Below, in pieces: positions 1-40,626 of a stretch of DNA of 40,626 nt. The translations under genes were made by a program, and so were the position numbers. The stretch's first letter is position 1. Each line of letters begins with the position of its first letter. The notes below the pieces were generated by a model. That model ran no database searches. It was not told where the DNA came from and worked only from the letters and a program-made list of their open reading frames with translations. This stretch comes from Sneathiellales bacterium (GTDB taxonomy: Bacteria > Pseudomonadota > Alphaproteobacteria > JANQFL01), in the NCBI GenBank assembly GCA_028277845.1, contig JANQFL010000078.1, positions 1 to 40,626 of the forward strand, in the 5' to 3' direction.

Positions 1-1422
1 CAGGCCGATACTGTCATGGGTCATCACATAGACCACCCGCTGGCCCATCAGGGCGGACAAGCGAATGGCGGGCCGGCAGTAGTCGGTGAACACCAGGAAA
101 GTACCGCCATAGGGAATCACCCCGCCATGCAGGGCCAGGCCGTTCATGGCCGCCGCCATGCCGTGCTCCCGCACCCCGTAGTGCACATAGCGGCCGCCGT
201 AGTGATCGGTGTTGGCAACTTCCATGTCCCCCGTCCTGGTCAGGTTGGAGCCGGTCAGGTCGGCCGAGCCGCCGACGGTGTCGGGCAGCACCGGGTTGAT
301 GGCCTCCAGGGCCACCTGCGAGGCCTTGCGGGTGGCCAGCTTGGGCTGCTCGTCGGCCAGTTGCTGTTTCAGGGCGTTGATGGCCGCATCGAGTTCCGTC
401 GGCAGGGTGCCGGAGAGACGCCGTTCGAACTCTGTCTTGGTCTCCGTATCCAGTTGTTCGACGCGCTGCCGCCAGGCGGCGTTGTCGGCCGCGCCCCGGG
501 CGCCGGCGGCGCGCCAGGCGGCGGCGATGTCGGCGGGGATGTCGAAGGGGGCGTGCGGCCAGTCCAGGGCCTGCCGGGTGGCGGCGATCTCGTCGGCGCC
601 GAGCGGCGCGCCGTGGGTCGCCGCCGTGCCGCCCTTGGTCGGCGCGCCGTAGCCGATGGTGGTGCGGCAGGCGATCAGCGAGGGGGTGTCGGTCTCCTTG
701 GCGGCGGCAATGGCCGAAGCGACCGCCTCGGTGTCGTGGCCGTCGCAGGACGAGACGTCCCAGCCATGGGCCCGGAAGCGGGCCGGCTGGTCGTCCTGAC
801 AGGTCAGGTCGGTGCTGCCGTCGATGGAGATGCTGTTGTCGTCGAACAGCACGATCAGCTTATTCAGCTTCAGGTGTCCGGCCAGGCCGGCGGCTTCGTG
901 GCTGATGCCTTCCATCAGGCAGCCGTCGCCGGCCAGCACGTAGGTGTAATGATCGACCACGTCATCGCCGAACCGGGCCGCCAGGTGCCTCTCCGCCAGG
1001 GCCATGCCCACGGCCGTCGCCAGGCCCTGGCCCAGGGGGCCCGTCGTCGTCTCCACCCCGGCGCCGTGGCCGTATTCCGGGTGGCCCGCGGTCAGGCTGC
1101 CCAGTTGGCGGAAGTCCTGCAACTGCTCCAACGTGAAGTCGCCGTGCCCGGTCAGGTGCAGCAGGCCATACAGCAGCATCGAACCGTGGCCCGCCGACAG
1201 CACGAATCTATCCCGGTCCGGCCAGTGGGGATCGGCGGCGTCGTACTTGAGGAACCGGGTGAACAGCACCGTCGCCACGTCCGCCATGCCCATCGGCATG
1301 CCGGGATGACCCGACTTCGCACGCTCAACCGCGTCAACCGCTAGAAAACGAAGGGCGTTGGCCATGGATTTGGCGTCGGTGCCGGTGGTCTTCGGTCTGT
1401 TCAGGGTGGCGACGTCGTTCAT
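1..1422 (-). CDS. tkt: Transketolase (partial, C-terminal part beyond the window)
   Basis: Thiamine-diphosphate enzyme that moves two-carbon ketol units between sugar phosphates in the Calvin-Benson and pentose phosphate pathways; cytosolic. Translating the minus strand from the ATG at 1422 gives 474 residues without a stop, about the first 70% of a usual ~665-residue transketolase. Visible family marks are the N-terminal [12 protein letters not shown] segment, [14 protein letters not shown], the ThDP/Mg motif GDGCLMEG followed by a downstream DDN, and the catalytic-Glu segment [14 protein letters not shown] near the window edge. The start is supported by an AGGAAG Shine-Dalgarno stretch a few bases upstream. 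It follows the phosphoribulokinase gene by 19 bases on the same strand, so it is very likely the third gene of a glpX-prk-tkt operon. In that setting its main job is probably ribulose bisphosphate regeneration (inference). Confidence 0.95.
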
Positions 1423-1441
1423 GAATTCTTCCTAGTGGGTC

Positions 1442-2383
1442 CTAAATGGCATGCACGCCCATGGCCGCCTTGACCATGTGGTAGGTGGCGAGCAGCTGGC
1501 TCAGCGCCAGCGGGTGGCTGATCTTGATGTGGTTTTCGGCATCGAGAAAAAGGCCGACGTTTTCGCGCAGATGCTGGGCTTCCGGGATCAGCTTCCACAG
1601 CAGGTCCTCGATGGCGCGGGCGCGCTTGTCGTCGATGTCGCCGGCGATCTCCAGCACGTCCACGGGCTTGCCGTCCACGTCCCGCGCCAGTTCCAGGCGG
1701 AAGCCGTTCTTGACGCCCAGGTCGAGGATCGGACTGAGGTCGGGGTGGGGCAGCGTCGGCCGCAACGTATGGCGGACATTGAGGTGGGCACCGGATTCTT
1801 CCACATGGTCTTCCGGCGGGTAGAAGTGCACGACCATGTCGGCGAAGGTGCGTTGCGGCCGGATGAAATTGACGCTGTCGCCCTTGCGCCGTTCCATCGA
1901 CTGCACGACCTCTTCGGGCGAGTAACCGCGCTTGGCGGTGTCGCGCTGGATCTTCCAGGTGCGCCGCAACAGCTCGTCCGGTTCCAGGTAAATCTTGACG
2001 TCGTAACAGTCCCGCATGGTACGGGTCGAATAGCCCAGCAGGCCTTCGAGAATGATGTATTCCTTGGGTTCGATGTAGACCGGGGCGTCGAGGGTACCGC
2101 CGTCGTGGTTGTAGATCGGCTTGAGGATCGGCTGGCCGGCGCGCAAAAGACGAATGTGCTGTTCCAGGATGTCGATGTAGTTGCCGCGCGGATCGAGGGC
2201 CGAAATGCCGGTCTCGCCCCGCTGGATGCGCGAGTATTTGTGGTAGTCGTCGGTACAGATGGTGACGACGCGGTCGGGGCCGAGGATGTTGGCGATGCCG
2301 GCGGTCAGCGTGGTCTTCCCGGCGGCGGAGTCGCCGACGATACCGAGCAGGATGGGGCGTTCGACACGGCGGTTTCTGGGCAT
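1442..2383 (-). CDS. prk: Phosphoribulokinase, class II (cyanobacterial/plant)-like
   Basis: ATP-dependent kinase that makes ribulose 1,5-bisphosphate from ribulose 5-phosphate, the committed step that feeds RuBisCO. 313 residues. A P-loop GDSAAGKTT lies at about residues 17-25, then CTDDYH (43-48), ALDPRGN, KPIYNHDGGTLDAP, the IILEGL segment and IQRDTAKRGYS. These segments match the plant/cyanobacterial (class II) form much better than the short class I enzyme usual in Proteobacteria. In redox-regulated class II enzymes one regulatory Cys lies inside the P-loop; here that position is Ala21, while the second position (Cys43) is kept. Thioredoxin-type disulfide control is therefore unlikely (inference). 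The gene lies 21 bases after glpX and 19 before tkt. A uridine-kinase-like paralogue is the main alternative, but the CBB neighbours favour phosphoribulokinase. Confidence 0.9.
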   Translation of the reverse strand: MPRNRRVERPILLGIVGDSAAGKTTLTAGIANILGPDRVVTICTDDYHKYSRIQRGETGISALDPRGNYIDILEQHIRLLRAGQPILKPIYNHDGGTLDAPVYIEPKEYIILEGLLGYSTRTMRDCYDVKIYLEPDELLRRTWKIQRDTAKRGYSPEEVVQSMERRKGDSVNFIRPQRTFADMVVHFYPPEDHVEESGAHLNVRHTLRPTLPHPDLSPILDLGVKNGFRLELARDVDGKPVDVLEIAGDIDDKRARAIEDLLWKLIPEAQHLRENVGLFLDAENHIKISHPLALSQLLATYHMVKAAMGVHAI

Positions 2384-2404
2384 GGTCTTTTTTCCGTCAG
2401 GTCT

Positions 2405-3388
2405 TCAGGTGGTCGCGCCGTCGGAACGGCGGTAGTAGGTGTTCAGCACCTGGCGTTCGCCGCCGGGGCTGGCGATCATCAGGGTTTCTGTGCGGGTGTG
2501 GTGCCGGGTCTTCTCGACGCCGTCGAACAGCAGGCCGGTGGTGATGCCGGTGGCGCTGAAGTAGACCGTGTCGGAGCGCACCAGATGGTCGACCGGATAC
2601 CACGTCTTGGTATCGATACGGGCGTCCGCGGCGGCGGCCTTCTCGCCGGACAATTGTGGATCCAGGCGGCCGATAAATTCGCCGCCCATGGCGCGGATGG
2701 CGCAGGCGGACAGAATGCCCTCGGGCGTGCCGCCGGTGCCCATCAGGCAGTCGATGCCGCTGTCGGGAATGGCCGCCATCAGCGCGCCGGCCACGTCGCC
2801 GGCGGGGTAGAGGGCGACCCGGGCGCCGGCGCCGTAGATGCGTTCGACCAGGTCCTTGTGCCGGGGCTTTTCCAGCACATAGACGCACAGCTCACGCACC
2901 GGCTTGTCGAGCGCCTTGGACAGTTGGGCCAGCTTGTCCTCGACCGGCGCTTCGGGGTCGACCCGGCCCTTGGCCGCCGGCGGCGCGGCGAACTTTTCCA
3001 TGTAGTAGATCGGCGTCGGATCGAACAGCGCGCCGCGCGGCGCCATGGCGATGACGGCCATGGCGTTGGTCATGCCCTTGGCGAGGTAGGTCGTGCCTTC
3101 GACCGGATCGACGGCGATGTCGTATTGCGGTTCCGTGCCGCCGCCCAGGGTCTCGCCGTCGGCCAGTTCCGGGGCGTTGTCCTTGGCCCCTTCGCCGATC
3201 ACCACGACGCCCTGGATGGGCAGGGCGTCCAGGGCCGCGCGCATGGCCGCGACCGCGGCGCCGTCGCCCTGGGATTTGTCGCCCCGGCCGATCCAGTCAT
3301 ACGCCGCCCGGGCCGCCGCCTCGGTGACGGTGCGCAGGGCGTAGACGATCAGGTTGTCGGCCACGGGGGCCGGCGCCGGATGGCTCAT
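2405..3388 (-). CDS. glpX: Class II fructose-1,6-bisphosphatase (GlpX; possible sedoheptulose-1,7-bisphosphatase)
   Basis: Hydrolyses fructose 1,6-bisphosphate and, in cyanobacterial relatives, also sedoheptulose 1,7-bisphosphate; cytosolic and metal dependent. 327 residues, the usual GlpX length. Visible are GRGDKSQGDGAAV near residue 35, VVIGEG (about 61-66), the metal-binding DPVEGTT near residue 93, GTGGTPEG near 195, and the C-terminal TETLMIASPGG segment. The ATG at 3388 has an AGGGA Shine-Dalgarno stretch about seven bases upstream. It is the first of three tightly spaced genes (glpX, prk, tkt), which together regenerate RuBisCO substrate. A dual FBPase/SBPase role is likely because no separate class I cbbF is seen, but that is inference. 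Confidence 0.94.
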   Translation of the reverse strand: MSHPAPAPVADNLIVYALRTVTEAAARAAYDWIGRGDKSQGDGAAVAAMRAALDALPIQGVVVIGEGAKDNAPELADGETLGGGTEPQYDIAVDPVEGTTYLAKGMTNAMAVIAMAPRGALFDPTPIYYMEKFAAPPAAKGRVDPEAPVEDKLAQLSKALDKPVRELCVYVLEKPRHKDLVERIYGAGARVALYPAGDVAGALMAAIPDSGIDCLMGTGGTPEGILSACAIRAMGGEFIGRLDPQLSGEKAAAADARIDTKTWYPVDHLVRSDTVYFSATGITTGLLFDGVEKTRHHTRTETLMIASPGGERQVLNTYYRRSDGATT

Positions 3389-3488
3389 GGTTAAATCCCT
3401 AATTCAATCATGGGTAATGTGACGCGCCGGTCCCGCTGCCGGAACACTCCGCCGGGTTGGCCGGTAATCTCTTATGGGGAGGGGGCAT

Positions 3489-3506
3489 CCTACCCGAACG
3501 GGTAGG
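3489..3506 (-). terminator. Perfect 8-bp inverted repeat between the response regulator and glpX
   Basis: CCTACCCG and CGGGTAGG are separated by two bases, so the RNA can form a 7-bp stem with a tetraloop. It starts about ten bases after the stop codon of the regulator gene and about 100 bases before glpX. No T-run follows on the minus strand, so it may be a weak terminator, a processing or attenuation hairpin, or a regulator-binding palindrome. The sequence shows the symmetry only, not the role. Confidence 0.4.
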
Positions 3507-3515
3507 TTGGGGCAA

Positions 3516-4160
3516 TCAGCCGTCGTTCAGATACCGTGCCACCGCCTGCGCCCGGTTCGACACCTGCAGCTTGTCATAAAGGTTTTTCAGGTGGAATTTC
3601 ACCGTATTGACCGAGATATCCAACGATTTCGCCAACTGCGCGTTGGTCTGCCCGTCCGCCAGTCCGGCCAGCAAATCCCTCTCCCGCGCCGTCAAGGAAT
3701 CCCCCTGGGCCGTGCCGCCGGCGCCGGCCCCGAACGGAAACACCATGCGCCCGGCGGCGACGGCGGCCACGGTGTCCACCAGCCGCTCCGGCGGGTCGCT
3801 TTTATGGCAGAAACCCGCGGCGCCGGCGGCCATGGCGTCGGACGGGATCTGCCGGTTCTGCGATCCTGTGTAGACGATGATGCGCGGCGGCTGATCGCTG
3901 GTTTTCAGCGCTTCCAGCACCGCCGCACCGTCCAGGTACGGCATTTCCCAGCCGATGATGCCGATATCGAAGCTCAACCGGTGCACCGCCTCCAGAAAAC
4001 GCTCACCATCGGATGCCACGGCAATCACATCAAACCGCGGGTCTTCATCCAGAAGCACGCGCAACCCGTTCTGCACGATCGGGCTTTTGTCGGCGATGAC
4101 GATTTCTGAAGGTCGCGTTTTGGGCATATCGGTGGATGCTAAGAGGACTGGAGTCAGCAT
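3516..4160 (-). CDS. LuxR/NarL-type response regulator with degenerate receiver domain
   Basis: Predicted DNA-binding regulator of 214 residues. A receiver-like domain spans about residues 18-140 and a LuxR-type helix-turn-helix about 150-213 (SLTARERDLLAGLADGQTN, then VNTVKFHLKNLYDKLQV). In the receiver the acidic pair reads Asp24-Lys25, and the phospho-acceptor position, usually Asp in a DxxMP context, is Gly70 (IIGWEMPYLDG). The Thr98 and Lys120 positions are kept. This looks like a pseudo-receiver that does not use Asp phosphorylation (inference). The ATG at 4160 is chosen because an AGGA stretch lies six bases upstream; a GTG at 4187 and an ATG at 4127 are alternatives. It lies upstream of glpX-prk-tkt on the same strand and is divergent from the methyltransferase gene, so it could control either; neither link is shown. 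Confidence 0.85.
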   Translation of the reverse strand: MLTPVLLASTDMPKTRPSEIVIADKSPIVQNGLRVLLDEDPRFDVIAVASDGERFLEAVHRLSFDIGIIGWEMPYLDGAAVLEALKTSDQPPRIIVYTGSQNRQIPSDAMAAGAAGFCHKSDPPERLVDTVAAVAAGRMVFPFGAGAGGTAQGDSLTARERDLLAGLADGQTNAQLAKSLDISVNTVKFHLKNLYDKLQVSNRAQAVARYLNDG

Positions 4161-4295
4161 ATCGTGTCCTGCCGCGTCGGCAACCACCTCAAATCTACCC
4201 CAGATGGTGTCGTGGACGCGGAATCACGCTTTACGGTAGATTAACCAATCGATTGCAAGATAAACCCAGGATTTTTGCGCGAGAACCTGTCAACC

Positions 4296-5240
4296 ATGCT
4301 TGGTGCATTGGCCCGGAACAAAGAGGCTGCGGCGAACGATGACACTCCGCAGCACTCTTTCAAGGAGCGACTCGTTGCCTGGTGGGAAGGTTACGACCTG
4401 CCAAGCACGACCGACGGCCATGCGGACCTCGTGGACGGTGACGAAGTCGAGGAAGTGGAAGGTCAGCCGACAGTGCGCAGCTGGCCGACGGAACGGATCG
4501 AATCCGTTCAGCAACTGTTCGGTGCCGGATTCACTTGGCCGGCCAGCGAGGAGTTTCTCGATTCCATCATCAAACCCCTGGGGTTGGACGAAAAGGCCAG
4601 CGTCATCAACATCGGCGCCGGCCTTGGCGGATTGGCGCGCCACATTGCCAAAAACGCCGGTGCCTGGGTCAAGGGCTACGAACTGGATGCGAAGCTGGCG
4701 GCCACGGGCGCGGAATTGTCGGAAATCGCCGGGCTGGCCAAGCGGGCCACGATCGAGCCCAGCGGCCTGACGACGCTGGATGCGCGGGATGGCGCGACCG
4801 ATGCCGTCGTCTCGAACATGATCTTGTTCACGGCGGAGGACAAAGCGCCCCTGCTGACCGAAATGCGCCGAGTTCTGAAACCCGACGGCCGCATCACCGT
4901 GGTGGACTACGTGGCGGGCGATCAGGGATCCGACACCGTGCCTTACACTGAATGGGTCAAGGCCGAACCGCGCGAACCCCATCTGTGGACGGTCGACGAA
5001 ACCCGCCAGGCACTGACGGAACAGGGCTTCAAGGTGAGCGTCGCCGAGGATGTTTCGCAGGAGTATCGCGACCAGGTTCTGATATCCTTTTCCGCCTATT
5101 ACGAGTTCCTGCGCGATCAGGACCATGACGGCAATCTGCACCAGTGGGCGCTGTGCGAGGGCGAGTTGTGGTCGCGCCGCATCAGCGCCATCAACGCCGG
5201 TGTTTTCAGCGTTTACCGGTTCTACGGACAGTTGGCATAA
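4296..5240 (+). CDS. SAM-dependent methyltransferase, substrate unknown
   Basis: Class I methyltransferase fold of about 314 residues. After an N-terminal acidic region, the SAM-binding motif I reads VINIGAGLGGLARHI at about residues 104-118, followed by a GYELD segment matching the acidic residue that contacts the ribose. A motif-IV-like stretch DAVVSNMILF and the post-motif LLTEMRRVLKPDGRITVVDY are clear. The C-terminal ~80 residues are less typical (YYEFLRDQDHDG, SRRISAINAGVFSVYRFYG) and probably form the acceptor site. The ATG at 4296 is used; a TTG at 4275 is in frame, and neither has a strong ribosome site. It is divergent from the degenerate response regulator, which may regulate it (inference). 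I do not recognise the substrate. Confidence 0.8.
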   Translation: MLGALARNKEAAANDDTPQHSFKERLVAWWEGYDLPSTTDGHADLVDGDEVEEVEGQPTVRSWPTERIESVQQLFGAGFTWPASEEFLDSIIKPLGLDEKASVINIGAGLGGLARHIAKNAGAWVKGYELDAKLAATGAELSEIAGLAKRATIEPSGLTTLDARDGATDAVVSNMILFTAEDKAPLLTEMRRVLKPDGRITVVDYVAGDQGSDTVPYTEWVKAEPREPHLWTVDETRQALTEQGFKVSVAEDVSQEYRDQVLISFSAYYEFLRDQDHDGNLHQWALCEGELWSRRISAINAGVFSVYRFYGQLA

Positions 5241-5241
5241 A

Positions 5242-5260
5242 CGGCGGAAATCGCCGGTTT
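5242..5260 (+). terminator. Weak terminator-like hairpin after the methyltransferase gene
   Basis: CGGCG and CGCCG pair across a five-base loop immediately after the TAA at 5238-5240, followed by GGTTT. The stem is short and the T-run is only three bases, so this is a weak candidate. A separate promoter for rpmJ begins a few bases further on. Confidence 0.3.
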
Positions 5261-5266
5261 CGCCGG

Positions 5267-5295
5267 TTGACAGAGGCCCGCCGGGCCACTATGGT
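5267..5295 (+). promoter_or_regulatory. Sigma-70-type promoter for rpmJ
   Basis: TTGACA at 5267-5272 and TATGGT at 5290-5295 are separated by exactly 17 bases, a near-consensus housekeeping promoter. Transcription would start around 5302, leaving a leader of about 30 bases before the L36 start codon at 5334. The spacer contains a short GGCCC/GGGCC symmetry that may be incidental. This fits a highly expressed single ribosomal protein gene. Confidence 0.75.
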
Positions 5296-5333
5296 CCCGC
5301 CCTTCCAGATTACGAATCCGACGGATTAGACCC

Positions 5334-5459
5334 ATGAAAGTACGGAATTCCTTGAAATCCTTGAAACGGCGCCACCGGGACTGCCGCGTCATCCGCCGTA
5401 AAGGACGGGTCTATGTCATCAACAAGACCAATCCCCGGTTCAAGGCCCGCCAGGGCTGA
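5334..5459 (+). CDS. rpmJ: 50S ribosomal protein L36 (short, zinc-less type)
   Basis: 41 residues, highly basic, beginning [18 protein letters not shown] and ending [13 protein letters not shown], an unmistakable L36. It keeps only one cysteine (Cys17), whereas the zinc-ribbon form carries three Cys and one His. It is therefore the C-minus variant, which is normal in Alphaproteobacteria and does not need zinc. L36 is a small protein of the large ribosomal subunit. The gene stands alone, away from the main ribosomal operons, with its own strong promoter at 5267-5295. The HAD hydrolase gene follows about 110 bases downstream and could be co-transcribed. Confidence 0.97.
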
Positions 5460-5567
5460 ACGGCGATGCCTCGGACCGCTCAAGGGTCCGGTGGTTCAAG
5501 GTGCGGCGTCCCACGGGGCGCCGTTTTCGATTCCGGACCGTGCGAACCCGGAGATGAGGACAGACCC

Positions 5568-6197
5568 ATGACCCGGCCCGGCGATCCGTTGCAGGCCGTG
5601 GTGTTCGATATCGGCGGGGTCCTGCTCGACTGGAACCCGCGGCACCTCTATCGCAAGCTGTTCGGCGACCGGGTCGCCGAGATGGAGCATTTCCTGTCGG
5701 AGGTCTGCTCCCGGTCCTGGAACGAGCAACACGACGCCGGCCGGCCGTTCGCGGACGGTGTCGCGGATCTGCAAAAAGTCCACCCGCACCTTGCCGACCT
5801 GATCGCAGCCTATCACCTGCGTTGGGACGAGATGCTCGCGGGTGCCTTGGACGACACCGTCGATATCCTGTCGGCCTTACGTGAAAGCGGCTTGCCGCTG
5901 TATGCCCTGACCAATTTCTCGGCCGAGAAGTTTCCCGTCGCCCTGGACCGGTTCGACTTTCTCCACTGGTTCGACGGCATCGTCGTTTCCGGCGTGGAAA
6001 AGGTCATCAAGCCCGATGCTGCCATCTTCCAGATTCTGACGGAGCGGTACGATTTGATTCCGGAAAAAACCGTCTTCATCGATGACGTGGAGAGAAACGT
6101 GCGGGCGGCCGAGGCGCTGGGATTCCGCACGCACCATTTCACCGGCGCTGACGGTCTCAGGCGCGCATTGCAACAGAGCGGCCTCCTGCCCGCCTGA
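5568..6197 (+). CDS. HAD-superfamily hydrolase (haloacid dehalogenase/YihX-like)
   Basis: 209 residues. Motif I is VVFDIGGVLLDW with the nucleophile Asp at about residue 14; the usual second Asp of DxD is Gly, as in the YihX-type branch. Motif II is the ALTNFS segment, motif III contains the Lys of VIKPDAAIF, and motif IV is FIDDVERNV. Members of this branch dephosphorylate sugar phosphates or other small phosphoesters; the real substrate cannot be read from the sequence. The ATG at 5568 is preferred over one at 5466 because a GAGGA Shine-Dalgarno stretch lies just upstream and the homologous region starts a few residues later. It is a cytosolic enzyme between rpmJ and the glycolate oxidase operon. 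A role as phosphoglycolate phosphatase is tempting given the neighbours, but the motif-I pattern does not specially support it. Confidence 0.85.
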   Translation: MTRPGDPLQAVVFDIGGVLLDWNPRHLYRKLFGDRVAEMEHFLSEVCSRSWNEQHDAGRPFADGVADLQKVHPHLADLIAAYHLRWDEMLAGALDDTVDILSALRESGLPLYALTNFSAEKFPVALDRFDFLHWFDGIVVSGVEKVIKPDAAIFQILTERYDLIPEKTVFIDDVERNVRAAEALGFRTHHFTGADGLRRALQQSGLLPA

Positions 6198-6295
6198 ACC
6201 TTCCCGCAGCGTGGAAATGTGTCCGGGTTTGCTCGACGTAACCCGCGCGGTATGCTTTATCTGATGCCGTACAGTGCGTCGGGAGGCCATATCTC

Positions 6296-7783
6296 ATGCA
6301 AATGCCGGAGCCGGATAAAAAGGTTCTCGCCCAGCGCGGGAGTTTGGTCGCGGCATTGCGCAATGTCGTGCCGCCGGATAGCGTCATCGCCGACGAACAG
6401 GCCTTGAAGGCGTTCGAGTGCGACGGCCTGACCGCCTACCGCCAGCCCCCGATGATCGCCGTGCTGCCGGAAACCGTGGACCAGGTGGCGGAGGTCTTGA
6501 AGCTGTGCCAGGACCGGGGCGTCAAGGTGGTGCCGCGCGGCGCCGGCACGTCGCTGTCGGGCGGGGCCTTGCCGCTGGCGGACGGCGTGCTGCTGACCAT
6601 GACCAAGTTCAACCGCATCCTCGAGGTCGACTTCGACAACCGCTGCGCCGTGGTGCAGCCGGGTGTCACTAACCTGGCCATCACCAATGCGGTGCAGGAC
6701 GAAGGTTTTTATTACGCGCCCGATCCGTCGAGCCAGATCGCCTGCACCATCGGCGGCAATGTGGCGGAAAATTCCGGCGGCGTGCACTGCCTGAAATACG
6801 GCCTGACCACCAACAACATCCTCGGCCTGCAAGTGGTGCTGATGGACGGCACGGTACTGCGCCTCGGCGGCAAGCACCTGGATTCGGAAGGCTATGACCT
6901 GATCGGCCTGATGACCGGCTCGGAGGGATTGCTGGGCGTCGTGACCGAGGTGACGGTGCGGCTGCTGCGGGCGCCGGAAACGGCGCGGGCCCTGTTGATA
7001 GGGTTTCCGTCCAACGAGGCGGGCGGCGATTGCGTGGCGAAAATCATCGCCGCCGGCATCATTCCGGCCGGCCTCGAAATGATGGACAGGTTCGCCATCC
7101 AGGCCGCCGAGGAGTTCTGCCAGCCGGGTTATCCGATGGACGCCGAATCGTTGCTGATCGTCGAGCTGGACGGTCCCGACGCCGAGGTCGAGTATCTCGT
7201 GTCGCAGGTCCGCGGTATCGCCGATGCGTGCGGAGCCCTGTCGATCAGGGTCAGCGAGAGCGAGGACGAGCGCCTCAACTTCTGGGCCGGGCGCAAGAAC
7301 GCGTTTCCGGCCATCGGACGCCTGTCGCCCGACTATTACTGCATGGACGGCACCATCCCGCGGCACAAGCTGCCCCTGGTGCTGACCCGCATGGCCGAGA
7401 TGTCGCGCCACTATGGCTTGCGCGTGGCCAACGTGTTCCATGCCGGCGACGGCAATCTGCACCCGTTGATCCTGTATGACGCCAACAACCCCGGTGAACT
7501 GGAGAAGGCCGAGGACTTCGGGTCCGATATTCTCAAACTGTGCGTCGAAGTGGGCGGCGTTCTGACCGGCGAACACGGGGTCGGGGTCGAGAAGCGCGAT
7601 TTGATGGGCGCAATGTTCAGTGAAGAGGACCTGAACCAGCAACAGCGGGTGAAGTGCGCCTTCGACCCGGACGGCTATCTCAATCCCGGCAAGGTCTTCC
7701 CCGTGCTGCACCGCTGCGCCGAGCTGGGCCGCATGCACATCAACCGGGGACAGATGCCGTTCCCCGACCTGCCGCGATTCTGA
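6296..7783 (+). CDS. glcD: Glycolate oxidase FAD-binding subunit GlcD
   Basis: Catalytic FAD subunit of glycolate dehydrogenase, which oxidises glycolate to glyoxylate and passes electrons on through GlcF, probably to the quinone pool. 495 residues, the usual GlcD length. The PCMH-type FAD domain shows VVPRGAGTSLSGGALP near residues 77-92 and the GGNVAENSGGVHCLKYG segment near 155-171. The C-terminal FAD-oxidase domain shows NVFHAGDGNLHP and LTGEHGVGVEKRD. Spacing to the next gene is a TGATG overlap, so glcD and glcE are translationally coupled. A GGGAGG stretch lies upstream of the ATG. With glcE, glcF and the nearby glycerate kinase, it suggests salvage of 2-phosphoglycolate made by RuBisCO oxygenase activity. 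A D-lactate dehydrogenase is less likely given the three-subunit layout. Confidence 0.95.
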   Translation: MQMPEPDKKVLAQRGSLVAALRNVVPPDSVIADEQALKAFECDGLTAYRQPPMIAVLPETVDQVAEVLKLCQDRGVKVVPRGAGTSLSGGALPLADGVLLTMTKFNRILEVDFDNRCAVVQPGVTNLAITNAVQDEGFYYAPDPSSQIACTIGGNVAENSGGVHCLKYGLTTNNILGLQVVLMDGTVLRLGGKHLDSEGYDLIGLMTGSEGLLGVVTEVTVRLLRAPETARALLIGFPSNEAGGDCVAKIIAAGIIPAGLEMMDRFAIQAAEEFCQPGYPMDAESLLIVELDGPDAEVEYLVSQVRGIADACGALSIRVSESEDERLNFWAGRKNAFPAIGRLSPDYYCMDGTIPRHKLPLVLTRMAEMSRHYGLRVANVFHAGDGNLHPLILYDANNPGELEKAEDFGSDILKLCVEVGGVLTGEHGVGVEKRDLMGAMFSEEDLNQQQRVKCAFDPDGYLNPGKVFPVLHRCAELGRMHINRGQMPFPDLPRF

Positions 7784-8997
7784 TGACCGAAGGGTTTCAA
7801 GCCGAGACACCGGAACAGGTGGCCGAAGCCGTGCGCTGGGCGGTGTCGTCGGACACGCCGCTCGCCCTGCGCGGCAACGGCAGCAAGTCGGCTTTGGGCC
7901 GGGCGACCGATGCGCATACGGTGCTCGACTTGTCCCGCCTTGCCGGCATCAGTCTGTACGAACCGGAGGAACTGGTGATGACGGCCGGGGTCGGTACACG
8001 GCTGGCCGACATCGAGGCGGCACTGAAAGAGAACAACCAGCAACTCGCATTCGAACCGCCGTTCTGGACCAGCCTGCTGGGCGCCAACGAGGAACCGACC
8101 ATCGGCGGCGTCATGGCCTGCAACCTGGCCGGGCCGCGCCGCTACAAGGCCGGCGCCGCGCGGGATCATCTGTTGGGTGTTCAGGGTGTGACGGGCCGGG
8201 GCGATGCCATCAAGACCGGCGGCCGCGTGGTCAAGAACGTCACCGGTTACGACCTGTGCAAGCTCGCGGCGGGGTCCTACGGCACGTTGCTGGCCATGAC
8301 GGAAGTGACGTTCAAGGTGTTGCCCGCCGCCGAGAAGGCGCGCACGTTCCTGCTGATGGGTTTGTCTCCCGCGGATGCCGTCAAGGCGCTGGGCGACGCC
8401 GCGCGGTCGCCGCACGAGGTGTCCGGCCTGGCGTACCTGCCGGACCGGGCGGCGGCACGAAGCGCGGTGGAGTACGTTTCCGCCACCGGTCAATCGGTGA
8501 CGGCGGTCCGTGTCGAAGGGCCGGGACCCAGCGTCGAGTACCGCTGCGGCGCCCTGCGTGACATGTTCGCCGATATCCAGGTTGAAGAACTGCACAGCCG
8601 CAACACGAGAACCCTGTGGCGGGAAATCGGCGAAGTCGCCCCCTTGATGGATGCCCCCGTCATCTGGCGCCTGTCGGTGCCGCCAGCGGAAGGGGCCGCC
8701 GTCGCTGCCGCCCTTTCGGCGCAGGGTGCGGAGGCGCTTCTGTTCGACTGGGCCGGTGGCCTGATCTGGTTGGGCATGGCATCGCTCGCGGCCGATCAGG
8801 CGGCGGCCGTGCGGGCCGATGTAGACCGCGTCGGCGGCCATGCCACGCTGATCAGGGCGGATGAGGCCTTACGCGCCGTCGTTCCCGTGTTCCACCCACA
8901 GCCAGCGGCGCTTGCCGCGTTGAGCCGGCGGGTCAAGGACAGTTTCGACCCCCACCATATCCTCAACCGCGGCCGCATGGTCCCCGAGACCGGTTAG
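7783..8997 (+). CDS. glcE: Glycolate oxidase subunit GlcE (FAD-binding)
   Basis: 404 residues starting at the ATG that shares bases with the glcD stop codon. It is a second, shorter FAD-binding PCMH protein. Visible features are TPLALRGNGSKSALG near residues 25-40, the NLAGPRRYKAGAARDHLLG segment and the conserved GGRVVKNVTGYDLCKLAAGSYG region. The C-terminus ends with the DPHHILNRGRM tail typical of GlcE. GlcE is needed for glycolate dehydrogenase activity together with GlcD and GlcF. It is separated from glcF by six bases, confirming a three-gene unit. Confidence 0.94.
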   Translation: MTEGFQAETPEQVAEAVRWAVSSDTPLALRGNGSKSALGRATDAHTVLDLSRLAGISLYEPEELVMTAGVGTRLADIEAALKENNQQLAFEPPFWTSLLGANEEPTIGGVMACNLAGPRRYKAGAARDHLLGVQGVTGRGDAIKTGGRVVKNVTGYDLCKLAAGSYGTLLAMTEVTFKVLPAAEKARTFLLMGLSPADAVKALGDAARSPHEVSGLAYLPDRAAARSAVEYVSATGQSVTAVRVEGPGPSVEYRCGALRDMFADIQVEELHSRNTRTLWREIGEVAPLMDAPVIWRLSVPPAEGAAVAAALSAQGAEALLFDWAGGLIWLGMASLAADQAAAVRADVDRVGGHATLIRADEALRAVVPVFHPQPAALAALSRRVKDSFDPHHILNRGRMVPETG

Positions 8998-9003
8998 GCC
9001 GAG

Positions 9004-10296
9004 ATGCAGACCCGCTTTACCGCCGAACAACTGGCCCGGCCCTCCATCCGCGAAGCCGATTCGATCCTGCGCAAATGCGTGCACTGCGGGTTCTGCACGG
9101 CGACGTGTCCGACCTACCAGGAGCTGGGTGATGAACGCGACAGTCCGCGCGGACGGATCTATCTGATCAAGGACATGCTGGAAGGGGATGGCCCGCCGCC
9201 GGCCGCCGTCATCACCCATGTCGACCGCTGTCTGACGTGCTTGAATTGCATGACGACATGTCCGTCCGGCGTGCACTACATGCACCTGGTCGACGTCGCA
9301 CGCGCCCATATCGCCGAGCATGGATCGCGGCCCGTCACCGAACGGCTGCTGCGCTGGGGCCTGGCAACCGTCATGCCGCGGCCGGCAGTGTTCCGGCCGC
9401 TTATGAAGCTGGCGCGGCTGTTCCGGCCGCTGGCCGGGTTGGCGCCCAAGATCGTCGGGGCGATGCTGCGGTCCGTGCCCGACCGGATCCCACCGCTTTC
9501 TTCGGGCGATCGCCCGCAGGTTCATGCCGCGACAGGCGAGCGGCGAACGCGTGTCGCGTTGCTGACCGGATGCGTTCAGCCCGTGCTGGCCCCGGACATC
9601 AACGAGGCGACGGTCCGTGTTCTGACAAAGCTGGGCTGCGAAGTGGTGATCGCCGAGAACGCCGGCTGCTGCGGCGCACTGACCCACCACATGGGCATGG
9701 AAGACAAAGCCGTGGCATCGGCCAAGGCTAACATCGACGCATGGAGCCGGGTGCTGGACGAGGGCGGCCTCGATGCCGTGGTCGTCAATGCGTCGGGCTG
9801 CGGCACCATGGTCAAGGATTACGGTCACCTGTTGCACGACGACCCCGATTGGGCCGAACGGGCAGCCAGGATATCGGACCTTGCCAAGGACTTGAGCGAG
9901 GTGCTCGACGATTTGGCATTGCCCGACATGCGGCCTCCCGCCGATGTGGCCGTGGCCTATCACGCCGCGTGTTCCTTGCAGCACGGCCAGAAAATCACCC
10001 GTCAACCCAAGGCGTTGTTGCGGCAGGCCGGCTTCGACGTGCGCGATGTGCCGGAGGGCCATTTGTGTTGCGGCTCCGCCGGCACGTACAGTCTGTTGCA
10101 GCCGGAATTGTCGGAGCGGTTGCGGCGTCGCAAGGTGGACAACATCGCGCGGACCGGCGCCCGCGTCGTTGCCGCGGGGAATATCGGCTGCATCGAACAT
10201 ATCGGGCAGGGAACGGACCTGCCCGTCGTACACACCGTGCAGTTGATCGACTGGGCGCTGGGTGGACCCAAGCCGGAAAAACTCACGGCATTATGA
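9004..10296 (+). CDS. glcF: Glycolate oxidase iron-sulfur subunit GlcF
   Basis: 430 residues. Two 4Fe-4S ferredoxin motifs sit near the N-terminus, CVHCGFCTATCPTYQ at about residues 22-36 and CLTCLNCMTTCP at about 78-89. Two CCG domains follow, with GCVQP/AGCCGAL and HAACSLQH/LCCGSAGTY. This is the electron-transfer subunit that links GlcDE to the membrane respiratory chain. It is the last gene of glcDEF, six bases after glcE. No glcC regulator, glcG or malate synthase gene is adjacent, unlike the E. coli glc locus, so regulation is probably different. Confidence 0.95.
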   Translation: MQTRFTAEQLARPSIREADSILRKCVHCGFCTATCPTYQELGDERDSPRGRIYLIKDMLEGDGPPPAAVITHVDRCLTCLNCMTTCPSGVHYMHLVDVARAHIAEHGSRPVTERLLRWGLATVMPRPAVFRPLMKLARLFRPLAGLAPKIVGAMLRSVPDRIPPLSSGDRPQVHAATGERRTRVALLTGCVQPVLAPDINEATVRVLTKLGCEVVIAENAGCCGALTHHMGMEDKAVASAKANIDAWSRVLDEGGLDAVVVNASGCGTMVKDYGHLLHDDPDWAERAARISDLAKDLSEVLDDLALPDMRPPADVAVAYHAACSLQHGQKITRQPKALLRQAGFDVRDVPEGHLCCGSAGTYSLLQPELSERLRRRKVDNIARTGARVVAAGNIGCIEHIGQGTDLPVVHTVQLIDWALGGPKPEKLTAL

Positions 10297-10353
10297 TGAC
10301 AGTGCAACAGCCCGGACTTGTCTCCCGGATATCCGCTTCCTAGTCTTTATTCC

Positions 10354-10914
10354 ATGACCTTACGGAACTGGTTCATTCCGGTCGTTGTCGCGGCTGCCAT
10401 GGCTATGGCTGCATCGTCCCTGGCGCGCCAGGACGACGCGCGGCTGGAGACACTGTTCCAGGAGTTGCTGGCCGCCAAAGACGAAGACGATGCCAAGCGG
10501 CTGACCGTCTCGATCTGGAAAATCTGGTACCAGTCCGGCAGCGATACCGTGGACTTGCTGGTGGCCAACGGCGACAAGGCCATGGCGGCGCATCGTTTCG
10601 ACAAGGCCCACGAACTGTTTTCGGCGGCGATCAAGATCGACCCGCAATTCGCCGAAGCCTGGAACCGGCGCGCGACACTCAACTACGCCATGGGGCGGCT
10701 TGACGAATCGGTGCACGACATCCAAAAGACTCTGGCGCTGGAGCCGCGCCATTTCGGTGCCTTGTCCGGGTTGGGGCTGATTTACGACGCCCTCGACAAA
10801 CCCGAAGGCGCGCTGAAGGCCTACCGCAAGGCGATCAGCGTCAACCCGCACCTGGACCACGCCAAGAAGCGCATCGAGATCCTGAAAAAAGAAGTGGAAG
10901 GGTCGCGGATCTAG
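10354..10914 (+). CDS. Exported or membrane-anchored TPR-repeat protein
   Basis: 186 residues with a hydrophobic N-terminal segment (about residues 6-22) that looks like a signal peptide or anchor. Three tetratricopeptide repeats follow around residues 65-170, with the typical A-F-A pattern (AHRFDKAHELFSAAIKIDP, AWNRRATLNYAMGRLDES, LGLIYDALDKPEGALKAYRK). It probably acts as a protein-protein scaffold in the periplasm or at the inner membrane; the partner is unknown. The ATG at 10354 is used because it opens directly into the signal sequence; a TTG at 10318 is in frame, and neither has a clear ribosome site. It lies just after glcF and converges with pyruvate kinase, whose stop codon is only about 15 bases away. 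Confidence 0.8.
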   Translation: MTLRNWFIPVVVAAAMAMAASSLARQDDARLETLFQELLAAKDEDDAKRLTVSIWKIWYQSGSDTVDLLVANGDKAMAAHRFDKAHELFSAAIKIDPQFAEAWNRRATLNYAMGRLDESVHDIQKTLALEPRHFGALSGLGLIYDALDKPEGALKAYRKAISVNPHLDHAKKRIEILKKEVEGSRI

Positions 10915-10928
10915 TCCGAGACGGTCCG

Positions 10929-12353
10929 TTAGTTTTGTCCGCCGACCCAGGCAATGCGCAACACATTGGTCGAGCCGGGCGTGCCGAAGGGTACACCGGC
11001 GGTGACCACCAGACGGCTGCCCTTGGTCGCCAGCTCTTCCTTCTCGGCAATGCGGCAGGCCTTGCGCACCATCTCCGAGAAGCTGGCGACATCGCTGGTG
11101 TGCACGCTGTGCACGCCCCACACCAGCGCCAGTCGGCGGGCTGTCTCGATCGCGGGAGTCAGGCACAGAATGGGCGCGTACGGCCGTTCGCGCGCCGCCC
11201 GCAGTGTCGTCGACCCCGATGTGGTGTAGGTGACGATGGCGGTGGCGCCGATGGTTTCGGCCACCTGACGGGCGGCTGCGGTGATGGCGTCGGCGGCGGT
11301 GGCTTCAGGGTTGGCGTGGTCGGCGTCCATGATGCCGCGATAGAGCGGGTCTTTCTGCACCTGGTCGGCGATGCCGCTCATGGTCTCGACCGCTTCCAGC
11401 GGATAGTCGCCGGCTGCCGATTCCGCCGACAGCATGACCGCGTCGGCGCCGTCATAGACCGCCGTCGCCACGTCGGACACCTCTGCCCGGGTGGGCACCG
11501 GTGCGTTGATCATGGATTCCAACATTTGCGTGGCGACGACCACCGGCTTGCCGGCGTGCCGTGCCGCCCGCACGATACGCTTCTGCAGACCGGGCACTTC
11601 GTTGACGGGCAGCTCGACGCCCAGGTCGCCGCGGGCGATCATGATGGCGTCGGACAGGTCGACGATCTCGTCAAGCCGTTCCAGGGCGCTTGGCTTCTCG
11701 ATTTTGGCCAAGACCGCGGCCTTGCCGCCGATGGCCTTGCGGGCTTCGGCCACGTCCTCGGGCCGTTGCACGAAGCTCAACGCGATATAGTCGACACCCA
11801 GGGTCAGGGCAAACGACAGGTCACGCCGGTCCTTGGTTGTCAGGGCGCTCAAGGGCAGGATCGTATCGGGCAGGTTGACGCCCTTCCGGTCGGACAACTC
11901 ACCGCCGACGATGACTTCCGTGTCGGCGCCGCGCTTGCCGACCTTGTTGACCCGCAGGCGCAGCTTGCCGTCGTTGAGCAGGAGATCGCTGCCGGCCTTG
12001 ATGGCGGAAAACACTTCCGGATGCGGCAGGCTCACGCGCTTGGCGTCACCCGGCTTCTCGTTGAGGTCGAGGCGAAACGCCTGGCCTTCCTCCAGGGTAA
12101 CAGCGCCGTCCTTGAACGCGCCGATGCGCAATTTCGGGCCTTGCATGTCGGCGATAATGGCAATGGGCCGCTTCATGCGTTTTTCCAGCGCCCGGATGAT
12201 CTTGACCCGGCGCTTGTGATCGGCGTGATCGCCATGACTGAAATTCAGGCGGAAGGCGTCGGCGCCGGCTTCGAACAAGGCGGTGATGGTCGCCTCGTCG
12301 GAACTGCTGGGGCCCAGGGTCGCCAGGATTTTCGTACTGCGTTGTCTTCGCAT
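10929..12353 (-). CDS. pyk: Pyruvate kinase
   Basis: Converts phosphoenolpyruvate and ADP to pyruvate and ATP, the last step of glycolysis. 474 residues. Visible are TKILATLGPSS at residues 7-17, RLNFSHG at about 34-40, the metal and substrate segment MIARGDLGVELP, and TQMLESMI plus PTRAEVSDVATAVYDGADAVMLSAESA. The C-terminal domain around residues 355-470 is present. It lies about 55 bases downstream of the glycerate 2-kinase gene on the same strand, so 2-phosphoglycerate from glycerate can be carried to pyruvate by products of one transcript plus enolase. This kinase-kinase pairing also occurs in tartrate and glycerate loci of other Alphaproteobacteria. Confidence 0.95.
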   Translation of the reverse strand: MRRQRSTKILATLGPSSSDEATITALFEAGADAFRLNFSHGDHADHKRRVKIIRALEKRMKRPIAIIADMQGPKLRIGAFKDGAVTLEEGQAFRLDLNEKPGDAKRVSLPHPEVFSAIKAGSDLLLNDGKLRLRVNKVGKRGADTEVIVGGELSDRKGVNLPDTILPLSALTTKDRRDLSFALTLGVDYIALSFVQRPEDVAEARKAIGGKAAVLAKIEKPSALERLDEIVDLSDAIMIARGDLGVELPVNEVPGLQKRIVRAARHAGKPVVVATQMLESMINAPVPTRAEVSDVATAVYDGADAVMLSAESAAGDYPLEAVETMSGIADQVQKDPLYRGIMDADHANPEATAADAITAAARQVAETIGATAIVTYTTSGSTTLRAARERPYAPILCLTPAIETARRLALVWGVHSVHTSDVASFSEMVRKACRIAEKEELATKGSRLVVTAGVPFGTPGSTNVLRIAWVGGQN

Positions 12354-12408
12354 CGCGCGAGCTTACTCTCCGTTTCAAGTCTCCGCCAACATGTATGCGG
12401 CAAACAGG

Positions 12409-13665
12409 TTAGAAGTTTGTGACCAAGATGGCCCGGAAATCGTTGACGTTGGTGCGGGTCGGGCCGGTCATCACCAGGTCGCCGATGGCGGAAAACAGGC
12501 CGTAGGCGTCGTTGTTGTCGAGACAGCCCTGCGGATCGATGCCGCGGTCACGGGCGCGGGCAAGCGTATCCGGCAGAACGACCGCGCCGGCATTGTCCTC
12601 GCTGCCGTCGATGCCGTCCGTATCGCAGGCGATCGCGTAGATGCCGTCGGCGCCGCTCAACGCCTGGGCGAGACCGAGCAAGTATTCCACATTGCGCCCA
12701 CCGCGCCCATTGCCGCGCACGGTCACCGTGGTTTCACCGCCGGACACGATCAGCACCGTGCGGCCGGCCGCTTTGCAGTCCAGCGCCAGGCGGGCGTGGA
12801 CCGCACCCAGTCCGCGCGCTTCGCCTTCCAGGTCGTCTCCCAGAACGATGGTCTCGAAGCCTTCCCGTTCCGCCAACGCCTCCGCGGCCGCGAGGGCGTC
12901 GGCGGCACGGGCGACGACGATGGCGTCCGATCGCGTCAAGTGATCGTCGCCGGGCTTCGGCGTTTCGTTGGCCGGGTCGGTAAGGCACGCCGCGATGCTT
13001 TCCGGCGGTTCGATGCCGTACTTGGCCAGGACGGCGCGGGCGTCGTCCAGCGTCGTGGCGTCCGCAAGCGTCGGGCCCGAGGCGACCACGGCCGGATCGT
13101 CGCCCGGCACGTCGGAGATCATCAGGGTCACGACGCGGGCCGGATAGGCGGCCCGGGCCAGACGGCCGCCCTTGATGGCCGACAGATGTTTGCGCACGCA
13201 ATTGATCTCGAAGATCGTCGCGCCGCTGCGCAGCAACGCCTTGTTGACGGTCTGTTTGTCATCCAGTGGAACACCGGGTGCCGGTGCCGTCAGCAAGGCG
13301 GATCCGCCGCCCGACAGCAGGCACAAGACCAAATCGTCATCGTCAAGTCCGTCGACCATCTGCAGCATCCGTTCCGCCGCTTTCCGGCCGGCCGCATCGG
13401 GCACTGGATGGGCTGCTTCCAGGACGTCGATATGTTCGGTTTCGGCGCCATGCCCGTACCGGGTAACCACCAGTCCCGACAGGTTCCCCGGCCATGCCGC
13501 TTCGACGCTCTGTGCCATCGCCGCCGCGCCCTTACCGGCACCGACGACAATGGTGCGGCCGGTGTCCGGCGGTGCGGGCAGTTGACCGGGCAAACAATGT
13601 TCCGGCAGAACGGCCTCGACTGCGGTGTCGAACAATCGGCGTAGAAAGTCTTCCGGTGAATCCAT
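12409..13665 (-). CDS. ttuD: Glycerate 2-kinase (MOFRL family; often annotated hydroxypyruvate reductase TtuD)
   Basis: Phosphorylates glycerate to 2-phosphoglycerate. 418 residues from the ATG at 13665, close to the family norm of about 420; a TTG at 13707 would add 14 residues that do not resemble the family. The N-terminal DUF4147 domain shows VVGAGKGAAAMA near residue 40, LLSGGGSALL, NCVRKHLSAIKGGRLA and MISDVPGDDP. The C-terminal MOFRL domain shows IVSGGETTVTVRGNGRGGRN and ACDTDGIDGSEDNAGA. It is first in a two-gene unit with pyk and is divergent from the N-formylglutamate amidohydrolase-like gene. Old databases call this family hydroxypyruvate reductase, but kinase activity is the better-supported function. 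With glcDEF it completes much of a glycolate-to-central-metabolism route. Confidence 0.92.
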   Translation of the reverse strand: MDSPEDFLRRLFDTAVEAVLPEHCLPGQLPAPPDTGRTIVVGAGKGAAAMAQSVEAAWPGNLSGLVVTRYGHGAETEHIDVLEAAHPVPDAAGRKAAERMLQMVDGLDDDDLVLCLLSGGGSALLTAPAPGVPLDDKQTVNKALLRSGATIFEINCVRKHLSAIKGGRLARAAYPARVVTLMISDVPGDDPAVVASGPTLADATTLDDARAVLAKYGIEPPESIAACLTDPANETPKPGDDHLTRSDAIVVARAADALAAAEALAEREGFETIVLGDDLEGEARGLGAVHARLALDCKAAGRTVLIVSGGETTVTVRGNGRGGRNVEYLLGLAQALSGADGIYAIACDTDGIDGSEDNAGAVVLPDTLARARDRGIDPQGCLDNNDAYGLFSAIGDLVMTGPTRTNVNDFRAILVTNF

Positions 13666-13741
13666 CGTCAGGTCACGGCGCGCGGTGAGGGCGTTGATCG
13701 AATGCAAGGTGTAACAACGAGTTTTAGGGTATCATACGCCT

Positions 13742-14581
13742 ATGGTCGAGGACTCGTTTACGCCTGTCGCCGATGACGCCGATACCGACGCGCTTGATAT
13801 CGCGCCGGACGGTGATCCGGCGCCTTACTCCATTCTCAATCCCGACGGGCCGGCGCCCGTCGTTCTGATGTGTGATCACGCCAGCCGGGTATTGCCGCAA
13901 GCCTACGGCACGCTCGGCGTCGACGAAGCCGCATTGTGGCGCCACATCGCCTGGGATATCGGCGCCGCCGACGTGACGGCCCGGCTGGCCACCATGCTGG
14001 ATGCGCCGGCCGTGTTGTCCGGTTTTTCGCGGTTGCTGATCGACTGCAACCGCTCCGTCGAAAGTCCGACATCCGTGCCGGAGGAAAGCGACGGCGTGCT
14101 GGTACCGGGCAACCGGAACATCGATGACGCCGAGCGTGCATTCCGAATTGCCAGCTACTTCCGGCCCTATCACGATGCCGCCGAGGACGTGATCGCCGCC
14201 AAGCGGGCGCAAGGCATCGTGCCTGCCATTCTGTCCATGCACAGCTTCACACCGGTGATGAACGGTCACGAACGGCCCTGGCATGTCGGCCTGTTGTGGC
14301 ATTTGGACGACCGGTTGTTTTTGCCGCTTCATAACTACTTCCGCGGCATGCACGGCATCGTCGTCGGCGACAACAAGCCCTATCACGCCCACAGCCCGCA
14401 CGGCTATTCCATGGCTTCCCACTCTGAGCAGACCGGGCTGCCGCACATCCTGTTCGAAATCCGTCAAGACTTGATCGACACTCACCACGGCGCCGAATCC
14501 TGGGCCAACATTCTCGCCGACGCGATCAATCATGCTCTTGCCGAGTCCGGCCCGTTTGATATCAAGGTGTATAGCGAATGA
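13742..14581 (+). CDS. N-formylglutamate amidohydrolase family protein
   Basis: 279 residues. The family signature is seen in VLMCDHASRVLP at about residues 40-51, WDIGAADVTARLA, GFSRLLIDCNR (about 96-106) and SMHSFTPVMNG (about 165-175), followed by HVGLLWHLD and the C-terminal LFEIRQDLI segment. Members are zinc-dependent amidohydrolases; the classical reaction frees glutamate from N-formylglutamate in histidine breakdown. No hut genes are nearby here. Instead it overlaps the next gene, a glutamate-cysteine-ligase-like enzyme, by an ATGA junction. This suggests a shared pathway around a gamma-glutamyl or formyl-amino-acid compound (inference). There is no clear Shine-Dalgarno sequence before the ATG. 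Confidence 0.85.
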   Translation: MVEDSFTPVADDADTDALDIAPDGDPAPYSILNPDGPAPVVLMCDHASRVLPQAYGTLGVDEAALWRHIAWDIGAADVTARLATMLDAPAVLSGFSRLLIDCNRSVESPTSVPEESDGVLVPGNRNIDDAERAFRIASYFRPYHDAAEDVIAAKRAQGIVPAILSMHSFTPVMNGHERPWHVGLLWHLDDRLFLPLHNYFRGMHGIVVGDNKPYHAHSPHGYSMASHSEQTGLPHILFEIRQDLIDTHHGAESWANILADAINHALAESGPFDIKVYSE

Positions 14582-15729
14582 GCGTTCCCCTTGTTCCGTT
14601 GACGATCGGCATCGAGGAGGAATACCTCCTCGTCGACAAGAAAACCCGTGATCTGGCGACCGAGCCGCCGGACACCATGATGACCGAGTGCGAGGAACTG
14701 CTGCACGGCCAAGTCAGTCCCGAGTTCCTCAAATCGCAAATCGAAATCGGCTCGCGGGTGTGTCTGAACGTGCAGGAAGCCCGGGCCGATCTGGCGCATC
14801 TTCGGGCCACGGTGGCCCGGGTCGCCAACCGCTACGGCCTGGCGCCCATCGCTGCGTCCACCCATCCGTTCGGCCACTGGCAGGAACAGAAGCACACCGA
14901 AAAGGAACGCTACAACATCCTGGCCAAGGACATGGCGGCCGTCGCCCGGCGCCTGCTGATCTGCGGCATGCACGTACATGTGGGGATCGAGGACGAGGAC
15001 CTGCGCATCGATATGATGAACCAGGTGTCCTACTTCCTGCCCCATCTGCTGGCGCTCAGCACATCGTCGCCCTTCTGGGGCGGTGAGGAAACCGGGCTCA
15101 AGTCGTACAGGCTGACCGTGTTCGACGGCCTGCCCCGCACCGGCCTGCCCGATACCTTCCAGTCCTTCGGCGAATACGAACGCCTGGTCGCCCGCATGGT
15201 CGGCGCCGGCCTGGTGGAGGACGCCACCAAGTTGTGGTGGGATATCCGGCCGAGCGCGCGCTATCCCACCCTGGAAATGCGCATGACCGATGTGTGCACC
15301 CGGCTCGATGACACGGTCACCATCGCCGCCATTTTCAAGTGCCTGCTGTCCATGCTCGGCCGGTTGCGCGGCAACAATCAGCGCTGGCGCATTTATCCCC
15401 GCACGCTGGTCCAGGAAAACCGCTGGCTGGCGCAACGCTACGGCGCCCACGGCGAATTGGTCGATTTCGGCCGCGGCATCAAGGCACCGGTATCGGAGTT
15501 GATCGAGGAGATCATTTCACTGGTGCGGGAAGATGCCGAGCATCTCGGTTGCCTGGACGAGGTGTTGCACGCCCGCGACATCGTCGAGCGGGGAACCAGT
15601 GCGCACCGGCAATTGGCCATCTACCACAAGGCTATGGAGGACGGGGCGGACCGGATGGAGGCCTTCCGTCAGGTCGTGGATATGCTGATCGAGGAAACCC
15701 TGCACGGCATCAACATAGAGGAAGATTGA
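14578..15729 (+). CDS. Carboxylate-amine ligase, glutamate-cysteine ligase family 2 (YbdK-like)
   Basis: 383 residues. The family start TIGIEEEYLLVD is at residues 8-19, followed by EIGSRVCLNVQEA, HPFGHW, the HVHVGI segment with the metal-binding histidines, SSPFWGG and WWDIRPSARYPTLEMRMTD. These are the glutamine-synthetase-like ATP-grasp marks of GCS2 enzymes. E. coli YbdK has weak glutamate-cysteine ligase activity; the real substrate of most members is unknown. Translation is coupled to the upstream amidohydrolase-like gene by a four-base ATGA overlap. The enzyme could attach glutamate to an amine that the neighbour later hydrolyses, or the reverse; this is a hypothesis only. Confidence 0.88.
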   Translation: MSVPLVPLTIGIEEEYLLVDKKTRDLATEPPDTMMTECEELLHGQVSPEFLKSQIEIGSRVCLNVQEARADLAHLRATVARVANRYGLAPIAASTHPFGHWQEQKHTEKERYNILAKDMAAVARRLLICGMHVHVGIEDEDLRIDMMNQVSYFLPHLLALSTSSPFWGGEETGLKSYRLTVFDGLPRTGLPDTFQSFGEYERLVARMVGAGLVEDATKLWWDIRPSARYPTLEMRMTDVCTRLDDTVTIAAIFKCLLSMLGRLRGNNQRWRIYPRTLVQENRWLAQRYGAHGELVDFGRGIKAPVSELIEEIISLVREDAEHLGCLDEVLHARDIVERGTSAHRQLAIYHKAMEDGADRMEAFRQVVDMLIEETLHGINIEED

Positions 15730-15813
15730 CCGGCCCGCGGTTGTCATGCCGGCTCGGCCGCGCCACATAACCCTGAGCATCGAGCGACAATCAACAAGAC
15801 CGAGACAAGGACC

Positions 15814-16110
15814 ATGGACGATCAGACACGCACCGAACTGGAAGCGGCGGCCTTTCGCGGCCTGCGGGACTATCTGCAAAAACGCACGGACGTGCAGAAC
15901 ATCGACTTGATGATTCTGGCGGGCTTCTGCCGCAATTGCCTGTCCAAATGGTACCGGGCGGCGGCCGAGGAAAAGGGCCTGGACATGTCCTACGACGAGG
16001 CCCGGGAAGTCGTCTACGGCATGCCCTACGACGACTGGAAGGATAAATACCAGACCGAGGTCACGGACGACAAAAAGCAGGCGTTCAAGGACGCGGAGAA
16101 GGCGTTCTAG
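15814..16110 (+). CDS. DUF1244 family protein
   Basis: 98 residues, acidic, soluble. The conserved family core is visible: FRGLRDYLQKRTDVQNIDLM, then FCRNCLSKWYRAAAEEKGLDMSYDEAREVVYGM, where the CxxC could bind metal or be redox active. Members are small single-domain proteins found widely in Alpha- and Gammaproteobacteria; I know of no established function. The ATG is preceded by an AAGGA stretch two bases away. It lies about 85 bases after the YbdK-like gene and 114 before gapR, in the same direction. Confidence 0.88.
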   Translation: MDDQTRTELEAAAFRGLRDYLQKRTDVQNIDLMILAGFCRNCLSKWYRAAAEEKGLDMSYDEAREVVYGMPYDDWKDKYQTEVTDDKKQAFKDAEKAF

Positions 16111-16224
16111 CCGTCGCGGCGCAATTCATCGTCTGAGTGATTGCACGACCAATTCTGGCCGGGTATTGTCTCGGCCCTTCAATACGCTCAACAAGCATAC
16201 ATACAGGACGCGGAGGTTAGTCAG

Positions 16225-16476
16225 ATGGCCGATACCGGTGCGATCGCTGCCGATCATTTGAAATCGTTCATCGAACGGATCGAACGGCTGGAAGAAGAAA
16301 AAGCGGCCCTGGCCGCGGATGTGCGCGAGGTCTTCGCAGAGGCCAAATCGGCCGGTTTCGACGTCAAGATCATGCGCCAGGTGCTGCGCCTGCGTAAACT
16401 GGACTCCGCCGACCGCCAGGAACAGGAAGCCCTGCTCGATATCTACCTGCATGCCCTGGGTATGGAACAGGACTAG
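16225..16476 (+). CDS. gapR: GapR-type nucleoid-associated protein (DUF2312)
   Basis: 83 residues. The conserved DUF2312 body is clear: LKSFIERIERLEEEKAALAADVREVFAEAK, then GFDVKIMRQVLRLRKLD and the C-terminal QEALLDIYLHALGM. The first half is a predicted coiled coil. In Caulobacter, GapR binds overtwisted, AT-rich DNA ahead of replication and transcription forks and assists topoisomerases; the family is largely alphaproteobacterial. The ATG at 16225 is chosen because a GGAGG ribosome site lies eight bases upstream; an earlier in-frame start at 16141 adds residues unlike the family. It is the last gene before an AT-rich region. Confidence 0.92.
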   Translation: MADTGAIAADHLKSFIERIERLEEEKAALAADVREVFAEAKSAGFDVKIMRQVLRLRKLDSADRQEQEALLDIYLHALGMEQD

Positions 16477-16654
16477 ATCGTCAGGAATAGTGCCGCAATA
16501 TCTCAGGTCTTTTTTCCTGGATGTTCCTGAAAGCGGAATAGGATCCGGTCATACAGGAACGACACGTCCTGACTCGTTCCGGAGGTATCTGACCAACGTG
16601 TCATGCCGCATATCTACTAGAGATCTACAAACAAAGTGTGGTAATTGCGTTCGC

Positions 16655-17452
16655 TCACTTGTCCTTTTTGCGGCGGCGTGCGGCCAGGATTCCGATGGTC
16701 CCAATACTGAAGAGTGCGAGTGCTTCGGGTTCGGGAACGGAATTCGCGGAAGGCCGTAGGTCGCCGTCCGACACTGAGGCCATGGGCAAGTTGCTCACGG
16801 TAATAGTGATGAGATCCAATAGGTCAGGATCATAGTTCGGGTCGAGTGAAATGATCGGGTCGACAATCGCAAACGCTGATCTGACGATCCCCGGGGTTGC
16901 CCAGCCAAGGATTGCTTCTGCGGACTTTGTGACGGTAAAGCCTTCGCCTGACCGCACGCCGGGGTACATCGATCGAGTGATCCTGTCGCTTACCACGCTC
17001 CACTTCTGCAAACCAAGGGAACTAAAAACTTCAACGCTCGCTATGGATTGGCCTCCCATCACCCAGAAATCCATATCTAACTTGATTGGAAGTCGGCCTG
17101 ACGGATCCAATCCTGTTCGGGTAAAAAAGATTGGAGCAACCTCAATTCCTACATGGTACGTATAGCTTGCACGCGCGTGCGCGTATGCTAGGCAACTGTT
17201 GCTGGCGCCAGGTATTGCTGCAGAAGTACAGTCAATAATTACTTGAGCCTTGGCTTCTTCAGTGAAACCGGCATTGCCTGCCCGAGCGAACGAATAGGCG
17301 TATCCAGGCGCACCGATTCCAGCATCAACATACAAAGTACGCGTACCGGGCGGCAACGGGATCGCTTGAGCTGTCCCTGCTATCCCAAACAGAACCAGAG
17401 TGATTAGAACGCCAGCTAACCTCTTAATTGTCGTGTTATTCGCATGCATCAT
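16655..17452 (-). CDS. PEP-CTERM sorting-domain protein, secreted
   Basis: 265 residues. A signal peptide is clear (basic start, hydrophobic stretch LAGVLITLVLFGIAGTAQA at about residues 11-29, probable cleavage after AQA). The C-terminus carries a PEP-CTERM signal: VPEPEALALF, a short hydrophobic helix, then a basic RRRKK tail. Such signals are cut and sorted by an exosortase (EpsH/XrtA type); none is in this window. The mature part is rich in Ser, Ala and Tyr with two cysteines and no enzyme motif that I recognise; a surface or biofilm-matrix role is typical. The ATG at 17452 is chosen for its strong GGGGAG site; the ATG at 17449 is also possible. Base composition is clearly more AT-rich than the neighbours, suggesting transfer. 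It is divergent from a LuxR-type regulator. Confidence 0.85.
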   Translation of the reverse strand: MMHANNTTIKRLAGVLITLVLFGIAGTAQAIPLPPGTRTLYVDAGIGAPGYAYSFARAGNAGFTEEAKAQVIIDCTSAAIPGASNSCLAYAHARASYTYHVGIEVAPIFFTRTGLDPSGRLPIKLDMDFWVMGGQSIASVEVFSSLGLQKWSVVSDRITRSMYPGVRSGEGFTVTKSAEAILGWATPGIVRSAFAIVDPIISLDPNYDPDLLDLITITVSNLPMASVSDGDLRPSANSVPEPEALALFSIGTIGILAARRRKKDK

Positions 17453-18007
17453 TGGACTCTCCCCGGCGAACTGAACTAGACGCAATATTGGTTTGGTTCG
17501 TATTCGTGTAGATCTTCGACACGACGAACTTGTTGCGGAATTGTCATCAGCGAGGAGTGTCGGTTTGCGCCGGAAGTTGGCGCCGGAACCTGAAAAAGCG
17601 AATGGACTTGCATTTCATTGTCACTTCCCGCAACACGACCGTTTCTTCTTCTGTAATTCCCATCTTGGCTGCTTGTTGTTGGTCTAGGGTATGCAGCCCG
17701 TGGCGTGCGTCAGCCCCCGTACGGGGGTAACGATCGCGTTTTTGTCTCAATAGATGGGGAAATGCGCCATCCTGAATAGTTTGAATTGCGACGGAATTAT
17801 TTTTTGATCAACACTTTGAAATGCTCGTTTTGCAGGCATCGCTTGAGAAAGTGCGTGCCACAGATTGATTTTGTATTTATTGCCTTTCCTTTAGATTACA
17901 GTAATTTGATTCTCCGATTGACGTTGCCTTCCATGTGAATATCGCGGGTGATGGCGTAACGGGGGGCAGCAAGCAGCTTTCATTGAGGAACATAGAAGGG
18001 GACGCGT
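17453..18007. other. AT-rich divergent intergenic region (555 bases)
   Basis: No convincing gene is present. It separates the PEP-CTERM gene (leftward) from the LuxR-type regulator gene (rightward). It is visibly richer in A and T than the rest of the window, with several A/T runs around 17790-17910. The one striking element is a perfect GC palindrome at 17714-17727, described separately. A related half-site-like stretch (GTAACGGGGGG) occurs near 17957-17967, just upstream of the regulator. Confidence 0.6.
17714..17727. promoter_or_regulatory. 14-bp perfect palindrome, candidate operator
   Basis: CCCCCGTACGGGGG is fully self-complementary and stands out in AT-rich surroundings. Its centre is about 268 bases from the PEP-CTERM start codon and about 287 from the regulator start codon, so it is near the middle of the divergent region. 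A dimeric LuxR-type protein is the natural candidate to bind such a site, but binding is inference. Confidence 0.45.
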
Positions 18008-19198
18008 TTGGCAACGCATCAAATGGACAGAACCCTAATGTTCGAAACGGTGGGTCGACTCTACGAAGCAGCCGCTAATCCTGAGCGCTGGCCAGCGGCG
18101 GTCGAGACAGCGGCTCAATTGTTCAACGCACCCATGGGACAGATCAATGTGTATAACGCGCGTCAGTCCCGCCTGAATTTTTCGGTTGCCCACGGTGTCG
18201 CTTATAGCCATCACGTGTTAAACCGCTATGCAGAATTAAGTGCAGGAGATCCGTTCACCCACAAGGCACTGAAGTATTCCGGCAAAGCTTTACGGTGCAG
18301 CCAGATCGCCGACCGATCGACCATACGAAAGTCTCAAATGTACCGGGAGATCCTTCAGCCTCACGGTATCGAATACCGCGTTGTCTCTATTGTCGGTGAC
18401 CAAGAGTCTCAATTCGGCATCTTTGGCCTAATGCGCGGATCCAATGATAGAGATTTCGACGACGACGACGTGGCCTTGATGAGCGATATCTTGCCCCATT
18501 TCCGTCAGGCTATGTCGCTGTACTCCACGCTCTCTACTGGAACAACCGGGGACAAATTTGCTCTCGCGGCACTCAACAGCCTGTCAGTCGGCATTGCCAT
18601 CGTCGATTCTAACGCCAGCGTGCTGTTTCTCAATACAGCAGGCAAGGCGATCATCGATGAAGAAGGAGGCTTTGCTTTACGTAACAATCACCTCACGGCG
18701 GACCGTCCAGAAGACGCAGTGAGGATGTTGGCAATTCTCCGCCAAATTATCGGCGAATCGAAGTCCGGTGTTTCCACGTCTGCCGACTTTTTAGTGCTCG
18801 GCCGTATTGACGGCGGGGCGCCACTTTCGGCAACCATTGCGCCGTTGGTCCGGCACGTTGACTTGCCCGTCCCACTCGCCCATGTCGATAGCCTAGCAAT
18901 CGTTGTATTCACTGACCCCTGCCGACAGATGGAGGTGCCGGCGGAACTGCTTCAACGGCTCTACGGCCTGACACCGGCGGAAGGCCGCCTGCTTGCTGAA
19001 CTGGTCGGCGGCCGGTCCCTGGAGGATGCGGCCCGCGCCCTCGGCGTCAAAAAAGAAACCGGCCGCAAGCGCTTGGCCAACATTTTTCAGAAGACTCAGA
19101 CCAATCGACAGGCTGAATTAGTCCGTCACGTATTGGCCAACCCTGTATGGATCACGGAACAAGCCAAACGACCCTCACTGGCCGTGGCTAGTGTATGA
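18008..19198 (+). CDS. LuxR-type transcriptional regulator with PAS-like sensory region
   Basis: 396 residues. The C-terminal helix-turn-helix lies at about residues 318-385 (LTPAEGRLLAELVGGRSLED, GVKKETGRKRLANIFQKTQ, then RQAELVRHVL). The first ~170 residues resemble the alpha-helical N-terminal domain found in a group of alphaproteobacterial LuxR regulators. Residues ~180-300 look like a PAS domain (SVGIAIVDSNASVLFLN). It has no autoinducer-binding domain that I can recognise. The start is TTG at 18008: AAGGGG lies six bases upstream, at correct spacing, while the in-frame ATG at 18023 is too far from it. It is divergent from the PEP-CTERM gene and probably regulates it and itself (inference). 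Confidence 0.85.
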   Translation: MATHQMDRTLMFETVGRLYEAAANPERWPAAVETAAQLFNAPMGQINVYNARQSRLNFSVAHGVAYSHHVLNRYAELSAGDPFTHKALKYSGKALRCSQIADRSTIRKSQMYREILQPHGIEYRVVSIVGDQESQFGIFGLMRGSNDRDFDDDDVALMSDILPHFRQAMSLYSTLSTGTTGDKFALAALNSLSVGIAIVDSNASVLFLNTAGKAIIDEEGGFALRNNHLTADRPEDAVRMLAILRQIIGESKSGVSTSADFLVLGRIDGGAPLSATIAPLVRHVDLPVPLAHVDSLAIVVFTDPCRQMEVPAELLQRLYGLTPAEGRLLAELVGGRSLEDAARALGVKKETGRKRLANIFQKTQTNRQAELVRHVLANPVWITEQAKRPSLAVASV

Positions 19199-19398
19199 AT
19201 GTTGAGGCAAGTAGATTATTTCAAACCTTCACCGTGCAAACATGCCTGGACGAGTTGCGCGGACTGACCTTGCTTTCTCGACGTATGCCTCCTTGTGGCT
19301 AATCTCCGAGACCTCCCACAAACAAAGTTGGGCTCGCAAATCTTCCAATAGCCGACGTCCGAACAACCGCTAACGGTCGCCGTAAACACGGACAAACC

Positions 19399-20124
19399 CT
19401 AAAACGTCTCCGTCGACGGCCTGAGGTCCAGCTCGAAGGTCCAGGCGTTTTTCGGCTGGGCGTGAAGCTGATAGTAGGCGTCCGCGATATCGTCGGGATT
19501 GAGCATGGTGTCGGCGGGCGCTTCGCCGAACCGTTCGCGGGTACGGTCGCTGTCGATGCGGCCGTCGATCACCACATGGGCCACATGGATGCCGTCCGGG
19601 CCCAGCTCCCGGGCCATGCTCTGGGCCAGCGCCCTGAGCGCGAACTTGCCGCCGGCGAAGGCCGCAAATCCGTTGCCGCCGCGCATGCTGGCGGTGGCGC
19701 CGGAAAACAGGATGGTGCCGGCATGACGGTTGAGCATGCAGCGGGCGGCCTCGCGGCCCACCAGGAACCCGGCGAAGGCGCTGAGGCGCCAGACCTTCTC
19801 GTACATGTCTGCCGGCATTTCAATGATGCTGGTGTTGAACCAGGCGCCGGCGTTGTAGACCGCGGTGGTGACCGGTCCGACGTCCTTTTCGACGCGGGCA
19901 AACAGGTCGGCGACCGCCGCTTCGTTCTGGGCGTCGCAGGCGATGGCGGTGATCATCGACGGGTCCGTGCCGGTGTCCGCGGCACAGGCAGCGGCGACCG
20001 CATCCAGCTTGCCCTGGTTGCGCGACGAAACGGCGACCCGGGCGCCCGACTTGAGGAAGCGGCGGGCGATGGCGGCGCCCAGTCCGCTGCCCGCTCCGAC
20101 AATGACGGCGACGTCCGAAGTCAT
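19399..20124 (-). CDS. Short-chain dehydrogenase/reductase family protein with Tyr-to-Phe change
   Basis: 241 residues, Rossmann fold. The cofactor motif is VGAGSGLGAAIA at about residues 9-20, with SSRN after beta-2 suggesting NADP preference (inference). NAG is kept in VYNAGAW and the catalytic Ser region reads ILFSGATAS. The usual YxxxK active site instead reads FAGGK (in AAFAGGKFALRAL), so the catalytic Tyr is Phe. This FxxxK pattern is, to my knowledge, shared by a recognisable SDR subgroup, so it may be functional rather than decay. A GGGAGG site precedes the ATG. It lies 32 bases downstream of the indolepyruvate oxidoreductase gene on the same strand and is likely co-transcribed. Confidence 0.87.
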   Translation of the reverse strand: MTSDVAVIVGAGSGLGAAIARRFLKSGARVAVSSRNQGKLDAVAAACAADTGTDPSMITAIACDAQNEAAVADLFARVEKDVGPVTTAVYNAGAWFNTSIIEMPADMYEKVWRLSAFAGFLVGREAARCMLNRHAGTILFSGATASMRGGNGFAAFAGGKFALRALAQSMARELGPDGIHVAHVVIDGRIDSDRTRERFGEAPADTMLNPDDIADAYYQLHAQPKNAWTFELDLRPSTETF

Positions 20125-20156
20125 GGGATCCTCCCTGGTTGTTGCCGCCCCGTCTT

Positions 20157-23100
20157 CTATTCCGCGGCGGTGGCCTGGGGCGCCGGGTTTTTGTAGCTCT
20201 GCAGCAGTTCCGCCTCGCGCGCCTTGGTCTCGCTGACCGCCTGTTCCTTGACGTGGCCGTAGCCGCGCATCTTCAGGGGCAGGCCGGCGATCTCGATGGC
20301 CAGGGCATGGTTGTCGGAATTCAAACCGTCCAGCAGGGCCGCCACGGTGGCCTCGTAATCGGCAATGAGCTGGCGTTCCTGTTTTCGTTCCGCGGTATAG
20401 CCGAAGATGTCGAACGTGCCGCCGCGCAGTCCCTTCAGGCCGGCCAGCATCCTGAAGGCCTTGAAGACCCAGGGGCCGAAGGCGCGTTTCTGCAATTGGC
20501 CGGTGTTGGGGTCTCGTTGGGCCAGCAACGGCGGCGCCAGGTTGAATTCCAGCGTGTAGTCGCCGTCGAACTGGGCGGCCAGTTTGCGTTCGAACTCGCC
20601 GTCGGTGAACAGCCGGGCGACCTCGTATTCGTCCTTGTAGGCCATCAGCTTGTAGAAGGCGCGGGCGACGGCTTCGGCCAGGCCGCCGCGGCCGGGCGCC
20701 TTGTGGTGCTCGCTTTCCTGAACCTTGCGGACCAGGCCTTCAAACCGTTTCGCATAGGCACTGTCCTGGTAGGCCGTGAGATCGGCCACGCGCTTGGCGA
20801 TGATGCCTTCCAGATCGGCGGCGATTTCCTCGTCTTCCGCCGATTCGGTCAACGGCGCGATCGCCTGTTCGACCATTTTCGGGTCATGGGCGGCGAGCCG
20901 GCCCCAGGACAGGGCCTTCTTGTTGGACGCGACGGCGACGCCGTTGATGTCGATGGCCCGCTCGATGGCTTCCAGGCTGACCGGCACCAGGCCGCGCTGG
21001 ATGGCATAACCCAGCATGAAGATGTTGGTGGCGATGGCGTCGCCCATCAGGGTCGTCGCCATGCGGGTCGCCTCGACGAACTCGGTCAGATTGTCTCCGG
21101 CCGCCTTGCGGATGGCCGCCTGGGTATAGTCTGCGTGGAATGCCATGTCCGGGTTCATGGTGAAGGCGGCGGTCGGCACCAGGTGCTTGTTGATGACGGC
21201 GTGGGTCGAGCCGCTTTGCACCTTGGCCAGGGCATCGAAGCTGCCGGCCACCACCATGTCGCAGCCGAGCAGCAGATTGGCGCCGCCGGCGGCGATGCGC
21301 ACGGCGTTGATGTCCTCGGGCTTCTGGGATATGCGCACGTGGCTGAGCACGGCGCCGTTCTTCTGGGCCAGGCCGGTCATGTCGAGGACGGAGCAGCCCT
21401 TGCCTTCCAGATGGGCGGCCATGCCGAGCAGGGCACCGATGGTGATGACGCCCGTGCCGCCGATGCCGGTGACCAGGATGTCGTAGGGCTGATCGATCTC
21501 GGCGACGGACGGAAGCGGCAGGTTCTCGAGCGCTTCGGTCGCCGCGCCGCCGGTGACGCCGGTCTTGCGCTTGCGGATCTGCGCCCCGCGCACGGTGACG
21601 AAGCTGGGGCAGAAACCCTTCTGGCAGGAATAGTCCTTATTGCAGGCCGACTGGTTGATGGTGCGCTTGCGGCCGTATTCGGTCTCCAGCGGTTCGACCG
21701 AGACGCAGTTGGACTGCACCGAACAGTCGCCGCAGCCCTCGCAGACCCGGGCGTTGATGAACAGCCGCTTGTCCGGATCGGGGAAGGCGCCGCGCTTGCG
21801 CCGGCGGCGTTTCTCGGCGGCGCAGGTCTGGTCGTAGATCAGCACCGTGCAGCCCTCGACCTCGCGCAGTTCCTTCTGAATGGCGTCCAGTTTGTCCCGG
21901 TGGTGCACCGTGACGCCGGGCGCGAAGTCGACCCCGATGGGGTATTTGTCGGGTTCGTCGCTGACGATGACGATTTTCTTGACCCCTTCGCCGTAGACCT
22001 GGTGGGTGATCTTGGGCACCGTGAGCTGGTGATCGAGCGGCTGGCCGCCGGTCATGGCCACGGCGTCGTTGAACAGGATCTTGTAGGTGATGTTGACACC
22101 GGCGGCGACGGCGGCGCGGATCGCCAGCAGGCCGGAATGGTGGTAGGTGCCGTCGCCCAGATTGGCGAAGATGTGGTTTTCGTCGGTAAACGGCGCCTGG
22201 CCGGTCCACGGCACACCTTCGCCGCCCATCTGGGTGAAGGTGGCGGTGGAACGGTCCATCCACACGGCCATGAAGTGGCAGCCGATGCCGGCCACGGCGC
22301 GGCTGCCGTCGGGCACCTTGGTCGACGTGTTGTGTGGGCAGCCCGAACAGAAATAGGGCATGCGCACCGTCTTCGGCGGTTCGCGGTCGAGGGCGCGCTC
22401 CTTCTTGTCGAGGAACTCGAGCCGTTCGTGGATCTTGCGGTTGGTATAGAACTTGTCGAGCCGGTCGGAAATGATGCGGGCGATGCGCGCCGGCGTCAGT
22501 TCGCCGGCCGACGGCAGCACCCAGTTGCCGTCCTCGTCGAACTTGCCGACGATGCGCGGCCGCACGTGGGGGCGCCAGTTGTAGAGCTGTTCCTTGAGCT
22601 GGTTTTCCAGCAGCGCCCGTTTTTCCTCGATGACCAGGACCTCTTCCAGGCCCTCGGCGAAGCGCCGGGCGCCGACCCGCTCGAGCGGCCAGGGCATGCC
22701 GACCTTGTAGACCCGCAGGCCGATCTTGGCCGCTTCGGCGTCGTCGATGCCGAGATCCTCGAGCGCCTGGCGCACGTCGAGATACGACTTGCCGGTGGTG
22801 ATGATGCCGAAGCGCGGGTTGGGGCTGTCGATCACCACCTTGTCCAGCTGATTGGCGCGGGCGAACGACAGGCAGGCGTAGATCTTCTGCTGGTGCAGGC
22901 GCTGTTCCTGGTCGATGCGGTCGTCGGGCCAACGGATGTTGAGGCCCTCGGGCGGCATGTTGAAGTCCTCCGGGATCTTCACGTCGACCCGGTGCGGGTC
23001 GACATAGACGCTGGCGGAGCTTTCGACGGTCTCGGCGGCGGCGATGAAACCGACCCACAGGCCCGAGAAGCGCGACATCTCCCAACCCAGAATGCCGTAG

Positions 23101-23642
23101 TCGAGATATTCCTGCACGTTGGCCGGGTTGAGCACCGGCATCATGGTGGCCATGAAATTGTGCTCGGACTGGTGCGCCAGCGTCGACGAGATGGCGGCAT
23201 GGTCGTCGCCGGCAATGACCAGCACGCCGCCGTGTTTCGACGAGCCGGCCGCGTTGCCGTGCTTGAACACGTCGCCGCAACGGTCGACGCCGGGGCCCTT
23301 GCCGTACCAGATGGAAAACACGCCGTCGTACTTGGCGCCCTGGAACAGGTTGTTCTGCTGGCTGCCCCAGACGGCGGTGGCGGCCAGGTCTTCGTTGACG
23401 CCCGGCTCGAAGTGGACGTGGTTGTCCTTGAGAAAGCTGCGGGCGCGCCACAGGTTCTGGTCGTAGCCGCCCAGCGGCGAACCGCGATAGCCGGAAATAA
23501 ACCCGGCCGTGTTGAGGCCGTTGGCCAGATCGCGCTGGCGCTGCATCATGGGCAGCCGGACCAGGGCCTGGACCCCGTTCAGGAACACACGGCCCGAATC
23601 GAGCGTGTACTTGTCGTCAAGGGTGACGGCGGCAAGCGTCAT
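20157..23642 (-). CDS. Indolepyruvate ferredoxin oxidoreductase, fused alpha-gamma type
   Basis: 1161 residues. Oxidatively decarboxylates aryl- or branched 2-keto acids from amino acid breakdown to acyl-CoA with reduction of ferredoxin; cytosolic. In order: an N-terminal 2-oxoacid oxidoreductase region with GYRGSPLGGYD near residue 50; GCPHNTST at about 434; the ThDP region with NLGDGTYHHSG at about 494 and ILFNDAVAMTGGQP; an iron-sulfur region starting CEGCGDC at about 630 and ending CQKGFCPSF; a gamma-type domain with GIGGTGVITIGALLG near 725; and a C-terminal domain of about 230 residues. Separate iorA and iorB subunits occur in archaea, while this one-chain form is common in aerobic Proteobacteria. 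Substrate specificity cannot be read from sequence. Confidence 0.93.
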   Translation of the reverse strand: MTLAAVTLDDKYTLDSGRVFLNGVQALVRLPMMQRQRDLANGLNTAGFISGYRGSPLGGYDQNLWRARSFLKDNHVHFEPGVNEDLAATAVWGSQQNNLFQGAKYDGVFSIWYGKGPGVDRCGDVFKHGNAAGSSKHGGVLVIAGDDHAAISSTLAHQSEHNFMATMMPVLNPANVQEYLDYGILGWEMSRFSGLWVGFIAAAETVESSASVYVDPHRVDVKIPEDFNMPPEGLNIRWPDDRIDQEQRLHQQKIYACLSFARANQLDKVVIDSPNPRFGIITTGKSYLDVRQALEDLGIDDAEAAKIGLRVYKVGMPWPLERVGARRFAEGLEEVLVIEEKRALLENQLKEQLYNWRPHVRPRIVGKFDEDGNWVLPSAGELTPARIARIISDRLDKFYTNRKIHERLEFLDKKERALDREPPKTVRMPYFCSGCPHNTSTKVPDGSRAVAGIGCHFMAVWMDRSTATFTQMGGEGVPWTGQAPFTDENHIFANLGDGTYHHSGLLAIRAAVAAGVNITYKILFNDAVAMTGGQPLDHQLTVPKITHQVYGEGVKKIVIVSDEPDKYPIGVDFAPGVTVHHRDKLDAIQKELREVEGCTVLIYDQTCAAEKRRRRKRGAFPDPDKRLFINARVCEGCGDCSVQSNCVSVEPLETEYGRKRTINQSACNKDYSCQKGFCPSFVTVRGAQIRKRKTGVTGGAATEALENLPLPSVAEIDQPYDILVTGIGGTGVITIGALLGMAAHLEGKGCSVLDMTGLAQKNGAVLSHVRISQKPEDINAVRIAAGGANLLLGCDMVVAGSFDALAKVQSGSTHAVINKHLVPTAAFTMNPDMAFHADYTQAAIRKAAGDNLTEFVEATRMATTLMGDAIATNIFMLGYAIQRGLVPVSLEAIERAIDINGVAVASNKKALSWGRLAAHDPKMVEQAIAPLTESAEDEEIAADLEGIIAKRVADLTAYQDSAYAKRFEGLVRKVQESEHHKAPGRGGLAEAVARAFYKLMAYKDEYEVARLFTDGEFERKLAAQFDGDYTLEFNLAPPLLAQRDPNTGQLQKRAFGPWVFKAFRMLAGLKGLRGGTFDIFGYTAERKQERQLIADYEATVAALLDGLNSDNHALAIEIAGLPLKMRGYGHVKEQAVSETKAREAELLQSYKNPAPQATAAE

Positions 23643-24066
23643 GGCGTTTGATCTCCCGGATGCGCAGTCTTTTCATAATAGGTAAAGCATGCTGACCTAT
23701 TTGTCCATGCGCAAGCATGTGCGGAGCCTGAGTGCGGTACGGGCAGAAATAAATAAACTATTGAATTTAATCGACTTATTGTCTGAGGCCGTGGCATTCC
23801 ACTCAATCAGTCAATTCTGCGCGACGAACCGGAAAACGCCACGATTCGCCCCTATCGATCAATGAACTAGGGCAGTTATACACCGGAAAGAAGCTTTTCG
23901 CCGGAAAGACGGACATTCGCCACGAAATATTTACCCGCACGGGCGAATTTAGCCCGGTGACATTCGTGCCGAATTACACGAATACGGCATATTCAGGGGA
24001 TGATTTCGCCGGAGCGGGCGACTATCTTGGCGCCGCGCACCAGCCGTCAACAGAAGGATTGTTTTT
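23643..24066. other. Non-coding region with short repeats and inverted repeats (424 bases)
   Basis: No supported gene. The left half (about 23750-23790) is AT-rich. The right half carries several related short units: ACCGGAAA at 23828 and 23882 and GCCGGAAAG at 23900, each followed within ~20 bases by TTCGCC. It also has two small stem-loops at 23938-23959 and 23962-23983. It is upstream of both the divergent indolepyruvate oxidoreductase gene and the epimerase gene, so it probably holds both promoters and operator-like elements (inference). Confidence 0.5.
23962..23983. repeat. 7-bp perfect inverted repeat upstream of the epimerase gene
   Basis: ATTCGTG and CACGAAT are separated by eight bases. 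Immediately before it, CACGGGC at 23938-23944 and GCCCGGTG at 23952-23959 form a second, slightly bulged inverted repeat. The pair lies 80-130 bases before the epimerase start codon. The sizes fit either a protein-binding site or leader hairpins. Confidence 0.4.
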
Positions 24067-25053
24067 ATGGCCGTGCTTGTTACAGGCGTTGCCGGATTTA
24101 TCGGCTCGCATGTTGCCCAGGCATTGCTCGACCGCGGCGACCAGGTCGTCGGCGTCGACAACATGAACACCTATTACGACGTCACGCTCAAGGAAGCCCG
24201 GCTCGAGCGGTTGCGCACGCGCAACGGTTTTTCCTTCCACAAGGTGGACATCACCGACGAAGACGCCATGACCGCCGCCTTCGCCGATCTGGGCGGCGTC
24301 ACCAAGGCCGTCAATCTGGCGGCCCAGGCCGGCGTGCGTCACTCGATCGAACATCCCATGGACTATGTGCGCACCAACCTGGTCGGCCATATGGTTGTGC
24401 TGGAACGCTGCCGCCACCAACCCGGCTTTGAGCATCTGGTCTACGCCTCGTCCAGCTCGGTCTACGGCGGCAACGACAAGTATCCTTCGTCGGTCGCAGA
24501 TCCGGTCGACAAGCCGATTTCACTGTATGCCGCCACCAAGAAGGCGGACGAACTATTCGGCCATTGCTACGGCCACCTCTACAACATTCCGCAAACCGGT
24601 CTGCGGTTCTTCACCGTGTACGGACCGTGGGGCCGTCCGGACATGGCGCTGTTCCTGTTCACCAAGGCGATCCTGGACGGCAAGCCGATCCATGTATTCA
24701 ACAACGGCGATATGCGGCGCGACTTCACCTACATCGACGATATCGTGTCGGGTGTGCTGGCGGCGCTCGACAATCCGCCGGCGGCGGACGAGGACGGCGC
24801 GGTCCCGCACCGGGTCTACAATCTCGGCAATCACAAGTCCGAACAGTTGATGGACATGATCGGTGTACTGGAACAAACCCTGGGCCGGGAAGCGGAAAAG
24901 ATCTTCGAACCCATGCAGCCGGGAGACGTGCGGGAAAGCTATGCCGACATCGCCGAAACCCAGCGGGACCTCGGCTTCGAGCCGAAGACGCCCATCTCCG
25001 ACGGAATTCCCCGCTTCGTGGAATGGTACAAGGGTTTTTATGGCGTCGCGTAA
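24067..25053 (+). CDS. NAD-dependent sugar-nucleotide epimerase, UDP-glucuronate 4-epimerase-like
   Basis: 328 residues, extended SDR fold. The NAD motif GVAGFIGSHVAQALL is at about residues 7-21, followed by GVDNMNTYYD. Further marks are AAQAGVRHSIEHP, YASSSSVYGGN, the catalytic YAATKKADE (YxxxK) at about residue 158, and RFFTVYGPWGRPDMALFLFTKAI. The last segment is characteristic of UDP-glucuronate 4-epimerases (CapI/LpsL type), which make UDP-galacturonate for capsule or lipopolysaccharide. An AAGGA site precedes the ATG at good spacing. No other polysaccharide gene is adjacent, so the destination of the sugar is unknown. Confidence 0.9.
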   Translation: MAVLVTGVAGFIGSHVAQALLDRGDQVVGVDNMNTYYDVTLKEARLERLRTRNGFSFHKVDITDEDAMTAAFADLGGVTKAVNLAAQAGVRHSIEHPMDYVRTNLVGHMVVLERCRHQPGFEHLVYASSSSVYGGNDKYPSSVADPVDKPISLYAATKKADELFGHCYGHLYNIPQTGLRFFTVYGPWGRPDMALFLFTKAILDGKPIHVFNNGDMRRDFTYIDDIVSGVLAALDNPPAADEDGAVPHRVYNLGNHKSEQLMDMIGVLEQTLGREAEKIFEPMQPGDVRESYADIAETQRDLGFEPKTPISDGIPRFVEWYKGFYGVA

Positions 25054-25068
25054 GTCGGAGCGGCGCCC

Positions 25069-25566
25069 ATGAGCATGCCCGAATTGCCGGTCGATGAAGA
25101 TCTGGTCCGGCGCATCATCCACGACGGCATTCCCCATTGTAAGGAATTGAACACGTCCCTGGTCGATGTCGATATCGCCAATCGCCGGGCCACCATGAAG
25201 CTGCCCTACGACAAGAAGCTTGTCGGCAACCCGGCGACGGGTGTGTTGCACGGTGGTGCCATTACCTCGGTCATCGACACGGTGTGCGGCGCGGCATTGA
25301 TGGCGTCGCTGGAAAAGCTGGTCGCCGTGGCGACGTTGGACCTGCGCATCGACTATCTGCGGCCGGCGACCCCCGAGAAGGACGTTCTGGCCACCGCCGA
25401 GGTCTACCGCATGACCCGGCGCATCGCCTTCATCCGCGCCACGGCTTATCACGACGACCCGGACGATCCGATCGCGTCCTGCGCCGGCGCCTTCATGATC
25501 GGGTCGAGCGAGAAACCGGTTTTGCCCGGCAATGGTTCCGACGGCGGAGGCGGTGATGCTGCCTGA
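25069..25566 (+). CDS. PaaI-type hotdog thioesterase (first of tandem pair)
   Basis: 165 residues. The hotdog fold signature is seen in GNPATGVLHGGAITSVIDTVCG (HGG near residue 64), followed by LDLRIDYLRPA and a core strand pattern typical of PaaI-like acyl-CoA thioesterases. The C-terminus is a short Gly-rich tail (GSDGGGG). It hydrolyses an acyl-CoA thioester; the acyl group is unknown. The stop codon overlaps the start of a second, divergent hotdog gene by 11 bases, so the two proteins are probably made together and may form a heteromer (inference). The ATG at 25069 is used; an ATG at 25075 is also possible. Confidence 0.87.
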   Translation: MSMPELPVDEDLVRRIIHDGIPHCKELNTSLVDVDIANRRATMKLPYDKKLVGNPATGVLHGGAITSVIDTVCGAALMASLEKLVAVATLDLRIDYLRPATPEKDVLATAEVYRMTRRIAFIRATAYHDDPDDPIASCAGAFMIGSSEKPVLPGNGSDGGGGDAA

Positions 25567-25984
25567 CGCCATCATCAAGGCCAAGGAAACCGGCGATTAC
25601 AACGGGCTGATCGACGAGATTCCCTATCTGCGTTTCATCGGCCTGCAACTGCGGACCACCGATGACGGCATTCTGTGCGAGCTGCCGGCCAACCCCAAGC
25701 TGATCGGCAATCCCTTGCTGCCGGCCATGCATGGCGGCGTGATCGGGGCTTTGCTGGAATCCGCCGCGATCATTCAGCTATTGTGGGCCCAGGAAACCGT
25801 GAAAGTCCCCAAAACCATCGATTTTTCGGTAGACTACTTGCGATCCGCCAAGCCCGTACAAACCTATGCTCAAGGGATCATCACCAAGCACGGTCGCCGT
25901 GTCGCCAATGTCCGGGTCGAGGCATGGCAGGACGACCGCGCCAAACCTGTGGCGGCCGCCCACGTTCACCTGCTTCTTGAGTGA
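25556..25984 (+). CDS. PaaI-type hotdog thioesterase (second of tandem pair)
   Basis: 142 residues. NPLLPAMHGGVIGALLESAA carries the HGG segment, and TIDFSVDYLRSAKP is the matching central strand region. It is only moderately similar to its upstream neighbour, so the tandem is old or the two have different roles. The ATG at 25556 lies directly after a GGAGG ribosome site inside the last codons of the upstream gene; an in-frame ATG at 25532 lacks such a site. Predicted to be a cytosolic acyl-CoA thioesterase of unknown substrate. Confidence 0.86.
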   Translation: MLPDAIIKAKETGDYNGLIDEIPYLRFIGLQLRTTDDGILCELPANPKLIGNPLLPAMHGGVIGALLESAAIIQLLWAQETVKVPKTIDFSVDYLRSAKPVQTYAQGIITKHGRRVANVRVEAWQDDRAKPVAAAHVHLLLE

Positions 25985-26011
25985 CCGGGCGGTCTGCGCC
26001 TGGAGTGAACG

Positions 26012-26311
26012 ATGCGAAAAACTGGAATGATCGCGGCCGCGCTGCTGTCCGCCGTTGTCATGACGGCGCCCTTGGCGTCCAACGCAAACGAGCTGTTCCG
26101 GACCGATTCAGCTGAGGAAACCCTGAAGGACGCGGAGCGGCTGGCCAAGGAAACGGCCGAACGGCTGATGGGCACCTTGCGCATGCTGCTGGAATTCGTG
26201 CCCCAGTACGAAATGCCGGAAGTGCTGGAGAACGGCGACATCATCATTCGCCGCAAGAACCCGAAAAAGGATAAGGACGACGAGTCCGAAGATGACGCTT
26301 TGAAGACCTGA
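26012..26311 (+). CDS. Small exported protein of unknown function
   Basis: 99 residues. A signal peptide is clear (MRKTGMIAAALLSAVVMTAP, with likely cleavage after SNA). The mature part begins with a charged helical stretch rich in Glu, Lys and Ala (about residues 30-62) and ends with a very charged lysine- and aspartate-rich tail. A GGAG site lies seven bases before the ATG. No motif that I recognise. It lies between the thioesterase pair and the M3 peptidase gene, all in the same direction. Confidence 0.75.
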   Translation: MRKTGMIAAALLSAVVMTAPLASNANELFRTDSAEETLKDAERLAKETAERLMGTLRMLLEFVPQYEMPEVLENGDIIIRRKNPKKDKDDESEDDALKT

Positions 26312-26350
26312 CGGTGTTTCGGTGTAATTGTTCAGGCAAGACAGACGGGA

Positions 26351-28135
26351 ATGACAGGCATGACTGAGACGGCGGCCTTGGGCGAGATGCCCCAATGGGA
26401 CTTGACCGACCTTTACCCGGGACCGGATTCGCCGGCGTTGAGCGGCGATCTGGATAAGGCGGACACGGATGCACAGGCGTTTCAATCCGCCTACGCCGGT
26501 AAGCTTGCCGATCTGGACGGTGAAACATTGGGTGGCGCCGTAAGAGAATACGAAGCCCTGCAGGACGTTCTGCAGCGGGTCATGAGCTTCGCCCACCTTT
26601 ATTATGTCTGTGACATGGAGAACCCTGAGACGGGCCGGTTCTTCCAGACCATGCAGGAACGGGTCAACGACATCTCGACCCATCTGTTGTTTTTCACCCT
26701 CGAAATCAACCGGCTCGACGATGCCGTTCTGGCGGACAAACTGACATCGGAAAAGCTCGCCCACTACGAGCCCTGGCTGCGCGACGTGCGGGTGTTCCGG
26801 CCCTATCAGCTGAGCGACGAACTGGAAAAACTGCTGCACGAAAAGAGCGTGTCCGGCCGGTCCGCCTGGATGCGGCTGTTCGATGAAACCATGACTGCGC
26901 TACGCTTCCCGCTGAATGGCGAGGAACTGAACAGCGAGCAGGCATTGACTTTGTTGTCGGACCGGAACCGCGACACGCGTCAGGCCGCGGCGGAAAGCCT
27001 GGGCGGCGTCTTCGCCGACAATGTGCGGCTGTTCGCCCTGATCACCAATACGCTCGCCAAGGACAAGGAGACCGAGGACAAGTGGCGCGGTCTGCCGAAC
27101 CCGGCGGCGTCCCGGCACCTGGCCAATCAGGTCGAATCCGAGGTCGTCGACGCACTGGTCACCGCGGTCAAGGACTCGTACCCGCGGCTCTCGCACCGCT
27201 ACTACCAGTTCAAGGCCAAGTGGATGGGCCTGGACGGATTGGAGCACTGGGACCGCAACGCGCCGCTGCCGGAAGACGATGACCGGCTGATCCCGTGGGA
27301 CGAGGCGCGCGAGACTGTCTTGACGGCCTATGGCCGCTTCTCTCCGCACATGGCGGATATCGGCAGGCAGTTCTTCGACAAACCTTGGATCGACGCCGCG
27401 GTCAAACCGGGCAAGGCGCCCGGCGCGTTCGCCCACCCCACCGTGCCCAGCGCCCACCCGTACCTGCTGCTCAACTATCAAGGCAAGGTACGCGACGTCA
27501 TGACCCTGGCCCATGAGCTCGGCCACGGTGTGCACCAGGTGCTGGCCGCGGATCAGGGTACGCTGATGTCGGACACGCCGCTCACCTTGGCGGAAACCGC
27601 GTCGGTGTTCGGTGAACAGCTCACGTTCCGGTCCATGCTCGAACAGGAAAGCGATGCCGCCAGGCGGCGCATCATGCTGGCCGGCAAGGTGGAGGACATG
27701 CTCAACACCGTGGTGCGCCAGATCGCTTTTTATGAGTTTGAGCGCCACGTGCATGACGAACGCCGGAGCGGCGAGCTGACTCCGGACCGGCTCGGTGAGA
27801 TCTGGATGCAGGTGCAGACCGAAAGCCTCGGCCCGGCATTTCATTTCGCCGACAGCTACAAACATTACTGGAGCTACATCCCGCACTTCATTCATTCGCC
27901 GTTCTATGTTTACGCCTATGCGTTCGGCGACTGCCTGGTGAATGCGCTGTACGCGGTCTACGAAAATGCCGAAGCCGGGTTCCAGGAAAAGTACTTCGAC
28001 ATGCTGCGGGCCGGCGGCACGTTGCGCCACAAGGAGCTGTTGGCGCCCTTCGGACTGGATGCCGGCGATTCCGCCTTTTGGTCGAAAGGGCTCGGCGTCA
28101 TCGAATCTTTTGTCGACGAATTGGTTGCTGAATAA
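26351..28135 (+). CDS. pepF: M3 family oligoendopeptidase (PepF-like)
   Basis: 594 residues, zinc metallopeptidase that cleaves short peptides in the cytosol. The zinc motif HELGH is at residues 388-392, inside MTLAHELGHGVHQ. The third ligand is the Glu in the downstream TLAETASVFGEQL segment. The N-terminal helical half includes MSFAHLYYVCDMENP. The C-terminal part shows SYIPHFIHSPFYVYAYAFG, typical of the PepF/M3B branch. Two in-frame ATGs (26351, 26360) compete; the second has better spacing to a GGGA stretch, so the true start may be nine bases later. The gene is six bases before the ABC1-kinase gene and probably shares its transcript. Confidence 0.93.
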   Translation: MTGMTETAALGEMPQWDLTDLYPGPDSPALSGDLDKADTDAQAFQSAYAGKLADLDGETLGGAVREYEALQDVLQRVMSFAHLYYVCDMENPETGRFFQTMQERVNDISTHLLFFTLEINRLDDAVLADKLTSEKLAHYEPWLRDVRVFRPYQLSDELEKLLHEKSVSGRSAWMRLFDETMTALRFPLNGEELNSEQALTLLSDRNRDTRQAAAESLGGVFADNVRLFALITNTLAKDKETEDKWRGLPNPAASRHLANQVESEVVDALVTAVKDSYPRLSHRYYQFKAKWMGLDGLEHWDRNAPLPEDDDRLIPWDEARETVLTAYGRFSPHMADIGRQFFDKPWIDAAVKPGKAPGAFAHPTVPSAHPYLLLNYQGKVRDVMTLAHELGHGVHQVLAADQGTLMSDTPLTLAETASVFGEQLTFRSMLEQESDAARRRIMLAGKVEDMLNTVVRQIAFYEFERHVHDERRSGELTPDRLGEIWMQVQTESLGPAFHFADSYKHYWSYIPHFIHSPFYVYAYAFGDCLVNALYAVYENAEAGFQEKYFDMLRAGGTLRHKELLAPFGLDAGDSAFWSKGLGVIESFVDELVAE

Positions 28136-28141
28136 ATCGGA

Positions 28142-29485
28142 ATGGCTGGTGAAGACAACAATCTCGGTGCGCGGGTCAAGCGTTACGCCAAGGTGTCCAC
28201 GGCCGTCGGCGGCCTGGCTGCGAAGCTTGCCGGCGAACGGTTTTTCGGCCTGGAACTGGACCGCGGCGAACACGCGGCCGAACTGCGCAGCGCCCTTGGC
28301 GGCCTGAAAGGGCCGTTGATGAAGGTGGCCCAGATCATGGCCACGATTCCGGAGGCCCTGCCGAAAGAATACGTTCAGGAACTGGGCCAGTTGCAAGCCA
28401 ACGCACCGGCCATGGGCTGGCCGTTTGTCAAACGGCGCATGGCATCCGAACTGGGCCCGGATTGGCAAAAACGGTTCAAGTCGTTCGAGCACACCGCCGC
28501 CGCCGCCGCATCGCTCGGCCAGGTGCACAAGGCTTACAACGAAGACGGCGATCTGCTGGCCTGCAAACTGCAATATCCCGACATGCGTTCCGCCGTCGAA
28601 GCGGACCTGCGGCAGCTCAAACTGATCTTCGCCATCTACGCACGCTACGACCGCAGCATCGAAACCAAACATATTCACGAGGAGATTTCCGCCCGGCTGC
28701 GCGAGGAACTGGACTACAAACTGGAATCGAAGCACATGGCGCTCTACCGGTTGATGCTGGCCGACGAAGCCAATGTGCATGTGCCCGACGTGGTGCCGGA
28801 TTTCACAACGGACCGGCTGCTGACCATGACCTGGCTCGACGGCGATCCGTTGATGAGCCGCATCGAAGCGCCGCTCGAGGAGCGCAACCGGCTGGCCGAC
28901 AATATGTTCCGGGCCTGGTATGTGCCGTTCTACTATTACGGTGTGATCCACGGCGATCCCCACTTGGGCAATTACACGGTGCGCGACGACTATTCCGTCA
29001 ACCTGCTGGATTTCGGCTGTATCCGCACGTTCCGGCCCAAGTTCGTGCAAGGCGTCATCGACCTCTACCACGCCATCGAACAGGAAAACCGTGAGCTGGC
29101 GGTGCATGCCTACGAGACATGGGGGTTCTCGGGGCTGTCCAACGAAGTGATCGACACCCTCAACCTGTGGGCCGAGTTCGTCTACGCGCCGCTGCTGGAA
29201 GACCGGCCCCGGCGCATCCAGGAATTCGAGTCGAGCGGCATTTACGGCCGCGAGGTCGCCGAGAAGGTGCATAAGCAGCTGCGGGAACTCGGCGGCGTCA
29301 CGCCGCCGCGCGAATTCGTGTTCATGGACCGGGCCGCCATCGGCCTGGGCGGTGTATTCCTGCACCTGAAGGCGGAGATCAACTGGCACCGCCTGTTCCA
29401 CGACATGATCGCCGACTTCGACGTCAAGGTGCTGGAGAAACGCCAGAAGCAGGCGTTCAAGAAAACCGGCGTGCCCTTGCCCTGA
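28142..29485 (+). CDS. ABC1/AarF (UbiB) family kinase-like protein
   Basis: 447 residues. The family's Ala-rich loop is AAAAASLGQVHKA, replacing the Gly-rich loop of ordinary protein kinases. The N-terminal K(x)GQ-type motif reads LKGPLMKVAQIMA, with Ala in the Gly position. Also visible are CKLQYPDMRSAVEADLRQLK, the catalytic-loop equivalent VIHGDPHLGNY and the metal-binding LLDFGCIR. UbiB relatives support ubiquinone synthesis or lipid handling and are thought to act as atypical kinases or ATPases. There is no obvious C-terminal membrane anchor, unlike E. coli UbiB. It follows pepF by six bases and converges with the cyclase gene, whose stop codon is four bases away. Confidence 0.9.
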   Translation: MAGEDNNLGARVKRYAKVSTAVGGLAAKLAGERFFGLELDRGEHAAELRSALGGLKGPLMKVAQIMATIPEALPKEYVQELGQLQANAPAMGWPFVKRRMASELGPDWQKRFKSFEHTAAAAASLGQVHKAYNEDGDLLACKLQYPDMRSAVEADLRQLKLIFAIYARYDRSIETKHIHEEISARLREELDYKLESKHMALYRLMLADEANVHVPDVVPDFTTDRLLTMTWLDGDPLMSRIEAPLEERNRLADNMFRAWYVPFYYYGVIHGDPHLGNYTVRDDYSVNLLDFGCIRTFRPKFVQGVIDLYHAIEQENRELAVHAYETWGFSGLSNEVIDTLNLWAEFVYAPLLEDRPRRIQEFESSGIYGREVAEKVHKQLRELGGVTPPREFVFMDRAAIGLGGVFLHLKAEINWHRLFHDMIADFDVKVLEKRQKQAFKKTGVPLP

Positions 29486-29489
29486 TGGA

Positions 29490-30773
29490 CTATGGCGTTT
29501 CGGCCGTCCCGGTCAGGCGCCAGACATTGGTCGGTCCCGTGCCTTTGAGGTCGACCGTCCCTATCGACTGGAATGAAAACGCCTCGGCGTGGGCCCGGGC
29601 AAAGTCTTCGGTGACCTGAATACAGCCGCCATCGCCATGCGCTTCCAGGCGTTGGGCCAAATTGACCGTCTCGCCCCAAACGTCATAGAGAAACCGTTTG
29701 CCGCCAATGACACCGGCCACGACCGGTCCACTGTTCAGGCCAATGCGAACGCCCAGCATCGTGCCGTCGGGCCGATTGCGATCGGCGGCAACCAACATGT
29801 CCAGGGCCAGTCGGCCGGCGCGTACGGCATGATTGCCGGTGCTGTCGGTCAGGCCCGCCGCCGCCATGTAGGAGTCACCGATGGTCTTGATTTTTTCGAC
29901 GCCATGCTGTTCGGCCAACGCGTCGAAATCGGCAAACAGCCGGTCGAGAAATTCGACGACATCCTTGGACGGGCAATTGGCGGTCAGGCCGGTGAAATCG
30001 ACCACGTCGGCGAACAGAATGGTGGCGTCCGCGACTGTGTCGACGATCTGTGTCTGCCCGCCCGATAAGCGGTCGGCGATGGATTCGGGCAGGACGCGGG
30101 TGAGCAGGGCATGGTGCCGACGGCGTTCGCTGTCGATGCGGTCCAGATTGAGAAAATCCTGACGGCGGAAGCGGTCCATCCAATAGAGCGCGAACATGCC
30201 GACGGCGTTGGCGGTCAGATATTGCACACCGACTATGGACACAACGTCCAGGCTAAGCGGGCGGGTCAGCAAGATGGCCAGGGCGAAGCCGATGGTACAC
30301 AACCAACCGGCAGTGGATGCCGTCACAAATCCTACCGGCAGAAAGACATAGAGAACAAACAGGACGATGGCGTAGCCGGCAAGATAGATATCGGGCGCAT
30401 CGGAGACGATCGTCAAGCCGGCATAGATCATCGTATAGGCCACGAAACCGGTCGTCGCCAGCAGCCGCAGTCGCGGTTGAATCGAGGGTACGAACGTCAG
30501 AATGACGAGGGCGAACAAGATCGCTGTGGCGACACCGGCCCTGAGCAGCACGGCCGTGCCAACATTGACGGTCAGAACATAGGCGTCGATGACGGCAAAG
30601 TTGGCGTTGAGCAGGGCCCCGACGGCGATGGCGATCCGGGTCTGCTTGAGATCGCCGGGCAGGTGGCTGGTGCGATAGGCGGCTTCCAGGCGCGGTTCGG
30701 TGAACCGGAGTCTGAGCGTATCCAGAACGCCTATTCGGCGATCGTTTGTATCGTCCGCCACCCTGCCCCTCAT
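29490..30773 (-). CDS. Membrane-bound class III adenylate/guanylate cyclase
   Basis: 427 residues. About six hydrophobic segments (roughly residues 45-195) form a membrane domain, followed by a catalytic domain (about 235-425). Catalytic marks are the two metal Asp residues in ILFADVVDFTGLTA, the Lys in GVEKIKTIGDSYM (adenine contact, which points to cAMP), and the YDVWGETVNLAQRLE segment with the Asp, Asn and Arg expected in an adenylyl cyclase. GLNSGPVVAGVIGG is also conserved. The membrane part may sense a ligand or lipid state, unknown here. The stop codon is four bases from the convergent AarF-like gene. The ATG at 30773 lacks a clear ribosome site. Confidence 0.92.
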   Translation of the reverse strand: MRGRVADDTNDRRIGVLDTLRLRFTEPRLEAAYRTSHLPGDLKQTRIAIAVGALLNANFAVIDAYVLTVNVGTAVLLRAGVATAILFALVILTFVPSIQPRLRLLATTGFVAYTMIYAGLTIVSDAPDIYLAGYAIVLFVLYVFLPVGFVTASTAGWLCTIGFALAILLTRPLSLDVVSIVGVQYLTANAVGMFALYWMDRFRRQDFLNLDRIDSERRRHHALLTRVLPESIADRLSGGQTQIVDTVADATILFADVVDFTGLTANCPSKDVVEFLDRLFADFDALAEQHGVEKIKTIGDSYMAAAGLTDSTGNHAVRAGRLALDMLVAADRNRPDGTMLGVRIGLNSGPVVAGVIGGKRFLYDVWGETVNLAQRLEAHGDGGCIQVTEDFARAHAEAFSFQSIGTVDLKGTGPTNVWRLTGTAETP

Positions 30774-30821
30774 GACAGTTGCCGGGGCAGTTTAACGCGG
30801 CTTGTCCCTGAAGGGGAAATG

Positions 30822-30857
30822 CCGGCGGCGGGCCGTGCCGGGACGGTCCGCCGCCGG
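30822..30857 (-). terminator. Strong hairpin after the PCu(A)C gene
   Basis: CCGGCGGCGG (30822-30831) pairs perfectly with CCGCCGCCGG (30848-30857). The stem continues with GCCGT/ACGGT inside (one G-U pair), so it reaches 15 pairs with a six-base loop. It starts about 26 bases beyond the stop codon of the copper chaperone gene, in the position of a terminator. The T-run after the stem on the minus strand is short (ATTT). Confidence 0.55.
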
Positions 30858-30883
30858 GCTTGCGATCCGGGAGATCCGAGGCG

Positions 30884-31378
30884 TCAGTTGTGGCTGTGAC
30901 CCTTCATGGCGCCGGCTTTCATGACCGTGACGTCGATGGTCACTGAACCGGATTTGGCGAAGTTCAGGGTCAGCGGGAAGCTTTCGCCCATCTTGAGCGG
31001 CGCCTTCAAGCCCATGAACATGACGTGATAGCTGCCGGGCTTCAGTTCGGCCATGCCGCCGGCGGGGACGGCGACGCCGCCTTCCACTTCACGCATGATC
31101 ATCTTGCCGTCCTGCATCTTGCTCAGGTGAATTTCGGTTTTCTTGGAGACGTCCGAGCTGGCGGACACCAGGGTGTCGCCGGCCGCACCACCGTTTTTAA
31201 GCATGAAGAAGGCGGCGCCCGAACGGGCAGTGCTGGTAGCGCTGGCGCGCGCCCAGGGTTTGTGGACTTCGATGTCGCCTGCCTTCCACATTTTCATTTC
31301 GGCCTGAGCCGTAATGGGGGCGGAAAGGGGCAGGGCCGCGATCAGGACGGCAAACAGGGCGAATAGGATCGTGCGCAT
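30884..31378 (-). CDS. Periplasmic copper chaperone PCu(A)C
   Basis: 164 residues. A signal peptide is clear (MRTILFALFAVLIAALPL to a cleavage near AQA). The copper-binding pattern of the PCu(A)C family is present: EIHLSKMQDGKMIMREVEGG, then AELKPGSYHVMFMGL with the HxM ligand pair. Family members deliver Cu(I) to the CuA or CuB site of cytochrome oxidase in the periplasm. The C-terminus ends KGHSHN, an extra His-containing tail. The ATG at 31378 is chosen because it opens directly into the signal peptide and has a GGAG site eight bases upstream. It lies downstream of a Cys-rich DUF2946 gene, a pairing seen in other copper loci. Confidence 0.92.
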   Translation of the reverse strand: MRTILFALFAVLIAALPLSAPITAQAEMKMWKAGDIEVHKPWARASATSTARSGAAFFMLKNGGAAGDTLVSASSDVSKKTEIHLSKMQDGKMIMREVEGGVAVPAGGMAELKPGSYHVMFMGLKAPLKMGESFPLTLNFAKSGSVTIDVTVMKAGAMKGHSHN

Positions 31379-31412
31379 GGCGTGATCTCCGAATCGGTTT
31401 TTCAATACGGGT

Positions 31413-31457
31413 GCTGCCTGCCGGCATCGCGAGATAAGCCGCGCACCGGCAGGCAGC
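31413..31457. repeat. 12-bp perfect inverted repeat between the two copper genes
   Basis: GCTGCCTGCCGG (31413-31424) pairs with CCGGCAGGCAGC (31446-31457) across a 21-base loop. It lies between the DUF2946 stop (31488) and the PCu(A)C start (31378). No T-run follows on either strand, so a simple terminator is unlikely. It may be an mRNA-stabilising or processing hairpin, or a metal-responsive operator (inference). Confidence 0.5.
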
Positions 31458-31487
31458 CGTCATTTGGAGAGTAATTGTGAGACGTGC

Positions 31488-31880
31488 CTAGGCGGGCGGA
31501 GCGCGTGGGAATGCGGGTTGGCAATCCGCGTGGCCCAACGTGGAGATGTCATTCGACGCCGGCCATGCCGGTTCTGACGGTGCCGGGGAGAAGGCATCGG
31601 CAGCGGCTTTGGGGAGAGTGGCCAACGGCGTGGAGACCGTCGGACAAAGCGGACAGCTCGGGCATTCCGGGCAGAGGTGGTTGAAAGGTTGCGGCGCGTT
31701 CTCACGCCGCTCTTCCCCTGCCACGATAACGGTGACCAGGCCTTCGGGCGCGCAGATGGTGATGCGTTCACCACCCGCCGCCCAGGCCGCCAGGTCATGG
31801 GCGGTGGGGATCAGCAGGTTGGCGAGCACCGCAAGCAGGGCGACAGCCAGCCCACGCCGTGCACGGCGCAGTTTTGCCAT
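31488..31880 (-). CDS. DUF2946 family cysteine-rich exported protein
   Basis: 130 residues. The N-terminus has a basic start and a hydrophobic helix (about residues 9-25) acting as a signal or anchor. The DUF2946 core reads ITICAPEGLVTVIV near residues 40-53. A compact cluster with Cys70, Cys73, Cys76 and Cys79 (CPECPSCPLCP, a CxxCxxCxxC arrangement) follows, fit to bind a soft metal such as copper. The C-terminal third is Pro/Ala-rich with another Cys. Family genes commonly lie beside PCu(A)C and other copper genes, as here. The start at 31880 is preferred over 31925 because an AGGA precedes it and the hydrophobic helix then sits at the N-terminus. Confidence 0.78.
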   Translation of the reverse strand: MAKLRRARRGLAVALLAVLANLLIPTAHDLAAWAAGGERITICAPEGLVTVIVAGEERRENAPQPFNHLCPECPSCPLCPTVSTPLATLPKAAADAFSPAPSEPAWPASNDISTLGHADCQPAFPRAPPA

Positions 31881-32062
31881 CCATCCTGTATGCCTATGTG
31901 GCGCCACTCTTGGCCTCGAAATCACAAACGGGTCGTCCTTGCGGCCCTATTCCTACTTATTTTGGAAGCCGGGTGCAGCCAAAATATGCGGCGCAACGAC
32001 GCACCACTACTGTGGCCGAAGCCCCTTCGCGGCGCTTTGATTACAGTCAAACGGCGGACATC

Positions 32063-32713
32063 TTAGGTCGATGGCCGTTCCTGGGCGGCTTTCTGATCAG
32101 CCGGCAGCGCCTTGTAATCATCCTTTTCTATAGCGATTCCCGCTTCCAGGAAGGTATCCCGCATGGTGTAGCCGTTACCGGCATGGGCCGTCATGGCCTC
32201 GGGCGGCGTGGTCTTCTCCGGTTCCGGCCAATGCCCGGGCTGCATGGTGGCCCCTTCGTCGACAATATCCATTGGCGCCACTTCGTCCATCGCCGGGGTT
32301 TTGGTGATTTCCACGGTATCCCAGCTCACTTCGAGGGGGATATTGTTGGGATCGAAGAAATAGATCGACCACATGGTGCCGTGATCGACGGCGCCGGTGA
32401 CTTCGATTCCGGCCGCTTCCAGCCGGTCCTTGAGCCCGAACAGGCCTTCCCGGCTGCCTACCGTGAAGGAAACATGGTCGAAACCCAGCGGCTGCCGGGT
32501 CGGCGAGCCGTGAAACTTCTTTTCCATGGGCGCGGCGCCGGCATATTCGAAAAAGGCGACTTGGGTATTGCCGGCCCGGAAGAAGTAATGCCGGTAACCG
32601 TCGTGGCCGATGCCCGCCACCAACTCCATGTCCAGCAGGTCGCGGTAGAAGCGAATGGTCTTTTCCATATCGCCGGTGATGAACGCCAGGTGGTTGATGC
32701 CGGTCAGCAGCAT
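32063..32713 (-). CDS. VOC-family (glyoxalase/dioxygenase-fold) protein
   Basis: 216 residues. The two beta-alpha-beta-beta-beta modules of the vicinal oxygen chelate fold are visible. The first starts INHLAFITGDMEKTIRFYRDLLDMELV at residue 6 with the metal-ligand His8. The second has LGFDHVSFTVGSREGL, SIYFFDPNNIPLEVSW with the metal-ligand Glu near its end, typical of dioxygenase-like members. After about residue 145 a ~70-residue tail rich in Pro, Glu and Thr follows that is not part of the VOC core. An AGGAG site lies just upstream of the ATG. The substrate is unknown; glyoxalase, ring-cleavage dioxygenase or epimerase activities are all possible in this fold. Confidence 0.85.
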   Translation of the reverse strand: MLLTGINHLAFITGDMEKTIRFYRDLLDMELVAGIGHDGYRHYFFRAGNTQVAFFEYAGAAPMEKKFHGSPTRQPLGFDHVSFTVGSREGLFGLKDRLEAAGIEVTGAVDHGTMWSIYFFDPNNIPLEVSWDTVEITKTPAMDEVAPMDIVDEGATMQPGHWPEPEKTTPPEAMTAHAGNGYTMRDTFLEAGIAIEKDDYKALPADQKAAQERPST

Positions 32714-32771
32714 GGTGGTCTCCTGTGATCGCCGGAACGGTCCGGGGGCTGTCTGTTCGCGTTTTGTTATG

Positions 32772-32786
32772 CCTATATCATATAGG
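32772..32786. promoter_or_regulatory. Operator-like palindrome upstream of the VOC gene
   Basis: CCTATAT and ATATAGG flank a single central base. The element is 59 bases before the VOC gene start codon (minus strand) and about 170 before the oxidase subunit IV gene. Its size and AT-rich core fit the binding site of a small dimeric repressor (GntR- or MarR-like), but no regulator gene is adjacent. Confidence 0.4.
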
Positions 32787-32856
32787 AAAAGTCGGATATT
32801 TGATTAGGGGCCGGCGGGAAACACTGCGTCGCTCAAGACCACTATCTCGCACCCCA

Positions 32857-32884
32857 TTGATCGGCTTTCACTCTTTGATATAGT
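32857..32884 (+). promoter_or_regulatory. Sigma-70-type promoter for the coxIV-like/pnt genes
   Basis: TTGATC at 32857-32862 and TATAGT at 32879-32884 are 16 bases apart. Transcription would begin near 32891, within or at the start of a short hairpin GGCGGC-TTTC-GCCGCC (32887-32902) that is followed by ATTTTC. The leader to the first start codon (32954) would be about 60 bases. The hairpin could stabilise the mRNA 5' end or act as a weak early terminator. Confidence 0.5.
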
Positions 32885-32953
32885 GCGGCGGCTTTCGCCG
32901 CCATTTTCAGGCAAATTTCCGGCGGCCCAAACAAAAGACTACGGAGTTCAGGC

Positions 32954-33064
32954 ATGGATATTTCGGCCCAGCAGGAAACGTGGAACAACTTCAAGAAATT
33001 GATGACCTGGTCCACGGTCACTGTCGTAATCGTACTGAGTTTGATGGCTCTATTTCTGCTCTAA
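32954..33064 (+). CDS. aa3-type cytochrome c oxidase subunit IV
   Basis: 36 residues. A short polar N-terminus (MDISAQQETWNNFKKLMTW) is followed by a single transmembrane helix to the end. This is the COX4_pro_2 family pattern, a tiny accessory subunit of alphaproteobacterial aa3 oxidases. The gene is commonly found directly upstream of the transhydrogenase genes in Alphaproteobacteria, as here, and away from the main cox operon. The coding sequence was found by reading the region directly, being too short for most automatic calls. It lies about 130 bases before pntAA. Confidence 0.88.
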   Translation: MDISAQQETWNNFKKLMTWSTVTVVIVLSLMALFLL

Positions 33065-33195
33065 CATCAAGGGGTCGTCTCTGACGTCAATCCATCCATA
33101 AATCCCGTACGAAACAGACCGTGTTTGGAGGCGCTTAGGGGAGGGCCGACTTCCGCGTGGCACCCGTCGTATTGGGACCCAAGGGGACAGTCACG

Positions 33196-34353
<1,158 letters not shown>

Positions 34354-34354
34354 C

Positions 34355-34642
34355 ATGGAAGCCGTAGATCCCATTGTCTTTCAGCTCAGCATTTTCGTGC
34401 TGGCTGTTTTCGTAGGCTATTACGTGGTGTGGAGCGTCACACCGGCCTTGCATACGCCGCTGATGTCGGTCACCAACGCCATCTCCAGCGTCATCATTGT
34501 CGGCGCCCTGATCGCCGCCGGCCCCGAGGAAATGGATATCGCCAAGATCCTCGGCATCATCGCCATCGGTCTGGCGGCCGTGAACATTTTCGGTGGTTTC
34601 ACCGTGACCCAGCGCATGCTGGAAATGTTCAAGAAGAAGTAG
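34355..34642 (+). CDS. pntAB: NAD(P) transhydrogenase alpha subunit, membrane part (PntAB)
   Basis: 95 residues, three predicted transmembrane helices (about residues 8-27, 38-54 and 62-82). It contains the conserved VTNAISSVIIVGAL segment and ends TVTQRMLEMFKKK. It forms domain IIa of the proton channel together with the membrane part of PntB. A GGGGGAGGG stretch overlapping the end of pntAA provides the ribosome site. Spacing to pntB is 12 bases. Confidence 0.95.
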   Translation: MEAVDPIVFQLSIFVLAVFVGYYVVWSVTPALHTPLMSVTNAISSVIIVGALIAAGPEEMDIAKILGIIAIGLAAVNIFGGFTVTQRMLEMFKKK

Positions 34643-34654
34643 GGGGCGCATATC

Positions 34655-36040
34655 ATGTCAGCGAATTTGACGGCGCTCGCCTACGTCATCGCGTCGGCGT
34701 TGTTCATCCTGGCCCTGCGCGGCCTGTCCCATCCCGAAATGGCCCGGCGGGGCAACATGCTGGGCATCATCGGCATGGTCATCGCCGTGGTCACCACGAT
34801 CATCAGCCCGGCCATTACATCCTATCTATGGATCCTGATCGCCCTGGTCGTCGGTGGTGCCATCGGCACCGTCATCGCCTTGCGTATCCAGATGACGGCC
34901 ATGCCGCAGCTTGTGGCCGCGTTCCACAGCCTGGTCGGTCTGGCCGCCGTATTGGTGGCCGGCGCGGCGCTCAACAACCCGGGCGCCTACGGCATCGCCG
35001 ACGCGGTCGGGGAAATCTTTCTGGCCAGCCGCATCGAGATGTCATTGGGTGTCGCCATCGGCGCCATCACGTTCTCGGGCTCGGTGGTCGCCTTCGCCAA
35101 GCTGCAGGGTCTGGTGTCGGGCAATCCGGTGGTGTTCCCCGGCCAGCATCTGCTCAACCTGCTGATCGGCATCGCCATCATCGGGCTGATCGCCTATTTC
35201 TGCACCGATCAGTCGCACGAGATCTTCTGGATCATGACGGCGCTGGCCTTCCTGGTCGGCTTCCTGATCATCATCCCGATCGGCGGCGCCGACATGCCGG
35301 TGGTGGTCTCCATGCTCAACTCCTATTCGGGCTGGGCGGCGGCCGGTATCGGCTTCACCCTGGGCAACAGCGCGCTGATCGTCACCGGCGCCCTGGTCGG
35401 ATCGTCGGGCGCGATTCTCAGTTACATCATGTGCAAGGCGATGAACCGCTCGTTCTTCTCGGTCATCCTCGGCGGTTTCGGCGGCGATACGACGGCCGCG
35501 GCGGCAACCCGCAGCGACCGGCCGGTCAAGCCGGGCAGCGCCGACGACGCGGCCTTCATCATGAAGAACGCAGGTTCGGTCGTGATCGTGCCGGGGTATG
35601 GCCTGGCGGTGGCCCAGGCCCAGCACGCGGTCAAGGAAATGGCCGACATGCTGAAGGAGCACGGCGTCAAGGTGCGCTACGCCATCCACCCGGTGGCGGG
35701 CCGCATGCCGGGCCACATGAACGTGCTGCTGGCCGAAGCGGCGGTACCCTACGATGAGGTGTTCGAGCTGGAGGAAATCAACTCCGAATTCGCCAACACC
35801 GACGTCGCCTTCGTCATCGGCGCCAACGACGTCACCAACCCGGCGGCGCACGATCCCGGCAGCCCGATCTTCGGCATGCCGGTGCTCGACGTGAACAAGG
35901 CGAAGACGACCCTGTTCGTCAAACGCTCGCTGTCGCCGGGCTATGCCGGCATCGACAACGACCTGTTCTACGCCGACAAAACCATGATGCTGTTCGCCGA
36001 CGCCAAGAAACTGGTCGAGGACGTGGTCAAGGCACTATAA
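34655..36040 (+). CDS. pntB: NAD(P) transhydrogenase beta subunit (PntB)
   Basis: 461 residues. The N-terminal half has eight or nine hydrophobic helices with the conserved AFHSLVGLAAV segment. The C-terminal NADP-binding domain shows PGYGLAVAQAQHAVKEMA, HPVAGRMPGHMNVLLAEA, VIGANDVTNPAA and VKRSLSPGYAG. With PntAA and PntAB it completes the enzyme in the inner membrane. NADPH supply would suit the biosynthetic demand of carbon fixation elsewhere in the window (inference). A strong terminator follows at 36069. Confidence 0.97.
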   Translation: MSANLTALAYVIASALFILALRGLSHPEMARRGNMLGIIGMVIAVVTTIISPAITSYLWILIALVVGGAIGTVIALRIQMTAMPQLVAAFHSLVGLAAVLVAGAALNNPGAYGIADAVGEIFLASRIEMSLGVAIGAITFSGSVVAFAKLQGLVSGNPVVFPGQHLLNLLIGIAIIGLIAYFCTDQSHEIFWIMTALAFLVGFLIIIPIGGADMPVVVSMLNSYSGWAAAGIGFTLGNSALIVTGALVGSSGAILSYIMCKAMNRSFFSVILGGFGGDTTAAAATRSDRPVKPGSADDAAFIMKNAGSVVIVPGYGLAVAQAQHAVKEMADMLKEHGVKVRYAIHPVAGRMPGHMNVLLAEAAVPYDEVFELEEINSEFANTDVAFVIGANDVTNPAAHDPGSPIFGMPVLDVNKAKTTLFVKRSLSPGYAGIDNDLFYADKTMMLFADAKKLVEDVVKAL

Positions 36041-36068
36041 CCGCGGCCAACAGATTTCGAGGACCCAT

Positions 36069-36105
36069 CCCCCGCCGTTTCTCAACGGCGGGGGTTTTCT
36101 TGTCT
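36069..36105 (+). terminator. Rho-independent terminator after pntB
   Basis: An 11-bp perfect stem (CCCCCGCCGTT with AACGGCGGGGG) and a four-base loop are followed by TTTTCTTGT. It begins 29 bases after the pntB stop codon. The convergent BCCT gene stops at 36109 and could share the hairpin, but the T-run is on the pntB side. Confidence 0.85.
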
Positions 36106-36108
36106 CTC

Positions 36109-37680
36109 TTAGGTCTCGACGTACTTCCGCTCGTGCGAGAGCCCCATGTAGAGACACAGGCACATGGCGATCAGCACCACGGTGAACGGCAGACCGACGG
36201 TGATCGCAGCGGCCTGTAATGCCGTCAGCGCGTCGGCCCCGCCACCGAACAGCAGCACCGCCGCCACAACGCCTTCGATGACGACCCAGAAGATACGCTG
36301 TACCGCCGGGGCATCGACCTTGCCGCCGGCCGTGATGGCATCGATGACCAGCGAGCCTGAATCGGATGAGGTGATAAAGAACACCAGCACCAGCAGGATG
36401 CCGATCGCCGATGTGATCGTCGCCAGGGGAAGGTTCTCGAGCATCTGGAACATGGCCAGTTCGACCTTGTCCAGTCCATTGGCCAGGGCGCCGATCGAGC
36501 TTTGGATTTGATCGAGTGCCGAGCCGCCAAATACACTCATCCAGACCAGGGTGACGAGAGTCGGTATCAGCAGAACGGCGACAATGAACTCGCGCACCGT
36601 GCGGCCTTTCGAGACGCGTGCGATGAACATGCCGACGAAGGGCGACCAGGAAATCCACCAGGCCCAGTAAAAGACCGTCCAGCCTTGCATCCAGGCTTCG
36701 TCATCGCGGCCGACCCAGTTGCTGTAGGCGAGTATGTTCTCCAGATAGCCGACCATCGTGGTCCCCATGGTGGAGAATATCACCGCCGTCGGTCCGGCAA
36801 GCAGAACGAACACCAGAAGCACCGCGGCAATGGTCATGTTGACGTTGCTCAGTATCTTGACCCCGCCATCGAGGCCGCGCAGAACCGAAATCAGTGCGAT
36901 TGCCGTGACGACGACGATAATGGCAATCTGCGTGTTGATGCCGGCGTCGAAGCCGAACAGGAAGGACAACCCGGCGGAGGCCTGCTGAGCCCCGAAGCCG
37001 AGTGAGGTGGCCAGGCCGAACAAGGTGGCAAGGACGGCGACCGTATCGATCAGGTGACCGAACGGCCCCCAGGAATGATCCTTGATCAACGGGTAGAACG
37101 CCGAGCGAATGGTCAGCGGCAGCCCCTTGTTGTAGGAAAAGAAAGCCAGAGACAGGGCCACGACGGCGTAGATGGCCCAGGGATGCAGGCCCCAGTGGAA
37201 CATGGTGGCACTCATCGCCATGCGGGCCGCTTCGGGCGAGTTGGCCTCGACACCTAAAGGTGTCTTGTACCAGCCGGTGAAGTAGGCGGTCGGTTCGGCG
37301 ACGCTCCAGAACATCAACCCGATGCCCATGCCGGCGGCGAACAGCATGGCAAACCACGAGATGGTGGAAAATTCCGGTTTGGCGTCCGCGCCGCCGAGGC
37401 GGATCTTGCCCACCGGAAGCACGATAAGCAGCAGGCAAAAGACGACGAAAATATTGCCGCCCAGCATGAACAGCCAATCGAAGGCGCCGATAGACCACCA
37501 TTTCGCTCCGTCGAAGGCGCCTTTGGCCGCCTCGGGCGCAATCAGTACGCCAATGACAAAAAGCAATACCAGTCCGGACGAAATCCAGAACACCGGATGG
37601 TGTACGTCCATTCCCCAGCGGCGCAAATTATCCTGCCCGAGCTGAAATTCGGTTTCGTAGAGTGTGCTTTGATCGGCCAC
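36109..37680 (-). CDS. BCCT-family transporter (betaine/carnitine/choline type)
   Basis: 523 residues with about twelve transmembrane helices. The BCCT marks are AAGMGIGLMFWSVAEP near residue 117 and the Trp-rich segment FYWAWWISWSPFVGMFIARVSKGRT near 345. Members import glycine betaine, choline, carnitine or related quaternary ammonium or sulfonium compounds, often as compatible solutes. Which substrate applies cannot be read here, and no betaine-synthesis or catabolic gene is adjacent. The start is GTG at 37680, supported by AAGGAG upstream at good spacing. The short N- and C-terminal tails give little room for a BetP-like osmosensing domain. Inverted repeats lie in the leader region. Confidence 0.93.
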   Translation of the reverse strand: MADQSTLYETEFQLGQDNLRRWGMDVHHPVFWISSGLVLLFVIGVLIAPEAAKGAFDGAKWWSIGAFDWLFMLGGNIFVVFCLLLIVLPVGKIRLGGADAKPEFSTISWFAMLFAAGMGIGLMFWSVAEPTAYFTGWYKTPLGVEANSPEAARMAMSATMFHWGLHPWAIYAVVALSLAFFSYNKGLPLTIRSAFYPLIKDHSWGPFGHLIDTVAVLATLFGLATSLGFGAQQASAGLSFLFGFDAGINTQIAIIVVVTAIALISVLRGLDGGVKILSNVNMTIAAVLLVFVLLAGPTAVIFSTMGTTMVGYLENILAYSNWVGRDDEAWMQGWTVFYWAWWISWSPFVGMFIARVSKGRTVREFIVAVLLIPTLVTLVWMSVFGGSALDQIQSSIGALANGLDKVELAMFQMLENLPLATITSAIGILLVLVFFITSSDSGSLVIDAITAGGKVDAPAVQRIFWVVIEGVVAAVLLFGGGADALTALQAAAITVGLPFTVVLIAMCLCLYMGLSHERKYVET

Positions 37681-37719
37681 GTTGGTGCTCTCCTTGTGTG
37701 TGTCCGTTCTTGCTACGTC

Positions 37720-37767
37720 AGTTCATGGAGGCGATGACGTGGCTTCCATGAACTCCTGAAAATCAGG
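37720..37767. promoter_or_regulatory. Two adjacent inverted repeats upstream of the BCCT gene
   Basis: AGTTCATGGA (37720-37729) and TCCATGAACT (37745-37754) form a perfect 10-bp inverted repeat with a 15-base spacer. Directly next to it, CCTGA-AAA-TCAGG (37755-37767) is a second, tight inverted repeat. Both are 40-90 bases before the GTG start of the transporter. They could be an operator pair or a structured leader; no known riboswitch pattern is apparent. Confidence 0.45.
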
Positions 37768-37940
37768 GGTACGCCGTTTTGTTGATCTTGATGGTGTGAA
37801 TTCTCCGCTACGCAGTGGCGACGACAGTTCCTCATGTACGACCCCAGTTAACGAATACCCGACACTAAAGTGCTTGATGCGCCTTACGCCGGCACGGTCA
37901 ATTGACTTAAACTGAACGTATGGATCAGGGAGCGTTGCGT

Positions 37941-39887
37941 ATGACGGGCACGGCTCAAGGCCGGGAATCGCTGCCGAAGAACGAATTGAACCGCGCCATC
38001 GGTGAAGCCGATTTGCGGGTTTTGCTGATGGTGTTGTTTCACCTCACCGGTGAGCGACGCTGGCTCGAGCCGCCCTACCAGCCCAAGCGCGATGTCAAGC
38101 TGATCGCCGATGAAGACGCTGGCCTGGCGCCCGATATCCAGCAGGACATCCGCGACGCGGCTGTTGCGTTGCTAAGCGATCCGGCTGTACAGCCCGCCGT
38201 CGGCGACCCCGGCGACGACTTGATGGTCGAACTGATGAGCGCGTGTCTCGGTGAGGCCGTGCCGCCTGAGTACGCACCCATGATGCGGGAGGAAATGGGG
38301 TTCCGCTCCCGCTTCATAAACTGGACGGGTTCGCGGCCGGAGCGAAACCCGGGCGACTTGCCTGTCATCATCGTCGGTGCCGGAGCCAGTGGCATCGCGC
38401 TCGGCGCCAATTTGGAGGCGCTCGGCATTCCCTATGTCATCCTGGAGAAGAACGACGAAGTCGGCGGCACCTGGTACGAGAACACCTATCCCGGTTGCGG
38501 CGTCGATACGCCCAATCATGCCTATTCCTTTTCCTTCGGACGGCCCAACCGCTGGAGCCGGTACTTCGCGCCGCAGGAGGAACTGCAGGCCTACATGGTG
38601 CGCAGCGCCGACGAGGCCGGCGTGCGGCCGCGCATTCGATTCAGGACACGGGTGATCCAGGCCGGCTGGAGCGAAGCCAACACCTGCTGGCGGGTGATGA
38701 CCGACAGCGGTGACGAGATATGCGGACGCGCCCTGGTCAGCGCCATCGGACAACTCAGTCTGCCGTCCATGCCGCCCATCGACGGCGCCGAAGACTTCGA
38801 CGGACCGGTGTTTCATTCCTCGCAGTGGCCGGATGGCCTCGATGTCACGGGTAAGCGCGTGGCGGTCATCGGCACCGGCGCGTCGTCCATGCAGATTGTG
38901 CCGACCATCGCGGACAAAGTGGCGTCGCTGACGGTCTATCAGCGCAACGCCCAGTGGGCCCGGCCCATCCCGCGGTACCACGACCCCATCAGCGACGGCG
39001 GGCAGTGGCTGCTGGAACACGTGCCGTTCTACGCCGCCTGGTTCCGCTTCACCATGCTCTGGCGCTATGGCGACGGGTTGCTGCCCTGGCTGTACAAGGA
39101 TCCGGACTGGCCCCATCCGGAACGTTCGCTCAACCGCATCAACGACCGCCACCGCCGGGAGATGACGGACCACGTTATTGCCGAACTGGGTGAGCGGCAG
39201 GACCTGCTTGACAAATGCTTGCCGGCCTACCCGCCCTACGGCAAGCGCATCCTGCTCGACAACGGCTGGTACAAGGCCATCACCCGGCCGAACGTCGAAC
39301 TGGTGACGGACGACATAGACTACATCGCATCAGACGGGGTGGTTGCCGGCGGCGGCACGAAGCGGGACACCGATCTCATCGTGTTGGCGACAGGGTTCAA
39401 GGTGACGTTGATGGCGGCGCGGCTCAACATAACGGGACGTGATGGGCGCGTATTGGCCGACGTGTGGGCCAACGATAACCCGGCGGCCCATCTCGGCATT
39501 ACCGTGCCCGGCTTTCCCAATCTGTTCATCATGCAGGGCCCCAATACCGGCCTCGGCCACGGTGGCAGCGCCATCTTCCAGGCGGAATGTCAGGCCCGCT
39601 ATATCGCCGGGTGCCTTGTCCGTATGATCGAGCGGAGTATTGCCGCCATCGATGTCCGGCAGGACGTGCACGACGCGTATGTCCGGCGAGTCGACGCGGA
39701 ACATGAAAAGATGATCTGGACCCATCCCGGCATGTCGACCTATTACCGCAACGCCCGGGGCCGGGTGGTTTCCGTAATGCCGTGGCGACTGGTCGACTAC
39801 TGGGCCATGACCCATGAGCCGGACTTCAACGAGTACCACCTCACGCCACGTCGGAGGGACGACGCGATGCGAGTCGCCGGCTCGTGA
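37941..39887 (+). CDS. Baeyer-Villiger-type flavin monooxygenase
   Basis: 648 residues. The FAD Rossmann motif GAGASG is at about residues 146-151, followed by LEKNDEVGGTWYENTYPGCGVDTP. The Baeyer-Villiger fingerprint FxGxxxHxxxWP is complete at residues 286-297 (FDGPVFHSSQWP). A second, NADPH-binding GxGxSS motif follows near 310. An N-terminal extension of about 135 residues precedes the FAD domain, as in 4-hydroxyacetophenone monooxygenase-like enzymes. The product would be an ester or lactone from a ketone, using NADPH and oxygen; the substrate is unknown. The ATG at 37941 is preferred to the one at 37920 because GGGAG lies eight bases upstream. The following PaaK-like gene starts 17 bases after the stop codon. 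Confidence 0.91.
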   Translation: MTGTAQGRESLPKNELNRAIGEADLRVLLMVLFHLTGERRWLEPPYQPKRDVKLIADEDAGLAPDIQQDIRDAAVALLSDPAVQPAVGDPGDDLMVELMSACLGEAVPPEYAPMMREEMGFRSRFINWTGSRPERNPGDLPVIIVGAGASGIALGANLEALGIPYVILEKNDEVGGTWYENTYPGCGVDTPNHAYSFSFGRPNRWSRYFAPQEELQAYMVRSADEAGVRPRIRFRTRVIQAGWSEANTCWRVMTDSGDEICGRALVSAIGQLSLPSMPPIDGAEDFDGPVFHSSQWPDGLDVTGKRVAVIGTGASSMQIVPTIADKVASLTVYQRNAQWARPIPRYHDPISDGGQWLLEHVPFYAAWFRFTMLWRYGDGLLPWLYKDPDWPHPERSLNRINDRHRREMTDHVIAELGERQDLLDKCLPAYPPYGKRILLDNGWYKAITRPNVELVTDDIDYIASDGVVAGGGTKRDTDLIVLATGFKVTLMAARLNITGRDGRVLADVWANDNPAAHLGITVPGFPNLFIMQGPNTGLGHGGSAIFQAECQARYIAGCLVRMIERSIAAIDVRQDVHDAYVRRVDAEHEKMIWTHPGMSTYYRNARGRVVSVMPWRLVDYWAMTHEPDFNEYHLTPRRRDDAMRVAGS

Positions 39888-39904
39888 CTCGGGATCACCG
39901 TGAT

Positions 39905-40626
39905 ATGCAGCCATTGTTACCTGATTCCCGGTGCACGGGCATCGTGTGGCCTGCTGTCCCGCCGGGAACGACCGCGGCGCTGCTGGCATTGCATTTCCAG
40001 ATCGAGCAAAGCCAGTGGTGGGCACCGGAAGTGCTCGAACGGTTTCAGATGCGGCAGTTGATTGAACTCCTGAATCATGCCGCCAAAACCGTGCCCTTTT
40101 ACAGCGATCGCCTGAACAAAATCGCCAAGCTACGGCCGGACAAATTGACGATGGAGCGATTTCGGACCATCCCGGTCATGAACCGCCAGGATATCCAGAA
40201 CGCCGGTGATCGTCTCCGTTCCGACACGGTACCGACCGATCATGGAAATGTCAGCGAGGTGCGATCATCGGGCTCCACCGGCCGACCGATCAGCGTCGCC
40301 GGCACGACGGTGGAAGCGCTCTTCCAAGGAAGCCTGGATTTGCGATTCCACTTGTCCCACAAACGCGATCTGACGGCGAAGTGCGCCTCGATCATTTTTC
40401 TTGGTCAGGGCAGGGATGCGGCCGAAGCCCGGTTTTTTGGCGCCTTCTCCAACGCCGGTCGAATGGTACTGCTGCACGTCTTTACGCCGACGGGCAAACA
40501 GCTCGACTGGCTGCTGCGGGAGGATCCCGAGTATCTTTTGACCTATCCCTCCAACCTGCGTGCCTTGCTGCAGCGCTCGGCCGAAACCGGGCGCAAGCCG
40601 CGCAAGCTGCGCCAAGTGAGCTGCAT
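39905..40626 (+). CDS. PaaK/CapK-like AMP-forming adenylate enzyme (partial, cut by window edge)
   Basis: About 240 residues are visible from the ATG at 39905 to the right edge. LIELLNHAAKTVPFYSDRL near residue 52 is the characteristic start of the phenylacetate-CoA ligase (PaaK/CapK) fold. RSSGSTGRP at about 120-128 is the AMP-binding P-loop of adenylate-forming enzymes. EYLLTYPSNLRALLQR near residue 205 matches the later conserved region. The full-length family has about 430 residues, so the C-terminal half is missing. It probably activates an organic acid as an acyl-adenylate or CoA thioester. Its position 17 bases after the monooxygenase gene suggests a shared degradative or biosynthetic pathway (inference). 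Confidence 0.85.
   Translation, partial: MQPLLPDSRCTGIVWPAVPPGTTAALLALHFQIEQSQWWAPEVLERFQMRQLIELLNHAAKTVPFYSDRLNKIAKLRPDKLTMERFRTIPVMNRQDIQNAGDRLRSDTVPTDHGNVSEVRSSGSTGRPISVAGTTVEALFQGSLDLRFHLSHKRDLTAKCASIIFLGQGRDAAEARFFGAFSNAGRMVLLHVFTPTGKQLDWLLREDPEYLLTYPSNLRALLQRSAETGRKPRKLRQVSC

Follow-up and report, generated by a model that had tools for sequence, protein, structure and literature searches.

A PEP-CTERM surface-protein gene divergent from a LuxR-type regulator in a Sneathiellales bacterium, and its possible private control

We have analysed a 40,626-nucleotide stretch of DNA from a Sneathiellales bacterium (the window), in which a gene for a PEP-CTERM protein and a gene for a LuxR-type regulator lie divergently at 16655-17452 (minus strand) and 18008-19198 (plus strand). 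In this genome, LuxR-type genes stand beside PEP-CTERM genes far oftener than expected, an association noticed post hoc, and most of the PEP-CTERM genes so placed lack the PrsR/sigma-54 box. From this excess and this absence we infer, with belief and doubt in equal measure, that the window pair is a surface-protein gene with a private regulator outside the PrsR/sigma-54 regulon. The regulator would be a one-component sensor composed of a ligand-binding/GAF-like domain, a PAS domain and a helix-turn-helix (HTH), and it would control its PEP-CTERM neighbour, and probably its own gene too, from the region between them. The features are as follows.

16480-19398: AT-rich island, GC 0.528 against 0.625 for the whole window, with this gene pair as its sole content
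Island flanks: a GapR-type gene and an SDR gene (families GapR and adh_short)
16655-17452, minus strand: PEP-CTERM protein of 265 aa, ATG at 17452, over cut-off for PF07589 and TIGR02595
16664-16738, minus strand: PEP-CTERM sorting signal VPEPEALALFSIGTIGILAARRRKK (TIGR02595, 26.5 bits in the genome scan)
17453-18007: intergenic region of 555 bp between the two start codons, with no PrsR/sigma-54 box and no sigma-70-like promoter match
17504-17524: imperfect dyad TCGTGTAGA-N3-TCGACACGA from the repeat scan, 51-71 nt upstream of the PEP-CTERM start
17714-17727: perfect 14-bp palindrome CCCCCGTACGGGGG, probably incidental
18008-19198, plus strand: LuxR-type regulator of 396 aa, starting with TTG and preceded by a ribosome site that by eye resembles AGAAGGGGA
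18017-18532, plus strand: N-terminal domain (residues 4-175) with the fold of LuxR ligand-binding/GAF domains
18575-18922, plus strand: PAS-like domain (residues about 190-305), from the model and from PAS families in relatives
18941-19135, plus strand: GerE/LuxR-type HTH (residues about 312-376), sub-threshold for GerE here and matched in relatives

The gene pair and its products

The PEP-CTERM protein scored above the cut-offs of both PF07589 (25 bits, cut-off 20.7) and TIGR02595 (22.1 bits, cut-off 16). A PEP motif, a hydrophobic stretch and a basic tail are located at its C-terminal end, and a signal-peptide-like stretch was seen by eye at its N-terminus. Modelled alone, the protein gave an unusable fold (pLDDT 33.4). 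There is no exosortase within the window, and the only PF09721 match of the genome lies on another contig, C23. This protein is an exosortase A (XrtA), the cognate enzyme, with an EpsI domain (TIGR03109, 337.7 bits, cut-off 208; TIGR02914, 105 bits, cut-off 42.8), and it bears out the proposal of an earlier sequence-only reading that no exosortase is nearby and that the sorter is distant. Accordingly, the window product has a sorter in the genome. It would be exported via its signal peptide and processed by this single exosortase A. The same reading had called the PEP-CTERM protein single, which is right within the window and wrong for the genome, where we found 22 PEP-CTERM matches on 21 open frames. 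The genome also encodes PrsR (TIGR02915, 712.7 bits, cut-off 502.6) and two PrsT proteins over cut-off (624 and 606 bits), so that at least the response regulator and TPR parts of the known PrsR control system are present.

The model of the regulator (AlphaFold2, 68 aligned sequences) reached a pLDDT of 90.8 and showed the ligand-binding/GAF-like domain followed by a long helix, the PAS-like domain and the HTH. In structural comparison by VIA-align, the N-terminal domain resembled CepR2 (5l10; Z 15.1, rmsd 2.8, 159 aligned) and LasR (2uv0; Z 14.1), and GAF and phytochrome entries followed at a Z of about 13. A sequence search of solved structures yielded no more than a weak match to FixJ (E 0.04). 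Among the 68 aligned members, PAS_8 was matched in 14, PAS_4 in seven and PAS in seven. The GerE score of the window regulator itself is sub-threshold (13.6 bits, cut-off 23.5); despite this, we assign the protein to the LuxR type because full-length homologues match GerE (29 of the 68 members at E <= 0.01) and the model shows the HTH helices. On the other hand, none of the 68 members matched the autoinducer-binding domain PF03472 at E <= 0.01, so that the protein does not class as an AHL receptor, though the fold is alike. In the alignment, the column of D81 holds D in 48 of 68 members and N in 12, and that of Y74 holds Y in 48.

A FeeM/LuxI-like exosortase-associated acyltransferase (TIGR03694, 205 bits, cut-off 112) is encoded in the XrtA region (L033, G000:C23:44000-60000, at 12459-13430 on the minus strand). 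Together with the AHL-receptor fold of the LuxR-type regulator, this acyltransferase points to a speculative reading, which we consider improbable, that the exosortase locus produces an N-acyl amino acid which acts as the ligand switching on dispersed PrsR-independent PEP-CTERM genes. If so, the exosortase system would have its own chemical signal. No LuxI over the Pfam cut-off was found in the genome.

LuxR-type neighbours of PEP-CTERM genes in this and other genomes

The genome encodes four paralogues of the window regulator, all of them lined up at C2:291669-296665, and an open frame of 596 aa that bears two PEP-CTERM motifs follows just downstream. In total, five of the ten LuxR-HTH clusters of the genome (on C2, C66, C81, C108 and C114) have a PEP-CTERM motif within 3 kb (binomial about 2e-6), a count that adds sub-threshold GerE members and leaves out spurious-looking sub-threshold GerE rows. 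When only GerE matches over cut-off are counted, it is four of nine clusters (4e-5). These probabilities assume a uniform model, and the association test was made after the pattern was seen. The neighbours differ in kind: C114 has a short LuxR-type protein (265 aa), C66 a protein with an HTH at both ends, and C81 a NarL-type response regulator adjoining what by eye is a histidine kinase-like gene. The same kind of pairing as in the window thus recurs within the genome.

Several details of these loci deserve separate mention. The 596-aa frame (L032, G000:C2:286000-303000, at 10967-12757 on the plus strand) joins two PEP-CTERM proteins head to tail: behind an internal PEP-CTERM motif comes a signal-peptide-like stretch. 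This double could be a natural fusion, the result of a lost stop codon or an assembly error. The C66 protein (L038, G000:C66:1-10000, at 4171-5244 on the minus strand), just upstream of its PEP-CTERM gene, has its strong HTH near the N-terminus and a weak one near the C-terminus. On C81, an AraC-type regulator (L043, G000:C81:4000-23900, at 3489-4400 on the minus strand) is divergent to an unboxed PEP-CTERM gene, C81a.

Of 38 further class genomes with an exosortase, 22 encode a protein related to the five regulators, and PEP-CTERM genes are present in 24. We inspected 119 homologue loci, composed of 79 loci and 40 regions from class genomes (43 rows out of 50 profile matches, seven matches being left out). 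At five of them, a PEP-CTERM gene lies within 250 bp of the LuxR homologue: L089 and L097, both in genome G259; L118 in G111, divergent like the window pair; L184 in an Acidobacteria MAG, where two complete regulators stand in tandem; and L211 in a Nitrosomonadales MAG. This count excludes regex matches that we judged by eye to be non-PEP-CTERM tails (L088, L090, L098, L101, L108, L115, L231 and L251). Two Sphingomonas loci have a PEP-CTERM gene at 1.1 kb, and L155 has a weak A1-profile match (30 bits, 767-aa frame) about 5 kb from one. From the side of the PEP-CTERM genes, an HMM search found a LuxR HTH within about 10 kb at none of 60 regions from 16 other genomes. As checks of the HMM searches, the PEP-CTERM gene was recovered in 55 of these 60 regions and 133 of 137 were found on the homologue loci. 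We therefore discarded the idea that LuxR and PEP-CTERM genes are paired throughout the class; a few distant bacteria show the pairing again, and it is no general rule. In titles and abstract openings of the open-licence literature, we recognised no description of LuxR-type regulators beside PEP-CTERM substrate genes.

The exact pair of the window is not conserved. The PEP-CTERM protein had no homologue among 57 other genomes of the class, and the best identities to the regulator among the 79 loci were 31% for an alignment along its whole length (L183) and 37% for one covering part of it (L218). Since the pair has no orthologue, conservation cannot be used in its support. The AT-rich island claimed by the same reading is there, with the GC difference given above, and a plasmid search with it gave no match.

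These results bear on an explanation by chance, namely that the two genes are accidental neighbours in an accessory AT-rich island, the regulator acting on itself alone or on different genes, with the PEP-CTERM gene as unrelated cargo. We regard this as a serious contender, though a doubtful one. The low GC of the island and the missing orthologous pair speak for it, as do the 60 PEP-CTERM regions elsewhere without a LuxR HTH and the 114 of 119 sampled homologue loci without a PEP-CTERM gene within 250 bp. However, it leaves the excess of LuxR HTHs beside PEP-CTERM genes across this genome unaccounted for, as well as the five adjoining pairs in other phyla and classes. Private control, for its part, is weakened by the regions elsewhere, which show that the pairing is not general, and by orientation. 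The genes are divergent in the window and at L118, on the same strand at C66, C81 and C2, and convergent at C114. Convergent genes have no common promoter, and this variability counts against private control.

The PrsR/sigma-54 box and the intergenic region

Upstream of many PEP-CTERM genes in proteobacteria, Haft 2006 (PMC1569441) describes a motif of 17 nt with TTTACA at its end, separated by about 63 nt from a sigma-54 motif. The same paper states that many PEP-CTERM upstream regions fall outside that class and that more regulators are still to be discovered. We scored the box at the 21 PEP-CTERM genes of the genome with leave-one-out matrices from the same genome and 60 shuffles per gene. 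Twelve genes have the box, mostly with the published spacing, at scores of 20.3 to 39.9 reached by none of the 60 shuffles; at the other nine it is absent, with scores of at most 10.2 reached by 2 to 45 of the 60. On both strands of the genome, the box pattern occurred at 18 places against two for a control. Box-like sites away from the listed PEP-CTERM genes (G000:C5:12559, C26:2180, C93:39532 and 39647, C96:60382, C2:181095 and C23:15377) may, judged by sequence, mark further members of the PrsR/sigma-54 regulon.

The window gene is one of the unboxed genes. Over its full 555 bp, no pair of motif 1 and sigma-54 motif at a spacing of about 63 nt was found, and its score of 3.1 was reached by 45 of 60 shuffles. 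Also unboxed are C66, C114 and C81c, and the C2 double is boxed, so that four of five LuxR-adjacent genes lack the box against five of the 16 others (one-sided P 0.080, 21 genes). When the AraC-adjacent C81a is added, it is five of six against four of 15 (P 0.029). In G259 and G111, all three LuxR-adjacent genes are unboxed and five of ten sampled others are boxed; pooled with this genome, seven of eight LuxR-adjacent genes are unboxed against ten of 26 others (P 0.020), with the non-adjacent genes of G259 and G111 limited to those that belong to the 60 taken as a sample from the best-scoring list. The adjacent regulator would then replace the PrsR/sigma-54 wiring that most PEP-CTERM genes of this genome have. 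This complementarity is weakened by the other genomes overall, in which 20 of 66 PEP-CTERM genes score at least 20, meaning that box absence is common without a LuxR neighbour. Part of it could also come from operon structure, as C66 is on the same strand as its regulator and just downstream of it. The boxed C2 double, LuxR-adjacent as it is, counts against private control.

We think it unlikely that the window gene belongs to the PrsR/sigma-54 regulon through a diverged box missed by the matrices, with the LuxR gene as an extra input. The genome does contain a PrsR over cut-off, and the C2 gene shows that a LuxR-adjacent gene can be boxed. However, boxed genes (at least 20.3) and unboxed genes (at most 10.2) are cleanly split in score, and the window gene scores 3.1 over its full 555 bp.

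A scan of the 555-bp intergenic region for sigma-70-like promoters found none. The exact 14-bp palindrome that the sequence-only reading placed near the mid-point between the genes is present, at a distance of 261 nt to the ATG of the PEP-CTERM gene and of 280 nt to the TTG of the regulator. This position would suit a LuxR operator common to both genes, as that reading supposed, and we rate the idea as very improbable. The 40.6-kb window contains 24 perfect palindromes with a length of 12 bp or more, seven of which reach 14 bp or more. In the 5.39-Mb genome the exact word is found a single time, with no copy near any other PEP-CTERM or LuxR gene. With up to two mismatches it was found at nine places in the genome, fewer than the 18 of a reversed control pattern. 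The palindrome is accordingly within what chance gives, and was rejected as a regulon operator. It was also considered as a terminator or special hairpin, and none was found; folding around it was no better than in shuffles (z -0.4). What stands of the compact unit that had been proposed is the sensor-regulator and the surface protein, with the sorter gene at another place in the genome, and the palindrome drops out of it.

The imperfect dyad at 17504-17524 is an alternative operator candidate, at a level that chance can give. A tandem 13-nt repeat, GTTTGCGCCGGAA / GTTGGCGCCGGAA, was also seen in the intergenic region at 17563-17588. The intergenic regions of the window pair and of the C2 cluster have no common word of at least 9 nt, and this, together with the fact that no operator was found, counts against private control. 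If the regulator nevertheless acts on its PEP-CTERM neighbour, it may do so by activation or repression, through a putative operator and in answer to a presumed ligand.

Relation to known systems and meaning

The closest known system is that of XrtA and PEP-CTERM with the PrsK/PrsR sigma-54 regulon, as given in parts of Haft 2006 (PMC1569441). The same sorting signal, XrtA, PrsR and PrsT are found here, and 12 of the 21 genes likewise have the pair of motif 1 and sigma-54 motif; unlike in that regulon, the box is absent at the window gene, whose neighbour is of the LuxR type. EpsA (TIGR03020), by its family name an XrtB/PEP-CTERM-associated LuxR-type regulator, resembles the case here in being an HTH protein of the LuxR type that is linked with an exosortase system. 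However, the window protein had no match to this family at E <= 0.01 and the C114 protein reached 28.8 bits, against an equivalog cut-off of 170. Moreover, EpsA goes by name with XrtB and the exosortase here is XrtA, and the LuxR-type genes here stand beside substrate genes scattered over the genome and not beside the exosortase gene.

LuxR solos and quorum-sensing receptors (LasR, CepR2 and VqsR) share the N-terminal fold (Z 14-15) and the C-terminal HTH with the window regulator, which differs from them in the PAS domain in between, in the lack of PF03472 matches among its 68 aligned members (E <= 0.01) and in a genome without LuxI over the Pfam cut-off. Regulators of YSIRK-targeted surface antigens (TIGR04094), which belong to Gram-positive sortase substrates, also stand beside the gene of a sorted surface protein. 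The AraC protein divergent to C81a matched this family weakly (30.9 bits, cut-off 200), and it is of the AraC type, not LuxR.

In summary, our results suggest that some PEP-CTERM surface proteins have private controls. Descriptions of how PEP-CTERM proteins are controlled concern mainly the PrsR/sigma-54 regulon, and Haft 2006 (PMC1569441) notes that many such genes lie outside it. If some of these are under the control of dispersed LuxR-type neighbours, individual surface proteins could be switched independently of one another, for example when biofilms or flocs form. In that case, these regulators would serve as handles for finding the purpose of each PEP-CTERM protein.
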